A stretch of 64,000 bases of DNA, from positions 487,382 through 551,381 of the forward strand of contig JAOCZO010000004.1 of NCBI GenBank assembly GCA_026413255.1, given 5' to 3'. Of the stretch, positions 1 to 64,000 are shown one piece after another (positions within the stretch are counted from its first letter, which is position 1; every line of letters starts with the position of its first letter). The notes under the pieces are model-generated. The model worked only from the letters and a program-made list of their open reading frames with translations. It was not told the DNA's origin and made no database searches. The DNA is from Fereydounia khargensis. Taxonomy: Eukaryota; Basidiomycota; Ustilaginomycetes; Urocystidales; Fereydouniaceae. A program made the position numbers and the translations under genes.

Positions 1-248
1 CCAACTCGCAACCTGGCGACTTCGAACCAAGTCGGAACGGGGTTATCTCCCGTGGACCGTAGAGTGCCGTCAACGACGGATGAACGTGGCAACTTGTAGT
101 CGAACACCCGGTGTTGTGCCTGCCCTTGATCTCTGAGTCTGTTCAAGTTTGCCTTGAGCTCCGTCCAGACAGGCATGGGTGCCGACCAGCAAGGCAAGCC
201 CATTCCAATGATGATGAGTAGGGTTGTAAGCCAGTAAGTAGCTCTCAT
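1..248 (-). CDS. Secreted protein of unknown function, N-terminal part only
   Basis: From an ATG at 248 the minus strand stays open for 82 codons to the window edge. The first 23 residues look like a signal peptide: an arginine at position 2, a hydrophobic core (LTTLLIIIGMGL, about 7-18) and a small-residue cleavage site ending in WSA. The predicted mature part starts with PMPVW and is rich in charged and polar residues, as in many small secreted fungal proteins. The rest of the gene lies outside the window, so its length and cysteine count are unknown. I recognise no family. A chance open frame is possible, but the clean signal peptide right after the only ATG argues for a real gene. Confidence 0.55.
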   Translation of the reverse strand, partial: MRATYWLTTLLIIIGMGLPCWSAPMPVWTELKANLNRLRDQGQAQHRVFDYKLPRSSVVDGTLRSTGDNPVPTWFEVARLRV

Positions 249-460
249 TTTTTTCAGCGTCAAGTCACGTCTTGGTACCGGGTACCGAAGAGTTGATGGG
301 AGAAACCTCCTTTTAAGCCATGTATTCCAGCCTGAGACAAGGAGCCCGGAACAGATTTCCGAAAAGCCCGTCTTGCTTGCTATTCATCCCCCGAGATGGC
401 TCGGACGCCTGTTCGATTCTAGCGTGGGGTGCACCTCGGCATCGGTTCGGTTTCTCCAGT
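249..460. other. Short intergenic stretch
   Basis: This separates the start of the secreted-protein gene (minus strand, start at 248) from the end of the tail-anchored gene (minus strand, stop at 461). It should hold the promoter of the former and the terminator of the latter. No distinct motif was seen. Confidence 0.4.
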
Positions 461-706
461 CTAGTCACTCTTGGCCCGCTGCGAACGATAGTAGGGGATT
501 CCGTACTTGGCCACGATTACACAGATAAGGAGAAAGATGGCGTCCAGCGTGAGTATCAGCCATGGGTTCCAGGCCTTCTTGCCGTCGCCTGCGGTCGAGG
601 AGGAGGATGAGAAGCCAGGAATGGAGGGGTGCCCCGGAGGTGGCGGGCCAGTGAAGCCCAGCGGACAGCGGGCGACGGGCTGCTCTTCTTTGACCGGGGA
701 AGACAT
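461..706 (-). CDS. Small tail-anchored membrane protein, unknown function
   Basis: This predicts 81 residues from an ATG at 706. The open frame extends further upstream, but the upstream part is basic and lacks protein-like composition. The N-terminal half is soluble and proline/serine-rich, with the stretch RCPLGFTGPPPPGHP. The C-terminal half has one hydrophobic segment (about residues 49-67, WLILTLDAIFLLICVIVAKYG) followed by a short basic tail, the layout of a tail-anchored protein inserted into ER, mitochondrial outer or peroxisomal membrane. Target membrane and function cannot be told from sequence. The Cys-Pro pair resembles heme-regulatory motifs, but one dipeptide is weak evidence. 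Confidence 0.55.
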   Translation of the reverse strand: MSSPVKEEQPVARCPLGFTGPPPPGHPSIPGFSSSSSTAGDGKKAWNPWLILTLDAIFLLICVIVAKYGIPYYRSQRAKSD

Positions 707-1013
707 GGCTGGCTCTCGATCAAGTGTTATCGTTGTGGTGGATCGGATGGAAGGAGGCAAAAGTGAAACACTGCGAGTGTTACTTTCTTTTTCACGGTGC
801 TTTGAGTCACGACTCAGATATTTGCGACGCGCGTGTCCATAACGCAAGACCCTAACCGTATCACGCACGCAACGCTCAGTTACAGTACTCTCTCGCCAAC
901 AGGCGACACACTAAAAGCAAAGTCGTGAAAGTTGGGATGCTACAGTAAGCTTCGGCACTTACTGTACATCCGACAAAGGCAAGGCTTGTATTTCCTGCAA
1001 TTTACACATAGCA
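707..1013. promoter_or_regulatory. Intergenic region with three TACAGTA-type words
   Basis: No gene is visible. The region lies upstream of the tail-anchored gene and downstream of the dioxygenase gene. It carries TACAGTAC (891-898), TACAGTA (941-947) and TACTGTAC (960-967), a word that recurs across intergenic regions of this window. Confidence 0.35.
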
Positions 1014-2194
1014 TCAGTCATTGCTGAGACTGTATCCGAGCGTTTCGGGCTCCCACTTGGCCTCCATCTTGATCAGGTTGTCATACACTGCTCCCCACCG
1101 ATACGTTGGTCAGTCAGTCTTTCCATCCAGAGTGGCTGCATTGAATAACTCCCGGCTCCCGGGTGCGCTAAACTTACTCGGACCAAGCTTTTCTGGCAAC
1201 TTGCTTCTGAACGAGTCGTCTCGCATCCACTGGACGCCATGCTGGAGAATGTTGCGCGCCCTTTCCGCAGCGCCTTGGTCTCCGTCGCCCGTGTCTCCGT
1301 AGCAGGCGTGAAGTGTGGCTCGCTTCCGGTCCGGCCTGTAAGATGCTCGGTGCAGGATCCTCTGCGAGTAGAAGACAGTCTGCCCGGCTGCAGTATGTTC
1401 GTCGGTTGCCACCGTCACAGAGTGAGCGCAAGCCTTTTATAAGTCAACAGACCTAACTTACCTTTCAAGTTGACTCGCAGCGTGCTTGGTGGGTCGACGT
1501 CCCATGACCCATCAAAGCTCTGTTTACTGTCACTATCGCTGCTCGGCTGGCTGGTTACGACCTCTACCGCTGCTGGGGCTTTGGCTTGGTTGGCTAGTCT
1601 CTCCGCTTCCGTTCGCAGCCTGGCATGACTGCCGGGTACAATGAAGAGGCAGTCGTCATCGTAAAGTGCCGTATTGAACTGCACACCGTAAGTCGGGGTG
1701 TCTAGCCGAGCAAGCTCCTCCGTCTCATCCACGTCGGGCTTGATGTCGTCACGGTGCCACCCGAGGGCAAAGCAGTGGGCCTCCGGGTTGATTAGCAGGT
1801 TGAACAGCTCCATCTGCATACGCTCCGCGGGCGAGTCGAGCAGAACAGATGCCACCTCGAGAAGAGGCGAGCTGCCGTAGAACTGCTGGAACGTGGTAGA
1901 CAACTCGGCTCCGATGGCTGGGTTCATCAGATGCTGTACGCCCCAGCTGTCCGGATTCTCCTTATCGAACGGGGGAAAGGCGTTGCCGACCACCCTGCGG
2001 TGCGGCCAGTCACCTCGCCGCGTCTGCTGGATGGCTTCCTCTGCCGACTTGCGCAGATTGTCCAAGCTTAATGGCGAAGACGGGTCGGCCGAAAGAATAC
2101 CCTCGAGAACCACATAGCCCTTGGTTCGAAACTCGTCCACAAGCTTGGCGGGGTCGTAGCCAGCAGCCCTGAGGCGGCTAGCAGCGTCTGTCAT
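1014..2194 (-). CDS. Phytanoyl-CoA dioxygenase family Fe(II)/2-oxoglutarate enzyme
   Basis: Three exons (2194-1462, 1387-1178, 1090-1014) encode 339 residues. The first intron uses GTAAGT at 1461 and the second GTAAGT at 1177. The second acceptor is a tandem site, so exon 3 can start at 1090 or 1087. The protein has the family's iron-binding facial triad: His147 and Asp149 in GWHRDD, and a distal His257 in QRILH with Arg267 about ten residues later as the likely 2-oxoglutarate carboxylate ligand. A PGSH turn (to residue 190) is also typical. The family hydroxylates CoA esters or other small molecules, and the substrate here cannot be inferred. There is no C-terminal PTS1 (it ends SLSND), so a peroxisomal location is not supported. 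The gene is transcribed divergently from the LOG fusion gene across about 500 bases. Confidence 0.85.
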
Positions 2195-2710
2195 GCTGCG
2201 TCACGTTGCCAATTTTGAGGGGGATGTGTGTTGTTTGTTTCAGTGTTGGGGCTCGCCGTTTTTATACAGCCACAGTGGAATTTGGTCCAGAGTCTATCAG
2301 CTTCCGTCCGCTGCTGCAACCATGTGACCGTGGGCAAGAGTGGGCAAGGGCAGGGAGCATGAAAGCGCGGGCCATGCTGAGAGGATGGGACCGAGAGGGT
2401 GGTAGCCGGCGAAGATGCCGATTCGTGCGAGTGGAGATCTGGTCGGCGTCGCGTCAGGAAGAAAACAGAAGCAGACGCAGAAGCAGACGCAGAAGCAGAA
2501 GCAGTGGCGGCTGCGTCATGAGCAACGAACTGCGAAAACGTGGGGAAGATGGAAAGCGAGTCAGACAATTTCTCGTGTAGGTAAGCTTGATGTGCAGCAC
2601 TGATACGGTGCGCTCACCCACTGCTTCAACTCGTACGGCGATCCCCGAGTCAACTCTCATCATCACCACCACCTTCTCTTCACCTCCTACACACCGCAAT
2701 CATCACCAAC
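2195..2710. promoter_or_regulatory. Divergent promoter region, dioxygenase / LOG fusion
   Basis: This separates two outward-facing start codons. It contains a purine-rich imperfect GCAGAC/GCAGAA repeat (about 2461-2510) and CT-rich tracts just before the LOG start. No further coding sequence was seen. Confidence 0.4.
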
Positions 2711-4464
2711 ATGACCACCTCGTACAAGGGTTCGGTCTGTGTCTTTTGCGGCTCCTCGCCAGGCGCAAAGCCCGAGTACATGCAAGCTGCTGCCAGCGTC
2801 GGCAAGGCCATCGCCGCCAACAGCCTCCGTCTCGTCTATGGCGGTGGCTCCAGAGGATGGTGAGTCCAAGCTTCGCATCACATACCATAGCCCAAGAGCA
2901 CTGTTCTCACATCTACCCTGACTTGATCGTTGGCAGCATGAGTGGCGTGTCGCAAGCTACTCACGAGGCTGGCGGCAACGTGCTCGGCGTCATTCCTTCC
3001 GTCATGGTCGCCTCGAAACCCAATGGACACCCGGGCAACGTCACTTCAGCTGAGGGCTCGGGCCCTGAGGTGCTCAACCTCTCCAAGGGCACTGGCCATG
3101 TCGAGACCGTCGTCGTCGACACCATGCACGAGCGCAAGCAGATCATGGCCAAGGCCTCCGACTTGGGCTTTATCGGTCTCCCCGGTGGTTACGGTACTTT
3201 CGAGGAGGTCATGGAAATGATCACCTGGAGCCAGCTCGGCATTCACCGCAAGCGTAAGTAAATCGTCACTCCCGCTTCAGCCTAGGATCCTCAGCTTACC
3301 TACTCTCCCTCCTTCAAAGCCATGGTGCTTCTCAACCTCAACGGTTTCTGGTCGCCCATTCGCCAGCAGATTGATCTCGCTGTCGAGGATGGTTTCATCA
3401 CCGAGGTCGGTCGCGAGCTTGTCAGCATCGTCGACTGCACCGATGTTGCCCAGGCTGGTGAGGCCGTTGTCGCCGAGGTTATCAAGATGCAGGAGAGGCT
3501 TGCCAAGCAGGGCGGAGGCTACTGGGACTGGAGCAAGAAGCCTGCAGCTGCTACTCCTGCTGCTGCCGCTTCTACGCCTATGGATGTCGATGCCAACAAG
3601 GACGAAGTTCTTGCTGTTGAGGTTCCCGACCTCACCTTCAGCTTCAACCCAGACCTGCCGCCTGCGCTTGAGAACTGCAACCTGGCACTGCGCAAGGGAA
3701 GTCGCTGTCTCCTGGTGGGTGCCAACGGAGCGGGCAAGTCGACTCTGCTGCGACTGCTGGCCGGAAAGAAGCTATGCGACTCCAAGGTTAAGGTGTTTGG
3801 CAAAGACGTCTTCCGAGAGTCGCCGAGGGGTATCACGTATCTGGGCACCGAGTGGGCCATGAACCCGGTGGTGCGCTCGGATATTGTTGTCTCGCACTTC
3901 CTTGACTCGGTCGGAGGGTACCGCCACAAGGAGAGGCGAGACAAGCTTCTGGACATCCTTGATGTCGACCTCAACTGGCACATGCACGCGATCAGTGATG
4001 GCGAGCGACGCCGTGTGCAGCTTTGCATGGGACTCATGGAGCCATGGGACCTGCTTCTGCTCGACGAGGTGACAGTCGACCTGGACGTGCAGGTGCGTGC
4101 TGACCTGCTCGACTTTCTCAAGCTGGAGACAGAGGAGCGCGGCGCTACGATCATCTATGCGACCCACATCTTTGATGGTCTCCAGGCATTCCCCACCCAC
4201 CTCTCGCATATGCAGATGGGCCGCACCACCACGCGCGATCCCATTGCCTGGCCCCCGACTGAGGCCGACGCCGCTGCTCTCCCGCCCACCGCGACGACTG
4301 ACAAGGACCGTGACCTCTCGCCGCTGCTCAGCGTGGCGCTTGCTTGGCTTCGCGACGACCGGGTGATCCGACAGGAGATTGAGACTAAGCGCGGACGAAG
4401 GCGCGGAGCGATCCGCAACACGGATACCACCGACTCGGAGAGGTTCTTCAGCAAGTACGACTAG
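2711..4464 (+). CDS. LOG-type phosphoribohydrolase fused to a CAF16-type ABC ATPase
   Basis: Three exons (2711-2859, 2937-3253, 3320-4464) give 536 residues in one frame. Residues 1-229 are a LOG protein (cytokinin riboside 5'-monophosphate phosphoribohydrolase, often misnamed lysine decarboxylase). They carry the nucleotide-binding PGGYGTFEE (132-140) and the catalytic-arginine motif MHERK (113-117). A low-complexity Ala/Pro/Thr linker (about 230-255) leads without a stop into an ABC ATPase with Walker A GANGAGKST (289-297), signature SDGERRR (from 381) and Walker B ending LLLLDE (D404, E405). The signature and short soluble form match CAF16, a CCR4-NOT-associated non-transporter ATPase. Both halves keep their active-site residues. 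The TAG stop (4462-4464) overlaps a GTGAGT donor. Splicing 4464-4536 away would replace the stop and add seven residues, ending at 4558. Confidence 0.85.
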
Positions 4465-4558
4465 TGAGTATCGCATTCCTACCGCTTGCGCTCGGTCAAG
4501 TCCCGTCAAAGTGCTGACTCTTTAATCTTCTTTCAGCTCCCAAACAGTCACCCGATAG

Positions 4559-4882
4559 ACGTGGCACCCTCTCCATCTTTCAACCAGATAGAGTTTCCGT
4601 ATAATCACAGCACTTTCTCCCACCCGTTCTTGCTGAGTCTCTTTTTCTCTCTCTCTTCCCTTCAAGACTCACATGATTGTCACATGTGACTTGCATCATG
4701 CATCACGTCTCCTTCACCGCGTTTCCCCTTCCTTCAGTTGTTTTTGGACTGCATACCATCAGCCTGTAACATCATCTTCAACCGACGCAAAAATCAATAG
4801 AACTGTTCAACCAGAAAAAAAAGCAAGAAATATTTGCGGATAAAAAGTAGGCCTGGAATTCTCAACATCAAATACATGTAAA
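4559..4882. other. Convergent 3' intergenic region
   Basis: This lies between the ends of the LOG fusion gene (plus) and the enoyl-CoA gene (minus). It is CT-rich, then A-rich close to the minus-strand stop, consistent with 3' UTRs and polyadenylation signals. No coding sequence is visible. Confidence 0.4.
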
Positions 4883-5906
4883 TCACATCTTGGCTTTAGG
4901 CGGTGGCCCACGAAGCGTCTTGCCAGCGACGTTGGCCTCTGTCCACCAGGGGTAGAATGCAAACCGTTCCAGGTCGCTGACGGTGCCTTCAAACTTGGGC
5001 GGGCGTTTCTCGAGGAAGCTCTTGATGCCCTCGAAGGCGTCCTTCTGGGAAGTCTCCCAGATGCCTTGAGACTCGAGCAGGTGGGCTTCTTCTGGGCTGT
5101 TGGGGCTCCTCCAGATCTGGGCCTTGCACAGGGCCATGCTGAGCGTGCTATTCTGCGTGGAGAGCGTCTTGGCGAGTTGCAGCGCAGTGGGCAGGACTTG
5201 GTCCTTGGGCATGGGTGGGCGCGACCAGAGATCCATGTACGACCAGTCGGTGGGCTTCCTTGTGTCGCCGCTCAGGATGATGTCCATAGTCTTTGTGACG
5301 CCGATCAGACGCGGGAGCAGGTAGCTTGAGCATGCCTCCATGGCGATACCGCGCTTTGTGAATGGGATGGCGACCTTGGCGTCCTCAGCTACCAGGCGGT
5401 AGTCACAGCTGAGTGTAAGCGTCATTCCAATGCCCACAGCGTTACCGTTGATTGCCGCAATCGTTGGCTTGCGGCATCGCAGGATTGCCAGACCCGTCTG
5501 GCCACCTCCATCTCGGTGCTCCTGTGCGTAGGTCGCACCTCCCGCAAAGCCGCCCGCCAAATCAGCACCAGCGCAGAACACTCCGTTGGCACCTGTGATG
5601 ATGGCTACCTTGACCCGCTCGTCGGCATCAAACAGCTCAAAGGCAAACACGATCGAACAGCACATCATGACTGTAAAGGCGTTCATCTTGCCTGGTCGGT
5701 CAAGCGTGACGACCGCCACGCCCTCCGGTGACAGGTCGACCTTGAGGTCCTGCCATGCGTACGTGCTGCCAAGAGAGGGATGGTGTGTGAGTATGCGATG
5801 AAGGCACCGGACGAGCGCGCAAGCACGATGCTCACCTGTAGTTAAAGTTGGGTACATCGACGTCCGAGACCCTCGGGTGCGGGTTGCGTGGCTGGTAGTC
5901 TCCCAT
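4883..5906 (-). CDS. Enoyl-CoA hydratase/isomerase family protein, probably peroxisomal
   Basis: Two exons (5906-5836 and 5765-4883) encode 317 residues. The crotonase fold is clear: CoA-binding and oxyanion-hole segments (FCAGADLAG near residue 90, NGNAVGIG near 131-137) and the DYRLVAEDA helix region. The two glutamates of classical enoyl-CoA hydratases are absent from their usual places. Glu167 in the segment MEACSSYLLP aligns with the single catalytic glutamate of delta3,delta2-enoyl-CoA isomerases (SPEGCSSY type), so isomerase activity is more likely than hydration. The last three residues, AKM, fit a non-canonical PTS1, which predicts import into peroxisomes and a role in beta-oxidation of unsaturated fatty acids. 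The start was chosen because it joins to exon 2 through a good GTGAGC donor in frame. A longer minus-strand frame upstream reads through the intron and is not credible. Confidence 0.85.
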
Positions 5907-8748
5907 GTCGGTCCTGTTTGGTGGTCGGGTTGGTATGGTACTTGCGAATGTGGCGAGTCAAGCAAGTTCTTGGCGAAATGAAGACCACGGCAGATTGGTT
6001 GCTGTTTTATGTACCTTTCCTTTATTTTCCAGGCAAAGCAGAGAGAGCTGGGCTGGCCAATTACGGGGATGGCCTCTGCGTCTCTGCCTCTGCCTCTGGG
6101 GCTCGGAACGCGGGGTCGCCGAGGAGCCGACAGCCGGAGAAACAGCGCGGCCAGCAGACGCACGCGCGCACAGGCCCTGCCGTACGCTATTTCCTCAGCC
6201 TTGCCATGGCTACGTTTTTACTGGTTTCTCCGGGGACACTCTCACATTCACACTCACAAAGATGAAGCTTACGATACTAGACATGCTGGACGGCCATGTT
6301 CACAGTCAGCGAGGTTGACAAGACAAGACAAGCTAAGCTAGCTGGTCCTTCTCACCGAGCTGACTGTAGATGACAGATGGCACTGCCCAGCTTACGTAAC
6401 CATTCGGGCTCATTGATCGACACTGCAGGATGTATCAGTCCACCCTTCCTTCCCTCGTGACTGCTAGGATGTGCATGCATCAAAGCAGGTACCGGAGCCC
6501 GAAGCATGCCTTGTCGCTTTGTGATACCAACTCGATGAGCATTAAGAGGGCACTCTAACGAAACCACGTGATTGCGACCGATACTTGCCTCTCGGTTGAT
6601 GGTGATGCTTATCGCGCAGGCTCACGCTCGCTGACTTTCCAATCCAGTCTCCGTACGTTGTCGCATGGAAGCTGCTATTCGTCTGCCGCAGGGCCTGTTG
6701 GTGAAAAGCCAAAGCCAGGCTACAAGAGAGAACAGGGTATCCATTTCCGTCAGCCTCCCTTGCCATTGATTATCGTACGTGATTTCTTCTGCTTTCGGAA
6801 GACCCGCGCTACGAGGCGTGCAGGGCAGAGCTGCAAGGCAACCGAAGCATGGCAACGCAGAGAAATTGAGGTGCTGCGCTTCTCAGTGGCGCCCGGCTCT
6901 GCGCGAGATGGCCCCCGATCCAGTCTTCATGCACAGGGCTCATCCTCGACAGAGTGGGAAAAAAAATACTGTGCGCAGAATGCACAGCGGCACGCTACGC
7001 CCAGCCCCGCTACAGCTTTCCTTTCCTGCTTATCGTACTGTGTGGTTTCTGCCATTCTTTCTCTTTCTCTGTCTTGCTCACCGCTTACGATCGATTGGGC
7101 GTTTAGGCGAGGCTTTTTTGTTTGCTGTCATTCATTGTGTAGCAGAATGAATACGGCTTGGTGCAACTTGCAAAGTGCTGAGTAAAAGACAATGGACGCC
7201 AAAACGACACAAGGCCACCACCACAGCAAAGAGGGAGCAAAGCTTGCGGAGTAGCGTGTGACAGACGCCCCGCTAAGCACCACAGCACAGCACACCACAC
7301 CGTTGCCCCTCTTCCCCCCAAATTCCTACCCTTTTGGCTTTTCGTAACAGCCCCGAAAATCCCAGTGCCCTTCCTTCTCTCCGACTAGCGAGCCGAGGTG
7401 CAAGCCGTAGTGCGGCTATTGTATTGCTGTTGCTGGTAAACGGGTCGGAAGCAAGTCGCCCAGCTGCCAGCCTGCCCGACTGCTCTTTCTCTTTTTCCAT
7501 TTCCCCCACGCGCCGCGCGCCGCGATGTGCCTTGCGCTTGCCTTGACTGGCCGGGCCCACCAAAGCTTGTCTGATTGCTGTCTGGCTGGCTGCGGGCGCC
7601 CTCTAGCGTGACTGCATGTGCGTGCGTGCATGTGCGTGCGTGCATGTGTGTGGTGCGCAACTTTTTTAACACTGCGACAGGCTGCTTGCACCGAGGATTT
7701 GCGGTACGGTACTAAACCAGAACCAACTGCAGCCGCACGACCAGCAGGAGCAGCAGGAGCAGCAGGAGCAGCAGGAGCAGCAGCAGCTAGCATCTGCGAC
7801 CTGTCTCGGGTGTCCCCTTCCCTCCAACCCTCCCTTCCCTCCCTGCCTCCCCCCCCCTCTTTCTTGCTCGCTTGCTTCCTGGCCTGTCTACCTGTCTGCC
7901 TGCGCGCCTTCCATCCTTCTTTCGCACTCAGCTTCAGCCCGCCGCCCGCTCGCTCGCTCGCTGTCGCCGTCCCCATCATTAGACGTGTTCCAAGACAAAG
8001 TACAGGCCACCCAGCCCGGCCAGCTCAGCCAGCTCGCCCTTCTGCAGGTCTGCAATCAAGCTGTCGCGTCCGCTCCCTTTCTCCTCCCTTCCTCCTTCAT
8101 CTCACTCACTCCGTCTCATCTCTTCTCCTCGTCCGCGCTCGGATCCCTTTCCTTCCATCTCATCTCTCTACCTAAACATCTCCGTTTCCTCCTTCACGTC
8201 CCATCACCCTTGCATCGAATCTCGGCCTGGAGTCAGACCCCGCCTCGTACCGCCACCTTTGTGTATCTCCCGCGCTCTGGCATCACGTGGGAAACGTCCG
8301 GCTATCTCGCTCGTCGGCTCGTGTAGACATTGGCTCGCTTGCTCGCTCGTTCGCATATCCAGTGACTGGCTCGCTTGATAGCTCGTAACATCCTTTTCCT
8401 TGCTTTCGTCGCCAGCAGATCTGCCGACCCACATCATTCACGATCTCCAGGCCACGCCCGACTTTCTTTCGCCTCCCCCATCTTATCCCAGTCTCTGTGG
8501 AACAAATCCAATACTTTGACGACGTTTAGAGCCCAATACATCAGCAACGAACGACCTCTCGCGGTACGAAAATTTCCATTCACCCCTCATTATTGCCTTT
8601 CCAACTGTCCGGTTTGCTCAATCTGCCTTCGCACTATCTACTCGCCAATAAACTCGGTCCTACAACGCTCATAGAACTCTTCAGCTGTAGCTGAAACCCA
8701 CAGAGCTGCTTTCCGTCCAATACTCCGCTTTCACATCCACAAGAGACC
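5907..8748. promoter_or_regulatory. Long divergent intergenic region upstream of kinesin
   Basis: About 2.8 kb separates the enoyl-CoA gene (minus) from the kinesin gene (plus). I see no convincing gene: the open frames have biased composition and overlap on both strands. It contains a TGCATGTGCG repeat (about 7613-7650), a CAGGAG/CAGCAG repeat (about 7743-7790), and from about 7800 a long pyrimidine-rich tract to the kinesin start that could be its 5' UTR. An unannotated non-coding RNA cannot be excluded. Confidence 0.4.
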
Positions 8749-11700
8749 ATGTCGTCTTTCGCAGCGAGGAGGCGAGACTCGGTCAGCAGTGCTTCTGGGA
8801 CGGCGTCGCCAAGCTCCACGACATCTGTCCAAGTCGGTGAGTCTCTGCGCTGCACAGCCCTTCCTGTCCTCAGCCCTTGACGCGGATCACTGACTTTCTA
8901 TCCCGTATCCTCCCATCAGCTGTAAGAATCAGGCCCGTCACCGAAGCCGACCAAAGCTCCATCCCAACAAGATGGCAAAGAAGCGTTGTCCATGCATCAT
9001 CAAGTAACAGCGTTCAGGTCGACCAGGGATTGACACCCCCACCGACTAGCGGCGCAGCTACGTCGACTCTTTCCTCCAACCGGGAGAAGAAGCAAGTCTT
9101 TAGCTTTGACAAGGTCCTCTCTCCCAACGACGGCCAAGCTCAGGTCTACTCCGTGGCAGAACCATTGATCTCTCGATTCCTCGAGGGATACAACGTGACC
9201 ATCCTCGCCTATGGCCAAACCAGCAGTGGAAAGTCCTACACCATGGGTACAAGTGCTGGCGATGACGTCGACTACGAGGGTCTCGTTTCAGGCAGCAGCG
9301 TGGATCCCCATATGGGTATCATCCCTCGTGCCGTTGCCCAGATCTTCTCGGGAATCAAGCAGAACCAAGGACGATCTGGCGCTATCCAGTACAGTGCCAA
9401 GGCTAGCTTCATCGAGATCTACAATGAGGATCTCATCGATCTCCTTGCTGATGCCGATGGAGACTCGAGGCCACACGTGCAAATTCGAGAGGACAAGGGC
9501 GGAAACATCATCTGGACTGGTCTCCGCGAAGTCCGCGTGAACAGCGTAGCCGAAGTGATGAACTACCTCCTGCAGGGCAGCAGCGTGCGAAGAACCAATG
9601 AGACCGACATGAACGCACAGTCCTCTCGTTCGCACGCCATCTTCTCTCTCACGCTCACACAGCGCAAGTATGTAGGCAGCGGTCCTCCTCCAGGCTCTAG
9701 CCTGGCTCCCTCAGCGTACGGCGGCCGAACAACCCCAACTGCCGGAAGCAGGATTCCATCTGGACGCCCAAGACCCGTTTCGAGCATCCCTACCCCAGGA
9801 AGTCGCATCGTCTCGCCTAGCCCTGCCCTCGGATCTCGCCCACACACCCCAAGCGGTATTCCTGGCCTCGGCGGCCGTCAGTCGAGCAGCGGTCTCCGAC
9901 CCGTCAGCACCATTGGGGCCGGTCGAAGCGCGAGTCCCATGTTTGGCGCGGCAGCCGACGACCAGGGCGCAAAGTCTGCCGATGGCGAATGGGTGACAGT
10001 GACCAGCAAGTTCCACTTTGTCGATCTCGCTGGCTCAGAGAGGCTCAAGCGAACCGCTGCCCAAGGTGAGCGTGTCAAGGAGGGAATCTCTATCAACTCT
10101 GGACTACACGCACTTGGCAACGTCATCTCCGCCCTTGGAGACCCGAACAAGGCCAAGAGGACCACCCACGTCCCCTACCGAGACAGCAAACTCACTCGAC
10201 TGCTTCAGGACAGCCTTGGTGGTAACGCTCACACGCTAATGATTGCCTGCGTTTCTCCGACCGAGTACAACGTGAGCGAGACAGTCAACACTCTGCAGTA
10301 CGCCAATCGCGCTCGTAACATCAAGAACAAGGCTGAGCTCAACGAGGTAGAGGTCGGATGGGATGACATTGACTATCTTCAGACCTTGGTGCAGAAGCTC
10401 CGAAAGGAGCTCAGCATTCTGAAGGGCAACCTCAAGGGCAACGGTGACCTCGGCGACACGAGCAACGACGGTCCGCTCGGCAATGCAAGGGCCGCACAAC
10501 GAGAAATTCTTGAGTGGCAGGACCGGTATGCAGCGCTCAGCCAGAAGCACTCGCAGCTGACCGCAGAGGTGACCAAACTGCGAGCTCAACTCGACCCGCG
10601 CAAGCAGGACGAGGCCGATAAGGACAACTACTTTAAGATGGCTGAGCCCATCATTGTTGAATACGAAAAGTCCTTGGACGCCTTGGAGGGCCAGCTCAAC
10701 CTCACCAAAGCTGCTCTCGCCTTCACCGAAGACCTCGCCAACGAAAGAGAAGCCGAGCTGGAGGACCAGGCTAAGAAGCTCCAGACTGTTGAGCAGGAGC
10801 TTGAGACCAAGGAGTCTTCTATCGTTGAGCTGCAAACCAAGCTGGCCAAGCTGCAGGAGCGTGAGGCTTCCAGCGAGTCGTACACTCGTGAGCTTGAAGC
10901 TCGTCTTCAAACGATCACAGTCCGCGATGATACGGATGCAGCAGTGGTTGCAGACCTACGCAAGGAGATTTCAAGGCTCAAGGACAACGAGCGCAACACG
11001 GAGCAGTACATTAAGGAGCTCGAATCGCGTTTGGCGTCATCAGAAGAGTCTGCCTCTGCACTAGCCAACAAGATCTCAAAGTTGGAAGCGGATGTAGAGC
11101 AGCGCGACCAGGAGTACAAGAATCTCCAGGCTCGATTCGAGTTGCTTGATTCGGGCAAAGAAGCCAAGGCTATGGCCGATGAGCTCGAGTCGCGTGAAAA
11201 GAAGGTCCAGGAGCTTGAAGAGCGGCTCGCAACGGTGACCAGGGAAAAGGACGAGGCGTCGCAGAAGCACTCCAGCCTGCTTGAAGCCGCATCAGACCAC
11301 GAAAAGGAGAAGGAGAGTCTCTTGGACAAGATCAAGGGTCTTGAGGCTGCAACCGCTGCTGCCGCCGCCGCAAGTGCTGCTGCTGGAGCTGGGGTTGGAG
11401 CTCTGGCTGCTTCCAATCTCGAATCATCTCGCGAAGTTCCTAATGAGGCCGATGAAGCCAAGAAGGCGGAGGCTCCCATCGACGCCGCACAGCACCAAGC
11501 CTTGCGACAGCAACTGGAGGCGCTCCAAGCTGAAATGCAGGCCGTGCGTGATGCCGAGGCAGAGCTTCGATCCAAATTTGAGGACACAAACGTCAAGTAC
11601 CGTGACTCGCTCCGCGAGATTGGTGATTTGAATCAACAACTGACGGAGGCAAAACTGACAGGCACAGTCACGTCGCCGTCGTCTTTCCACCAGGACGGCG

Positions 11701-14700
11701 GGGAGGAGGAATTGGAGGTGCTAGCCCCGCCGTCGTCAGAGAACGATGCACCCCAGACGCCATTGAGGACTGTCAATACTCCGTCTCGCCGCTCAAGCAT
11801 GCGCCGACCCGAGAGTCTTCTGATCGACACGACAAATCGACAGAGCCCGGGGGACAAGAGGCTACTTCGGAGGTCGTCAGGCAGCTTCCTCGGGTACAAC
11901 AAGGCCGACGGCACCAGGACCCCGGGAGTGTCTCCACACGCTCGCCAACGCTCTCTATCGCAGTCTTTGTCGCAGGAGCTCTTGGCGGGGCTCTCGCCGT
12001 CGCAGTCGCAGGGGAGGGGGCCTCGGCCGCTCTCATTGACTGGCTCCGTGCCGCCCTCGCCTACTTTGAGAGCCTTCGAGCCGGATACCCCGGCTAACCT
12101 AGAGAGGAAAGTTGCCTCTCTTGAAAAGGAGACCATGCGGCTTCAGGAGGCCCTGCGCGAACGTGACGAGGAGATCCAAGCTCTTGAGACTTCTGTGCGC
12201 CAGTACAAGAGCTCACCAGGGTCGACCACCGCCCCCACGGAACCCTCCGAAGCAGGGTCACACAAGTCTGCGTCGCTCGACTCACCCTTCTTGCACTTTC
12301 CGTCCAAGGTTGACGCGGACAGGCTCGCCACGCCAGACGCAACCAATTCGCATGATGATGTCCCGCTCACTCCAGCCAGCAAGGCCGAGTTCGAGACGAT
12401 CAAGCAGCTGCTCGTGGAAGCTCGGATCACGGACGAGAACGGCAACGAACCTGGAGCCGATACGATTGCTCGATTTGACCAGCTGATGCGATCAATGGCT
12501 CGCAAGGAGACTCAACACCGCGAGAACATGGAAGTTGTGAACAAGGAGCTTGTCAGTGTTCGGAAGCAGCATGAGACGCTTCAGACACTGTCGCGTGACC
12601 AGCTCGCCAACATGACGAACGAGATCGAGTCTCTCCGCGCTCAACTTGTTGAAGCGAAGAATGCGACTCCCGAAAGAGAGGACGGTCCTTCCACTGAGCT
12701 GCTGGCACTCGAGGCCAGGCACAAGACCGCGCTTGCCGACCGACAGTCAGCGCACGAGGGTGACCTGCAATCATTGCGGGACATTCACGCCGCTGCGATC
12801 TCGTCACGAGAGGCGGACTTCACTAAGGAGCGCGAGTCTCTCTCCCAGCAGCACGAAGAGGCTCTGGCCCGCAAGGTCCAGGAGCTGGAAGCAACCGCCG
12901 CACGAAAAGCAGAGGAGCACGAACAGGCCCTCTCCCGACTTCGAGAGGAGCACGAACGCCAGCTCAAGGCGCAGGCAGATGAACATGCAGCTGCACTCGG
13001 CAACGCGGAACTCGCGAAGCAGTCGTCTTCTGCTGAGTCAGAGAGCGAGCGCGAGACGCTGCTGAAGAAGCTGCAAGATGAGCACCAGTCCATGATTGAG
13101 AAGCTCAAGCAGGATCACGAGGTTGGTCTGACTAAGGCCCTCGAGTCCCGAGATGCTGAGCATCAGTCCGTTCTCGCCGATCACGCGGCCAAGCTGTCCA
13201 GCGTTGGGGCTGAGGCTGCTGCGGCTCTTGAGCAGCTGAAGCAGGAGCACGCCCGTGAGCTGGAGCGCCTTGTCAAGGAGCACGGCTCTGTTCTTGATGA
13301 GACACGCATGAGCTCATCGAGGTCGGCCGACAATCTGCGAACCGAGTTGGAAGGCCAGCATCTCAGCACGCTGACAGATGCGGTGCGAGAAGCCGAGGCC
13401 AAAGCCAAGGCTGAGAGTGCCGCTGCTTTGGAAGCTGCAAAGGCTGAGCACGCCTCTCAGCTTGATGAGCTCGCCAAGAAGCATGCCGCAGAGCTCGAGG
13501 CTGCTGAAGCCAAGTATACGAAGGCCATCACTAGCCACGCAACGGAGCTTGACAACATCAGCCGTGAGCACGCTGGCTCGACATCACAAGCGACAGCAAC
13601 CATCGCTGAGCTTGAGACCAAGCGCGATGAAGCTGAGAAGCAAGTCAACAAGCTTAGGCAAGAGATGAAGGCTGCTGCCATCGCCATGGATGTCGAGCAT
13701 CGGGCCGAGCTGGAGAAAATTGTCGAAGAGCTCCAGATTGTGCTGCAGGAGAAGGATGGAATCAAGAAAGCGTACGAGGATCTTGAGCAGAGGCACAGCG
13801 AGCAGCTCAAGAAGCTCGAGATTGATCCTCACGAGGTTGACACGCTGCGATCCGAGCTGGCTGAGACAAGCGATGCGCTAGTCACCCTGGAGGCTGCTCT
13901 GACTGAGGCTCAGGAAGAGCGCGATCAGCTCTTGATTGAGATGGAGATGATGCGCCAGACTTCAGGAGATTCAAGTATGGCGAACGGAAACCGAGCCTCG
14001 GTGATCGTCGATCCGACCGTCTCGCGGGAGTTGGAGTCACACAAGGCAGCTCTTTCCAAGGTGAAGGCTGAAATGGCCAAGATCAAGGGCGAGTTGCACG
14101 CCGTGATGGAAGAGCGCAACAAGCAGGAGCAAACGATCAAGGACCTGCAGCAGCGCGTCAACAACTCGGAGACACGCTCGATTCGATCTCATGGCAGCGG
14201 AAGCTTTGGGCAAACGAGCAGCGTGGAAACGGAAGCAGCCTCGGCAGCCGCAGCGACTGCAGCTATGCTGAACGGTGCACGCTCGCCATCGGCAATGAAG
14301 CGCTCGTCAGAGTACGACGGCATCAATGGGGAACACCTGCGAAGCCAGCGACCGAGCATGAGCCTGGCGGGCAAGCCTCCGCCGCCTACGCCACCGCCGA
14401 ACATGCCGCCGCCTCCGACACCTGTTGGCAATGGCAACTCTGCCAGCCTGATGCGATCGTCGGTTGGCCTGCGAAGCTCGACGTCGTCGCAGATCACGCG
14501 TCCCGAGTCGCCTGCCAACGTTGGGGTGACGCGATCGTCGTCCATCACGTCGATGCACAGCCCGAGCATCAATGGAGCACACTCTTCAGATGGCAAGCTG
14601 ACGCGGCTGTTGGCTGAGCAGGCGGAGGAGATCAAGAATCTGGCCAAGCAGCTGAACCACTGCGAGGCGGATCTGCAGGCCAACATTGACCTGGTCGCCA

Positions 14701-14996
14701 CACTCGAGGCCGCACTGAACGACAGCGAGCGCAACTTGCGCAAGTCGCGAGTGCAGCTGGCAGAGGTGACTCGGGAGCGGGACCGCTACTCGGCGCAGGC
14801 AGATGAGATGAGGGCGCAGCTGAGCTCGGCACAGCACGAGGTAGAGAGCGTGCGGAACAGTGTGATGCTGGAGAAGCAGGGCTATGAGAGCAAGATTGAG
14901 GAGGAGCGACAGGCCAAGGAGCGGGCGAGGAAGGCGCTCGAGGCACGATTGGAGGAGGTCTCGAGGCGGAAAAACAGCAAGCTATTCTGCCTCTGA
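8749..14996 (+). CDS. kin4: Kinesin-4 family motor protein with long coiled coil
   Basis: Two exons (8749-8836 and 8920-14996) encode 2054 residues. The N-terminal motor begins with VAVRIRPV and has the P-loop GQTSSGKS (128-135), switch I NAQSSRSH (from 261) and switch II DLAGSER (from 398). The segment after the motor (HTLMIACVSP, NTLQYANRARNIKNK) is typical of kinesin-4. These plus-end motors bind microtubule tips or chromosomes and limit microtubule length. A Gly/Ser/Pro-rich insertion of about 110 residues sits inside the motor between switch I and switch II. The rest is mostly heptad-repeat coiled coil, broken by an Ala-rich stretch, a Ser/Pro-rich region and a Pro-rich stretch near the C terminus. 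The protein is longer than animal KIF4 (about 1230 residues). The kin4 name rests on motor similarity only. Confidence 0.9.
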
Positions 14997-15702
14997 GCTT
15001 GGCTAGGCTGTTTACGGATATAGAGGTCTTGATTACATCCTTTTTTTCGTTTTCTACCCTTTTCCCTTTTGTTACTTTCTTTGAGGTGCTCTTTTTGTCT
15101 TTTGTGTTTTTTCTGCTTGATGTGTAGTGTATTTGAGACCACGGGCAATGCTTTCTTCTGTTTTGTTTGAGTGTCAAAGTGGCTTGTGGGAGGTGTCTTG
15201 GATCTCGGAATGATCTGCCTGTTGCAGCTCGTTGGCTCGCTGGGAGCAGCAGCGATACGTATGCATCAAGTTCAGTGCAGTACAGTATGTGAGTTGTAGG
15301 GGACGGGCGTAAAGTGCAAATTCGGGGTGTCTCGCATCTAGGGTCTCGCGATGGCTGCTGAGCGAAAGGGGGGGTGAAGGGGAGAAAAGAAAGATGCCAG
15401 CCTGCAGAGCCGAGATGGTTCGCTAGTGTCGCCAGACGCCAATGGGCAACAGCCGGGGTGTGGACGGGCGTTGGCCAAGTAGGGTAGGAAACTTTTTTTT
15501 ACCTGACAACGGGCGGCCTGGAAAGCGGGCGGCTTATAGTACTGTACAAGTACTGTAGTGCACCGTAAGGTGGCGCACTAGTCTCAGCTCGGCGGCGGCC
15601 AGGCTAGGTGAGACGAGACACGTCGAGGCGGATAGCGTTGCACTTCATTGCAGTGCTGTAGTGTGTATATGAGTGATGTTGCAGTGTGCTTGGCTGATGT
15701 GG

Positions 15703-15706
<4 letters not shown>

Positions 15707-15742
<36 letters not shown>
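15707..15742 (+). repeat. CCAG tetranucleotide microsatellite
   Basis: Nine perfect tandem copies of CCAG. Tetranucleotide arrays of this length mutate by slippage and are useful as strain markers. No function is implied. Confidence 0.9.
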
Positions 15743-15743
<1 letters not shown>

Positions 15744-16221
15744 ACTGTCCGCCCTCCGCCTCCTCTGCGTGTGGTGTGGTACTGGTAACCGAATCGCAGG
15801 TACGGTAACCTACGCGAGGTCCACACTGGCCTAACGCCCACCTACACGCACACACACACTCTCAGCCTGACTTGCTGGCCGCCGCGCCCCTTTTTCTCTC
15901 AAGACTATTCGTCATACTTTCCCTCCACGGCAAGTCCGCTGGCCTGCCTGACTGCCTCTGCTTAGCTTGGGGCTGCACGCTGCGCTGCACTGCCCTGCCC
16001 TGCACTGCACTGCATTGCACTCGGACTCTCTGTCTCTCTCGCCCTCTAACTTATCCTTGGCGATCCCCCGCGGCCGCTGGGTGGGTTCGGCCAAGGCAGC
16101 TTTCACCCTTTTTTCTTTTCCTTGGGCCCGGTGGTGCATTTGGGATTTTTTGGCTCAAGTACGTTTTGTGCCCTTTTTCATGTGACGTGCCGTCTGGCTG
16201 TGTACGTGTAGGTGTGGGCTC

Positions 16222-16284
<63 letters not shown>
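16222..16284 (+). repeat. AGCA tetranucleotide microsatellite
   Basis: About 15 tandem copies of AGCA, roughly 290-350 bases upstream of the SHO1 start codon. Length variation here could alter spacing in the SHO1 promoter or 5' UTR. Confidence 0.9.
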
Positions 16285-16568
16285 CAAGTGTAAGAGTGAC
16301 GCATGATCATCCACCATCTGCTTGCAGCCTCACCTCACCGTCATCCACTAACACCACCTACCATATCCATTCATCCCATCCTGCTCGGCCTGGTCCACCA
16401 CCAGCACCCTTGCTTCACCTGTTACGACCCTTTGCACGAGCGCACCCCACCTCACCATACACGCCAATCCAGGGTGCGACCATAGCCAACTGACTATACC
16501 TCGGACAGCGCCGCCGTCATACATCACACCGTTACACTCACACTCACACCCACTCCCGCCTGCCCAGC

Positions 16569-17879
16569 ATGCCCGGTCCTCGCGGTGGAGGCTTTGACAT
16601 TGGGTAAGTCTCCATTCATCTATTTGTCTGTCTGTCTTTCCTCCGCGCCCTCCTTCTTCTTGGCACGTCACAATCCGAGTCTGGCACGCTCAGCCGTCAG
16701 CCACTCTGCCAGCCAACCGTCGGCTCTTCCGACAGCGAGAGCAAGAGCAAGAGCAACAGCGAGGGCGACAACGAGCAAGACATGGCTTCGCTGCGCTAGA
16801 GTCAAAACGCAAAAGGGCGACTGTTTGGCTTTGTCGTCTGAACTTGAATCTGACCCTCTCCATCCTTTGCGTTCGCTCTCTGCAGGCTCCTCTTTGCCCA
16901 CAAGATCATCCTCGGCACTTTTGCTCTCAGCCTCGTCGGATGGTTCGTTGCCTTTATCGGCCAGATTGTTGCCGAGGCCAACTCGTCCGTCACCACCCTC
17001 GGCAGTCTATGGTTCGCCATCTTCCTCCAGTTCTTCCTCATCGCCGGCCAGATTGTCTGCGTCATCACCGACAGCGTCCCCATGGCCCGTCTCCAGCTGA
17101 CCGCCTTTACTGCCGTCGCACTCGTCTTCTCCGTCACTGGTATTGACCGCGGCATCTACGCCGAGCTCAGCAGCCTCAAGGCGCTCGCTGCCGGCTACTT
17201 CCTAATGACCATCAGCAACATCATCTGGCTCCTCTACCTCACCACCGAGGATGACTCGCCCCTCGCTGGTATCCTCAACATGACCAATGATGGTCTCAGC
17301 AGCCCGGCCAGCCGCGGTACCAGCTCGAGGTACCCCAGCAACAATGGCGGTGGCGGTGCCATGCGTATGGCCAGCGGTGGCTACGGCGGAGGAATCGGCA
17401 ACAGCTCGGCCTACTCGGGTGGCTTCCAGGGAGGTGCCGCGTCTGGTGGCTACCAGCCTGCCTTTGGACACAGCCCCTCGGCTGCCGACGTTACGACCGC
17501 TAACGGCACTGGACTTGGTGCGCCCAAGGTTTCCGCAAGTGCCTCGATCCGCAGCCGCAGCGGCGCCGACAACAACGTCGGCGGTGCTCCTTCTGCAGGG
17601 CCCGGCTCTGATCTTGGTGCGCCGCCCTCGGTTGCGTCCCACTCGCACGGGCCTGGCAGCCCTTCTACCCGCAAGAACGACGAGGGTGGACTGCCAGATT
17701 ACGGATACAAGGCTCGCGCGCTCTACGCATACCAGGCCAACGCCGACGACCCGACAGAAATCAGCTTCTCCAAGGGCGAGGTGCTCGATATTGTCGACAA
17801 CTCGGGCAAGTGGTGGCAGGCCAAGAAGGCGAACGGCGAGACGGGCATCGTACCAAGCAACTACATGCAGCTTCTGTAA
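16569..17879 (+). CDS. SHO1: SHO1 osmosensor (four membrane helices plus SH3)
   Basis: A short first exon (16569-16603) and a second exon (16886-17879) encode 342 residues. The donor is GTAAGT, the acceptor TGCAG, and the join is in frame (GG+G). Four closely spaced hydrophobic helices lie between about residues 14 and 120, starting with FAHKIILGTFALSLVGW. A Gly/Ser/Asn-rich linker of about 150 residues follows. An SH3 domain fills the last 60 residues, with ALYAY, the WW pair and PSNY in order. This is the layout of Sho1, a plasma-membrane scaffold that recruits the Pbs2-type MAPKK through its SH3 domain in the HOG pathway. In smuts Sho1 also contributes to plant-surface sensing with Msb2, which is family knowledge and not visible here. 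Confidence 0.95.
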
Positions 17880-18712
17880 AGAACGGGCCCCGCGCTAGCC
17901 TTTGCCGCTTTGCTGCCACCGCCGCGGACGTATACCACTTTGCCATGCTGTTGCTGTTGCACGAACAGCATTAGCATTAGCTCTAGCAGCAGCAGCATCA
18001 GTATCGGCTTGCTCTGTCATGCGTGCGATTGTCCCTCTTTCGCTCCTCCCTTTGACCTCTCTCTTGCCCTAATCTGCCGTTTCCGACCCCACCCTTTCCT
18101 TTGCCGTGCGCCCTCTTTCCTATTCCTTTTATTCTATCGTGTGTTCTACTATGCAGATTTGATCCCCTACCTTTTCCTTCTCCTTCTCTCCTGGCTTTCT
18201 TCGTTTCGGCTATCCCTGATACTGTCTTTACCTAGCTTTTTTCTTTCCTTCCTTCACTCGCTCTGGATGCTTGTATGGTGCCGGCCACTGTCCTTGACCA
18301 AGAACACACACTCTCTCTCTCACACTCCTCCCACGCACGCTCGCCCTTCCGCGGCGGCATGACATTCCCTCAAAAGGAGGCCTATACTAGCTTCCTCGAC
18401 GTGATTAGTTTAAAAGATGATCCACCCATCTTTCCTGGCCCACTGCGCGCATTCGTTACTGTAGTAGTCCTAGTGGATCCGAGAAATCAGAATCGCAACG
18501 GAAACTCGTATGTCTAGCAGCATGCCCAGCCAGCATTGTGTTTTCTGACATGGCGCGTGATCGAGGGCGAGAGCGGGGGGAGGAGAAGGGGAAAAAAAAA
18601 AGGGGATTTCGCACGAGTGAGAGAGGGCCCCGTGACTGGCCACATTTTCGAGTTTGCAGACCTCGCATCTTCTGCACCTGCACTCGTCACCACCACCACC
18701 ATCAGCAGCACA
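17880..18712. other. Intergenic region between SHO1 and mL43 genes
   Basis: The first part is CT-rich and probably the SHO1 3' UTR. A TACTGTA word lies at 18457-18463. An A-rich run near 18590 sits close to the mL43 start. No coding sequence is supported. Confidence 0.35.
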
Positions 18713-19129
18713 ATGAGCGCGGCGCGACTATTGCGGGGGCAGCTGGGCACCTCAGCGGGCTCATCGTCGTTCCACCTGTCCGTGCGCAAGCTTGTGATCG
18801 AATACTGCGAGGCGTCTGCCTCGTCCCGCGGTGCGCGGGGCTACGTGCGCACCCTCCCCTCTGTGGCCAGCACCACTCGGACGGTCGAGTTCGTCGCCCG
18901 CCAACGCCCCGGCGCCCACCCCGTCCTGCGCGCCATGTACGCCAACGGCCGCTCCAAGGAGGTTTGCGTAAAGTCGCTCGAGGCTAACGCCGTAGCCGCA
19001 AAAGCCACCCAACTCCTACACGCCAGCGGCGAAAAGATCAAACCCCTCAAACGCCGCCCCGTCGTCTCAACTACCGAAAGCGCAAGAGGCATCTGGAGCG
19101 CTCTCCACGACCTCCCCTCCAAGATCTAA
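18713..19129 (+). CDS. MRPL51: Mitochondrial large-subunit ribosomal protein mL43
   Basis: The gene has one exon and 138 residues. The ribosomal protein L51/S25/CI-B8 domain (a thioredoxin-like fold shared by mL43 and complex I subunit NDUFA2) is recognisable in SSRGARGYVRTLP, in the block HPVLRAMYANGR, and in the repeated small-residue helix at the C terminus. Family length (about 130-160 residues) fits. The internal ATG at 18713 was chosen because the upstream extension of the frame is Arg/Lys/Gly-rich and low-complexity, while the homologous region begins just after it. The protein should act in the mitochondrial 54S ribosomal subunit. The symbol follows yeast usage (MRPL51 corresponds to mL43). 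Confidence 0.85.
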   Translation: MSAARLLRGQLGTSAGSSSFHLSVRKLVIEYCEASASSRGARGYVRTLPSVASTTRTVEFVARQRPGAHPVLRAMYANGRSKEVCVKSLEANAVAAKATQLLHASGEKIKPLKRRPVVSTTESARGIWSALHDLPSKI

Positions 19130-19370
19130 CCAGCCTTGAAAAGCCAGGCTCAGCCAACCCACACACACTCTTGTAACTGAACTGTACCATATCCCACTAA
19201 ACTCGAACCCAAACACTCGAGCTGCATGCACGGCTAGGCCTAGGCTCGCGTTCGATAGACTCATGCATTGTCTGCGGCTTGCTTTTGTTTAGTACACATA
19301 GGGAGAGGGCCAAGGGAGATACAAGGTGGGGAACGACAAACGTATGACTCGACCGGGGGTGAGGGGGATT

Positions 19371-20618
19371 TTAGGGGGCGTTACCGCGTCCGAGCGTATC
19401 GAGCGCGGCATCGTTAAAGCCCTGGTTGTTCTGCGCGTCCTTGGCCGAGAGGAAAAAGTCGTTGACGCCCTCAGACGAGTTGGTCCTGCTCATGCGGGCC
19501 TGGAAGACACCCGCCGCCTTCTGCCTACGGGTCTGCACGGCCGCACGGAGCTTGTCTAGCGCCTGGACGGTGGTGTCCCAGTCGATGCAGGCGTCCGTGA
19601 TTGACTGTCCGTACTTGAGAGCCGAGGGGCCTTCGGCGGGGATAGACTGCTTGCCAGCCTGGAGGTTGGACTCGAGCATGACACCAAAGATGTTGCAGCT
19701 GGCCTCGTCGCCCTGCGAGAGCTGCGAGGCGATGCTGTCGACGACGCGCATCTGGTTCTCGTGCTTCTTCTCACTGTTGCCGTGCGAGCAGTCGACCATG
19801 ATGCGTTGTGGGAGGCCGGCCTTGGAGAGGGCTGCCGAGACGGCGGCGACGTGCTCGGGAGAGTAGTTGGGCCCGCTGTTGGCACCACGGAGAATGACGT
19901 GGCACGCGTCGTTGCCGTTGGTCTCGACGATGGCCGAAATGCCCTGCTTGGTGACCGAGAGGAAGACGTGGTCGCTCGAGGCGGCCTTAATGGCATCCAC
20001 GGCGACACTGACACTGCCGTCCGTGCCGTTCTTGAAGCCAACGGGCATTGACAGACCGGAGGCCAGCTCACGGTGGACCTGGGACTCGGTGGTACGCGCA
20101 CCAATAGCACCCCAGCTGATAAGGTCAGCAGTGTACTGCGGGCTGATGGTGTCCAGGAACTCGGTACCGGCGGGGAGGCCGAGGTTGGCGACCTCGAGAA
20201 GGAAGCCTCGAGCGAGGCGAAGACCCTTGTTGATCTGGTACGATCCGTTGAGGTTAGGGTCGTTGATCAGGCCCTTCCAGCCGACGGTAGTGCGTGGCTT
20301 CTCAAAGTAGACACGCATGACAATGTGCAGGTCGGCCTTGGCGGTCTCGGTGTAGGCGGCGAGCTTCTTGGCATACTCGAGACCAGCACGGACATCGTGG
20401 ATGGAGCAGGGGCCAACGACGACGAGGAGACGGTCGTCGTGCTGCTTGACAATGTCCTCGGTGGTGCGACGGCCCTGGGCAATGGTCTGGGCGGCGGTTA
20501 GGGAGAGCGGGTACTCTTCGACGAGGATCTGGGGCGGGATGAGGGGCTTGATGTCCTTGATGCGCCGGTCATCGAGCTCGTTGAGCGCGGTCCTGTACGA
20601 GACGTTTGCGCGTGACAT
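19371..20618 (-). CDS. ARO3: DAHP synthase (3-deoxy-7-phosphoheptulonate synthase)
   Basis: A single exon of 415 residues encodes the class I (AroAI/Aro3/Aro4) enzyme. It condenses phosphoenolpyruvate with erythrose 4-phosphate as the first step of the shikimate pathway. Diagnostic blocks are VVGPCSIHD, MRVYFEKPRTT, the substrate-loop ISWGAIGARTTESQ, VGFKNGTDG, the metal-binding DCSHGNS and ITDACIDW. The segment SVTKQGISAIVETNG resembles yeast Aro3 (phenylalanine-inhibited) more than Aro4, so ARO3 is a tentative symbol. The C terminus runs about 40 residues beyond the yeast enzymes with a polar tail, which is unusual but not alarming. It is convergent with the mL43 gene and divergent from the NC2-beta gene. 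Confidence 0.93.
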   Translation of the reverse strand: MSRANVSYRTALNELDDRRIKDIKPLIPPQILVEEYPLSLTAAQTIAQGRRTTEDIVKQHDDRLLVVVGPCSIHDVRAGLEYAKKLAAYTETAKADLHIVMRVYFEKPRTTVGWKGLINDPNLNGSYQINKGLRLARGFLLEVANLGLPAGTEFLDTISPQYTADLISWGAIGARTTESQVHRELASGLSMPVGFKNGTDGSVSVAVDAIKAASSDHVFLSVTKQGISAIVETNGNDACHVILRGANSGPNYSPEHVAAVSAALSKAGLPQRIMVDCSHGNSEKKHENQMRVVDSIASQLSQGDEASCNIFGVMLESNLQAGKQSIPAEGPSALKYGQSITDACIDWDTTVQALDKLRAAVQTRRQKAAGVFQARMSRTNSSEGVNDFFLSAKDAQNNQGFNDAALDTLGRGNAP

Positions 20619-21553
20619 GGTGATAGGATTGGGTTGGAGTGTGTCGTTCGTGTCGAGGATGTGTGGTGATGATGGAGAGGGAAGGTCTGGTGAAGAAGGA
20701 ATGAATCACCCAAAGCGAAGCGCACTGACTCGAACTGTCTGACACTTTCGACATTCACACTGACACTCTCTGTGCATTGAGAACAGAGTGCAGTGCAGAG
20801 TGCAGCAGAAGCATCAGCAACAGCAGAAGCATTAGCAACAGCACACGTTTCGTTTTGTTCCTTGTCAGTCACAGTTCTTCTCGCTTCGCTTCGGCTTGCC
20901 TGCTTACTCCGCGTCCGCGTCCCCGTCTGCGTCCCCCGAGTCACTCACTCTCACTCGCTCAATCGATTTTGCGTTCCCTCCTTAGCCAGCTTCCTAGCCG
21001 TGGCCGATTTCAAATGGAATCCAAAAAAACCTGTGCAAAACTCCAAATCGATGTGCTGTGCTGCCCGATCCCTCACGTGATGTCGATTTTCTATCATCGG
21101 AGAGTTTTAGTGTTTTTTTTTTTTATTTTTTTTTATTTTGCGCTGGCCAATGCGTCAGTCAGTCAGTCTTGCAGTCCGAGGCCGCGCTGACGTGTGAGCT
21201 GAGCGAGCGGGACGCGGTAAGCGAGGAGCGAGGAGCGGAAGGGGGAAGGCGCCGCGCAGCGCAGCAGGGCCGGGCAGGGCAGGGCAGGGCGGGGCGGGGC
21301 AGCGGAGCGTTGGTTGAGTTTTTTTTTTTTTCTTCTTCTTCCAGCACCAGAGGCCGCTGGAGTGAGGGGCACCCACGCGTCATGGTCGAGAATAAAAACA
21401 AATGAGGTTTAGGTAGCTGCGAGGACGGGGGATCGTTGGATCCCACCCACTTTTATTTTTTTCGCCCCCGTCGTCTCGTCTCCTCTTTCCTTGGGTCGAG
21501 CGACGCGTCTCGCACGGAAGAAACACATCCCCTCCACTCCACTGCGCCATAGC
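20619..21553. promoter_or_regulatory. Divergent promoter region, DAHP synthase / NC2-beta
   Basis: About 0.9 kb lies between outward-facing starts. It has a CAGCAG-rich patch (about 20805-20845), a T-run (21112-21138), and a G-rich block of repeated GGGCA/GGGCG units (about 21268-21302) followed by a poly-T tract. The G-rich block is a candidate GC-box or quadruplex-like element for the NC2-beta gene. Confidence 0.4.
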
Positions 21554-21985
21554 ATGTCAGACGACGGGCGACCCGTCGGCACCGGAGCCGACGACGAGCT
21601 CTCGCTCCCCAAGGCAACCGTACAGAAGCTCATCAGCGACATGCTCCCCAACGACATCACCTGCGCAAAAGACACACGCGACCTCCTCATCGAGTGCTGT
21701 GTCGAGTTCATCCACCTCCTCTCATCAGAAGCCAACGAGGTATGCGAGAAGGACTCGAAAAAGACCATTGCCCCCGAACACGTCGTCAAGGCCCTCCAGG
21801 ACCTTGGCTTCCAGGACTTTATCGACAAGGTCCAGGACGTACTCAGCGAACACAAGATTCAGCAAAAGGATCGCGAACGCAAAATGAGCAGGATGGAGCA
21901 GTCGGGTCTCACCGAAGAGGAACTGCAGCGTCAGCAGGAACTCCTGTTCGCCGCTAGCAAGGCTCGATTCGAGGCTTCCAGTTGA
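21554..21985 (+). CDS. NCB2: NC2-beta (Dr1) histone-fold transcription repressor
   Basis: A single exon gives 143 residues from the ATG at 21554. A longer frame from 21491 is basic and unlike the family N terminus. The histone fold is nearly complete at residues 14-90, with LPKATVQKLISDMLP, CAKDTRDLL and IAPEHVVKALQDLGF. It is followed by the charged helical tail (QQKDRERKMSR) seen in NC2-beta proteins. NC2-beta dimerises with NC2-alpha and binds TBP on DNA, blocking TFIIA and TFIIB. The family name is secure from the histone-fold sequence. The protein is slightly shorter than human Dr1 (176 residues). Confidence 0.95.
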   Translation: MSDDGRPVGTGADDELSLPKATVQKLISDMLPNDITCAKDTRDLLIECCVEFIHLLSSEANEVCEKDSKKTIAPEHVVKALQDLGFQDFIDKVQDVLSEHKIQQKDRERKMSRMEQSGLTEEELQRQQELLFAASKARFEASS

Positions 21986-22189
21986 TCTCCCCTCCCACGC
22001 CCCTCATACTATTCATCCCTGGACACTCCCTATCGCCACCCTTGTAACAACAGTCTCAAGCCACATCCTCGTTTGCCATCTTGTAATTCAATCCATAATC
22101 AACCATTAGACTGCACCCTCCCCGACCATCCAGAGTGTGACCTTTATGATGCGTAGATTGCTGTGTTCATCATCATCTTCTTCTTCACG

Positions 22190-25100
22190 TCAAATGAGAG
22201 GCCCGCTACCCTCCCCCGCTTCCGGCGCAAAAACATCTCGCCGACAGGTCGGGCACGTCCTGACAACCTGCAGCAGCCGTCGCGCGCATTGCTCGTGGAA
22301 GCTGCAATCAAATCTCGTGTTAGCTAGAGCTCTGCCTCAAGTCTCCCATGCCCCTCCACTCTCCGTATGTTACTCACATGTGTACACACGGAAACACGCA
22401 CGCAAATGCGCCCTCCTTGAACTGCGCAAGGCAAATCGCACACTTGTCAACTCGTACTCCGACCACGCTCAGCTTTTGCTTGATCTTGCCCTCCTTGGTC
22501 CGTCGTCGCCGTTCGCACTCCACCTTGCCCACCACCAACGTGCTTAGCTCCTCCGCCGTTGCCTTGGTGGGCTTAGCTGGTCCGAGGAACTCGCCGATCG
22601 CCGCCAGCTGCTCGTAATGCGATCCTTCGGCTTCCAATTGCGAGACAAGCAGGTCCAAGTCCGTGACCCAGATGGAATTCGAGCGCGTCAGACCGGCGCC
22701 AGGGCCTGTGCTTGTGCCTGTACTTGCACTTGCGCCAGTGTTTGCGTTTGTGCTTGTGGGTGCTGCATTCGTTTGAGCTTGTGACTGAGGCAGAGGAGGA
22801 GCCGCCGTCCTCTGCAAACGTCCAGTCGTTGGCCCGAGCCTAGATCGCATCGAGATGGTCCTGCTTAGCTCATCTGCGCCCACCGCCGAGGCGGCAGCAC
22901 TGAACAAGTTAGTCGCACTCAGTTCCGACTCGACCTCATCCTGCACGGCGGCTTCCACGCCAGAATCACCGTCAGCGTCAGCGTCATCGTCTTCATCATC
23001 GTCTTCATCCCTGTCTTCACTGCCGTTCAGCTCTCCGTCCTGACGTCTCATGAGTCCACCGTTGGCCGTACTTGGCGCAAAGTGGGCGTCAGCCAACTCT
23101 GCGCGCGAAGGGCCAGAACCTGTGCGAGGGAGATCTTCCCACACTCGTCCCCGGGGCCTCTCTGGAAGCAAAGGCGGTACCGGAAGAGGTGCTGCTATTC
23201 CTAGTCCTGCTCTGTGAGAGTCAGACCCCGACCCCGTGAGAGCTGCACCATTCGATGACCAGTCTCGCAAGGAACTTGGAAGTGTTGGCAGAGGCCTTGA
23301 ACCCTCCCTTGCATTGCTAGGGCCAGGTGTTGGCCCGTTTCGAGCTGAGTCCTCAAATGAGATCAAATCACCAGCTACGTAGGGCTGTCCAAAGAGGCCT
23401 ACAGTCGGCCTCCCTTGAGGTGCGGCCGACATGTGAGAATCGTGACCATTGTTGCGATCATATCCAGCCTCGTTGCGCTGGATCGATTCGACACGGCGAT
23501 TTTCTCTCCTGGCGGAGGTCGCCGCCTGTGCCGCAGCCAGTGACTGTCCCAGGCCGTTTCGGGTGCTGCGGAACAACTCTTCGGGCGGAGGTACTGGCGA
23601 TTTCGGCGGTACGGCGGGCGCCCGGAAGGGGTTGGTATCGCGCTGTGTGAGTGTGTCCATAGCGAGCGTTCGAGGAGAACGTGAGATACCGGCTTGCATG
23701 CTAGCTGTCCCATTGTTTTCCCAAGAAAGTCGCGACTCTGAGGATGGCCATTGGGGTGGTGGCATCAGAGAACTGTCACGTTCTGATCCAGGTGTCGGAA
23801 TAGATGACATTGGCACCGGCAAGGGCCGCGATCGGGGCAATGTGCCGGCCGGAGGGGGCGGTGGCGGTCTCCGTCCCAAGGTGTCTTCGCGTTGAAAACT
23901 TGTCGTTGAAGCAGGGCCTTGTGAGCTCCCGAGAGATGATGACGGCGATCCATGGATTGTGGAAGAGAACTTGCTAGGCGAGATGCTGCGCCGCTTGGCA
24001 AGATCATGGCTTGTGCTCATTGTACCGGTATTGCCTTGTGCTGATGTCTGCCACGAAAGGGGGCGATCACTGGATGTGCTTCGTTCAATCTGCCCTGACG
24101 AGCTAGAAGCAGCATCACCGGCATTCTCGAATCGCGAAACCATTGCTGAGACTCTGCTGCCAGTTCCTCTTGCGGGGACAGGCATCGGTATCTCAGATGA
24201 ACGATCATACGTCGAGCGCGTCAACGTGTCCGAGCTTGAAGGCTCTTGTCTGGCTGCGCCACCGGACAGTCTCTCAGGCTGCAACGGTTCAGGCAAACGG
24301 CTACGCTCGCTAGATGGGATATGTGACATCCATCCGGGTGTCGGAGCATTGATTGTGCTCGAGCGTGACGGTGGGAAATGGCGAGTCGCATCAGTAATCG
24401 TGGGCAGCCTTCCCCGAGGTAGTGGTGCATTTCCGGAGCGCGGGTTGACAAACGAGGCTGGCCGCGAGCTTGGGCGCATGTTGTAAGAGACAGGTGGAGG
24501 CGGAGGAGGTCCTTCACGTCGGTTACGAGCAATAGCACCTTGCCTCGACAGGCGAACACCGCTGGCGCTGGAAGCGTGTGGAGTACCGGACAAGGGGTAT
24601 GGCTCATCGGGCCACGTTGAGGAAACATTGTCGCTCGGGTGGTTTTGCGCGGACAATCCGACTGTAGACGTCAGCCTATAAGGTTGTGGTGCTGAGGCGT
24701 CCTCAGTGCTTGGCGAGCTCTGGCCAAGGGGACCCATCGACACGGGTCGGGACGTACGCGCAAGTAGTCTCTCAAGCGCCGCAAGAGAGTCTGTTGGGGC
24801 GGCAGGAGTGGATTGCAGCTGTGCAATCTGGCTCAGGGCCTGGTTTCGCGCTCGCTCCTCAGGTGGCTGGGTCAACTTGCTCGATGAGGCTGCTTGCTCT
24901 TGTTGCGAGGGAGCTGGCCTCACTGCAGCGGAGTTCACACTACGAAGGCTAGACACCGATGCCTTTCGCTGAACATCACGGTGCTTTTCTTCCGCCGAGA
25001 CCTTGCGCTGGAGCGATGGTCCGGTCTGGGAAGTACGACGAGAGCGTTCTGGCTTGTCAATTGACGAAAAGCTCTTCCCGGATGATCGACGGTTCAACGA

Positions 25101-28100
25101 TGCTGCACGTTCCAAAGTAGAGGGCAGCTGCGCTTGCGACAATATCGACTTGCTCGATTCTGAGTCTGATGTCAGCTTTTCTGATGCTTCGGCACCGGTC
25201 GGCTTCTCAGACGATTGGGCCCCAGTGTCTACGAGAGGAGTTCCAAAGAGGCCTCTCAGGCGAGTGCTGATGCCTGGTTTGTTGCTGCTAGCACCAAGAG
25301 CACCAGTTACTGGAGTTGCAGGTCCGGTCGGAGGGGCTGGCAAGGCCTTTGAGTAAGAGTCAGAGCTCTTGCGACGCATTGGCACAGATGTCTCCGTGGC
25401 CCTCACAGAGTGCCCTTGACGGTCGACAGGCAGCGACTGAGGTGCTTTTGCCTGTTTCGACAGCTGCTCATCCGCAGAGGAAACATCGCGACTGCTCGAG
25501 TCATCCTGCTGGAAGATACCAGCTCGACTATCGCGCTCTTCTTCCTGAGCCATGCGAAGCGACACTGGTACCAGAACCTGATCAGCTGTTCGTGGTCGCT
25601 CAGGTTGCTTACCCTTCGCCACCAGCCTGTCGGGATCATCCTTGGCTGGAGCAACGTTCGTTGGAGCGCTCGCCCCTAGTCTCTCGGGCATAGAAGACGT
25701 AGAAGCGGCGGACGCTGTACGAGACAAACCATTGCTGCTGCTGCCCTCCCTGAGATCAGAACGAGCATGCACAGAACGTTGCAATGAAGTGTTAGCTGGC
25801 TGATTCGACGTACTGAGACCAGATGATGCCGGAGTAATACTTTTCTCCGGCTTGGACTGCGAAGACCGACTGGCAAGCGAGGTGTTCCGCGAAAGAGCCG
25901 ATCCGTCGCTCTCATAGGCCTGCTTGGGCCAACGGTTCACGACGAGGGTATCCGGGTCGGCCTCTTCACTGGAGCTGGATTCTACAGCTTCGGCATCCGT
26001 ATCCGAAGAAGCTGATGACGAAGAATAGGCTGCACCGCCCCTCGAGCGTCCAAGGACCAAGGGCGGGGGTGCTCTTGGTACAGAGCTCTTCATCGACGCA
26101 AGGCGGCTAAGATCTGGAGGCGATGCACGAGCTGGACTCGGACGCGCTGGAGGGAAGTCACCAGGTGGGCGAGGGTCACTCTCGTCATCACTGCTGTCGA
26201 TCGCGCCTCCATTCGAGGCAGCAGAGATGCGCAACTTTTGGAGTCTTGCGGCAGCAGCTTCTTCACGCTTACGCAGCGCGTCGAATGCTGCAGCCTCAGC
26301 GAGCCATTGCTCGGTGGATGAGTCCGAGTGTACTTCGACAGCGGCAATAGCATCATCCTCGCTTGAATCGCTAGAGAAGGCAGGCGATTCAGTTCCCTCG
26401 ACTGCCTGAGTTAGACGCTCATTGACGGAGGGTCGTGTGCCAGCGTGTGAGCTAGTAGATGCTGCAGGAGGTGCCGAAACTGTGACAAGAGTCTCTTCGG
26501 GACGGCGTGCTGGAGTTTCGTGGAATCGTGACGCATGCCTGGTTCCAAAGGTAACATTGCCGTCCACATGTCGATACGACTCGGAAGCAGGACGCTGCCT
26601 CGCGCCAAGTCGAACTGTCCGCACTCGTTGATCGTGTGCATCAGTTGATGGCTTCCCACTCAGATGATCAGATGCTGTCCTACGATGACTTGTTGAGGGT
26701 CCTGCATTTCCAATTCCCTTAGCGCGAGAAGGAATCGAAGATGGGCCATCACGCGGAATCTCAAATGGAGGCAGCCCGAGGCGTGTCTCGTTGAATAGCG
26801 TCTGTCTGGGCACTTGAGCTTCGGCTGGCATGCCTTCAGTCGCTGCGCCCGCCCTTTGGCCCGAGACGGATTGACCCGATGGCACGACATTCTCGTCTTC
26901 AGCTGCCAGCTGAGTACCATGAGGCTGAGCCTGACTAAACTCGACAAAGTGCTCGGCTGGTTGCACCTCTGTTTCTGTTTGAGGAGTCGAGACCACTTCG
27001 GTTGGAGCGTTCTCTGGAACATCCGACTCATGGACAACGAGGTCCTGTTCAGCTTCAATTTCGTGAGTCAGAGCAGAGTCATCAGTTGGAGGAATGTTGT
27101 CTCCGTCACCTGCAGTGGCGGCAATGGTTTCTTCATCGTTCTCCACAGCGAGGGGTTGAGTGGGCACTGTGATATCACGGGGGGCCGTGGGCGGCGATGG
27201 ATGAGCGGAAGAAGGTAGCTCGCTTTCGGCATTCTCAAACTCCAGATCATTGCCATCGGAGAGCTCGTCGTCAGCAGGCTGATCCACGACCTGCTCATCG
27301 TGAGCCTCTGTTGCTCGCTCATCCATCGGAGGACCATCAACGTCAGGTTGATCAAGGTCTTGAGCCGCTAAAGTGACCATTGCTGATGGGGCAGCACGGG
27401 AGACAAGGATCGCCCTTTCGCGTGCCTCTCTGCGCTCCTGCTCACGCAAAATCCTTTCCTCAAAGCTAAGACCAGCTCTGACGTCTTCTTCCCATGCTCG
27501 TCTCTCGTCACTGGTGGCCACAAGATCAGGCTCGCTCGCCGATGACTCTGATAGCGAGCCATCTTCGTCAGCCGATCTCCTCGCTTGTGTCGCTCTCCTT
27601 TGATGATTGCTTGCCGTAGGCGAGCGGCGAGGCTCATCCCCACCGTCGCTCTCAGGATCCGTGCGAAAAGCGGGTGGTGGACTGTTGGGAATGGGGCGTC
27701 GCTCTATCTCAAGTCGCTGTTCTGCGGATAGTTCACCCTCACCGATAGGTGGCGGTTGAGGTGGATCTGGAGGACGAGTGGCCCCTTCGGGGAACGGGGG
27801 TGGTAGGTCGTCAGGGTCCGGCTCGTCGGCCCCAGGTAATCCTGCAATGTCGTTCCAGATGTTGTAGCGACGAAGAGAGGCCTGTTGTGCGTAGGCTGAG
27901 GAGATGGAGGCTTCATCGCTCTGATTGATGCCGCTTGTCTGACTAAGAGGCTGACCACCAGTATTGGCGGCGAGATTAGCAAGTTCGGTGGTCGAAGAAG
28001 GGGCACTGCCACTACGGACGCGCCTCACTTCTTCAGAGCTCGGTTGGCGGGAGCGTGATGGAGAGCTGGTGGTGGTGGTGGTAGTGCTGCGAGCTTGTGA

Positions 28101-28846
28101 GGTAGATGGAGGTGGACGTAGTTCCTCTTCCCTTGTCCTCCCGACCGTGTTGCGAGAGGCTGGCCGGCTGGATTGGCTATCGTCGTCACCAGCAGAGAGG
28201 CCACTGCGGGGATTGGAAGCAGGGCGTCGTCGAGTCCGGGGAGCCGGTCCGGCAGCAACGCTGCCAGAGGCAGCTGCTGCTCCCAGGGTACCACTGTTCC
28301 CCCCCGAGCTATAGCCCGAGCTGATACCCCTCTGCATCCCCGGCCTGCGTAAAGCACTAGGGCCAGCTCCATTGTCATCGAGAGGTAGGCCTGTGTTAGG
28401 GTCGATTGAGGCCGGATTGATTCCAGCAAGTGCAGCAGCGGCCAAATGAGCGTTCTGAGCCTTCTTTTGCTTTGCTTTCTGCTTCTTCTCCTTGGCCTGT
28501 TTCCTTCGCATGTTATCTGGGGCGGTGAGCGTCATTCTGCCGAGGTGCTGCTCGACATTTGTCAGAAAAGGCGCATCGGCGGCAGAAGCGTACTGATTGC
28601 CCGTGGCTGCCGAATTTGAGGCGCCAAAGGGTATGGCCATTCCATCAGGACCGCGGGAAACGAGGTTGCCGGAAGAGGCTGCCTGCCCCAGATTGTACAT
28701 TCTGCTTCGACCGGAGCCAGTGCCAGCTGGCACCCTGAGGGCATCTGTACGGAGGGTAGCGGCGTCAGCATCAGCGGAGATACGAGGGATTGATTGAGGG
28801 GTGCACCCGATTAAGACTCACTTTGATCGCCTCTCCGGGAGGGCAT
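22190..28846 (-). CDS. Very large RING-H2 protein, putative E3 ubiquitin ligase
   Basis: Three exons (28846-28822, 28744-22378, 22301-22190) encode 2167 residues. The first exon supplies only eight codons and joins through GTGAGT in frame. Nearly the whole protein is low-complexity Ser/Pro/Ala/Glu-rich sequence with many Pro runs, predicted disordered. The only recognisable domain is a RING-H2 finger at the C terminus (about 2110-2152): CAIC, FPCVH, FHEQC and CPTCR in the right order. It is completed only when the last 77-base intron (22377-22302) is removed, because the finger is split across the exons after the FPCVH cysteine-histidine pair. The 80 residues before the RING (starting IWVTDLDLLV) are helical and may be a substrate or E2 helper region. 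No membrane helix is seen. I recognise no named orthologue. Confidence 0.82.
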
Positions 28847-29368
28847 GGTGAATGGACGATATGCCTGCCTATGCTAGTAATGACTGCATGTCTTTTCAGG
28901 TCCGTGGTCCTCAGTGGGTAGAGGAAACAAGAGGGAGGTCACGGATGTCTCTGCGTGACAAGATGGACAGTTGCTAGTTGAATCGGAGAGGACGAGGCGT
29001 ATTGTGGGGAAAGATGCCGAAGGATGCAGGTCGTGTGATGTGGGCCGAGATGATGACGATGCAAACAGAAACGGATCCGAGACGTTGCTTGAATGGTATA
29101 CTATGGTCGAGTGGATACGGTCGATGGAGAGAGGAAAAGAAGGAGTGTGTTGATTGTTTGCTGTCACTGAAGACTGTGCAGTGATGTGATGTGATGTGCT
29201 GATGGCCAAGGCGAGCCAAAGTGTATTTGCTGCGCCAAAGCGACTTGCTTGCCTTGCTTGGCCTGCAGGGCTGCGGCCAGAAGGGGGAATGCGTCTGTCG
29301 GTGTCGGTCTCCTGCCCTGTGCGGAATAGCCGACACAGCAGAACGGTAACGCACACAGCTTCTGCTCC

Positions 29369-29434
<66 letters not shown>

Positions 29435-29884
29435 GCTCAGCCCAAATGGAAATAGAACCCTCTCGTTGGCCCAGCCGCACACCCCTTTCCCGCGACCGAG
29501 TGCCGAGCGCGGTGAGGTCACTCTGCACCCACTCATGCCGGCGCCTTGGCTCGTTGCTTGCCCTCCCGCTTTCTTTCGGAACAGACACATTCGAAAGCCC
29601 AATTCTGTACTGTACTGTACTGTACTGTACGGTAGTGTTTGGCGCGCCTTTCCCTGTCTGTTCACGCAGTCACACCGAGTAGCAGACAATCACAATCCGT
29701 ACTTTGGAACAAAAGGTAAGGTGCTCCCCCCGGACAAGCATGAGACGAAACTAGGAAATGGGAGCATGTCAAGTGCAGTTACATTCTCTCAAAAGAGCAA
29801 CAGATGCGTGTTGAATAGTATTAATACATGGAGGAAACAATCGGGACAAGGACGTCAACATTCCGAGTTGAGCAAGGAATCTGT
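28847..29884. promoter_or_regulatory. Intergenic region with CA microsatellite and TGTAC array
   Basis: This is the upstream region of the RING gene and the 3' region of PEX13. It contains a long (CA)n tract and five copies of TGTAC (29606-29630). No gene is supported: the long frames over the CA tract are artefacts of the repeat. Confidence 0.45.
29374..29430 (+). repeat. CA dinucleotide microsatellite
   Basis: About 28 uninterrupted CA units between the RING gene and PEX13. Confidence 0.95.
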
Positions 29885-31281
29885 CTAGGTTGCCTTGAGC
29901 GCAGTTGCCTTGGGCGGTTCTGGCGCTGCAGACTTGACCTTGTCCGCCGCGGCATCGACCTGCTTGCCACTTGAGGCCGCCTTTGTCGCACGTTCCTTGG
30001 CTGTCTCGAGCGACTCGACGTATGTGCTTGGGAACCATCCGATGCGGCCGTCTCGTGTCCTGCCGCGCCACCACTGGCTCTCGGCCCCCGTCTGCGGGTC
30101 GTGCTTGCTGAGAACTGCAACAATGTCGTTCGGCTGCAGGCTCAGCTCGAGTGGGTCTGCCGCTGGGTATGCGTACAGCGCACGGACAAACATGAGTTTG
30201 CTTGGGTCTACGACGTCGCCTTCGGCCGTCTGCCCGTTGGCGGAGATCATTCCTCCGCCGTGCTGGCCGGGGAGCATGCCTGCCTGGCCGGGGGCCAAAC
30301 CCTGCTGCTCTAGCCGCTTGCGCTCCGCCTCCTGCTTCGCCGTGATGAACTTGACAAGCTTGCCCATCAGGTATGGAAGACCAATCACTGCAAGGAAGAA
30401 GACAACAAGTGGCCGCTTGCTGGGACGGGGTGCTTTGGCACCAGGGTTGGCGCCACCTTGCGCGGCAAAGTCGCGGAACTCGCGCGGGTCGAGCTCGACA
30501 GCTGGCGCTTTGCCAACCAGGCGGAGTGCCGTGTTCTTGACGAATCTAGCCAAAGCAAAGATGCTCAGCACCTGGCCAAGGTAGTTGCGCAGATGGGCAA
30601 ACTGGTCTGCGACTCCGACCATGGCAAAGAAGCTGCTGTGTGTCGCCATGAACGTGCTCTCCAACATTTGCGCGAATCCGCCAAAGGCACCAACAATGCT
30701 GCTGATCAGTTCAAAGGTGGCTGCTGTGCCGGACTCCATCCGTTGTGTCAAGGTTGGGTCGCCAGGTTGGCCCGCCATGCCGGGCATGCCTCCCATGCCC
30801 ATTCCCATTCCCATGCCCATGCCCATGCCCATGCCGTAGCCTCCTCCGTAGCCACCGTAGCCGCCATATCCGCCATAACCACCGTAGCTGCTACCGTAGC
30901 CACCGTATCCACTGTAGCCACCGAGCCTCGAGTAAGGTGACCCGTAGGAGGTGCCGTAAGTGGAGCCGATACCGCCGTAAGTAGATCCAAGACCACCCAT
31001 TGTCGATCGGTAAGGAGAGGAGTATGCACCTGAGCAGAAGAGGCCAACATGGTCAGTGTCGTGTAGATGCATCATCACTTAAGGGTAGATTGGATTTGCT
31101 CACCTCCAGCGGTCGATGTGGATGTCAGGGTCGAGGGACGGTCAGGCACGGCAGGAGCAGCTGTGGAAGATGTCATTGCTGTGCTTGCTGATGGGGTGAC
31201 GGCGGAAGAAGTGCCAAGATCAGTTGATGTAGCGCTTGCTCCAGCGCCTGCTCGCTCCCAAGGCTTGGGGGGAGATGGCAT
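29885..31281 (-). CDS. PEX13: Peroxin 13, docking component of peroxisomal protein import
   Basis: Two exons (31281-31104, 31029-29885) encode 440 residues. The N terminus begins MPSPPKPWE, which is characteristic of Pex13. It is followed by Ser/Thr-rich sequence and then a Gly/Tyr-rich stretch of repeated YGGYG units that ends in a run of alternating Gly-Met. Two or three hydrophobic segments (around FELISSIVGAFGGFAQ and RPLVVFFLAVIGLPYL) anchor it in the peroxisomal membrane. The C-terminal SH3 domain has ALYAYP, the QWWRG pair and PSTYVE. Pex13 forms the YG-rich meshwork and the docking site for Pex5 and Pex14. The YG repeats here fit the recent view that this region forms a gel-like import pore. 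Confidence 0.95.
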
Positions 31282-32275
31282 CCTTTGGTTTGGTCAGGGA
31301 GAGGATTTGTGTGTCGTGCGATGAGTAGTTCTTGTGCACTGGGTGCAGTTGCGAGCGCTTCTGTTTGTCCAGAAAGACAGAGTGTGATTGTGGATGGTGG
31401 GCTGATAGATAGGGCGAAGACGAGAGATGATGGGATGACGGAGAAACGTGCAAGTGTGGGGTAAAGGGTTGCTTGTTGAGTGAGCGCCTGACTGTACTGA
31501 CCAGACTGACTGACTGACTGACTGACTGAGCTGAGCTGGGTCAAGGCGAGGCGAGGCGAGGCGAGGCGGGTCGAGTTTCAATTGGGCGGCATCAGTAAGT
31601 TTGGCTGAGCCGACTTGCAACAGCCTGGCAGAAGGCCTGTGTCTGCCATTCACCACGATTCCGATACACGCGAAATCTTGAAAACAGGCTTGACCCTCTC
31701 GCCTGCCTCTGCCCACAGGCTGCGCTGCGCTGCTGCATTTTTGGGGGTTGAAAAGCGTGCGTGCCTTTCGAGTTTCAAATGAGCCGGTGCCCGGTTACTT
31801 GAGCAGCCGCCACCACCGCGTTGCTTGAGCATGGCCTCATTCGGCCGTGACTTTGGTGTGAGGGACTCGGTGCTCGCACGTGACTTGACCACTACGCCAA
31901 TTGGAGAGTGCGCCTTCGAGACAGCACAGCGAGAAGAAACACAGGAAGGGAAAAAGCCAAGTCGACTGGGTCAAGGTGAACACACTTGTCTTCGCACCAC
32001 CATCAACGCAGCTTTCATGTAAGTAGAGCGCATGTCATTCCTTCATCAGCCAGCCCCTCCTTCCACACACATATGATGAGAAACCTAAAACAGAAAATCA
32101 TACACGGCGACTACACCGAAAGGTGGTGGGCCACCAAATTATGCGTTATTGTCCTGATTCTTCCCCTCGGAGTGCAACCGGCTTAGAAACGTTGAAGGAA
32201 GATAGCATGACTGACTCACAAGCTTGTTTCTTGTCATCGCAGTGTTTCGCGCAATCAAAATATCAACCCATCGCC
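31282..32275. promoter_or_regulatory. Divergent region, PEX13 / peroxiredoxin
   Basis: This region holds a CTGA array (about 31503-31529) and a GGCGA array (about 31543-31568) near the PEX13 side. A good intron (GTAAGT at 32019 to CAG at 32242) probably lies in the peroxiredoxin 5' leader. An ATG at 32016-32018 directly abuts that donor. Confidence 0.4.
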
Positions 32276-32914
32276 ATGGCTTCCTCTGGACCGCCCGAGC
32301 CTGTTGTTCAGGATAAGGCCGCCTTTCATCTTCTGGGCCACCCGCTCCCAGCATTGATTGAGCTGGCGTCAACTGCAGGTGGCGCTGTGGATCTGTTCCT
32401 CCTTTCTCTCTCCCGTCCTGTGATGCTCTTTGTCTATCCACGCACGGGCGTGCCTGGGCAGCCTTCACCGCCCGATTGGGACTCGCTTCCTGGAGCCAAG
32501 GGCTGCACACCTCACCTCTGTGGAGTGAGGGACAGTTTGTCCAAGCTGAAGGAGGTAGAGCCCGAGCTAGAGATCTTTGGGCTGTCCACACAAGCACCCG
32601 ATGAGCAGAAGGAAGCGGCATCGAGGCTGGAGCTGCCCTTCCCGCTGCTGAGCGACTCGGAGCTGCAACTGACCAAGGCTCTTGAGATTCCTACGCTTCC
32701 GACCAAGGATGGCTCGACTTTCCTGAGGCGGATGACGCTGCTTCTGAGGGGCGGCCAGATTACAAGGGTTGACTATCCCATCCTACGACCGGAAGAGGCA
32801 GCCCATCAAGCACTCCATCTCTTGATTCCAGAGGAGGTGCTTGCGGCACAGGTGGACGCCCGAGACGCTGCAGAGGCGGCAGCCAAGGCGAACGCAGCTC
32901 AGGCAGACACATAG
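32276..32914 (+). CDS. PrxQ/BCP-type peroxiredoxin
   Basis: A single coding exon gives 212 residues from the ATG at 32276. It is an AhpC/TSA thioredoxin-fold protein. FVYPRTG and then GCTPHLCGVRD place a peroxidatic cysteine (C77) five residues before a resolving cysteine (C82), the spacing of PrxQ/BCP peroxiredoxins that reduce hydroperoxides with thioredoxin. About 20 residues (GVPGQPSPPDWDSLPGAKG) are inserted between the YPRTG strand and the active-site cysteine. The C terminus ends in an Ala-rich helix. If the upstream intron 32019-32242 is spliced, translation could begin at the ATG at 32016 and add eleven residues (CFAQSKYQPIA and the preceding Met) in frame. Neither start looks like a mitochondrial signal. 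Confidence 0.85.
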   Translation: MASSGPPEPVVQDKAAFHLLGHPLPALIELASTAGGAVDLFLLSLSRPVMLFVYPRTGVPGQPSPPDWDSLPGAKGCTPHLCGVRDSLSKLKEVEPELEIFGLSTQAPDEQKEAASRLELPFPLLSDSELQLTKALEIPTLPTKDGSTFLRRMTLLLRGGQITRVDYPILRPEEAAHQALHLLIPEEVLAAQVDARDAAEAAAKANAAQADT

Positions 32915-33198
32915 CTAGTGATATCCCAAGTCGAAGCATAAGAAATAGATACCCCAGATGTCCATCTCTTGAACCCGGCTAGACCAGACAAAATGAACGT
33001 GAGACAAGAGCCTGTGGGCAAGCGTGCAGAGGATATAACAAAGTACATTTTGATGCAATGTAAACCACTTCTGGGATGCCTTGCGGAGGGAGATAGCCGT
33101 CCTAGGTAGGGACCGAAGGCGTAGTGTGAAAGAGAAAGCTAAGAGTACAAGAGTGAGAAGAGCCTGTTCCCTCCGTGTAACTTGTGGAGTGGACGAGA
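32915..33198. other. Convergent 3' region
   Basis: This lies between the peroxiredoxin and SmD1 stops. No feature stands out. Confidence 0.3.
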
Positions 33199-33736
33199 TT
33201 AACGACGGCCACCTCGGCCTCGTGGCCCACCGCGTCCACGGCCTCGTCCTCGGTCGCCTCCTCGCCCACCTCGAGTACCAGGCTCCTTGCGCTTGCCCTT
33301 GGGCTTTGGCGCATCGTCTACTAGGAGCATGTCGAGTGGGAGTGCGTCTGGGAGAATCCAGTATCGGATGTGGTTGCCGCGGATGGAGAGCGTGTCGAGC
33401 GAGAGAGGGTCACGGCCACGAACAGTCATCTTGACAGTTTTGAGATATGTGTTCATCTGAATGTCGACGCCTGAAAGAAAGAAAGAAAGAAGAAAAGAAG
33501 GGGGAGGATGCAGGGCTTAGAGATGCACGAGACGGTCAAAGATAGGAAGGACTGCTGCTTACCAGTCACGGTGCCGTGGACGACTGTGCCGTTCTTGAGC
33601 TCGATGGTAACGCTCTCATTGTTGAGCTTCATCAGAAATCTGCCGGCAAGGGAGGTGAGAGTCGAGCTAATCAGCTACACAGGTCGCAGAGATTGTGCAA
33701 TTGGAGGAACGAACAAACTTACCGAACGAGCTTCAT
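33199..33736 (-). CDS. SMD1: Small nuclear ribonucleoprotein SmD1
   Basis: Three exons (33736-33723, 33639-33563, 33470-33199) encode 120 residues, matching human SmD1 (119). The protein starts [19 protein letters not shown] and contains both Sm motifs: Sm1 with [13 protein letters not shown], and Sm2 with [13 protein letters not shown]. It ends in an RG/GRG-rich tail, the site of symmetric arginine methylation by PRMT5-type enzymes. SmD1 is a core of the heptameric Sm ring on U1, U2, U4 and U5 snRNAs. The first exon is only 14 coding bases and is easy to miss. The second and third introns use GTAAGT/GTAAGC donors and the joins are in frame. Confidence 0.95.
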
Positions 33737-34564
33737 GGTGGGCAAGATTGCAAGAGCCTTGACCCTAACCTGATAGTATGGCTACGTTTGTGAGACTAAG
33801 CTCTACTGCAATAGCCCAGAACAGGATGGGGAGTCCGGCGTAGATGTGAGGGTGGTGTGAGATAGAGTCGCGTTGGTCGGTGGATTGTTGCTGCAGAATA
33901 TGTGTGGCATTCTAGACGTGGATGGCAGGCAGAAAGACCTCGGGTCGATCACGAGAAGGGGCCTCACACGTGACTCTAGGGAATCACCGATGTGCCACCG
34001 ATCTCTGAGCAGGGTGAACCCACTCGATGGGCGTCGCGAGTCGCGTCCCTGTCCACTTTCGCGTCAGGGTTGGCAATGGCGACCCTTTTTTTTTTGTGGT
34101 TGCCCTCCACAAGTGCTCAAACAGGGAAGGGTGAGCAGCAGAGCAGCAGAGCAGCAGAGCAGCAAGTGGGGAGGAGAGCTGCGTTGGCCAAAAGTGAACA
34201 AAGGCTGCTCTCCGTTCCATTTACATCTGCGCTGCTCTGCTCTGCTCTGCTCCCCTTCTTGTCATGATCTCGTCCCCGTTTCACACCCTACGTTAATCAC
34301 CTTTACCTTTTCTACCTGTAATCTTGAAACCCAAGTTCCCTCTCAGCCACCTAACGTTACTTGATCCTGTTCCAGAGCCAATCACCGCTTCTTCGTCTAG
34401 CTAGAAGATTGCTCTGGACGATTAGCCTCATGCTTCCGTCACCCATCGCATCTTTCTAGCAGCAGCATCTCCTCTCTGTCCGCATACAGCAACCAACTTG
34501 CAACTGTCAACTCATGCGCATCTCGAAACATACCAATCTACGCTGAATCTGAGCAACAGCCACC
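33737..34564. promoter_or_regulatory. Divergent promoter region, SmD1 / EXO1
   Basis: Contains a run of ten T (34086-34096) and an imperfect AGCAGAGC repeat (about 34136-34163), mirrored by a GCTCTGCTCTGC tract near 34230-34250. No gene is seen. Confidence 0.4.
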
Positions 34565-36958
34565 ATGGGTATCTCTGGTCTCCTCCCCCTTCTCAAGGAC
34601 ATCCATACTCCCAAGCATGTCTCCGACTATCGAGGCCAGACTCTTGGCGTTGATGCCTACGTATGGCTACATCGAGGCGCCTTCAGCTGCGCTCGTGAGA
34701 TCGTACTCGGCCAGCCTACCACCCGCTACATCTCCTACGCCGTCGGCCGAATCCTCATGCTTCAGCATCATGGCATCAAACCATACCTCGTCTTTGATGG
34801 AGACCGGTTGCCAGCAAAGCAAGGCACCGAACTTGATCGCGAGCACAAGAGGAACGAACACCTTCAGCGTGCCCGGGCCCTCGAAAAGGCAGGCAAGATG
34901 ACTGAAGCCAGAGAGATGTACGCCAAGTGTGTCGATATTACGCCCGCCATGGCATTCCAGTTGATCAAGTACCTCAGGCAGCACGACATTCCTTACGTCG
35001 TTGCTCCCTACGAGGCAGATGCTCAGCTTGCCTTTCTCGAGGACCAACGTATCATCGATGGCATCATCACCGAAGATTCTGATCTGCTCGTTTTTGGATG
35101 CCAGAAGGTACTCTTCAAGCTCGACCAGGCCGGTTCTTGTGTCGAGATCCTACGTTCACGCTTTGCATCTACCCGTCAAGTTCAACTCGCTGGCTGGACC
35201 TCGGTAGAATTCCGCCAAATGGCCATTCTAAGCGGCTGTGACTATCTGCCTTCCATCGTAGGCATGGGTCTCAAGAACGCCCATCGCTTTCTTAAACGTT
35301 ACAAAACTGTCGAGAAGGTCCTCCAAGCTGTCCGTCTCGAGGGCAAGATGAAAATCCCGCCTGGCTACGCGCACGAGTTCCGCAAAGCCGAGCTCACCTT
35401 TGTCCATCAACGGGTCTGGGATCCAACCAACGGACGCATGACCACGCTGACCCCTCTTCCAGACGGCACTGTAGATGAGGTGGTTCCTTTCATCGGTGCC
35501 CCGATTGAAGACAGCTTGGCTCACAAGATTGCCACGGGCGATGTCGATCCCACCTCTCGAAAACCTATCGTCGACCTAGTTCCTAACCCATCACCATCAA
35601 GGAGCAGCAGCACTAGTCGCTTGGCATCACGCACCTCGTCCCTCGTTCCCGGTCACGATCGTCCAGCATTCTCTCGGTCAAAGACGGAGACCGCAAAAGA
35701 AGCACCAAACCGGCCTGCATTGTCACCCTTCTACCGTGCTACTCCGCCAGCCAAGAAGAATGTCTCGAAAGAGGCTGGTCTCCAGACGATTAAAAGCTTT
35801 TTCGGCGCGAGCCAGACTCAAAAGACGAAATCTTCAACAGCCCAGCAAAAGATACCCTTACAGCCAAAAGACACCAATCGTCCCGACGCCTTTGCCTTCA
35901 TGGCCGGCTCCGGCAACGGGCTGAAACGCAAAGCGCATGAAAGCGACCCCGACGAACGGGAGAACCTGACCCCAGTCACGGAACCGACCCCTCCGATCAA
36001 GAGTCGCTTCTTCCCAAAAGCATCAGGATCTCAGCCGAAGGCGAGCAACCCATATCTAGAGCTCGATGGTCGCCTGCCTGACTCTCAGCGGAGCCTTACA
36101 GGGCGAGAAGGAGGACAGACTTTATCCTGGGATGACTGCGATGATCTCGGCGACCTCGTTCGCTCCTCACCTTCACGCCCGAGTACGTCTCAGGCGACCG
36201 AGAAGCGTGAGCTGCAGCAAACTGGACTGGCCGTCACACCGAGCAAGCGAAGAGGCCCAAAAGGCAAGATGAACGACGAGGATGGCCCGAACGATTCGGA
36301 CGAGGAGAGCGGGTTCATCTCCAGCCCGGCATCATCTGCCAAGGGGCAGACCCCCTCTCAATCGTCGGAAGGAAAAGAGCGGCAGAAAACGTTGTCTCCT
36401 CGCAGTCACGTCACTCGAAGGGACGCCTCTCCCATTTCGCCGCTATTGCGTGGCAACTCCACATGGAACAGCGACGTGCTGAGCTCAGATCCGATCGAGG
36501 CTGACGAAGAGCAGGAAGGGAACAGCAGCCTGTCCATGGGTGGACATGGCCTCATGGCTCGGTTCGGATACGCGCCAGTCATGGGAGGGTCAGACCGAAT
36601 GATGGCACCTAGGCAGACTAATGGCAAGAGGGTCTCGCCACCACGCCTTGGCAACGAGTCCAAGCTGAGCATGCAACCTGTAACGCCGGAACCGAGCACT
36701 TCGAGGCTCGACGCATTCCGTTTTCGTGCGTCCGAACCCAAGCGTCAGCGTCGTACGGATGTGATGCCGCTCTCCGCGCCAGCGTCAGAGGGGCGACCGC
36801 CTCTGAAGAGTGTTGTGTCTACCCCGTCAGTGCGACCCACGCTTGCGTTCGCCGGTGATGTGGGCGAGAGTGGTCAAGATCGCTGCAGGCCTGTAAGGGT
36901 TGCCCATTCATTCTTGGAGCAGTTCAAGTATGGGGGCACAGGAGCAGAGGGACAGTAG
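34565..36958 (+). CDS. EXO1: Exonuclease 1 (EXO1), Rad2/XPG family nuclease
   Basis: A single exon encodes 797 residues. Residues 1-95 are the N-terminal XPG region (MGISGLLPLL, VDAYVWLHRG, FDGDRLPAK). Residues about 130-230 are the internal region with the acidic catalytic cluster (PYEADAQL, TEDSDLL, LSGCDYLPS). A helix-hairpin-helix part follows (GMGLKNAHRFLKR). This is the EXO1 form of the family, a 5'-3' exonuclease of mismatch repair and DNA end resection. The C-terminal half is disordered and Ser/Pro-rich. It holds a KSRFF motif (479-483) resembling Mlh1-interacting peptides and an LQTIKSFF motif (406-413) resembling a PCNA-interacting peptide without its first Gln. The start fits because Met1 and the following Gly begin every family member. 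Confidence 0.93.
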   Translation: MGISGLLPLLKDIHTPKHVSDYRGQTLGVDAYVWLHRGAFSCAREIVLGQPTTRYISYAVGRILMLQHHGIKPYLVFDGDRLPAKQGTELDREHKRNEHLQRARALEKAGKMTEAREMYAKCVDITPAMAFQLIKYLRQHDIPYVVAPYEADAQLAFLEDQRIIDGIITEDSDLLVFGCQKVLFKLDQAGSCVEILRSRFASTRQVQLAGWTSVEFRQMAILSGCDYLPSIVGMGLKNAHRFLKRYKTVEKVLQAVRLEGKMKIPPGYAHEFRKAELTFVHQRVWDPTNGRMTTLTPLPDGTVDEVVPFIGAPIEDSLAHKIATGDVDPTSRKPIVDLVPNPSPSRSSSTSRLASRTSSLVPGHDRPAFSRSKTETAKEAPNRPALSPFYRATPPAKKNVSKEAGLQTIKSFFGASQTQKTKSSTAQQKIPLQPKDTNRPDAFAFMAGSGNGLKRKAHESDPDERENLTPVTEPTPPIKSRFFPKASGSQPKASNPYLELDGRLPDSQRSLTGREGGQTLSWDDCDDLGDLVRSSPSRPSTSQATEKRELQQTGLAVTPSKRRGPKGKMNDEDGPNDSDEESGFISSPASSAKGQTPSQSSEGKERQKTLSPRSHVTRRDASPISPLLRGNSTWNSDVLSSDPIEADEEQEGNSSLSMGGHGLMARFGYAPVMGGSDRMMAPRQTNGKRVSPPRLGNESKLSMQPVTPEPSTSRLDAFRFRASEPKRQRRTDVMPLSAPASEGRPPLKSVVSTPSVRPTLAFAGDVGESGQDRCRPVRVAHSFLEQFKYGGTGAEGQ

Positions 36959-37387
36959 CAGCTGCGGTGCAATATGAACAATAGCATTTATCACCCCGTG
37001 GTCAAGTGAATGCTCTGTGAGTGTGTGGATCCGTGGTGGTGTAGTGTCTTCGGGGTAATTTTGTCGTCTCGGCTGCAACAGCTTGAACAAGGAATGCATG
37101 AATGCACGCAGGCAAGCAAGCAAGCCCGCTCAGGGTCCAACTCAGTCCACCATTCCAGCAACCGTACCGTATCTTATCAGCCGAGCTGGCAGAAAGCGCG
37201 GTTAGCGCGGCAAGCGCCAAGCTTCGTCTCGGGCTGCGGGCCACTCCCACACTTTCTTTGTCCGTCGCTCTGGATGGAGCTCAGACGAGAGCTCACAAGC
37301 AGTACAGTATGATTTGTATATATAGGGGGATTGCTCTAGCACCTTATCCACGAGGCGGCTTGTTTCGTCCCAGTCTATCAACCAACC
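36959..37387. other. Intergenic region, EXO1 to ammonium transporter
   Basis: A TACAGTA word (37303-37309) and the TATA-like stretch TTTGTATATATAGG (about 37313-37326) precede the transporter start by about 60-85 bases, a candidate core promoter. Nothing else is apparent. Confidence 0.4.
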
Positions 37388-39228
37388 ATGACTCTTCCAA
37401 AAGGTGCTCTTGACGCGTTGGCGCTGTGGGAACAGTGCGACAAGCTCGACACGCTCTTCGTGCTATTCTGCACTACTGCCTGCTGGCTGGTGGTTCCAGC
37501 AATTGGCATGGCATACTCCGGATACTCAATCAAGCGAAATGGGTGAGCTGCTGCTGCCTCAACTCAGGCACAAGGCTACAAGTTGACCTGATCACTGTCT
37601 CCTTACAGTCTTGCCTCGTACTTTCCTTCCCTGTTGGCCATCATCTGCGTCACCGTGCAATGTGAGTCGTGCTGGCTTTGAGTGAGTCATTGAGAGAGAG
37701 TAGGACATACTGATCGATGGCATCAGGGTGGGCGGTCGGCTACTCGCTTGCCTTCTCTCCTGGCGGCACGAGCGTAATCGGCGACTTGCAGTACGCCTTC
37801 CATCGCGGCGTGGGCGCTGACCCTGTCGGAACGATCCCAGCGGTTCTCTTTTCCATGTTCCAAATGGTATTTTGCGCCACTGTATGTGCCATGTCGATCG
37901 GAGGTAGTGTAGAGCGCGGTAGGCTCCTCCCAATTGTGCCTTTCATCTTTGTGAGTATGGCTCACCAGCTCTGTAACTTTCCAGTCACTCCCTGACTCTT
38001 CTGCTTGATATCTTTAGCTCTGGTCCAGCTTCGTATATTGGTAAGTAAGCAAGCGTTTGACTATTCGGGATCGGATCTCAGCCGCTGATCCTTGTAAACC
38101 TTCGCACCGCCCGAATAGCCCGCTAGCCCACATGGTTTGGTCGGAAGGAGGATTTTTGGCAAATCTGTACGTTTCAGCGCCTATATGACGGCTCCATTCC
38201 TCAGCTAACATGCTTGATCTCGCTACAGTGGCGTTCTCGACTTTGCTGGAGGAACGCCAGTCCACATCTGCAGTGGAGCTTCAGCTACTGCGCTAAGCGT
38301 GTACCTATCAAACCCACTGTTCCGCTCACGCAAGTCGGCTAAGCGGACTCCTTCGCACATCAAGCTCCACAAGCCTCACAACATTAGCAGCAGTACGTCT
38401 TGTTAAACACTTCCATACCGATGAGAACATTCGCTAACTTGCTCGCATCAGTGCTGTTCGCCATGATCCTCATCTGGAGCTGCTGGCTACCGTTCGAGAG
38501 TGGCACCGCTCTTGCGCTCAACTTTAAGGCCGTCATGGCTTTCGTCGTTGCCAACATGGCTGCTGCGGCCGGAGCGCTTACCTGGATTCTGACCACCTGT
38601 ACGTCCCCCTCCACTCTCGTGTTTCTGCGCACGAGCAAAACTGATGCGAACCTCGTCTCTAGTCCTTGAAGAAGGGAAATGGTCTCTGGACAGCGCCACC
38701 TTGGGCATGCTCGCTGGACTCGTGATGATCACGCCAGCTGGAGGGTTTGTCGGACTGACTGATGCGTTGTTCCTTGGAATCATTGGCTCTACCCTCTCGC
38801 GCCAGATGCTCAAGTTCAAGTTCACCTCTATCGCAGCCGAGAGGCGGTGGGTCGACCCTGCAGACGTGTTTACCACTCATGCGTTTGGCGGACTGTGTGC
38901 AACGCTGATGACCGGCGTCTTTGCGAGCCGAGAAGTGGCGGCGTACGATGGCGCAACAGACATCGTTGGAGGCGTCCTGCACGATGGTAACATTCGTCAG
39001 CTTGCCATTCAGCTGGTGGAAGGCCTACTCGGTGGCGCCTGGAGCTTTGGTGCTAGCTTTATCTTTATCGCTCTCATTGACTGCGTCCCTGGATTCGAGG
39101 TCCTCGCAACGGACGACGAGGTCATGGGTGGTATGGACGCTTCGCAGATGCTCGAGTCTCTATCGGGCGAGCACGCACTTGACGAGGATGAGTATGAGCC
39201 CTTCCACAAGCCAGTCCAGCTGGTCTAA
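37388..39228 (+). CDS. Mep/Amt ammonium transporter, Mep2-like
   Basis: Eight exons (37388-37542, 37609-37661, 37727-37950, 38018-38040, 38119-38166, 38229-38392, 38452-38598, 38663-39228) give 459 residues. All introns are 51-78 bases with GT-AG ends. Eleven membrane helices are expected. Signature segments are MAYSGY, WWAVGYSLAFSPGG, the conserved DFAGGTPVH with Asp172 and His180, and THAFGG with His344. The two pore histidines are both present. In yeast this distinguishes Mep2, a transporter and receptor for filamentous growth, from Mep1/3, which carry Glu at the first site. The smut orthologue by this criterion would be Ump2. That assignment is inference. One exon is only 23 bases, so the splice model rests on frame continuity. 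Confidence 0.92.
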
Positions 39229-39669
39229 GAGTATGGACAAGTCCCGCTGTGCTACCTTTGTATTCGGCGCAAGTACAGTACCTTTAAACAAAACCAAGCT
39301 CAATTCAACGTGTCTTTAGCAACGACGACGGGCTGTGAGTGTATTGTCATTCATTGCCCCGTCATGATTTTTCTACCTATTTACTGGGGGAAGGCGGTTC
39401 CAAACAAAAGCAATCGAGACAGGAAAAGGTGCAGGAAAGTTGTGGTGTTGGGATTCTTCGCGGGCAGCTTCGAAGTGCGGACATGCATCGCGATGCCATC
39501 TCTCACCAACATAATTCACCAAAGGTGACTGCATATCGACACGACACAAACATCCGGACGACAGACAAACCAGCCAAGAGGAGTGTAGGGTTTCAAAAAA
39601 TGCGCAAAAATCCGTTCCGTTACTGAATACAAAAACAACAACATTGGTGGGGTAAGCTGGTATCAGGGA
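39229..39669. other. Convergent 3' intergenic region
   Basis: A TACAGTAC word (39274-39281) lies just after the ammonium transporter stop, followed by A-rich sequence. No coding sequence is visible. Confidence 0.35.
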
Positions 39670-41844
39670 TCAGGGTGTCGAGGGATCTGAGAGCATCGGA
39701 GCGCTAAATTGCTGGACAGCGGTGCTATTGGGCTCGCCATGGATCGGTTCGTGTTTCTGCAGGGGTCGAAGGACGCGGAGGGATCGATCGCCGTGGGCAT
39801 CGTAGCCAACTTGCCACGAGAGCATGGTATCTTTGGCGTCGTCTGGGCAGACTGCGCCAGCGTAAGGAATCATGCCGGCATACGCGCCCTTCAGATGGCG
39901 AGTTCGTCCGAGCGACTTGGTGAACAGTAGTAGCAGCATCCACGCTGCTAGTACGATCACACCGAATACCAATGGAAGGAAACCAGCTCCGTACGCGCTA
40001 TGGTAGCATGTTCCAATCTTGCCTCCAGTACTGAGCACCTCCACAGGTGCCAGGTCGAGTGCTGCAACACCGTTGAAGCCAAGGTTGGTGCGGACAAAGG
40101 AAGCGGCAAGGCGCGCAAGCCATTGTGCTGTGATCTTGGTGCCACTCTGCAGCGTGATTTGATCGAAACCTTCCGAAAGCAACGGGAGAGCGCCGTATCC
40201 GGGGTCTGACAGACTGTTCAGCCAATCGTTTACAGCATTCTCGAGAAGAGTAATGATACCACCGCTGCTTCCAGCTCCAGTCCTTGACGAGCCACCAAAT
40301 CCATATCGACTTTGGATGTAGTGCTCTGTGGCACCTTGAGGGTTCTCGCTCAGCGTGAATCGAATATAAGGCTCCATCACGTTGAATACATGGTCTTGTC
40401 CGTCGTCACTCTCGCTGTAGTAATCGGCCCATGTTGTATGCAGATCACTGGGCACCCGGGTGACGCTGGTTCGCACCGTGCCGTTGACTTCCGCAGATAC
40501 TTCTGCATTGACCATGTTGATCATCGTGGTAGTTGCGCAAACATACTTTTGCAGGCCGACCGCTAGTTCAGTCGAGCCTAAGACTGAGCCTCCATAGCTG
40601 TAGAGGGAACATGCGTAGCCTGGGGTTGCACTCGTTCGGTTGAAGCTCGTCGGCAAGCCAAGTGCGCTCTGCAGAGCAGTTGTACAATTTCGCAGGATGT
40701 CGTTTGTCGGGGTGTTGAGGGTGCTGTTGGTCTCTGTCGCATTTATTGGGCGGTCGAGAATGTACTGGCGCACGGCGGCTGCAGGGCTGACCCTTGTCTG
40801 GCTGAAGTTGGATGTTCTGATTCCGTTAACAACAGGGAATTGAGCATAATAGTCCCGGTAGTAGTCTCGAATCTGCCCGACCGTCTGATTCAGCGCATCA
40901 CGCATGTACTCTGGGCCGAAGAACCGGAGGTCAAAGTCTTCAACCCAAGAGTCGACACTTGGATCACCGCTGTCGACTAGTTTGGATGTGACAAGCCCGG
41001 TGTTGATACAGGCTACGTCCATCTCTAGAGACATGGCGTTTTTGAGTTCTACCTTGTGCTCAGGTCGGAGGTGAGGAACACCAAAAATGACAGTCAGACC
41101 GTTCTGGCTCGGATCGATCGCCATTCCGTTTACGATGTCGGCGGTTGTGTTGAGCTGCGTCGCAAAGGAAGTGATGAAACGGTTCTCGTACCCTCCAGAG
41201 AAGGGCCTTGCATTCTTAGACAGCATTCGAGGCATTAAGACGTCGGTATCTGTTGTGTTCAGTTGGAAGGATGACAGGTCATCTGCGGCATACGTAGTGT
41301 TGCGCCAGTCGGTGCAAGCTCCCAAGGTGATGTTACCATCCCCTCGAGTAAAAACTTCGACGGAAGAGCAACTAAAGCGTTGGACTGTACTGGGATCCGT
41401 TCCGTTAATCAAGTTGCTGGCAATGACGTCTCGTGCATTCTGAATGCTTCCAACTGAAGCAGGTCGCTCATAGTACACGGGTCCAGGTACGTCGCATGAG
41501 AAGAAGCCGAGGAAGCCAAGGTCACTCAGCGATACGAAGAGCGTAAAGAGCATCGAGAAGCCCACTGCGGCTACCAAGTTTGTCGATACTGTTGGACCAT
41601 TTCGTGATCGTCCAAAGATCTTACTGAGGACCCATTTACCTGAGGAGGAAAAGGCTGTCTGGTAGCTCATTTGGCGGTTCACGACATCGTGGACAGTAAT
41701 CGGGGCGGCTGATGGAGCATGAGCTACGATCAGGTACCCAGTCGCTGTAAGCCCAAAGAAGGCAACGATCTGGATCACTGCACGTAGGATGAAGGTCAAT
41801 TGACCGACAGTCACGTCCGAAGACACGACAAAGTAGTTGGACAT
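39670..41844 (-). CDS. Large membrane protein with glycosylated ectodomain, unknown function
   Basis: A single exon encodes 724 residues. Hydrophobic segments lie near residues 17-41 (ILRAVIQIVAFFGLTATGYL), 89-117 and about 640-661 (VFGVIVLAAWMLLLLF). Between the second and third is an ectodomain of roughly 520 residues with about a dozen N-glycosylation sequons and many cysteines in pairs (FSCSSVEVF, GACTDW). A short cytoplasmic tail of about 60 residues follows. Two helices, a large extracellular loop and one final helix are reminiscent of the fungal-specific membrane proteins often annotated only as hypothetical. I do not recognise a family, and no catalytic motif is visible. A cell-surface sensor or wall-associated protein is a guess. 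Confidence 0.8.
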   Translation of the reverse strand: MSNYFVVSSDVTVGQLTFILRAVIQIVAFFGLTATGYLIVAHAPSAAPITVHDVVNRQMSYQTAFSSSGKWVLSKIFGRSRNGPTVSTNLVAAVGFSMLFTLFVSLSDLGFLGFFSCDVPGPVYYERPASVGSIQNARDVIASNLINGTDPSTVQRFSCSSVEVFTRGDGNITLGACTDWRNTTYAADDLSSFQLNTTDTDVLMPRMLSKNARPFSGGYENRFITSFATQLNTTADIVNGMAIDPSQNGLTVIFGVPHLRPEHKVELKNAMSLEMDVACINTGLVTSKLVDSGDPSVDSWVEDFDLRFFGPEYMRDALNQTVGQIRDYYRDYYAQFPVVNGIRTSNFSQTRVSPAAAVRQYILDRPINATETNSTLNTPTNDILRNCTTALQSALGLPTSFNRTSATPGYACSLYSYGGSVLGSTELAVGLQKYVCATTTMINMVNAEVSAEVNGTVRTSVTRVPSDLHTTWADYYSESDDGQDHVFNVMEPYIRFTLSENPQGATEHYIQSRYGFGGSSRTGAGSSGGIITLLENAVNDWLNSLSDPGYGALPLLSEGFDQITLQSGTKITAQWLARLAASFVRTNLGFNGVAALDLAPVEVLSTGGKIGTCYHSAYGAGFLPLVFGVIVLAAWMLLLLFTKSLGRTRHLKGAYAGMIPYAGAVCPDDAKDTMLSWQVGYDAHGDRSLRVLRPLQKHEPIHGEPNSTAVQQFSAPMLSDPSTP

Positions 41845-42757
41845 GTCGTAGAGGGATTCAGTAGCCGGCGAGTTGCCAGGGAGGGGTCTTGGCAGGTGTA
41901 ATGTGTGCCACTTTTATTCCTCGGGACCTCCCATGAAGCGATGCTGCAACTCGCAACGACAAGTGGGGGAGTCACCCGGCTGCATGGTCAGCTTCTGAGG
42001 CCTGAACTTACAGCATCTCGATAGAACGTGCTATCCTATGCTATGCTCCCGTCATGAGAAAGGCGGTATTGCTTGCGTCTAGGAGCACAGGAGCAGAAAG
42101 GTGGAAAGTTGCCTTTCTTTGATCTTCAAGAAGCCTTTGTCAGGTGAGAGTGTTCGCGTGCTGAAGGCTGGCCTCGGTAATGCAAGTCGCTTGCTGGATT
42201 TTTGCAAAGCCACTCTCGCTATCATGCTTTGTTCTGTACCCACAGCTCGCGTGGAGATGTAGGACATACAGGACTTGCTGAGTTCGGCAAGGCTTCAAAA
42301 TGCTCTGCTATCACTTTGCAGAAAAGATGGCTTTCATGTACGATGGACTGCCATGTCCAATTGATGCGACTCGCCAGTCAGCTGTCACGCAAACGTGCCC
42401 GACAGGGACAAGGAACGAGGCCTGTGGCCTGTGCCTGTTGTAGTCGGTGTTTCAATTCATGTGAACACAGCCACATTGTTCTGTGATGGAATCCGGCGGA
42501 AGCGGGTCAAGAGCCTACCATCCGCACATAACTTATCGTGATGCGCCGGAAAGATCCCCAGATCCTCTCAGGAACCAATCTCTTCTTGCCGTCACCACTC
42601 ACATTCCTTGTCAGTGCCTATACGAGTGCCGACACTTCATTGCCGTACCGTCACGCTCTTCTTGGTCACAGTAGCTTGTAAGTTTACGATAATTGATTAG
42701 TTATCCAGTGCTTTCCGTGAAGTGTCAATAATGTACGGTCTAGCATAAATCTTGCGC
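41845..42757. other. Intergenic region
   Basis: This is upstream of the glycosylated membrane protein gene and downstream of the dehydrogenase gene. I see only short frames with atypical composition and no convincing gene or repeat. Confidence 0.35.
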
Positions 42758-43979
42758 CTAGATCTCAGGCATTGGCTTCATAGTCCGGGACATGCTGATG
42801 ATTTGCCTGCCTGCACGGCGGCGGATCCAGTTCTGGACAGAATGAGGGAAAGCTCTGAGCATGGCAGCAGACCTCATGCGGTGAGGGAGGTAGATGGCCT
42901 GAGACTGGCCCGAGAAGAGGGCATCAGTAATAGCAGCGCTGACCTGCTCGGCTGTGAGGAAGTCCTTATAGAGCTCAGGCTTGAAGAGCTTGTCCGTCAT
43001 GGGGGTCGTGACCCAGTAAGGGTGAACGACGCTGTTTTCGGGGTCAGTGAGGTAAGTTCTGTCAGAAATAGGTAGCACAGAAAGGGAGAGTGTCATCACG
43101 AGTCGAAAAGTTGTGCACTTACGTCGTGAGCACACCAGGCTTGTTGTAGATCAGGTCGAGGTCGTTCCTGAGACCTTCGTGGAGAGCCAGAGCGCCGACC
43201 TTGCTGGCGCAGTAGTCGGTGGCGGTGGGGCACGTGGCAAAGGAGGCCATGCTGGCCACGGTGACAATGTGACCGTGGTTGGCTCTGAGCATGTCGGGCA
43301 GGAATGCCTGGCAGGTGTGGAAGTGAGCGATGAGGTTGACCTTGAGTGTGAGCTCGACACGCTTGGGATCGTTCGCGATAAAGTGCTCGCCAGCGTTGGG
43401 TACACCGGCCTGTAGGGAAGAGAAAGATCATGAAAGTCCAGTCAGCGGAGGAGAGAGAGGGAGAAAGGTGCGTGTACACCAACGGTCATGCTTTCTGCTC
43501 ACATTGTTGACGAGGACGGTGACCTTGCCTAGGTCCTTGTTGATCTGCTCCTTGGCCTTGAGGATGTCTTCGTGGTTGGTGAGGTCGGTTTTGTAGAACT
43601 TGACACGCTCTGTAGCGATGAGAGGGGTGTTAGTACGCGGTCGAAACAAGAAGCAAGCATGGTTGTCTGCTGGCTACTCACGGTTGAGAGTGATCGACTT
43701 GGGCTCGAGGATGTCAAGGATGGCCACCTTGGCGCCGGACTGGATGAGGCGGCGGACGAGGTCAGCGCCGATGCCACTCGAGCCGCCGGTGACGATGACA
43801 ACCTCCTTGCTCCAGTCAGACCACGCCTTCTTTGCCTTGCGGCGGGCGTTGCGAGCCAAGGCGGATCGCAGAAGAAGGAGACCGGCGAGCCCGAGCGCAG
43901 GGATGAATGCCTTGGACTGGGAAAAGCGGTTGTAGTGGGGCTGCACCTGGTTGAGGAGAGAGCTGAGTTGCTGCGACAT
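42758..43979 (-). CDS. Membrane-associated short-chain dehydrogenase/reductase
   Basis: Four exons (43979-43682, 43609-43503, 43409-43123, 43058-42758) give 330 residues. A hydrophobic N-terminal helix (FIPALGLAGLLLLRSAL, about 25-41) precedes a classical SDR domain. The Rossmann motif is TGGSSGIG (64-71), the NNAG motif is at about 134-137, and the catalytic set is Ser188, Tyr201 and Lys205 in DYCASK. The N-terminal anchor and overall layout resemble the SDR16C/retinol-dehydrogenase or lipid-oxidoreductase group, which works at the ER or lipid droplets. The substrate is unknown. The gene is divergent from a membrane-linked methyltransferase 0.85 kb away, so the two may share regulation. Exon 2 is 107 bases and each join preserves the frame. 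Confidence 0.88.
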
Positions 43980-44826
43980 GACGGCTGAGTTGTGTGTGAT
44001 GTATGAGTGTGTGTGTGGTGATCACAAAGGGGGGATGTGACTGCTTCAAGACAAAGTCACATATTTGTACTGAAGCTAGGAGTGTGCCCCAAACCTCGAG
44101 TCGAGCATAGACTGGAATGACTGACTGCCTGGATGGATCGGCGACACGGCACGGCCGGTTGCTGTCCAGCGGCCAAGTGCGGGGTGCATACCCTCACCAA
44201 CTTGGTTTTCACAACGCGACCCAAGGAGCCGCCCAGGTGCCCAGCCTGGCCATGACGGGCAGCCTGTGGAAGTGCCGAGCAGCAGCTCCGGACGATTTTC
44301 TTTTTCTCTTCCTCTTTCACTGCCTGAGTGGAGGGCAAGGGCACGCACGGTCCAGTGCCACTCCGGTCACCCTCCGACACCCCGTTTCGGAAGGCGAAGC
44401 GAACATCTGAGGGCACCGGTTCCGAACGTCAGTGTAGTGTGTTTTCGGACCCTTTCCGAAGAGCTTACGGGTACAGTATACGATGACAGCACCGAAGAGG
44501 AGAGGCACGGTAGCTGATTGGTAAAAGCGCTCGAGCGCAAGGGTCCATTCAACACACCAGCCACCAGCAGCCTTTCGGTCAGTCAACCAACACGTCAGGT
44601 GAAAGGGAATCCGACACGTCCGCATCTGCAATTGGCTGCGTTTCGCCTGGCGTGTGCGTTTTCACCGCTTCGCCTGGCGTGTGCGTTTTCACCGCCAGTG
44701 GGCACACTCAAATCTTGTCGTCGGCGCACTTCTTACCTCGGCCGTTTGCTTTCTCTTTCTATCGTCACTGGTTGTGCTTGTTTCTTTTGGCTGGGCTCAG
44801 CCTACCTGCCTGCCTTGCCTTGCACC
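43980..44826. promoter_or_regulatory. Divergent promoter region, dehydrogenase / methyltransferase
   Basis: Contains TACAGTA at 44472-44478 and a tandem repeat of about 22 bases (TTCGCCTGGCGTGTGCGTTTTCACCGC at about 44642-44692, two near-identical copies; only the first 20 bases of each unit should be compared). The frame open across this region on the plus strand is not credible as an N-terminal extension. Confidence 0.4.
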
Positions 44827-45852
44827 ATGTCGGCAAAGTTTATTCAGGCCGCCTCGCCTGGCGCTTTGCCCAGCCTCTACGCCCGCCTGGTCTGCCTCGT
44901 CTCGCTCCTCCTCTACCAGCTGAGCGTGGTCATTGCGCAGCTCCTCCTTCGTCTCTCTCGCTTCCTGGGTCGAGCTCAAACACCCACACTCGATGCGCTG
45001 GCTCCTCACGAGTACCCTCGCCAGGCTTACTGGGGCTATGACTACTTCCTCTGGTACCTCCAGCTGCCCCTCATGTGGCGCTCCAGCCCAGACATGGTCA
45101 ACCAGGTGTACGAAATGTTTGTCACGGACAACACTATCGAACTCGGTCCAGGATCGGGCTACTTTGCGCGCAAGTCCAAGGCACTCGCCAACATCTCCAA
45201 AAGGTCCTTGCTCTTGCGTCAACCCAGTCGCTACGACGTGCTAGACATTGTATCCTTGCCCCTCGAATACACAAGCTATAGCCTCCAGCAGCACTGGAAG
45301 CGGCTTGCAAAGCGTCTCACATCCTCAGGCATCCAGGCTAGCGTAGCCCCGGAGAAGCTTTCCCCTCCCACTGTCCGCAAATTGGTTGCCGACATCACCA
45401 ACCTCGACTCGGTCCGAGACGCTCTCTCCAAATCTGGAGGCCGGCGCTACCAGACTGTCGTAGCGAACCAGGTCATTCACTGTGTGCGCAACCCCGAACG
45501 GCTCGCCTCGTCCAACACTGGCAAGCGACCTACACCCAAGCAGCTTGGCGAGGAAAAGATGCGGCTCATCTTCCAAGGTATGGCTGAGCTCCTCTTGCCT
45601 GGAGGCTCTATCATTGGATCTACGGCTCTCGGGCCTCACTGCTCTTCTTGGGACTTCACAAACATCTACTTCCACACCGCGGCTGTAGAGGCTTCCAATG
45701 GTCTCTGCCGATTGGGCATCTTTGACAACGAGAACGACACGTACGATGCTATCATCAAAGGTGCACGACAAGCCAAGCTCGAGGTCAAGATGGCCAAGGT
45801 GACGGGTAGCATGATTACCTTTGTATTCTCGAAGCCGATGACCGAAGCATGA
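44827..45852 (+). CDS. SAM-dependent methyltransferase with N-terminal membrane helix
   Basis: A single exon predicts 341 residues from the ATG at 44827. Residues about 17-45 are hydrophobic (LVCLVSLLLYQLSVVIAQLLL) and should anchor the protein. The class I methyltransferase fold follows, with motif I IELGPGSGYF (E105, G107, G109, G111), an acidic second strand region (RYDVLDIVSLP), and later GRRYQTVVANQVIHC and LLLPGGSIIGSTAL (post-motif I and IV positions). This is the pattern of class I methyltransferases acting on small molecules or lipids in fungi. The target atom and substrate cannot be inferred. The frame runs upstream for about 100 codons without a stop, but the extension is low-complexity and repetitive. 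Confidence 0.8.
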   Translation: MSAKFIQAASPGALPSLYARLVCLVSLLLYQLSVVIAQLLLRLSRFLGRAQTPTLDALAPHEYPRQAYWGYDYFLWYLQLPLMWRSSPDMVNQVYEMFVTDNTIELGPGSGYFARKSKALANISKRSLLLRQPSRYDVLDIVSLPLEYTSYSLQQHWKRLAKRLTSSGIQASVAPEKLSPPTVRKLVADITNLDSVRDALSKSGGRRYQTVVANQVIHCVRNPERLASSNTGKRPTPKQLGEEKMRLIFQGMAELLLPGGSIIGSTALGPHCSSWDFTNIYFHTAAVEASNGLCRLGIFDNENDTYDAIIKGARQAKLEVKMAKVTGSMITFVFSKPMTEA

Positions 45853-46260
45853 CCAACAGTGTGTACCGCAACGAGGATGCAATGCTCCACGCCCGCACTC
45901 AAACAAAAGTCGATGCAAGCCCGAAGAAGAATAGGAACTGTGCCTTGCAATGCTGAGTAAGAGGTTTTGCACACTAACCACAGTGAGAGGGAAGACGCCT
46001 TCTGAGCGGCAGACAAAGATCTTCGCAATCCGTTTCACCATTGAGACGATAGACAAGACAAACGAGCGTAGACGCTTTTCGACACGGAAACGGAGCACGA
46101 GCTTAGAGGTTACGGTTCAGGAGCAAATGGTCACTATCAGGAGCTTGCAAATCCAAGTTATCGCAAATGACACTCGAACGATAAAAAGCCTAGAAAGAGA
46201 TTGTGATTTTTTGTCTGGAGCAATTCATGAGCAGATGAAGATACGAGTTGTCTTACGAGA
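45853..46260. other. Intergenic region
   Basis: A 104-codon frame on the plus strand here (from 45950) is helical in composition but has no recognisable features. It was not accepted as a gene. Confidence 0.3.
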
Positions 46261-46557
46261 CTAGGCCCCTCCACTCGATGCCGCTTCGCCTCCCTTCTTC
46301 TCCAAATCATCAAAGGCTCGCTGCATTTGTTTCTTGAGTTCCCTAACATTCTGCTGGTAGTAAGTTACCTTCTTGATGCCTGATCGGATGCGTTCTATAT
46401 CCATGAGCTCTACACTGAAGTAGTGAAGCATCTCTCGATTCACTTTGTGCTTGGGCAATTGCTGCATCCAATTCCAGACGCCCCAGCCAGCTTCCCTCAC
46501 GGCCCCCATTCCTCCGAGAGTGTAAAAGGCATCAGGGTCTCGAGTGGTTGTATGCAT
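46261..46557 (-). CDS. Short orphan ORF, possibly a truncated gene
   Basis: This encodes 98 residues from an ATG at 46557. The composition is protein-like: a GGMGAVREAGWGVWNWMQQLP segment (the first 20 residues can be compared) followed by a long charged helix (RELKKQMQRAFDDLEKK). There is no signal peptide, membrane helix or known domain. An in-frame stop lies eleven codons upstream. A CCAG acceptor just before the ATG could join an unseen upstream exon, so the ORF may be the 3' end of a longer or decayed gene in the subtelomeric zone. Confidence 0.35.
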   Translation of the reverse strand: MHTTTRDPDAFYTLGGMGAVREAGWGVWNWMQQLPKHKVNREMLHYFSVELMDIERIRSGIKKVTYYQQNVRELKKQMQRAFDDLEKKGGEAASSGGA

Positions 46558-47125
46558 GGCCTCGCTCCTCTGGCCTCAGGCTCGCAAGGACGCCTAGTGC
46601 ATCGAAGCGCCAAACTCGATTGATCAAATCGGACCATCCCTTTCAATGGGACGCCGCAGCTGCTCCGGAGCGGCGGCACTCGTAGCTCAGGCCGAGAAGC
46701 TCATTATCCTCAAGGCTCCAAGTCCCTCTTCGGATAGCCGAGCTCGCCTCCGACGACCCAAAGTCACAACCGCTCCATCATCGTCTCGATGCTCAAAGCA
46801 GACGCCACCCCAGCGCTCTGAGAATCCATTCGGGCATCTGAAATCTTCTTCGAGGATCTCCGGGTTTAAAAAAAGCCTCGTGCTGCCATTGTACAAAGCT
46901 CGGTGCGGACGTTTGAGGCGGCCTCAACGATCCTAGCTTCGGAGCTTCAGCTTGACAAACTCCTCCGAGGTCTGCAGCCTGTGATGCACAAGCAAAAGCT
47001 TATAATACCGCTGACCGTCTTCTTATCGCCCGAATCGGACATCCATCTTCCCTATGGCACTCTGTCTCGAACACTAACACCCAGTCCTCGCTCTGCCTCC
47101 TCCAGACATTTCAAGTCGACTTGAC
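46558..47125. promoter_or_regulatory. Upstream region of the 47126 secreted-protein gene
   Basis: A/T-rich words TTTAAAAAAAGCC (about 46864) and TTATAATACC (about 46999) are candidate core promoter elements for the gene starting at 47126. No coding sequence is supported on either strand. Confidence 0.3.
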
Positions 47126-47905
47126 ATGAAGCTCGCCACTCGAACGTATGCTCTTCTAATTGGTGCTCTTGTCGGGCTAGCATCCACTGTCATTGCCCCT
47201 TCACCCTTGGTCGGTCTTGAGGGAGAGTTTAGACGGATGGAAGCGTATCCGAGGCATGTGGCCGAGTTTGCAATCAAGGAGGAGCTTGGCCTGACCGACG
47301 CTGTCCGACGTTGGTTCAAACAAAACCCTGACGCCTTTCCCCTCTTTCTCCGCCATCACGATCTGGACATCTTGACCCACGAGCTTGCCATCCGCGGCGA
47401 TAACTGGGATGAGCTACAGTTGGTTCGAGGGCTTCAGAGGGAACTACCGGAAATCGAGATACCCAGTGCCCCCCGAAAAGCTGTGCTGAGTCCAAGCTTG
47501 GATAAGTATCTTCAGAATCTCTGGCGAAAAAGCTACGCAGCAATCAACGTCAGGGTGGCCGACCGATGGGCCAATATGTTGGAAGGCCCAAAGCCATCTG
47601 GTCGGAACTCGGCTCAATACGTTGCGATGTCGATTTTAAACGACCAATGGGAAAAAGGATTCAAAGAGCACTTGAGAACGATAGACCCCCAATTGGACTT
47701 TGCCACTGCTGGAAAGGTATCCATTCAAAGAATCGCTAGGCGGGTGTACGATCGTTTGATAGAGCTTTCTCCTCAATTTACAAGCGAGGAAGCACTCAAG
47801 AGCTTCGAGAAAGAAGTCATGAAAACCGACTCTCTTGAACGCAAAGGAACACTCCAGAAGCTAAAGGGACTTGGCGACGTCGGACCGTCTTCCAAGATGA
47901 CCTGA
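47126..47905 (+). CDS. Predicted secreted helical protein, no cysteines, unknown function
   Basis: A single exon gives 259 residues. The N terminus (MKLATRTYALLIGALVGLAS, cleavage near STVIA) is a clear signal peptide. The mature protein has no cysteine, no transmembrane helix and a strongly amphipathic, charged helical composition (for example LQNLWRKSYAAINVRVADRW and DRLIELSPQFTSEEALKSFE). I recognise no domain. Single-exon, cysteine-free secreted proteins of this size in a subtelomeric, gene-poor zone are typical of candidate effectors in smut fungi. That is a positional and compositional inference only. Confidence 0.75.
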   Translation: MKLATRTYALLIGALVGLASTVIAPSPLVGLEGEFRRMEAYPRHVAEFAIKEELGLTDAVRRWFKQNPDAFPLFLRHHDLDILTHELAIRGDNWDELQLVRGLQRELPEIEIPSAPRKAVLSPSLDKYLQNLWRKSYAAINVRVADRWANMLEGPKPSGRNSAQYVAMSILNDQWEKGFKEHLRTIDPQLDFATAGKVSIQRIARRVYDRLIELSPQFTSEEALKSFEKEVMKTDSLERKGTLQKLKGLGDVGPSSKMT

Positions 47906-48763
47906 TGGGTTGCACGTGTAATATTTACATCTTTGCACCATGCCATGTCCGAATCCCCTCTTGTGTGTTCTACGTGATGATTCCTCCGTTCTCCCTTCAA
48001 AAGCATGCCAGGTTAATCGTGAAGGTATTGCAATCGTGAGCTCTGCGCCGTACAGTACAGTATGTGGAGGACGAGAGAACGCTGTGCGGCGGTGTAGAAG
48101 AGGACGACGCGCCATGACAGCATCATGCACCTCAGAACACGCGGCCAGGTCAGGTCAGGTGCTGCGTGGCTGCCCAGAGGCCGCGGCGGGGCGGTAAAGG
48201 CGAACAGCGGGCACAAATATATCCTCGTCTTGCCTTATGGGGGATCTGGTTTTTGGTCAATCAGAAAGCTAGCGCGCAAGGGCTTGGCATCAGCTGCAAG
48301 CGTGGACAGGCTGTGCGAGGCCATCGTGCTGTGCTGCATGTGTCTGCCTCCCCTCGCTTGGCTTGGCTGGGCCTCAATCATTCAATCAATCAAGCGCCTT
48401 GGAGATGACCGACCAACTCACCTGCCATGCATCCTGCCACACTCGGCTCAACGTCCTCCCGAATCAAACTACAGTACCTTGGTCTCCCCCACTCGCATGG
48501 GTCGATGCATGCATGCACAAGGGTAGCCTGAGGGACGTGGCCACTAAGACCTGAGACCTTGGTATCCTTGATCCAGTCGTACGGACATCCAGTTCGCCAT
48601 CTCTAGCCACATCACCATCACCTCCATTTCCATCTCTTTATCGTCTACCCCTCTCCCATTCAATCCTTCTCATCAATCACAGTATATAATCGGCCCATCA
48701 TCTTTCTGTGCTACGACACGCGTGAGACACCCATCCATCACTTTCTCGACCAGCTACGCCACC
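47906..48763. promoter_or_regulatory. Intergenic region upstream of the PMP3-domain gene
   Basis: Holds TACAGTACAGTA (48051-48062) and TACAGTAC (48470-48477), plus the TATA-like TATATAATCGG at about 48683. No gene is visible. Confidence 0.4.
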
Positions 48764-49630
48764 ATGTCCAAGCTTCTGCGAAACGGAATCCCGCGCAAGG
48801 AGAACGGCAAGATTGATTGGACACCACGTCGTCACCATGGCGCCACCCTCATCATCATCATCCTCGGCTTCCTCGTTCCCCCGCTCGCCGTTCTCGTCCG
48901 TTTTGGAGTCGGCAAGGACTTTTTCATCAACATCCTCATGACAATCGCGGGCTACATTCCAGGGCATTTACACAATTGGTTTATACAGAACGTACGTAAC
49001 AACGACAACAAAGCGCGCACCCCCAAATGGGCGATACGTTATGGTCTCGTAGACGATACGCCGTACAAGAAGAAGGCAAAGAAGCGCCAATGGGTCGGCC
49101 GATACAATGATCGAAACCCGCATCGCACTCTCTACGACGACCAGGGTAACCCATACACCTACCGCCACGATGAAGATGGGCTGGCAGCACCCGAGCGCAG
49201 TAGGAGTACTCTGTCCATGTCCAACTCTGGCCTCGAGACCCCTGTTCCTCCGCTCGTAGACCCGGACATGTACATCAACGCTCCTCAGCCTTCAGAGTCT
49301 CCCAGCTTCCCCACCGACGCCTCTGCGCGCTCTCGCTCAACGAGGTCCAGGCTTCCCTTCCGCTCCAAAAAGGACCGACACGCTGTCTCTGCCTCCGCCC
49401 TCGGCGAGTCTGACTACATTCAGCCTAAAGAGAACGCCCATCCCTTCCACGAGCAAGGCCGCACAAGTTTCGACTCGGAAGGGCCTGAGGATCCTACTCG
49501 CACGCATTATGATACGCGCGGCGCCGCCGCCCGCAGCTCCTCCAGCATACCTCAAGCCACCTCAGCGCCTCGTGAATCGGCAGCTCCAGCTCGGGCCCGT
49601 GATCCGCTTGAGTTTGATCACGAGTTCTAG
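48764..49630 (+). CDS. PMP3/UPF0057 stress-response membrane protein with long tail
   Basis: A single exon predicts 288 residues from the ATG at 48764. The first 75 residues contain a complete PMP3 (Rci2/UPF0057) domain: two hydrophobic helices (LIIIILGFLVPPLAVLVRFG and FINILMTIAGYIPGHLHNWF) with the VPPLAV, GKDFFINIL and YIPG signature. PMP3-type proteins sit in the plasma or vacuolar membrane and affect ion homeostasis and membrane potential under stress. Most are only 50-60 residues. Here a soluble tail of about 210 residues, Ser/Arg/Pro-rich and probably disordered, follows, closer to Sna4-like proteins with cytoplasmic tails. The tail contains runs of basic residues (KKKAKKRQW) next to the membrane. 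Confidence 0.85.
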   Translation: MSKLLRNGIPRKENGKIDWTPRRHHGATLIIIILGFLVPPLAVLVRFGVGKDFFINILMTIAGYIPGHLHNWFIQNVRNNDNKARTPKWAIRYGLVDDTPYKKKAKKRQWVGRYNDRNPHRTLYDDQGNPYTYRHDEDGLAAPERSRSTLSMSNSGLETPVPPLVDPDMYINAPQPSESPSFPTDASARSRSTRSRLPFRSKKDRHAVSASALGESDYIQPKENAHPFHEQGRTSFDSEGPEDPTRTHYDTRGAAARSSSSIPQATSAPRESAAPARARDPLEFDHEF

Positions 49631-49994
49631 CGAGTTGCAACCATCGATTGGATGGCATGGCGCACCTGCGTCCAAAAGTATTTGGTACTTTGCTTGTTCC
49701 ACCGCATTCTCCGCAATCGTCCCGCTCATCGTCTTCCCTTGAGTATGACTCTTGCCGATTGGAACCAGAGTTTGGTCCCACAAATGTATTTCTAGCCAAA
49801 TGTTCCGTGCCGTGCTCACAATACAAAAGTTGCGTCGTTTTGAGGCAGGTTGGACCTCGTCAAGTCTGTGGCACGTCCTCTTCGAGTGCAACGATGTCGC
49901 GGCATTCTGCTCGTTTGCCTTGACTTGACTTTTCCACCTCTATTGCCCGCTGGAGTACATGGTGGCTTGAGACATGAAGCCGGCAGAGGGCTGA

Positions 49995-50032
49995 TACAGT
50001 ACAGTACAGTACAGTACAGTACAGTACAGTAC
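49995..50032 (+). repeat. TACAG pentanucleotide array
   Basis: Seven perfect copies plus TAC. The unit overlaps the TACAGTAC word that is scattered through intergenic DNA here, so the array may be an expansion of it. Confidence 0.9.
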
Positions 50033-50394
50033 ATCAGCTCAGAGGCCGTCCGCCCCGCTTCTCATAAGTGCATCCCGTCATACAAGTACTCGGCAACAGG
50101 TTCTTGCCCTGAGGTAAGCAGACGGTTCACGTTCCGCCCTTAGCCCTCTTCATGTATGGTTGGCCACGGTGGCACCGGACGCATTCACGCCAACGCTTCA
50201 ATGGCGCTAATGAAGTTGGTCCCTCTTGACGACTCTGTTCCCCCAAAACCCAGCGGTTGCGCTCGAAAAATGTTGGGTGGGTACTGCCCATCGTCCGCTC
50301 CTTTCGCCTGTCCTCCACCATCGTACGGTCTTTGCACTGGGTACATGCGCCTGTTGAGCAACCTTCGTCGGTGCTTGTGACAAGGTCGGGCGCC

Positions 50395-50718
50395 ATCCCG
50401 TTCTGCTCAATATTGCGGCTTGTATCACTGCTTTGGCTTCATTTGTACTCTTCGTTTCCTTTACTACGTCGTTCAGACTAGCAAGGTATTGTAAGCCAGC
50501 GCAGACTTCCTCATTTGCATCCTTATCAACCAAAGCAGCCTTGGCTCATTTCGGATGGAACCCTTGGCGTAACTTGATAAGAACGCGGAGCCCACTGCGA
50601 TTGAGGATGTTTGCTAGCCCGACGAGCGTAGCAATTCAGCCTGCCCGAAACTGTTCTGCTTGGACACTGCCTTGTCAAAGTCAATCGCAAGAGTTTCATT
50701 CCAGCCGGTGGAACCCTC
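50395..50718 (-). pseudogene. Possible decayed gene fragment
   Basis: Read on the minus strand, three segments look coding but lie in different frames or are separated by stops. They are about 30 residues with STGWNETLAIDFDKAV, then about 22 with ANILNRSGLRVLIK ending in a TGA, then about 45 with AKAALVDKDANEEVCAGLQY. No intron joins them with usable donors. This would suit a gene broken by a frameshift and a nonsense mutation. Chance is not excluded, and no family is recognised. The composition resembles helical soluble proteins. Confidence 0.25.
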
Positions 50719-50987
50719 GCCTCAAGGTGATGCAACTGCACCTCTTCAGTCTTGCACACTTCTGTGCTTCCTCTGGAGGGGCTGCCTTACTAGTGAAAGA
50801 CGAAGGATGTAAGCCAGGCTTCGTGAAGGCGTCCTCTTACGAATCTTCTCCTCATCTCTCCCACAGCACCACTCCTGCCCGCTTCAAGTTGTCCGTGAGT
50901 AATTCCTTTTCTACTTAACTTGATACTGCTGCTGACCCTTCATACTTTGCTTTCTCGTCCCAACCTTGCGCTTTCCAGCCCTCAACC

Positions 50988-51278
50988 ATGAAGTTGCATC
51001 ACCTCACTGTTTTTCCTGGTCTCGTAATGGTGGTCACGCACCTTGTTCAGCAGGCTGCAGCTCTGAACAGCAAGATCGAGAACAGCGGCTGCGCAACTTG
51101 CAGTTTTAACTCAGACGTCAACGATCGTACCTCCAAGGCCTACAGCTTCTACATGGACATAAACGGGAAGAATCCGATGGGCTATTGCGGATACCAAGGA
51201 AACCAAAGCTGGATGTGTTACATTGATAACTGCACTGGTTTCGAAAGCAAGTGCACCGATTACGGAGGCACACTATAA
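50988..51278 (+). CDS. Small secreted cysteine-rich protein, candidate effector
   Basis: A single exon gives 96 residues. Residues 1-25 form a signal peptide (hydrophobic VFPGLVMVVTHLV, small-residue cleavage site QQAAA before LNSK). The mature peptide is about 71 residues with six cysteines (C35, C38, C67, C77, C82, C89), enough for three disulfides, and is rich in Asn, Tyr and Gly. No family is recognised. The layout fits small secreted effector-like proteins of plant-associated fungi. Its role is unknown. It lies about 13 kb from the telomere. Confidence 0.75.
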   Translation: MKLHHLTVFPGLVMVVTHLVQQAAALNSKIENSGCATCSFNSDVNDRTSKAYSFYMDINGKNPMGYCGYQGNQSWMCYIDNCTGFESKCTDYGGTL

Positions 51279-52072
51279 GCTGATTCAGTCTGTTGCGCAA
51301 GCGCAATCCAGCACTCTCGTCACTTCTCCACGTGTTCTGTATCTACTTTTCTTTCTTACGGCCTGGGTTTTTTTATCCTCTATGAGGGTTTTTCCCATAG
51401 CCTCTTTGAAACCAGAACTTTTCGAAGCTCCATCAAACTGCACCTGTCCAAATGCCCGTGGTTGCGGGCTCATTGATGTGGGTCCTGTAGCATCTCAGGG
51501 ACTTGGTCTCCCATCAAAAGCATTGCGAGCCTGTTCCCAAGTTGCCAGATTGGAGACCGCCACGCCATCTCACCCTTTCTCCTTGTGCTGCTCTGAAGTT
51601 TAGTCATGAGAGGCCAATTAATCCATCAGAAATGGGAGACAGTCATGAGCCACTTCATGTTTATGGTGCCGGCGACGGTCTTGTTCGGTGTACTGTACCG
51701 CTGTATGGCGTGTGAGATCGATCACACCGAAGTCTGGCACCGAGTGTCCCCCTTCACTCGTATCTCCGGTTGAACAACGGCCGCGCCCATTCCTTTTGTA
51801 CCTCCGCCGTACTTGACCCTCTCGACCAATGTGTACATGGAGTAGTTCCACCCCTACGCACAGCGCAACTCGACGGGTCAAGTTGTGTTGATCGACCCAT
51901 AGCATTGCAGTTAAATTGGCACTCGGGCTTCAGTCGGACTTCGTATTGCATGAGATTGAATGAAGGGCAAAGTTTGAGCCGGTGTACTTTTATCGAAAAT
52001 GTTCCAAGACGGGGCACGTGGTATACAGTAGCTTCTCTTCGAAGAGTACGGGAAAGGGACTCATCTCCGAGG
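51279..52072. other. Intergenic region
   Basis: Convergent 3' region between the small secreted protein and the seven-helix gene. A TACTGTAC word lies at 51692-51699. Frames in this region are short and show no convincing protein features. Confidence 0.35.
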
Positions 52073-53917
52073 TCAAGAGGTTCGTGTCGAGAGCCGATCA
52101 GTTGAGGACTTATCCTCCGTATAGATCTCCTCTACTTCATACGTTCGTTCGATTACTACCATGGGCATTTCCCTGGGAGTCGGTTCCGACAAAGGCTCGG
52201 GCCATTGCGACCGCACAATATGTCCTGGAGGCAGGGTGGATAGGGCTGACGTGCTCAACTCGGGATGAGGCTTGGGCTTGGGCTTTGGTGAGGGGATTAC
52301 TGTCGTGTGATCAAAGGTGCGGAAGAGCAAAGAGAGAGAGACAGTTCCCAATCCAACACATGTCGCATAGTCAGCCGTGAGCATGCCTCTCTTGAAGACC
52401 AATCCAGCATTGTTGCGCTCAGATTCAGAGTAGAAAGCAACGGCACCCCACACGGCAAGGCTGAAGAAGAACACAATGGTGCCGATAAGCCCGCCTGATT
52501 GAATGAAAGCTTGGTCAGGAGGTCCATCCCAATTCAGCTACTTGACGGGTCGTGACTCACAGAACTGTACGAAAGTGCTCTTGAAGAGCTTGAGCACGTG
52601 CTCTTCCTGGCGTCTTTGCGCGTTGAGTCCGGGCTTTACACGATCAAATGTCGATGGCTTGACTGCGGGGAAGAAGAGATGGCTGGGTGTTTCTTGATCA
52701 CGCATCTCTTGCTCCGTGAAGAACATGGAAGTTGCGTGAAGTTGATCCGAAGCACCCGCTTGTGATTCCATGTCTGATGACGAGGAAGATGAGCCGAGTA
52801 CTTGGGAACAGCGAGAGATAATGTTATGAATGGAGATTTTGACCTTTACCCTTCGCGAAGTTCCCTGGCCCGAGCCGTTCGAGCGAGAATTTGCCACATA
52901 TGTTCGAAGCTGCTTGAAGAGCATCCAGGTGAGAGGTAAATACGCAGCCAGGTTGAGGACAAGGATGACAAGGACCCATGCGGCATAGATGGTGAAGCAA
53001 ACGCTGAGGTGATACATGGCCTCAAGGTTAGCGTACCAGACCTCTTGTGTGTCAAGAAGCATTTGGCGGGATATCTCGGTGGCATTGTTCCAGTTTCTCT
53101 GGTGATCACGCCACAGGTAGTAGTCTCGCAAAAACTTGTTTTGCGTCAGGGCGGAAGGTACCGCAATGCTCGCGGCAACTGCGAGGGGGATGAGAACCAG
53201 CAGGAACCAGTTGACGAGGGTGGGTGTGACGCCAAGGCGCAGAGCAAGGCTTGGAGGTTTGCCTCGCTGCGGAGAGAGAGAGGAAAAGGCCTCTGGGCGA
53301 GCACAAACAAGGCCGATAGTGCTGAGGATGAATCCAATGCTCAGCGGGTACCAGATCCAACACAAGGCGAGATAAATGTGGTGGATAGTGTCGTTTCGGT
53401 ATTGAACGAGCCAGATCAAATAGCAGTTCCTGTATGAAAGCAAGTGAGAAAAAGAAGGGAGAGAGTCAGTGTCTGACAGTCGTGTCATCGGCCTATTGTG
53501 TAAAGACGCACCAGATGAAAAGGCAACAGGCAAATAGAAGTTCGCAGAGAGAGAAAATGACCAAAGAGTTGGGCACGATAAAGGTGCGGTAGGACGGACG
53601 AGTCTGTGAAAGATCCAGAAGGAGCGCTGTCTGATCTTCCTGATCATGATACTAATGACAAGGAGCATGAGGCACGCGATAAGTGCGAGGATCACTTTGA
53701 ATTGGATGTAGACCCAACGCTCCGTATGGGGCCAGAGGACGTCTCTGGTAAAGATGATGACATCCTTGACTGGATCAGGAGATGCTGTAAAATCAGGCAG
53801 CCAGGCACGATACTGTGGGCCCTTGTGATAAGAAAACATGCAAGCGGCCGGGGGATCAGGAAGGTCAAAGAGACGGTGGAGGTTCTCCCAGGGCGGGTAC
53901 TCTTCCTGTTGGGACAT
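52073..53917 (-). CDS. Seven-helix membrane protein, unknown function (5' junction unclear)
   Basis: The ATG is at 53917. Two clear introns are present: 53511-53430 (TG|GTGCGT to CAG|G) and 52560-52495 (GTGAGT to CAG). The last exon ends at 52073. Seven hydrophobic segments are seen, for example FKVILALIACLMLLVISIMI, TFIVPNSLVIFSLCELLF, IYLALCWIWYPLSIGF, VNWFLLVLIPLAVAAS, and after the last intron GLIGTIVFFFSLAVW. This gives a GPCR-like topology with a long loop between helices five and six. No Git3, Ste3 or opsin signature was found. The first helix and the second lie in different frames. They connect only if a 56-base segment starting at GTGATC is an intron that would delete most of helix one, if an atypical donor is used, or if there is a one-base frameshift. 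The first exon end is therefore unresolved. Confidence 0.65.
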
Positions 53918-54700
53918 GGCGGCGGGGATGGTTGAGACTGAAGGGACGACATTCTGTGTCTAGGTCACGGGCGAGGACATTTATAGGATAACCTATCACA
54001 GGATGAGTACTGCATGTGATTGAGCATCCTCGAGACACGGGAAGAAGTCTCGCTCACAGTGGCGAGTCGATGTCACGGGCTGATCGTCATCGACGCCGTC
54101 CGTTTCCCCGCGGCAACACAGCCGTGTGGCAGACAGTGCATGGTGGGGTGCAGGACGGATGGCATTGTATGGACTCGGTGACACGAGCTAATCGCTCAAT
54201 GTGCATCTCGCCAAGGAGTGCCTAGTCTTCGGGACGACAGGTACACAGGATTCTGAGTTCGGATGGAGATGGTGACAATGGAGAGAAAGGGAGGATAAGA
54301 CATTATTTATTGTGAGCGCCAACCAGGATGAATGGAGAAACGTAGGCAAATAGAGGACTGTGTGGAGGGGAGCGAGAGAGCTACTGTACAATACGCCTGG
54401 TGGCTCAGTTGCCTGCTCCCTAACGGTCAGCCGGCCCTCCAGCAAAGCCATCAAACCAGCTAACTTGCTGGACGAATGCGCTAACGCGGTTTGAGACTCA
54501 GAGCCGACTCGGCCGCCCACCCTTTTTAAGTCCTTTACTCTATGCACGCGCGTCTTTGATCACATCTTAATTACAATGAGTTGAATACAAAAGAAAGAAA
54601 GCGATACTGTAATAAAGGCCGCGTGCATGAATAGAGCGTGGGAGGCAAGTGTCTGGTGGTGACAAGCTCCTGCCACTAGCACTCAGCTTGGTTCCGTGTT
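53918..54700. promoter_or_regulatory. Intergenic region upstream of the seven-helix gene
   Basis: About 0.8 kb between the seven-helix gene start and the end of the deacetylase gene. It holds TACTGTAC (54382-54389) and TACTGTA (54605-54611). No gene is supported. Confidence 0.35.
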
Positions 54701-56585
54701 CTACTTGCCTGGAGGCTTCCACATCCAAGGCACCTGTCCAGGCTTGATTGGAGCAGAGATGGGAGGAAAGTAATCGTCGTTCTCCCCCTCTCCGAACCCC
54801 TTTGTCTCTTCAACAAACTGACCAACGGGAAGTGTTGAGATCGAGCTGGCGCATTCCGACGCCGCAGGGTACGTTGACGGTCCCCTTCGCGAGCAGCAAC
54901 AGAACAGCAGAGTGAAAAAGGCGAATAGAACAGAGGTCCCTCCGACAACCGTGGCAATGATGATAATCTTGTTCCTACGTTTTATATGCGCCTCTTGTTC
55001 CGCCTTCAGAGTGGCAGGATCGTACGTCTGGTTCCCCGACGCTGCAAAAGCCTGCGTTGGGAACACGGTGCTTGTAAACTCTGGCTGGAGGCCTGTAACT
55101 ATCGCTCGAGTCTGCGTGAACGAAGGTAACTCGGAGATTCTGGGATTGATGGCGCTATCCGTGTAGTTGGTCACCTTGATGTATCCGCCTACTGGCAATC
55201 CAATCGGCAGTAGGTTTCCATTCTTGTACGAGATAAAGTCCGGGTAGACAATATTGTCCTCCAGATAGGGTCTGGTAATGTTCTGACAAGCCGAGATGGG
55301 CATGACATGATCAAAAGCTTCTTGCACTGACCTGAGTTCCTCAATCGCGATGTCCATGGACGCTTTGGAGAACTCGTGCGAAAGCACAATTGTACCCTCT
55401 TGGTCAAACTTGCCAGTTTTGGCGTCATTGTTGATGCTCTGATAGGTGGCTTTCACCTCCTCGGGTGGAAGATCGCCAGTGGGTTGACTTCGCCAATCGG
55501 CTGTGTCGTTTTTCCACATCATTGTCTCAAGCCCGAGCCGATAGGCCACATAGCGCACTCGGTCATCAATGTCCCCGTACGGCGGTCGCCAACAGGTCGG
55601 AGTGACCCCCATGACGTCTTGCGCAATCCGGACCGAGTAGTAGAGTTCGGCAAAGAGCTGCTCGTCCGTGAGCTGAACCATATGCGGATGCGACCAGCTA
55701 GACCAATGAGTAGAAGTAAGGTCAGCTACCGTTGATGCCACGAGCGAGCATCAGATCACGTCCATACTCCTTTTTCGCGCTACTCACGTGTGCAAACAAA
55801 TATGATGTCCATCTACAATGGCACGTTGCGCCTGAAGGGGCCATACCATGATGTTCGACCCAATAAAGAACATCGTTGCCTTCTGGTTAACTTCGTTGAG
55901 ATAGTCGTACAGGGCGTTATGGGTGCAATTCGGTCCATCGTCGTAGGTCAGACCGAAAGTCCTAGCCTCGGGGCAAGCATAAGTGTCGGGAGGAATGATG
56001 GGATTCTTTGAGAGAATGCAATGCTTGACACTCCACCAACAGTCTGGATCAGCTTCATCATCGTAAGGTACGAGCACTTGCTCGCCTCCAATGTCGAGTT
56101 TCTGTGGAATTTGAGGAATATCGTCCTTGAATTGGTTGAAGATGGCCCACGCTTCACGATCGGTGGGAACAATTTGGGCAATTGTTCGAACTTTGGGGTA
56201 CTACATGATGACTTCTGCGTAAACAAAGCGCACTATGAGGGATATCATTCAAAGGAAAGTTCGATGTACAACTTACGAGTGGAATCAGCTTTTCCAGGAC
56301 TGGATGTCTGTACTTTTCACAAGCCTTTTCGGGTTCCATGACCTTGGCCATGGCAATCTCATCCGTCTTTAAGGGCCGGGCCTTCCACTTGCGCCGCTCC
56401 AGGCTGATAGGTTCATACAAGGAAAGGGGTAGGCGATTTTGCTGCGCCAGACGTTTGGCAAGTAGAGCATGACGCCTTTCCGGCTTCAGAGGAACGTAGC
56501 CGGGAACACCTCTGCCCACGTGAGCCTGAACAAGCGTCAAGCAGGAGAGTACGAAAATAATACTGCTGAATAGGTTAAGTCTCAT
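54701..56585 (-). CDS. Membrane-anchored CE4 polysaccharide (chitin-type) deacetylase
   Basis: Three exons (56585-56277, 56200-55788, 55697-54701) encode 572 residues. A signal peptide is present (MRLNLFSSIIFVLSCLTLVQ, cleaved near AHVGR). The CE4 catalytic domain follows: TYDDGPN (Asp190 as base, Asp191 as metal ligand), metal-binding HTWSHPH (His240 and His244, completed across the last intron) and RPPYGD. Near the C terminus (about 482-505) a transmembrane helix (IIIIATVVGGTSVLFAFFTLLF, first 20 residues comparable) precedes a cysteine-rich start of a 65-residue tail. Most fungal chitin deacetylases end in a GPI signal, so a real transmembrane anchor with a cytoplasmic tail is less usual. 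It should remove acetyl groups from GlcNAc polymers at the cell surface. It is a neighbour of a nucleotide-sugar dehydrogenase and a chitin-synthase-like enzyme. Confidence 0.9.
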
Positions 56586-57434
56586 GGATGATTGTAGAGA
56601 AATGGCTAGGCCAGAGTCGTCGCACGCCTGGCGGCCCTATTTAAGAGAACTTTCAGGCAGATTAGACGCAAGAGGTTGACCAACCTTGGCTCGGTCTCTA
56701 CTAGACTGTGGGCAAACAGTGTGGGGAAGGACGGTACAACTTGTCGTCTCGTTACGGGTGTGCACCCAGTTGACATGCTGAGACCGGGGACACGGCTCCG
56801 CTGTGAGAAAGATACAGTGCTGTAACGTGCGGTATTGGTTGACGACGGTGACAGGCCCAGGAGTTCCAAACTATCGGGCAGCTCCTGTCGGAGTTCGTCT
56901 TATGCACAGCTGCCGCTCACACGGGAACCGGCGGGACGGGGTGACGCAGGAGCGCGTCTTGACAGGTCGAAAAGATCTGAGCATGTCGTGATTTGCAGAG
57001 GCACGGGCGGGCTAGGGCTGTTTAACGCTTTTGGGGGCCTGATTCACCTCGTCCCGTTCGCTGGAGCAAAGACCTCGGGAGCCTGAGACAGTCTTTAACA
57101 AAGACCCCGGTCCCGTTGATGCACAAACCCTTAGGAGACCCTGGATAATCCTGTGGCAAAGGCGGACTTGGCGAGCGGGTACTCCCGTTTGAGACACACT
57201 CATCCTGTCAATTACCAATGCATTCAACTTGAGTCAAGAGTCATTTACGCGTGATTTGCGTTGTCGCACTGAACAAATGAACGCCACATGCTCAGACGTA
57301 CCGTACTCTCTACACTCGAAGCAATTGTGTTAGCTGGCTTGCCAGACTCGCACAATGCAATACCACAACAAACAATACAAGACAAACAGCGTTCAAGACA
57401 AAACAAAGAGGAGTAAAACATAACAAGTGCCTCT
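56586..57434. other. Intergenic region, deacetylase to dehydrogenase
   Basis: This is the promoter side of the deacetylase gene and the 3' side of the dehydrogenase. No gene or repeat was seen. It is moderately AT-rich near the dehydrogenase stop. Confidence 0.35.
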
Positions 57435-59078
57435 TCAGGCACAGAAACGAATCCACTGGGTCACACTGATGTATCCCAACACCTCTCTCTGCGCGTCACT
57501 CGTCTTGTGCACGCTTACCACCACATCAAAGGCGTCATCTACCCGCCTTGCACAATCTCTGCTGATGAAGGGCGACCTGTGCCCGCATGATGGGAATAGA
57601 TCCGAGCTCGCTACCCGTTCCCATCGGTCTGTTTCAACGTGGTCATCCATGTAGCTCACTCCGACTCCGCCAGACTCGAGTTCTTCAGCCAGCGTGACGG
57701 CAGGCGAGTGCGACAAGGATGATTCACCTTCCTTGAAGCCCAGTCCCAGGATCAACACCTTGGCTTTCGACCTGTAATGACGAGCGACGTCCCTTCGACT
57801 CGCCAGAACGGTTTCAGCGATCTTGCTAATTTCGGCTGCTTTGGCCCGCGGTCTTCTGCGATTTTGCAAAGTAGCCTGCTCAAGTAGCGGCAGGCTGCAC
57901 GTAGACAGCAGGTACCAAGGGTTCACGGGGATGCAATGCCCGCCGGCACCTAAGGACGGGCTAAACTTCATGAACCCAAATGGCTTGGTTCCACTGGCTT
58001 CGACTACCTCGTGCACGTCGATTCCAAGTGCCTCGCAGGCATCCGAGATCTCGTTGATGTAGGCGATGTTAATCATGCGGAAACAGTTCTCGTATAGCTT
58101 GCACATCTCAGCAGTCTCGGGCTTTGAGACTGGGACAATGGTCGTGAACACGTTTCCGTAGAGCTCAACCACTCGTGCAAGCGAGACCGAGTCTAGACCG
58201 CTTACGACCTTGGGAATGTCCTTTGGCAAGGGAAATTTGCGGCCTGGGTCGATACGCTCGGGTGAGAAACCAATCAAGATACCCTGCGAGCGAAGCGGTC
58301 CCAGCAGATGACGAGTAGTGCCGACGCCCACAGAGGACTCGATGACCATTGTCGAGCCAGGTCGTAACAGATGCTTGGTGTTTGCAACCGCTGCCTCAAT
58401 GTGGCGAGTGTCAATGCCCTTGCCGTCCTCGAGAAGGAGCGTGGGTACCGAAATCAGGACCAGATCGTAATGTTCCTGCTTGTCCTCTTCGGATGTTGGT
58501 CTGTGGCTTGTGCTTGAGATCACTTGGACGTTCTGATTTTTGGCGAACATTCCCCGCAATTGACGCTGTCGAGCAGGGCTGGCATCATAAGCATGAGTCC
58601 TGTACACCGCCGAGAAACGCTCCACCAGATGGGTGCCAACGTAACCCACCCCACAGACCAACACCCTTTCGGGACGCTGAGGAGGGCATGTTCCAACGTC
58701 CACGTCTTCCTTTAGCTCTGACTTGAGATCTTCCTCCAGGCCTATTTTGGGAGACGGCGCCAGACTGTCTTTCAGGACGACCAAAGACGGGTTACGTGTC
58801 ATGGGTTGGAACTCAAACGGGTCCCAGTCGCAATCCTGCATCGGAGGCTCATCCAGCTCGAAATCTTTTTCGCATCGGTTCTTTAGGTCCTCTTCGTGAT
58901 CGAAGCCTCTGGAAGTTTCCGGGGGAGTTAAGGGAGTGGGACTGTCGAGGAAAGACGAGCTTGATGATAAGGGTGTCGTCGTGTCTGAGGCCTCATCATC
59001 CGACGTCGGCATTGACTTGGAAGGAGCCAAGTCAAACGCAGGAAGCGAATGTCTACGTCTTTCGGAAAGGCACTCCAT
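57435..59078 (-). CDS. UDP-N-acetylhexosamine 6-dehydrogenase-like enzyme
   Basis: A single exon predicts 547 residues from the ATG at 59078. The frame continues upstream only through a non-ATG start. A disordered Ser/Asp/Glu-rich N terminus of about 135 residues precedes a nucleotide-sugar dehydrogenase. It has NAD-binding VCGVGYVGTH (Gly143, Gly145, Gly148), IESSVGVGTTR, FSPERIDPG and the catalytic cysteine C382 in GAGGHCIPVNPWYL. The HCIP signature is that of the WbpA/WecC/VipA group, which oxidises UDP-GlcNAc, UDP-ManNAc or UDP-GalNAc to the uronate. Ordinary fungal UDP-glucose dehydrogenases have a different active-site motif (GGSCFQKD). The C-terminal sugar-binding domain is present (LGLGFKEGESSLSHSPA). 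This enzyme type is uncommon in fungi. Horizontal acquisition is possible but unproven. It sits about 5 kb from the telomere. Confidence 0.88.
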   Translation of the reverse strand: MECLSERRRHSLPAFDLAPSKSMPTSDDEASDTTTPLSSSSSFLDSPTPLTPPETSRGFDHEEDLKNRCEKDFELDEPPMQDCDWDPFEFQPMTRNPSLVVLKDSLAPSPKIGLEEDLKSELKEDVDVGTCPPQRPERVLVCGVGYVGTHLVERFSAVYRTHAYDASPARQRQLRGMFAKNQNVQVISSTSHRPTSEEDKQEHYDLVLISVPTLLLEDGKGIDTRHIEAAVANTKHLLRPGSTMVIESSVGVGTTRHLLGPLRSQGILIGFSPERIDPGRKFPLPKDIPKVVSGLDSVSLARVVELYGNVFTTIVPVSKPETAEMCKLYENCFRMINIAYINEISDACEALGIDVHEVVEASGTKPFGFMKFSPSLGAGGHCIPVNPWYLLSTCSLPLLEQATLQNRRRPRAKAAEISKIAETVLASRRDVARHYRSKAKVLILGLGFKEGESSLSHSPAVTLAEELESGGVGVSYMDDHVETDRWERVASSDLFPSCGHRSPFISRDCARRVDDAFDVVVSVHKTSDAQREVLGYISVTQWIRFCA

Positions 59079-60693
59079 GCTTGAACGTGATTTCGTATCG
59101 TCTCGAGTTGACAAGAAGAGTTTAGGTTTCTTCAGATGTGGAAAGCTGTACAGGAAAACATTTTAAGCCTATTTATCGGACCAGAAAGGGCACTCCACTG
59201 GCTGTTCGAGCCAAAAGACGTCAGCTTTTGCGCAGACACAGCTCACCGAGCCAAGTGGGAACGTTCCTTTGCCTCTCAAGAGCTCTTCAGGAGACCATGA
59301 TATCTCCCGACCCTGGACCGTTCCCGCTGCGCAGCGGCGAGAGTTTGAAACATGCTCGAAGAGAAATGGACCGCAGGAACCGGAGGCCGCGTCAAGGGGG
59401 GCCGCGGTATGATCTGAGCCACGGAAGGCAGTACAAGAGAAGATTACAGTCAAGAGCCGCTGTAGCAGGTGGGGTGTCTCTAGACCGAAGGCCTTAAACC
59501 AACAGTCTCTCATGGATATCTTGCTTAACAAGCATGATTCGTAATCCTGGATGGGACTCACGAACGTCCGGGTCACGAGCTGTAGATTCTGACTCACTTT
59601 TGGTGCAGCGGAAAGGCGTGGGTATCTTACATGTTGTCTGGACCATCTGGTGCTGGTGGTTTCAGTCAGGATTTGCCGGACCAGAGAGCCACAACCGGCG
59701 GGAGGGCTTCCAGCCTGACAGTCAAAGAGCGTATCTAGCTCAGACGGGTTGCACGAGGAACAAAGATACAGTTTTCGTTTGGTAGTCTCTGAGTCACTCT
59801 ACCTCAAAGTATGATGGCAAAAGCCCGTGAACGATTTCAGCTTTGCAGGGTTGATTCTGCTATTCGCACGTTCTGGAGCCCCGGCTAGGTGTCCCCGGGG
59901 CCCGAAGGATCGGAGACTGCTTTGGATTCGGTGGCCTGGCTCAGAGCAACGGAAATGGATTGGGGTTTACAGCATCTCCTTTGCGGTGCTGACACGCTTC
60001 ATTGACTCCTGTTTGGTTGACCTATGCTTCACGCCATTTCAAACGACCCTCTTGGGGCGGCTAGCGGTTTCTATCACACATTACAGTACTGTACAGTACT
60101 TGACTGGACCCCATCACAGAACGTGAGCAGGGTTGAGGAAGGCGGTGTTTTCTGGGTGTTTAACGCGGTAGTTGACAGGAGCGTCATGGGAGGTTGAGCA
60201 TCGACGCGGAGCTTGAATGGAAAATCCTCTGCACATCCCCGCGTTCTCGTGCTGTGTCTCGCCCAACTCCCATCTACTGAACAAGCACCTCTGTCTCAAT
60301 TTGTTTCCCACGCAAATGGATTCAGTCAATCCCGTCTCGTCTTATCCATGATCCACGAGGCTTGCTCACAACAACTCAAAGAAAATGAGGGTTGATCCCG
60401 TTTGCCCTCTTCTTGTGAGTTCCGTTCCATCGCATCTAGGTTAATTGTCCACCTCGACAAGGGCTTGCGTGACCAAAGTCAGGCCCCACACCTCTGAAGC
60501 ACGCTCGCCCTCCCGCTCTGATTTCTCATCCAAATGTGAATGTGCTTCGATTGTTCCGAGTCTCACTTTCTCCACACGTTGATTGGAGAATTTTCCATTT
60601 ACTCGCTTCTAGCAACCTGGGCCAAGTATAAGACTGCAAAGCCAATCATCGTGTTTGGACTCTCCTCCACTACCTCGATCTCTCCCCGGAATC
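59079..60693. promoter_or_regulatory. Divergent region between dehydrogenase and GT2 synthase
   Basis: This is a 1.6 kb stretch between outward-facing start codons. A palindromic-looking word TACAGTACTGTACAGTACT lies at 60082-60100. An ATG at 60385 with a GTGAGT donor at 60415 and an acceptor CTAG at 60612 could be a first coding exon of the synthase. A 114-codon minus-strand frame (to 59169) is unsupported. Confidence 0.45.
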
Positions 60694-62883
60694 ATGCTCA
60701 ATGGCACGCAAAGACGATCTCTAACAAAATGGAGCATCATCGCTTTCATGCTCATTGCCAACTTAGGCTTGACTATTGCAACTTGGCTGGTGACACCTTT
60801 ATGGTTCATCTTTGTCCCCATTGTTGGGGCTGCCAACTTTGTCAACTCGGTCATGGTGGTTGTCCTACTGGGCTGGTACGTTCAACAAACTCTTAAAACA
60901 ATACTCTTCCCTCGTAGTCGACAAGCACTTGATCTGGAGAAGGGCAAAAAGTTCTCAAGCAAGACGCTAGCATTTGTGGTTCCATGCTACAGCGAAAGCA
61001 AAGAGGAGATCACAAGTACCCTGGACTCGCTCGTGAAACAGTCAGGGCTCGACGTTCACAAGCGGCTGTTGGTCGTAATTTGTGACGGTCGCGTCAAGGC
61101 TGCCGATGCAGCAAAGGAGACCAACCAGATCCTTTTTGAGGACATCTTTGATTACGACAGCAAAGAGGTTGTCGTCAACACGCACGATAACTTTGACCGT
61201 GGATACCAATCCTGGACGCGGCACTACGTTGGCATCGAGACAAGAACCGGAACGTACCGTGGAGTGCCTTTCATGGTCGTGGTAAAGTCAAGTAACCACG
61301 GAAAGAGGGACTCACTCATTTTTTTGCGAGTTCTGTTGCACAAGTTTAACCTCCGAACACATGCCCGTCAAACTCCATTCAGCGAAGCTTTCCTCACCTT
61401 CTTCCATACTACGTGCGGAACGTTTGGCATACATCATTTTGACTTTGTTGTCGGTGCCGATGCGGACACGACCTTTCATCCAAAATGCACATCCGAGATG
61501 ATGAAGAAAGCCATGGAACGAGATAATATCGTTGGAGTGACAGGTATTGTACGTTGCCGGTTCAAGCCAGGACAGGCTGGATTTTGGAGCCTGTTCCAGC
61601 ACGCAGAATACCTCAAGAGTCAGGCCCTTCGCCGACTACATCAAAGCGAGATTACACATCAAGTCACTTGTCTTCCGGGTGCTTGTCAGCTGTTCAAGGT
61701 GCGCGAATCAACATGTGGCGACACACTCATGAGGTATCTCTTCGGCTATTACCCTCAAGATCGCGATGGCCTCATCACTGCAGTTCGGGCTTTTGGTGGC
61801 GAAGATCGAAATCACATGGCCCTGATCTTCACATTAACACCTTATGAGACAAGCAGGATGGTGTGGACAGCGCACGCTTTCACTGACCCTCCTCAAAACT
61901 TCAAGGTTTTCCTTTCGCAGCGAAGACGATGGTCTCTCTCATCCATGACCAATAACATCATCACCGTCTTTGGGCGCGGCCAAAATCTCTGGGAAAGGAT
62001 TTGCTCCTTTGTCGATTTGATGAACTGGACTTTGCACTTCTTTATTCTCGGAACGTTGGCACATTTTATCAGTGCAGTCATCTCGCACACTGGATGGATA
62101 ATGCTGGTCGCACTCAGCAGCCTCGTGGTCATTCCCTGGCTTTACACAATCGTCAGCATTTCATGGATGCCAATCAATGGAACGGAACGGGCGAGGTATG
62201 CCCTTGGAATTACCATGCTCATCTTTGTATCCGCAGCAATGGATTGCTTCGTGATCGTCTATACAGCACTGCATATGACCGACTATTCGTGGGGTAAGAC
62301 TCGCGAGGTAGCAAAAGAATATGAAGGCGCTACTCACGTTCCCGCCGGGGCAGAAGAGACACTTATTCTTCCAAACGATGCCGAGCCGGCTGCAGCTCAG
62401 GTCAATCTGGCACCGTCTCATGACTTGGAACCCTCAGCGGCTCGAGTCGCTGTGCCGGTTCCACCACGGCGCGAATCGGAAGATCGCGTGGAAATCGAGG
62501 AGCTCTCGAGCGATCAATCGACGTCCTCACATGACTCGCACAACTCGGAGTGGGCGAGAGTCTCGGAACTGTTCCGGGATAGCCGCTTTGCACGGCATTC
62601 AACACGATATGAGCAAAGGTACCCCTCAGAATCCGAGTCGGGTCACTCAACCAATATCCCTGATACTCCCGCGTCCAGCGTTCATCCAGTGGACATGTCA
62701 GAAGCTGCGGCTTCACTGGAGCGATACTTTACCTACGACAAGTTACTGAAGCAGCTCTCAAACTACACGGAAGGATCAAGCGAAAAAGTGGTTGCTGCTT
62801 CGGTCGCCCCACCTTCCAAGGTCACTGTCAGCGATCCAACCAACGTCGGTCCGCCAGGGACGTCGTATATTGGCACATTTTGA
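60694..62883 (+). CDS. Chitin-synthase-superfamily glycosyltransferase (GT2)
   Basis: The gene body is one exon, 729 residues from the ATG at 60694. Two N-terminal helices are followed by the family 2 catalytic core: VVPCYSE with the first Asp region, GADADTTFHP (Asp256 and Asp258, the DxD), the EDR motif (370-372) and QRRRW (409-413). Three or four C-terminal helices then form the translocation channel. A disordered Ser/Glu-rich tail runs from about residue 565. EDR plus QRRRW are chitin-synthase hallmarks, but the protein is shorter and divergent from the usual classes, closer to small processive polysaccharide synthases. It probably makes a GlcNAc-type or related beta-linked chain and exports it. 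An upstream exon (60385-60414, joining 60613 in phase) would add about 37 residues. Confidence 0.9.
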   Translation: MLNGTQRRSLTKWSIIAFMLIANLGLTIATWLVTPLWFIFVPIVGAANFVNSVMVVVLLGWYVQQTLKTILFPRSRQALDLEKGKKFSSKTLAFVVPCYSESKEEITSTLDSLVKQSGLDVHKRLLVVICDGRVKAADAAKETNQILFEDIFDYDSKEVVVNTHDNFDRGYQSWTRHYVGIETRTGTYRGVPFMVVVKSSNHGKRDSLIFLRVLLHKFNLRTHARQTPFSEAFLTFFHTTCGTFGIHHFDFVVGADADTTFHPKCTSEMMKKAMERDNIVGVTGIVRCRFKPGQAGFWSLFQHAEYLKSQALRRLHQSEITHQVTCLPGACQLFKVRESTCGDTLMRYLFGYYPQDRDGLITAVRAFGGEDRNHMALIFTLTPYETSRMVWTAHAFTDPPQNFKVFLSQRRRWSLSSMTNNIITVFGRGQNLWERICSFVDLMNWTLHFFILGTLAHFISAVISHTGWIMLVALSSLVVIPWLYTIVSISWMPINGTERARYALGITMLIFVSAAMDCFVIVYTALHMTDYSWGKTREVAKEYEGATHVPAGAEETLILPNDAEPAAAQVNLAPSHDLEPSAARVAVPVPPRRESEDRVEIEELSSDQSTSSHDSHNSEWARVSELFRDSRFARHSTRYEQRYPSESESGHSTNIPDTPASSVHPVDMSEAAASLERYFTYDKLLKQLSNYTEGSSEKVVAASVAPPSKVTVSDPTNVGPPGTSYIGTF

Positions 62884-63927
62884 TGTCTGCTTACAACAAG
62901 TAAGCAACGCAAGGGACAATAGCTTAAGGGAATCCGTGGGAAAGTCGAATGCAGAGCTTAGGAATAAAAGGAATTGGGGTAGCGTTGACTACCACTTCAA
63001 TCTTGCTTTTCTCATCCACAACGAGCATGAATTGCACAGCACATGCGCTTCACGCTACGACTTAGACTGATTGAATTTGGAGCAGTAGTCACGGTCCATG
63101 CTCATTTGCAGACTAGAAAGAAAGTACGAAAGGGCAAAGTAAGTGGGTCTTCTTGCGCTGAGACGAGAGTGCCGACGCATGAGCTACCGAGCCGCCTTAT
63201 CAATTCTACTTGATTTCAGGTATTCATGCAACGGCACAGAGGACAAGTGCCGATAGAGCTATTCTCATCGGCCTATTGGGATGCCAATTGTGGTCTGCAG
63301 TCTGGTGAGCCTGTTGGCTGCTCCGAGTCTGAGGAAGTTCCGAAGGGCAGTGGCTGGAGGTTATAGCTCCGGAGCGGACTGAGCTCGGTTGCTACTCAGA
63401 CTTGATCATCTGCGCGATTCTCGGATTGGATTGAAATCGGGTGCTTCATAGACTCGGACACACTCATTAGTACCGGATCAGCTTGAATCCGGTCGTCAGG
63501 CGACGATTTAGGCTCGGCTGCCGGAGGCTTCAGTCACGGAGCATGGCTTTGGCACATGCCTTGTCTTGCCACTGTCTCTTATTGTAGCTCCCAATGCTTC
63601 CGTACGTCTTTGGGCCCAGATGAATCCTTATCGCACAGATTCACCGCTACAGACATGCTTTTACGAGACACACGAGCATTTTCTAGTTTTGGACGTAAGA
63701 GGGGACTGCCTGAGTACATTTCCTCCTGTCTTTTGTCAACCAAGTCTCTTCAGTGCCGCCCTCAGCCCGTCAAATTGCTGTTTCAAGCCCCACTGTCCTC
63801 AAAATACATTTAGTAATCAACGGTCCAAGACTTTAAGGTGAGCTAAACTGCCAGGCTACTGTTACAGGGCTGGATGTTAGACCAACGACCAGGGTTGGAT
63901 GTTGCAGTACCGTCCACGGCCGGAGGG
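62884..63927. other. Subtelomeric region without genes
   Basis: About 1 kb after the synthase. No convincing gene was seen. The sequence CCAGGGTTGGATGTT appears near 63880 as a partial echo of GGCTGGATGTTAG at 63869, a short imperfect duplication just before the telomere. No long tandem subtelomeric repeat is visible. Confidence 0.5.
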
Positions 63928-64000
63928 TTAGGGTTAGGGTTAGGGTTAGGGTTAGGGTTAGGGTTAGGGTTAGGGTTAGGGTTAGGGTTAGGGTTAGGGT
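63928..64000 (+). repeat. Telomere repeat array (TTAGGG)n
   Basis: Perfect TTAGGG repeats from 63928 to the window end, about twelve units, directly following CGGAGGG. The G-rich strand runs 5' to 3' toward the end, which is the correct polarity for a right chromosome end. The array is cut by the window or contig boundary. Confidence 0.98.

What the first reader, a model, noticed from the sequence alone, without database searches (positions are those of the whole stretch)
54701..62883. Subtelomeric three-gene locus for a modified amino-sugar polymer
Within 8 kb, ending about 1 kb from the telomere, lie a CE4 deacetylase with a transmembrane anchor, a nucleotide-sugar 6-dehydrogenase of the HCIP (UDP-HexNAc) type, and a divergent chitin-synthase-superfamily synthase with DxD, EDR and QRRRW motifs. 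Together they could supply a uronic donor, polymerise an amino-sugar chain and remove acetyl groups, giving a charged cell-surface polysaccharide. The seven-helix membrane protein next door may be unrelated or may sense the polymer. This resembles in logic, not in sequence, the hyaluronan pair (synthase plus UDP-Glc dehydrogenase) and the Aspergillus galactosaminogalactan cluster. The motifs are seen in sequence; the pathway is inference.
Basis: partly seen in the sequence, partly recalled or inferred. Interest (0 to 1): 0.8.

Follow-up and report, generated by a model that had tools for sequence, protein, structure and literature searches.

The report
Subtelomeric virus-like chitin synthase cluster
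Next to a chromosome end, a smut-related fungus carries a known fungal and algal-virus gene partnership (an unusual chitin synthase plus a sugar-oxidising enzyme) together with a chitin deacetylase, and the sugar-oxidising enzyme lacks an acidic residue thought to be needed for its chemistry.

Summary
In detail: three intact genes (CE4 deacetylase, HCIP-type nucleotide-sugar dehydrogenase, divergent chitin synthase) lie at 54701-62883, the synthase ending about 1.04 kb from a real TTAGGG telomere. The kind is known: a virus-like chitin synthase beside a "UDP-GlcNAc 6-dehydrogenase" (UNGD), in some clades with a deacetylase, is described in fungi and phycodnaviruses, the pair also in Ustilago hordei (PMC4059230, PMC5122149, PMC7053769). 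The dehydrogenase falls with Ustilaginomycotina. The synthase joins a clade (97/90) apart from the chlorovirus group, and joining it to that group is rejected; published accounts tie the deacetylase to the chlorovirus-like class, so this looks like a variant. The genome has a separate canonical UDP-glucose dehydrogenase. New point: all 120 listed dehydrogenases (window included) have Asn where the 80 best bacterial relatives have the catalytic Asp; that change is reported as detrimental in human UGDH (PMC3184952). The "uronic donor" step is therefore unproven. Product, co-expression and synteny were not testable. Verdict: new variant of a known cluster; mechanism inferred.

The parts
54701..56585 (-). 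CE4 polysaccharide (chitin) deacetylase, 572 aa, 3 exons (56585-56277, 56200-55788, 55697-54701), C-terminal transmembrane anchor followed by 69 residues
   Evidence: PF01522 in two of three exon frames; motifs TYDDGP, HTWSHPH, RPPYGD, LSHE and splice sites; PDB CE4 deacetylases
57435..59078 (-). HexNAc-type nucleotide-sugar 6-dehydrogenase (fungal UNGD clade), 547 aa, single exon, Asn386 at the usual catalytic Asp position
   Evidence: PF03721/PF00984, TIGR03026 above cut-off, Ustilaginomycotina clade, Asn motif, model pLDDT 90
59079..60693 (.). 1,615-bp intergenic region between the head-to-head dehydrogenase and synthase genes; possible shared promoter (inference)
   Evidence: geometry; no established shared motif with the deacetylase upstream region
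60694..62883 (+). divergent virus-like chitin synthase (GT2, PF03142), 729 aa, single exon, 5 TM segments by hydropathy
63859..63910 (+). 52-bp subtelomeric element shared with contig C6 (92%, telomere repeats follow at once) and C32 (88%)
63928..64000 (+). TTAGGG telomere run, end of contig C4

Best explanation
The locus is a subtelomeric copy, in a member of Ustilaginomycotina or a close relative, of the known fungal/phycodnaviral module 'virus-like chitin synthase + UNGD-type dehydrogenase', with a membrane-tethered chitin deacetylase beside it. Shown: three intact genes, their families, motifs, predicted folds (synthase, dehydrogenase) and phylogenetic placement. Inferred mechanism: the cytosolic dehydrogenase oxidises C6 of a UDP-N-acetylhexosamine; the plasma-membrane synthase polymerises GlcNAc, possibly together with the oxidised sugar, and extrudes the chain; the deacetylase, facing outside, removes acetyl groups, giving a charged chitin/chitosan-like surface glycan distinct from bulk wall chitin.
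For: Module identity: synthase-UNGD adjacency is reported across fungi and algal viruses, and a deacetylase in the chlorovirus-type clusters. Kappel 2020 reports co-induction of chs8 and cda1 in Trichoderma during mycoparasitism (passages). Dehydrogenase placed with Ustilaginomycotina: 25-row clade, SH-aLRT 100, quick tree, long branch. Synthase inside the virus-like group (34 rows, 100/100 against 3 division-2 rows) with Zalaria and Coniochaeta (97/90). Best viral fold matches are M1HWF1 (unnamed in the output; recalled as a chlorovirus-type accession) and EsV-1 ESV-1-84, TMq 0.80 and 0.79, next 0.58. Catalytic motifs of the synthase and deacetylase are complete. The genome has 3 other strong chitin_synth_2 genes and its own canonical UGD, so the window enzymes are additional. 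No TM segment by hydropathy in the dehydrogenase, which fits a cytosolic donor pool.
Against: The dehydrogenase has Asn at the catalytic Asp position. For relatives the papers point to plain chitin: FgCHS8 disruption lowered chitin and CHS activity, and chlorovirus chs genes go with chitin fibres. Goncalves 2016 says there is no evidence yet that fungal ESV-class proteins work. The published co-location with a deacetylase is for the CV class, and the tree rejects joining this synthase to the chlorovirus group. The genome has only 3 CE4 matches, so this deacetylase may serve general chitosan formation. No expression or synteny data. Sequence ties the synthase to chitin synthases, structure equally to hyaluronan synthases. 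The class labels rest on published statements, with one tension: Exophiala xenobiotica P0228 falls on the chlorovirus side in my tree, while Chen 2014 puts Wangiella (Exophiala) dermatitidis in the other clade; paralogues could explain it.
Confidence: 0.5

Rival explanations
1. Synthase and dehydrogenase form the functional pair inherited from Ustilaginomycotina ancestors; the deacetylase is an ordinary cell-surface chitin deacetylase that happens to lie next door, and the synthase may make plain chitin.
For: Only the pair is reported for U. hordei, and Ustilaginomycetes are said to carry only the ESV class, for which the sections read report no deacetylase (PMC4059230 section 15, PMC5122149 section 8). 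Only three CE4 matches in the genome, against 7 or 8 CDA genes reported for U. maydis (passages). Chitin reported for CV-class relatives.
Against: The deacetylase gene starts 849 bp from the dehydrogenase stop, on the same strand; the same trio composition recurs in CV-type clusters.
Confidence: 0.33
2. The dehydrogenase clade has changed chemistry: lacking the water-activating Asp, it does not release a hexosaminuronic acid by the usual two-step oxidation, but stops at an aldehyde, works very slowly, or uses another base.
For: Asn in 120 of 120 listed family members including the window's (the list is the best 120 of 7,197 matches) against Asp in 80 of 80 kept bacterial relatives (the best 80 of 559) and in the 5 solved enzymes whose alignments were printed. 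D280N is described as detrimental in human UGDH (passage).
Against: The catalytic Cys is present in all 120; the Lys and Asn of the KLxEN segment are conserved across the family and bacterial rows. A conserved Asn shows that the protein is under selection, not that it is impaired.
Confidence: 0.13
3. Hyaluronan-like logic: the dehydrogenase makes UDP-glucuronic acid and the synthase is a heteropolymer synthase of GlcA and GlcNAc.
Against: The dehydrogenase has the HexNAc-type HCIP motif and nearest HexNAc enzymes, and the genome already has a canonical UGD. A profile of the synthase family reaches chitin and cellulose synthases in the PDB but no hyaluronan synthase at E up to 1.
Confidence: 0.04

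Closest known systems
CHS-like + UNGD two-gene cluster of fungi and algal viruses (Chen et al. 2014, PMC4059230; section 15 read, other passages)
   Same: Divergent PF03142 synthase next to a UNGD-type dehydrogenase; reported also in U. hordei (UHOR_08674/08675)
   Different: A membrane-anchored deacetylase is third here; location beside a telomere
ESV and CV virus-like chitin synthase classes (Goncalves et al. 2016, PMC5122149; section 8 read, other passages)
   Same: D, D, EDR, QxxRW motifs; UNGD neighbour; patchy distribution; fast evolution
   Different: Tree rejects joining it to the chlorovirus group or to that group's fungal sister clade; ESV membership not directly tested; the deacetylase neighbour is reported for CV
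Trichoderma atroviride chs8-cda1-UNGD cluster (Kappel et al. 2020, PMC7053769; passages)
   Same: Same three enzyme types together
   Different: There chs8 is head to tail with cda1 and has QRKRW; here the synthase is head to head with the dehydrogenase and has QRRRW; orthology of the deacetylases untested
Chlorovirus CVK2 chs - udp-gdh2 region (review PMC5408694; passages)
   Same: Chitin synthase and a second nucleotide-sugar dehydrogenase in one block
   Different: Algal virus; the chlorella virus NE-JV-1 synthase is 24-26% identical to the window's
Hyaluronan synthase + UDP-glucose dehydrogenase; Aspergillus galactosaminogalactan cluster
   Same: Logic of donor plus synthase (plus deacetylase)
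   Different: HexNAc-type dehydrogenase and chitin-synthase-family enzyme; no further polysaccharide gene among the 10 upstream ORFs scanned, 3 of which had no Pfam match

Membership tests
Virus-like (ESV/CV) chitin synthases | PF03142 domain with D, DxD, EDR, QxxRW | tested here: met
Virus-like (ESV/CV) chitin synthases | Falls outside superclasses IV/V, within the virus-like group | tested here: met
   34-row clade 100/100 against three division-2 rows; model closest to M1HWF1 and EsV-1 ESV-1-84 among viral models
Virus-like (ESV/CV) chitin synthases | UNGD gene beside it | tested here: met
   window 57435-59078, 1,615 bp away, head to head
CV class | Groups with chlorovirus synthases and their fungal sisters | tested here: not met
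   AU p 0.0048 (with clade A) and 0.0068 (with the chlorovirus group); clade A plus chlorovirus itself only 90/79; window branch long, 1.59
ESV class | Groups with EsV-1 and U. hordei sequences | tested here: inconclusive
   Neither sequence was available for the tree; only a fold match to ESV-1-84, TMq 0.79
CV-type three-gene cluster | Polysaccharide deacetylase orthologous to the CV-cluster one | not tested
   A deacetylase is present; no homologue search was left to test orthology (3 of 3 used)
UNGD, EC 1.1.1.136 (UDP-GlcNAc 6-dehydrogenase) | Three domains, HexNAc-type GGHCIP, catalytic Cys/Lys/Asn | tested here: met
   the C-terminal Pfam match is below its cut-off (25.0 of 30) but the model is ordered there
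UNGD, EC 1.1.1.136 (UDP-GlcNAc 6-dehydrogenase) | Catalytic Asp four residues after the Cys (position known from UGDH) | tested here: not met
   Asn in the window and in all 120 listed family members including it; Asp in 80 of 80 kept bacterial relatives and 5 printed solved enzymes
UNGD, EC 1.1.1.136 (UDP-GlcNAc 6-dehydrogenase) | Oxidises UDP-GlcNAc to the acid | not testable with these tools
   NCBIfam equivalog cut-offs not reached: ManNAc 121.7 of 459, TviB GlcNAc 82.7 of 592
CE4 chitin deacetylase | NodB motifs TYDDGP, HTWSHPH, RPPYG, DW, LSHE | tested here: met
UDP-glucose dehydrogenase | GGSCFxKD active-site motif | tested here: not met
   window has GGHCIPVN; the genome's other gene on C9 has GGSCFQKD
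Hyaluronan synthase | Closer to HAS than to chitin synthase | tested here: inconclusive
   Profile reaches chitin synthases, no HAS at E up to 1; structures tie

The most novel reading that the evidence does not exclude
A clade of fungal (and other, partly unnamed) nucleotide-sugar 6-dehydrogenases, partnered with virus-like chitin synthases, has replaced the catalytic aspartate by asparagine throughout and runs a modified oxidation, feeding an amino-sugar polymer not yet described in fungi. In this smut relative the non-chlorovirus version of the pair has separately gained a membrane-tethered deacetylase, reproducing the chlorovirus-type trio by convergence.
Probability: 0.18. Interest if true: 0.72.

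Novelty: new variant of a known kind. Interest (0 to 1): 0.5.

Why it matters
[quoted passage not shown] A compact locus with all three enzyme types in a 10.5-Mb genome is a convenient place to solve it. The fixed Asp-to-Asn change makes a sharp prediction: either a working dehydrogenase that needs no such aspartate, or a chemistry different from the one implied by the 6-dehydrogenase names that many sources give this family.

Tried and rejected
Rejected: chance ORFs (long intact frames, family matches, splice sites); subtelomeric relics (no internal stop in the three coding sequences); recent foreign origin by composition (GC3 0.55-0.62 for the three genes, within the 0.52-0.80 of 13 other window ORFs, which are unspliced frames); UDP-glucose dehydrogenase identity. 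A shared promoter motif between the synthase/dehydrogenase region and the deacetylase upstream region was not established: 9 shared 10-mers against a shuffle mean of 2.8 and maximum of 10 in 200 mononucleotide shuffles.

Led nowhere: scans of viral contigs for the synthase (2, 41 and 122 stretches matched, none confirmed) and of genome contigs (24 matched, none confirmed); their peptide patterns are narrow, so this is weak evidence of absence. tblastn of the chlorella virus synthase P0144 against phages: no match. A search for the locus tag FGSG_03170 (recalled as FgChs8) found no paper. The alignment search for the synthase (842 matches, 120 listed) filled with ascomycete sequences and listed no protein named as Ustilaginomycotina, so the Ustilago ESV synthases could not be put into the tree. 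The single-sequence search scored a capped set of candidates and gave 28 hits, so its absences are weak too. Motif counts around dehydrogenase loci: none of 80 bacterial loci had a CE4-motif frame; 1 of 27 viral loci (L124) had both a CE4-motif and a QxxRW frame; not pursued. An early thought that the window synthase is of the CV class was dropped. In one search the bacterial rows were picked by a pattern that already required Asp and 2 of 80 loci were dropped, so the Asp count is taken from one search, which did not require it; the list of positions shared by both sets is used only for the Lys and Asn. In one search the motif counter scored P0121 by a second match in its tail; by the printed row it is GED.
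Full report
What is there. The window is C4:487382-551381 of a 10.46-Mb, 40-contig fungal assembly with no relatives held. Its last base is the contig end and carries a TTAGGG run (63928-64000). Three intact genes lie in the last 9.3 kb: a CE4 deacetylase (54701-56585, minus, three exons), a nucleotide-sugar dehydrogenase (57435-59078, minus, one exon) and a chitin-synthase-family enzyme (60694-62883, plus, one exon). The dehydrogenase and synthase are head to head over 1,615 bp, and the deacetylase start codon is 849 bp from the dehydrogenase stop. A 52-bp element at 63859-63910 recurs at the end of C6, directly before telomere repeats, and on C32. Of 10 ORFs scanned from the rest of the window, 7 had Pfam matches (such as DAHP synthase, peroxin 13, XPG nuclease) and none of these was a polysaccharide gene; 3 had no match, and other ORFs of that part were not scanned.

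The dehydrogenase. In a quick tree of 121 rows it belongs with 24 other proteins whose named members are all Ustilaginomycotina (classification recalled), SH-aLRT 100, and it branches first in that clade on a long branch. This suggests vertical inheritance and tells what the fungus is (inference). It is of HexNAc type: GGHCIP motif, best solved match a UDP-ManNAc dehydrogenase by sequence and fold, and NCBIfam equivalog scores highest for ManNAc and GlcNAc enzymes although below their cut-offs. The genome has a separate canonical UDP-glucose dehydrogenase with GGSCFQKD.

So do all 120 proteins listed, the window's own included (the list is the best 120 of 7,197 matches). The 80 bacterial relatives kept (the best of 559) all have Asp, although one of the two scan patterns asked for Asn. 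Of 27 viral-contig relatives 23 have Asp and 4 showed no readable motif. The five solved enzymes printed have Asp. PMC3184952 (passages) states that Asp280 activates the catalytic water and that Asp280 to Asn is detrimental to catalysis. The catalytic Cys is kept in all 120. The name 'UDP-GlcNAc 6-dehydrogenase' for this clade is therefore a prediction; none of the papers seen gives a biochemical test of a fungal member. I found no mention of the substitution in the listings of searches or in the passages read.

The deacetylase has all CE4 motifs and a transmembrane anchor followed by 69 residues, so it is not a typical GPI protein (inference). The genome has only two other CE4 matches, on C12 and C34; the C12 protein is 35% identical over 136 residues.

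What is known. Chen 2014 (PMC4059230; section 15 and passages) described the synthase-UNGD pair in ascomycetes, Ustilago hordei and algal viruses, and a deacetylase as third gene in nearly all species of the clade with green-algal viruses. Goncalves 2016 (PMC5122149; section 8 and passages) named the ESV and CV classes, said that Ustilaginomycetes have only ESV, tied the deacetylase to CV, and noted no evidence yet that fungal ESV proteins work. Kappel 2020 (PMC7053769; passages) reported chs8-cda1-UNGD in Trichoderma, with chs8 and cda1 strongly induced during mycoparasitism. [quoted passage not shown] Against a special polymer stand the reports that FgCHS8 loss lowers chitin and that chlorovirus chs genes go with chitin fibres. 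So the cluster type is known; a deacetylase beside a synthase outside the chlorovirus side is the unusual part here. One tension with this labelling: an Exophiala xenobiotica synthase (P0228) falls on the chlorovirus side in my tree, while Chen 2014 places the W. (Exophiala) dermatitidis one in the other clade.

A further sign of coupling, seen in passing: two proteins named as Exophiala xenobiotica and Elasticomyces elasticus (P0228, P0232) carry the synthase followed by a C-terminal region. In P0228 it is 29% identical over 188 residues to an Exophiala dermatitidis UNGD; neither sequence shows a GGHCIP motif there (read by eye). Pfam gives only 15.6 bits for a dehydrogenase domain in P0228, below its cut-off, and none in P0232.

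Judgement. Most likely the pair makes a modified amino-sugar surface polymer and the deacetylase acts on it or on neighbouring chitin. The family assignments are shown; the polymer, the substrate and any co-regulation are inferred. The finding is a new variant of a known kind, with one testable anomaly in the dehydrogenase.

Noticed in passing
P0228 and P0232 (Exophiala xenobiotica, Elasticomyces elasticus): Virus-like chitin synthase with a C-terminal region; in P0228 it is related to the UNGD N-terminal half (29% over 188 residues) without the catalytic motif; possibly a fused pseudoenzyme.
   Followed up: partly
window 63859-63910; G000 C6:534970-535021; C32:110051-110099: Short subtelomeric element shared by three contigs, on C6 directly followed by telomere repeats.
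   Followed up: partly
window 52073-53959 (-): Hydrophobic, likely multi-helix protein in two same-frame segments separated by one stop codon (an intron may remove it); no Pfam match.
   Followed up: no
P0140, P0142: Synthase relatives of unnamed origin, rich in Asn, Ile and Lys, that group with the chlorovirus synthases (98/94); could be viral or fungal.
   Followed up: partly
L124 (IMG/VR contig stretch): An Asp-type dehydrogenase, a CE4-motif ORF and a QxxRW ORF within about 5.5 kb (motifs only).
   Followed up: no
window 59078 back to about 58690, dehydrogenase N-terminus: About 130 residues rich in Ser/Thr/Pro and acidic residues before the NAD domain; Ustilaginomycotina relatives such as P0002-P0010 also have N-terminal extensions.
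   Followed up: no
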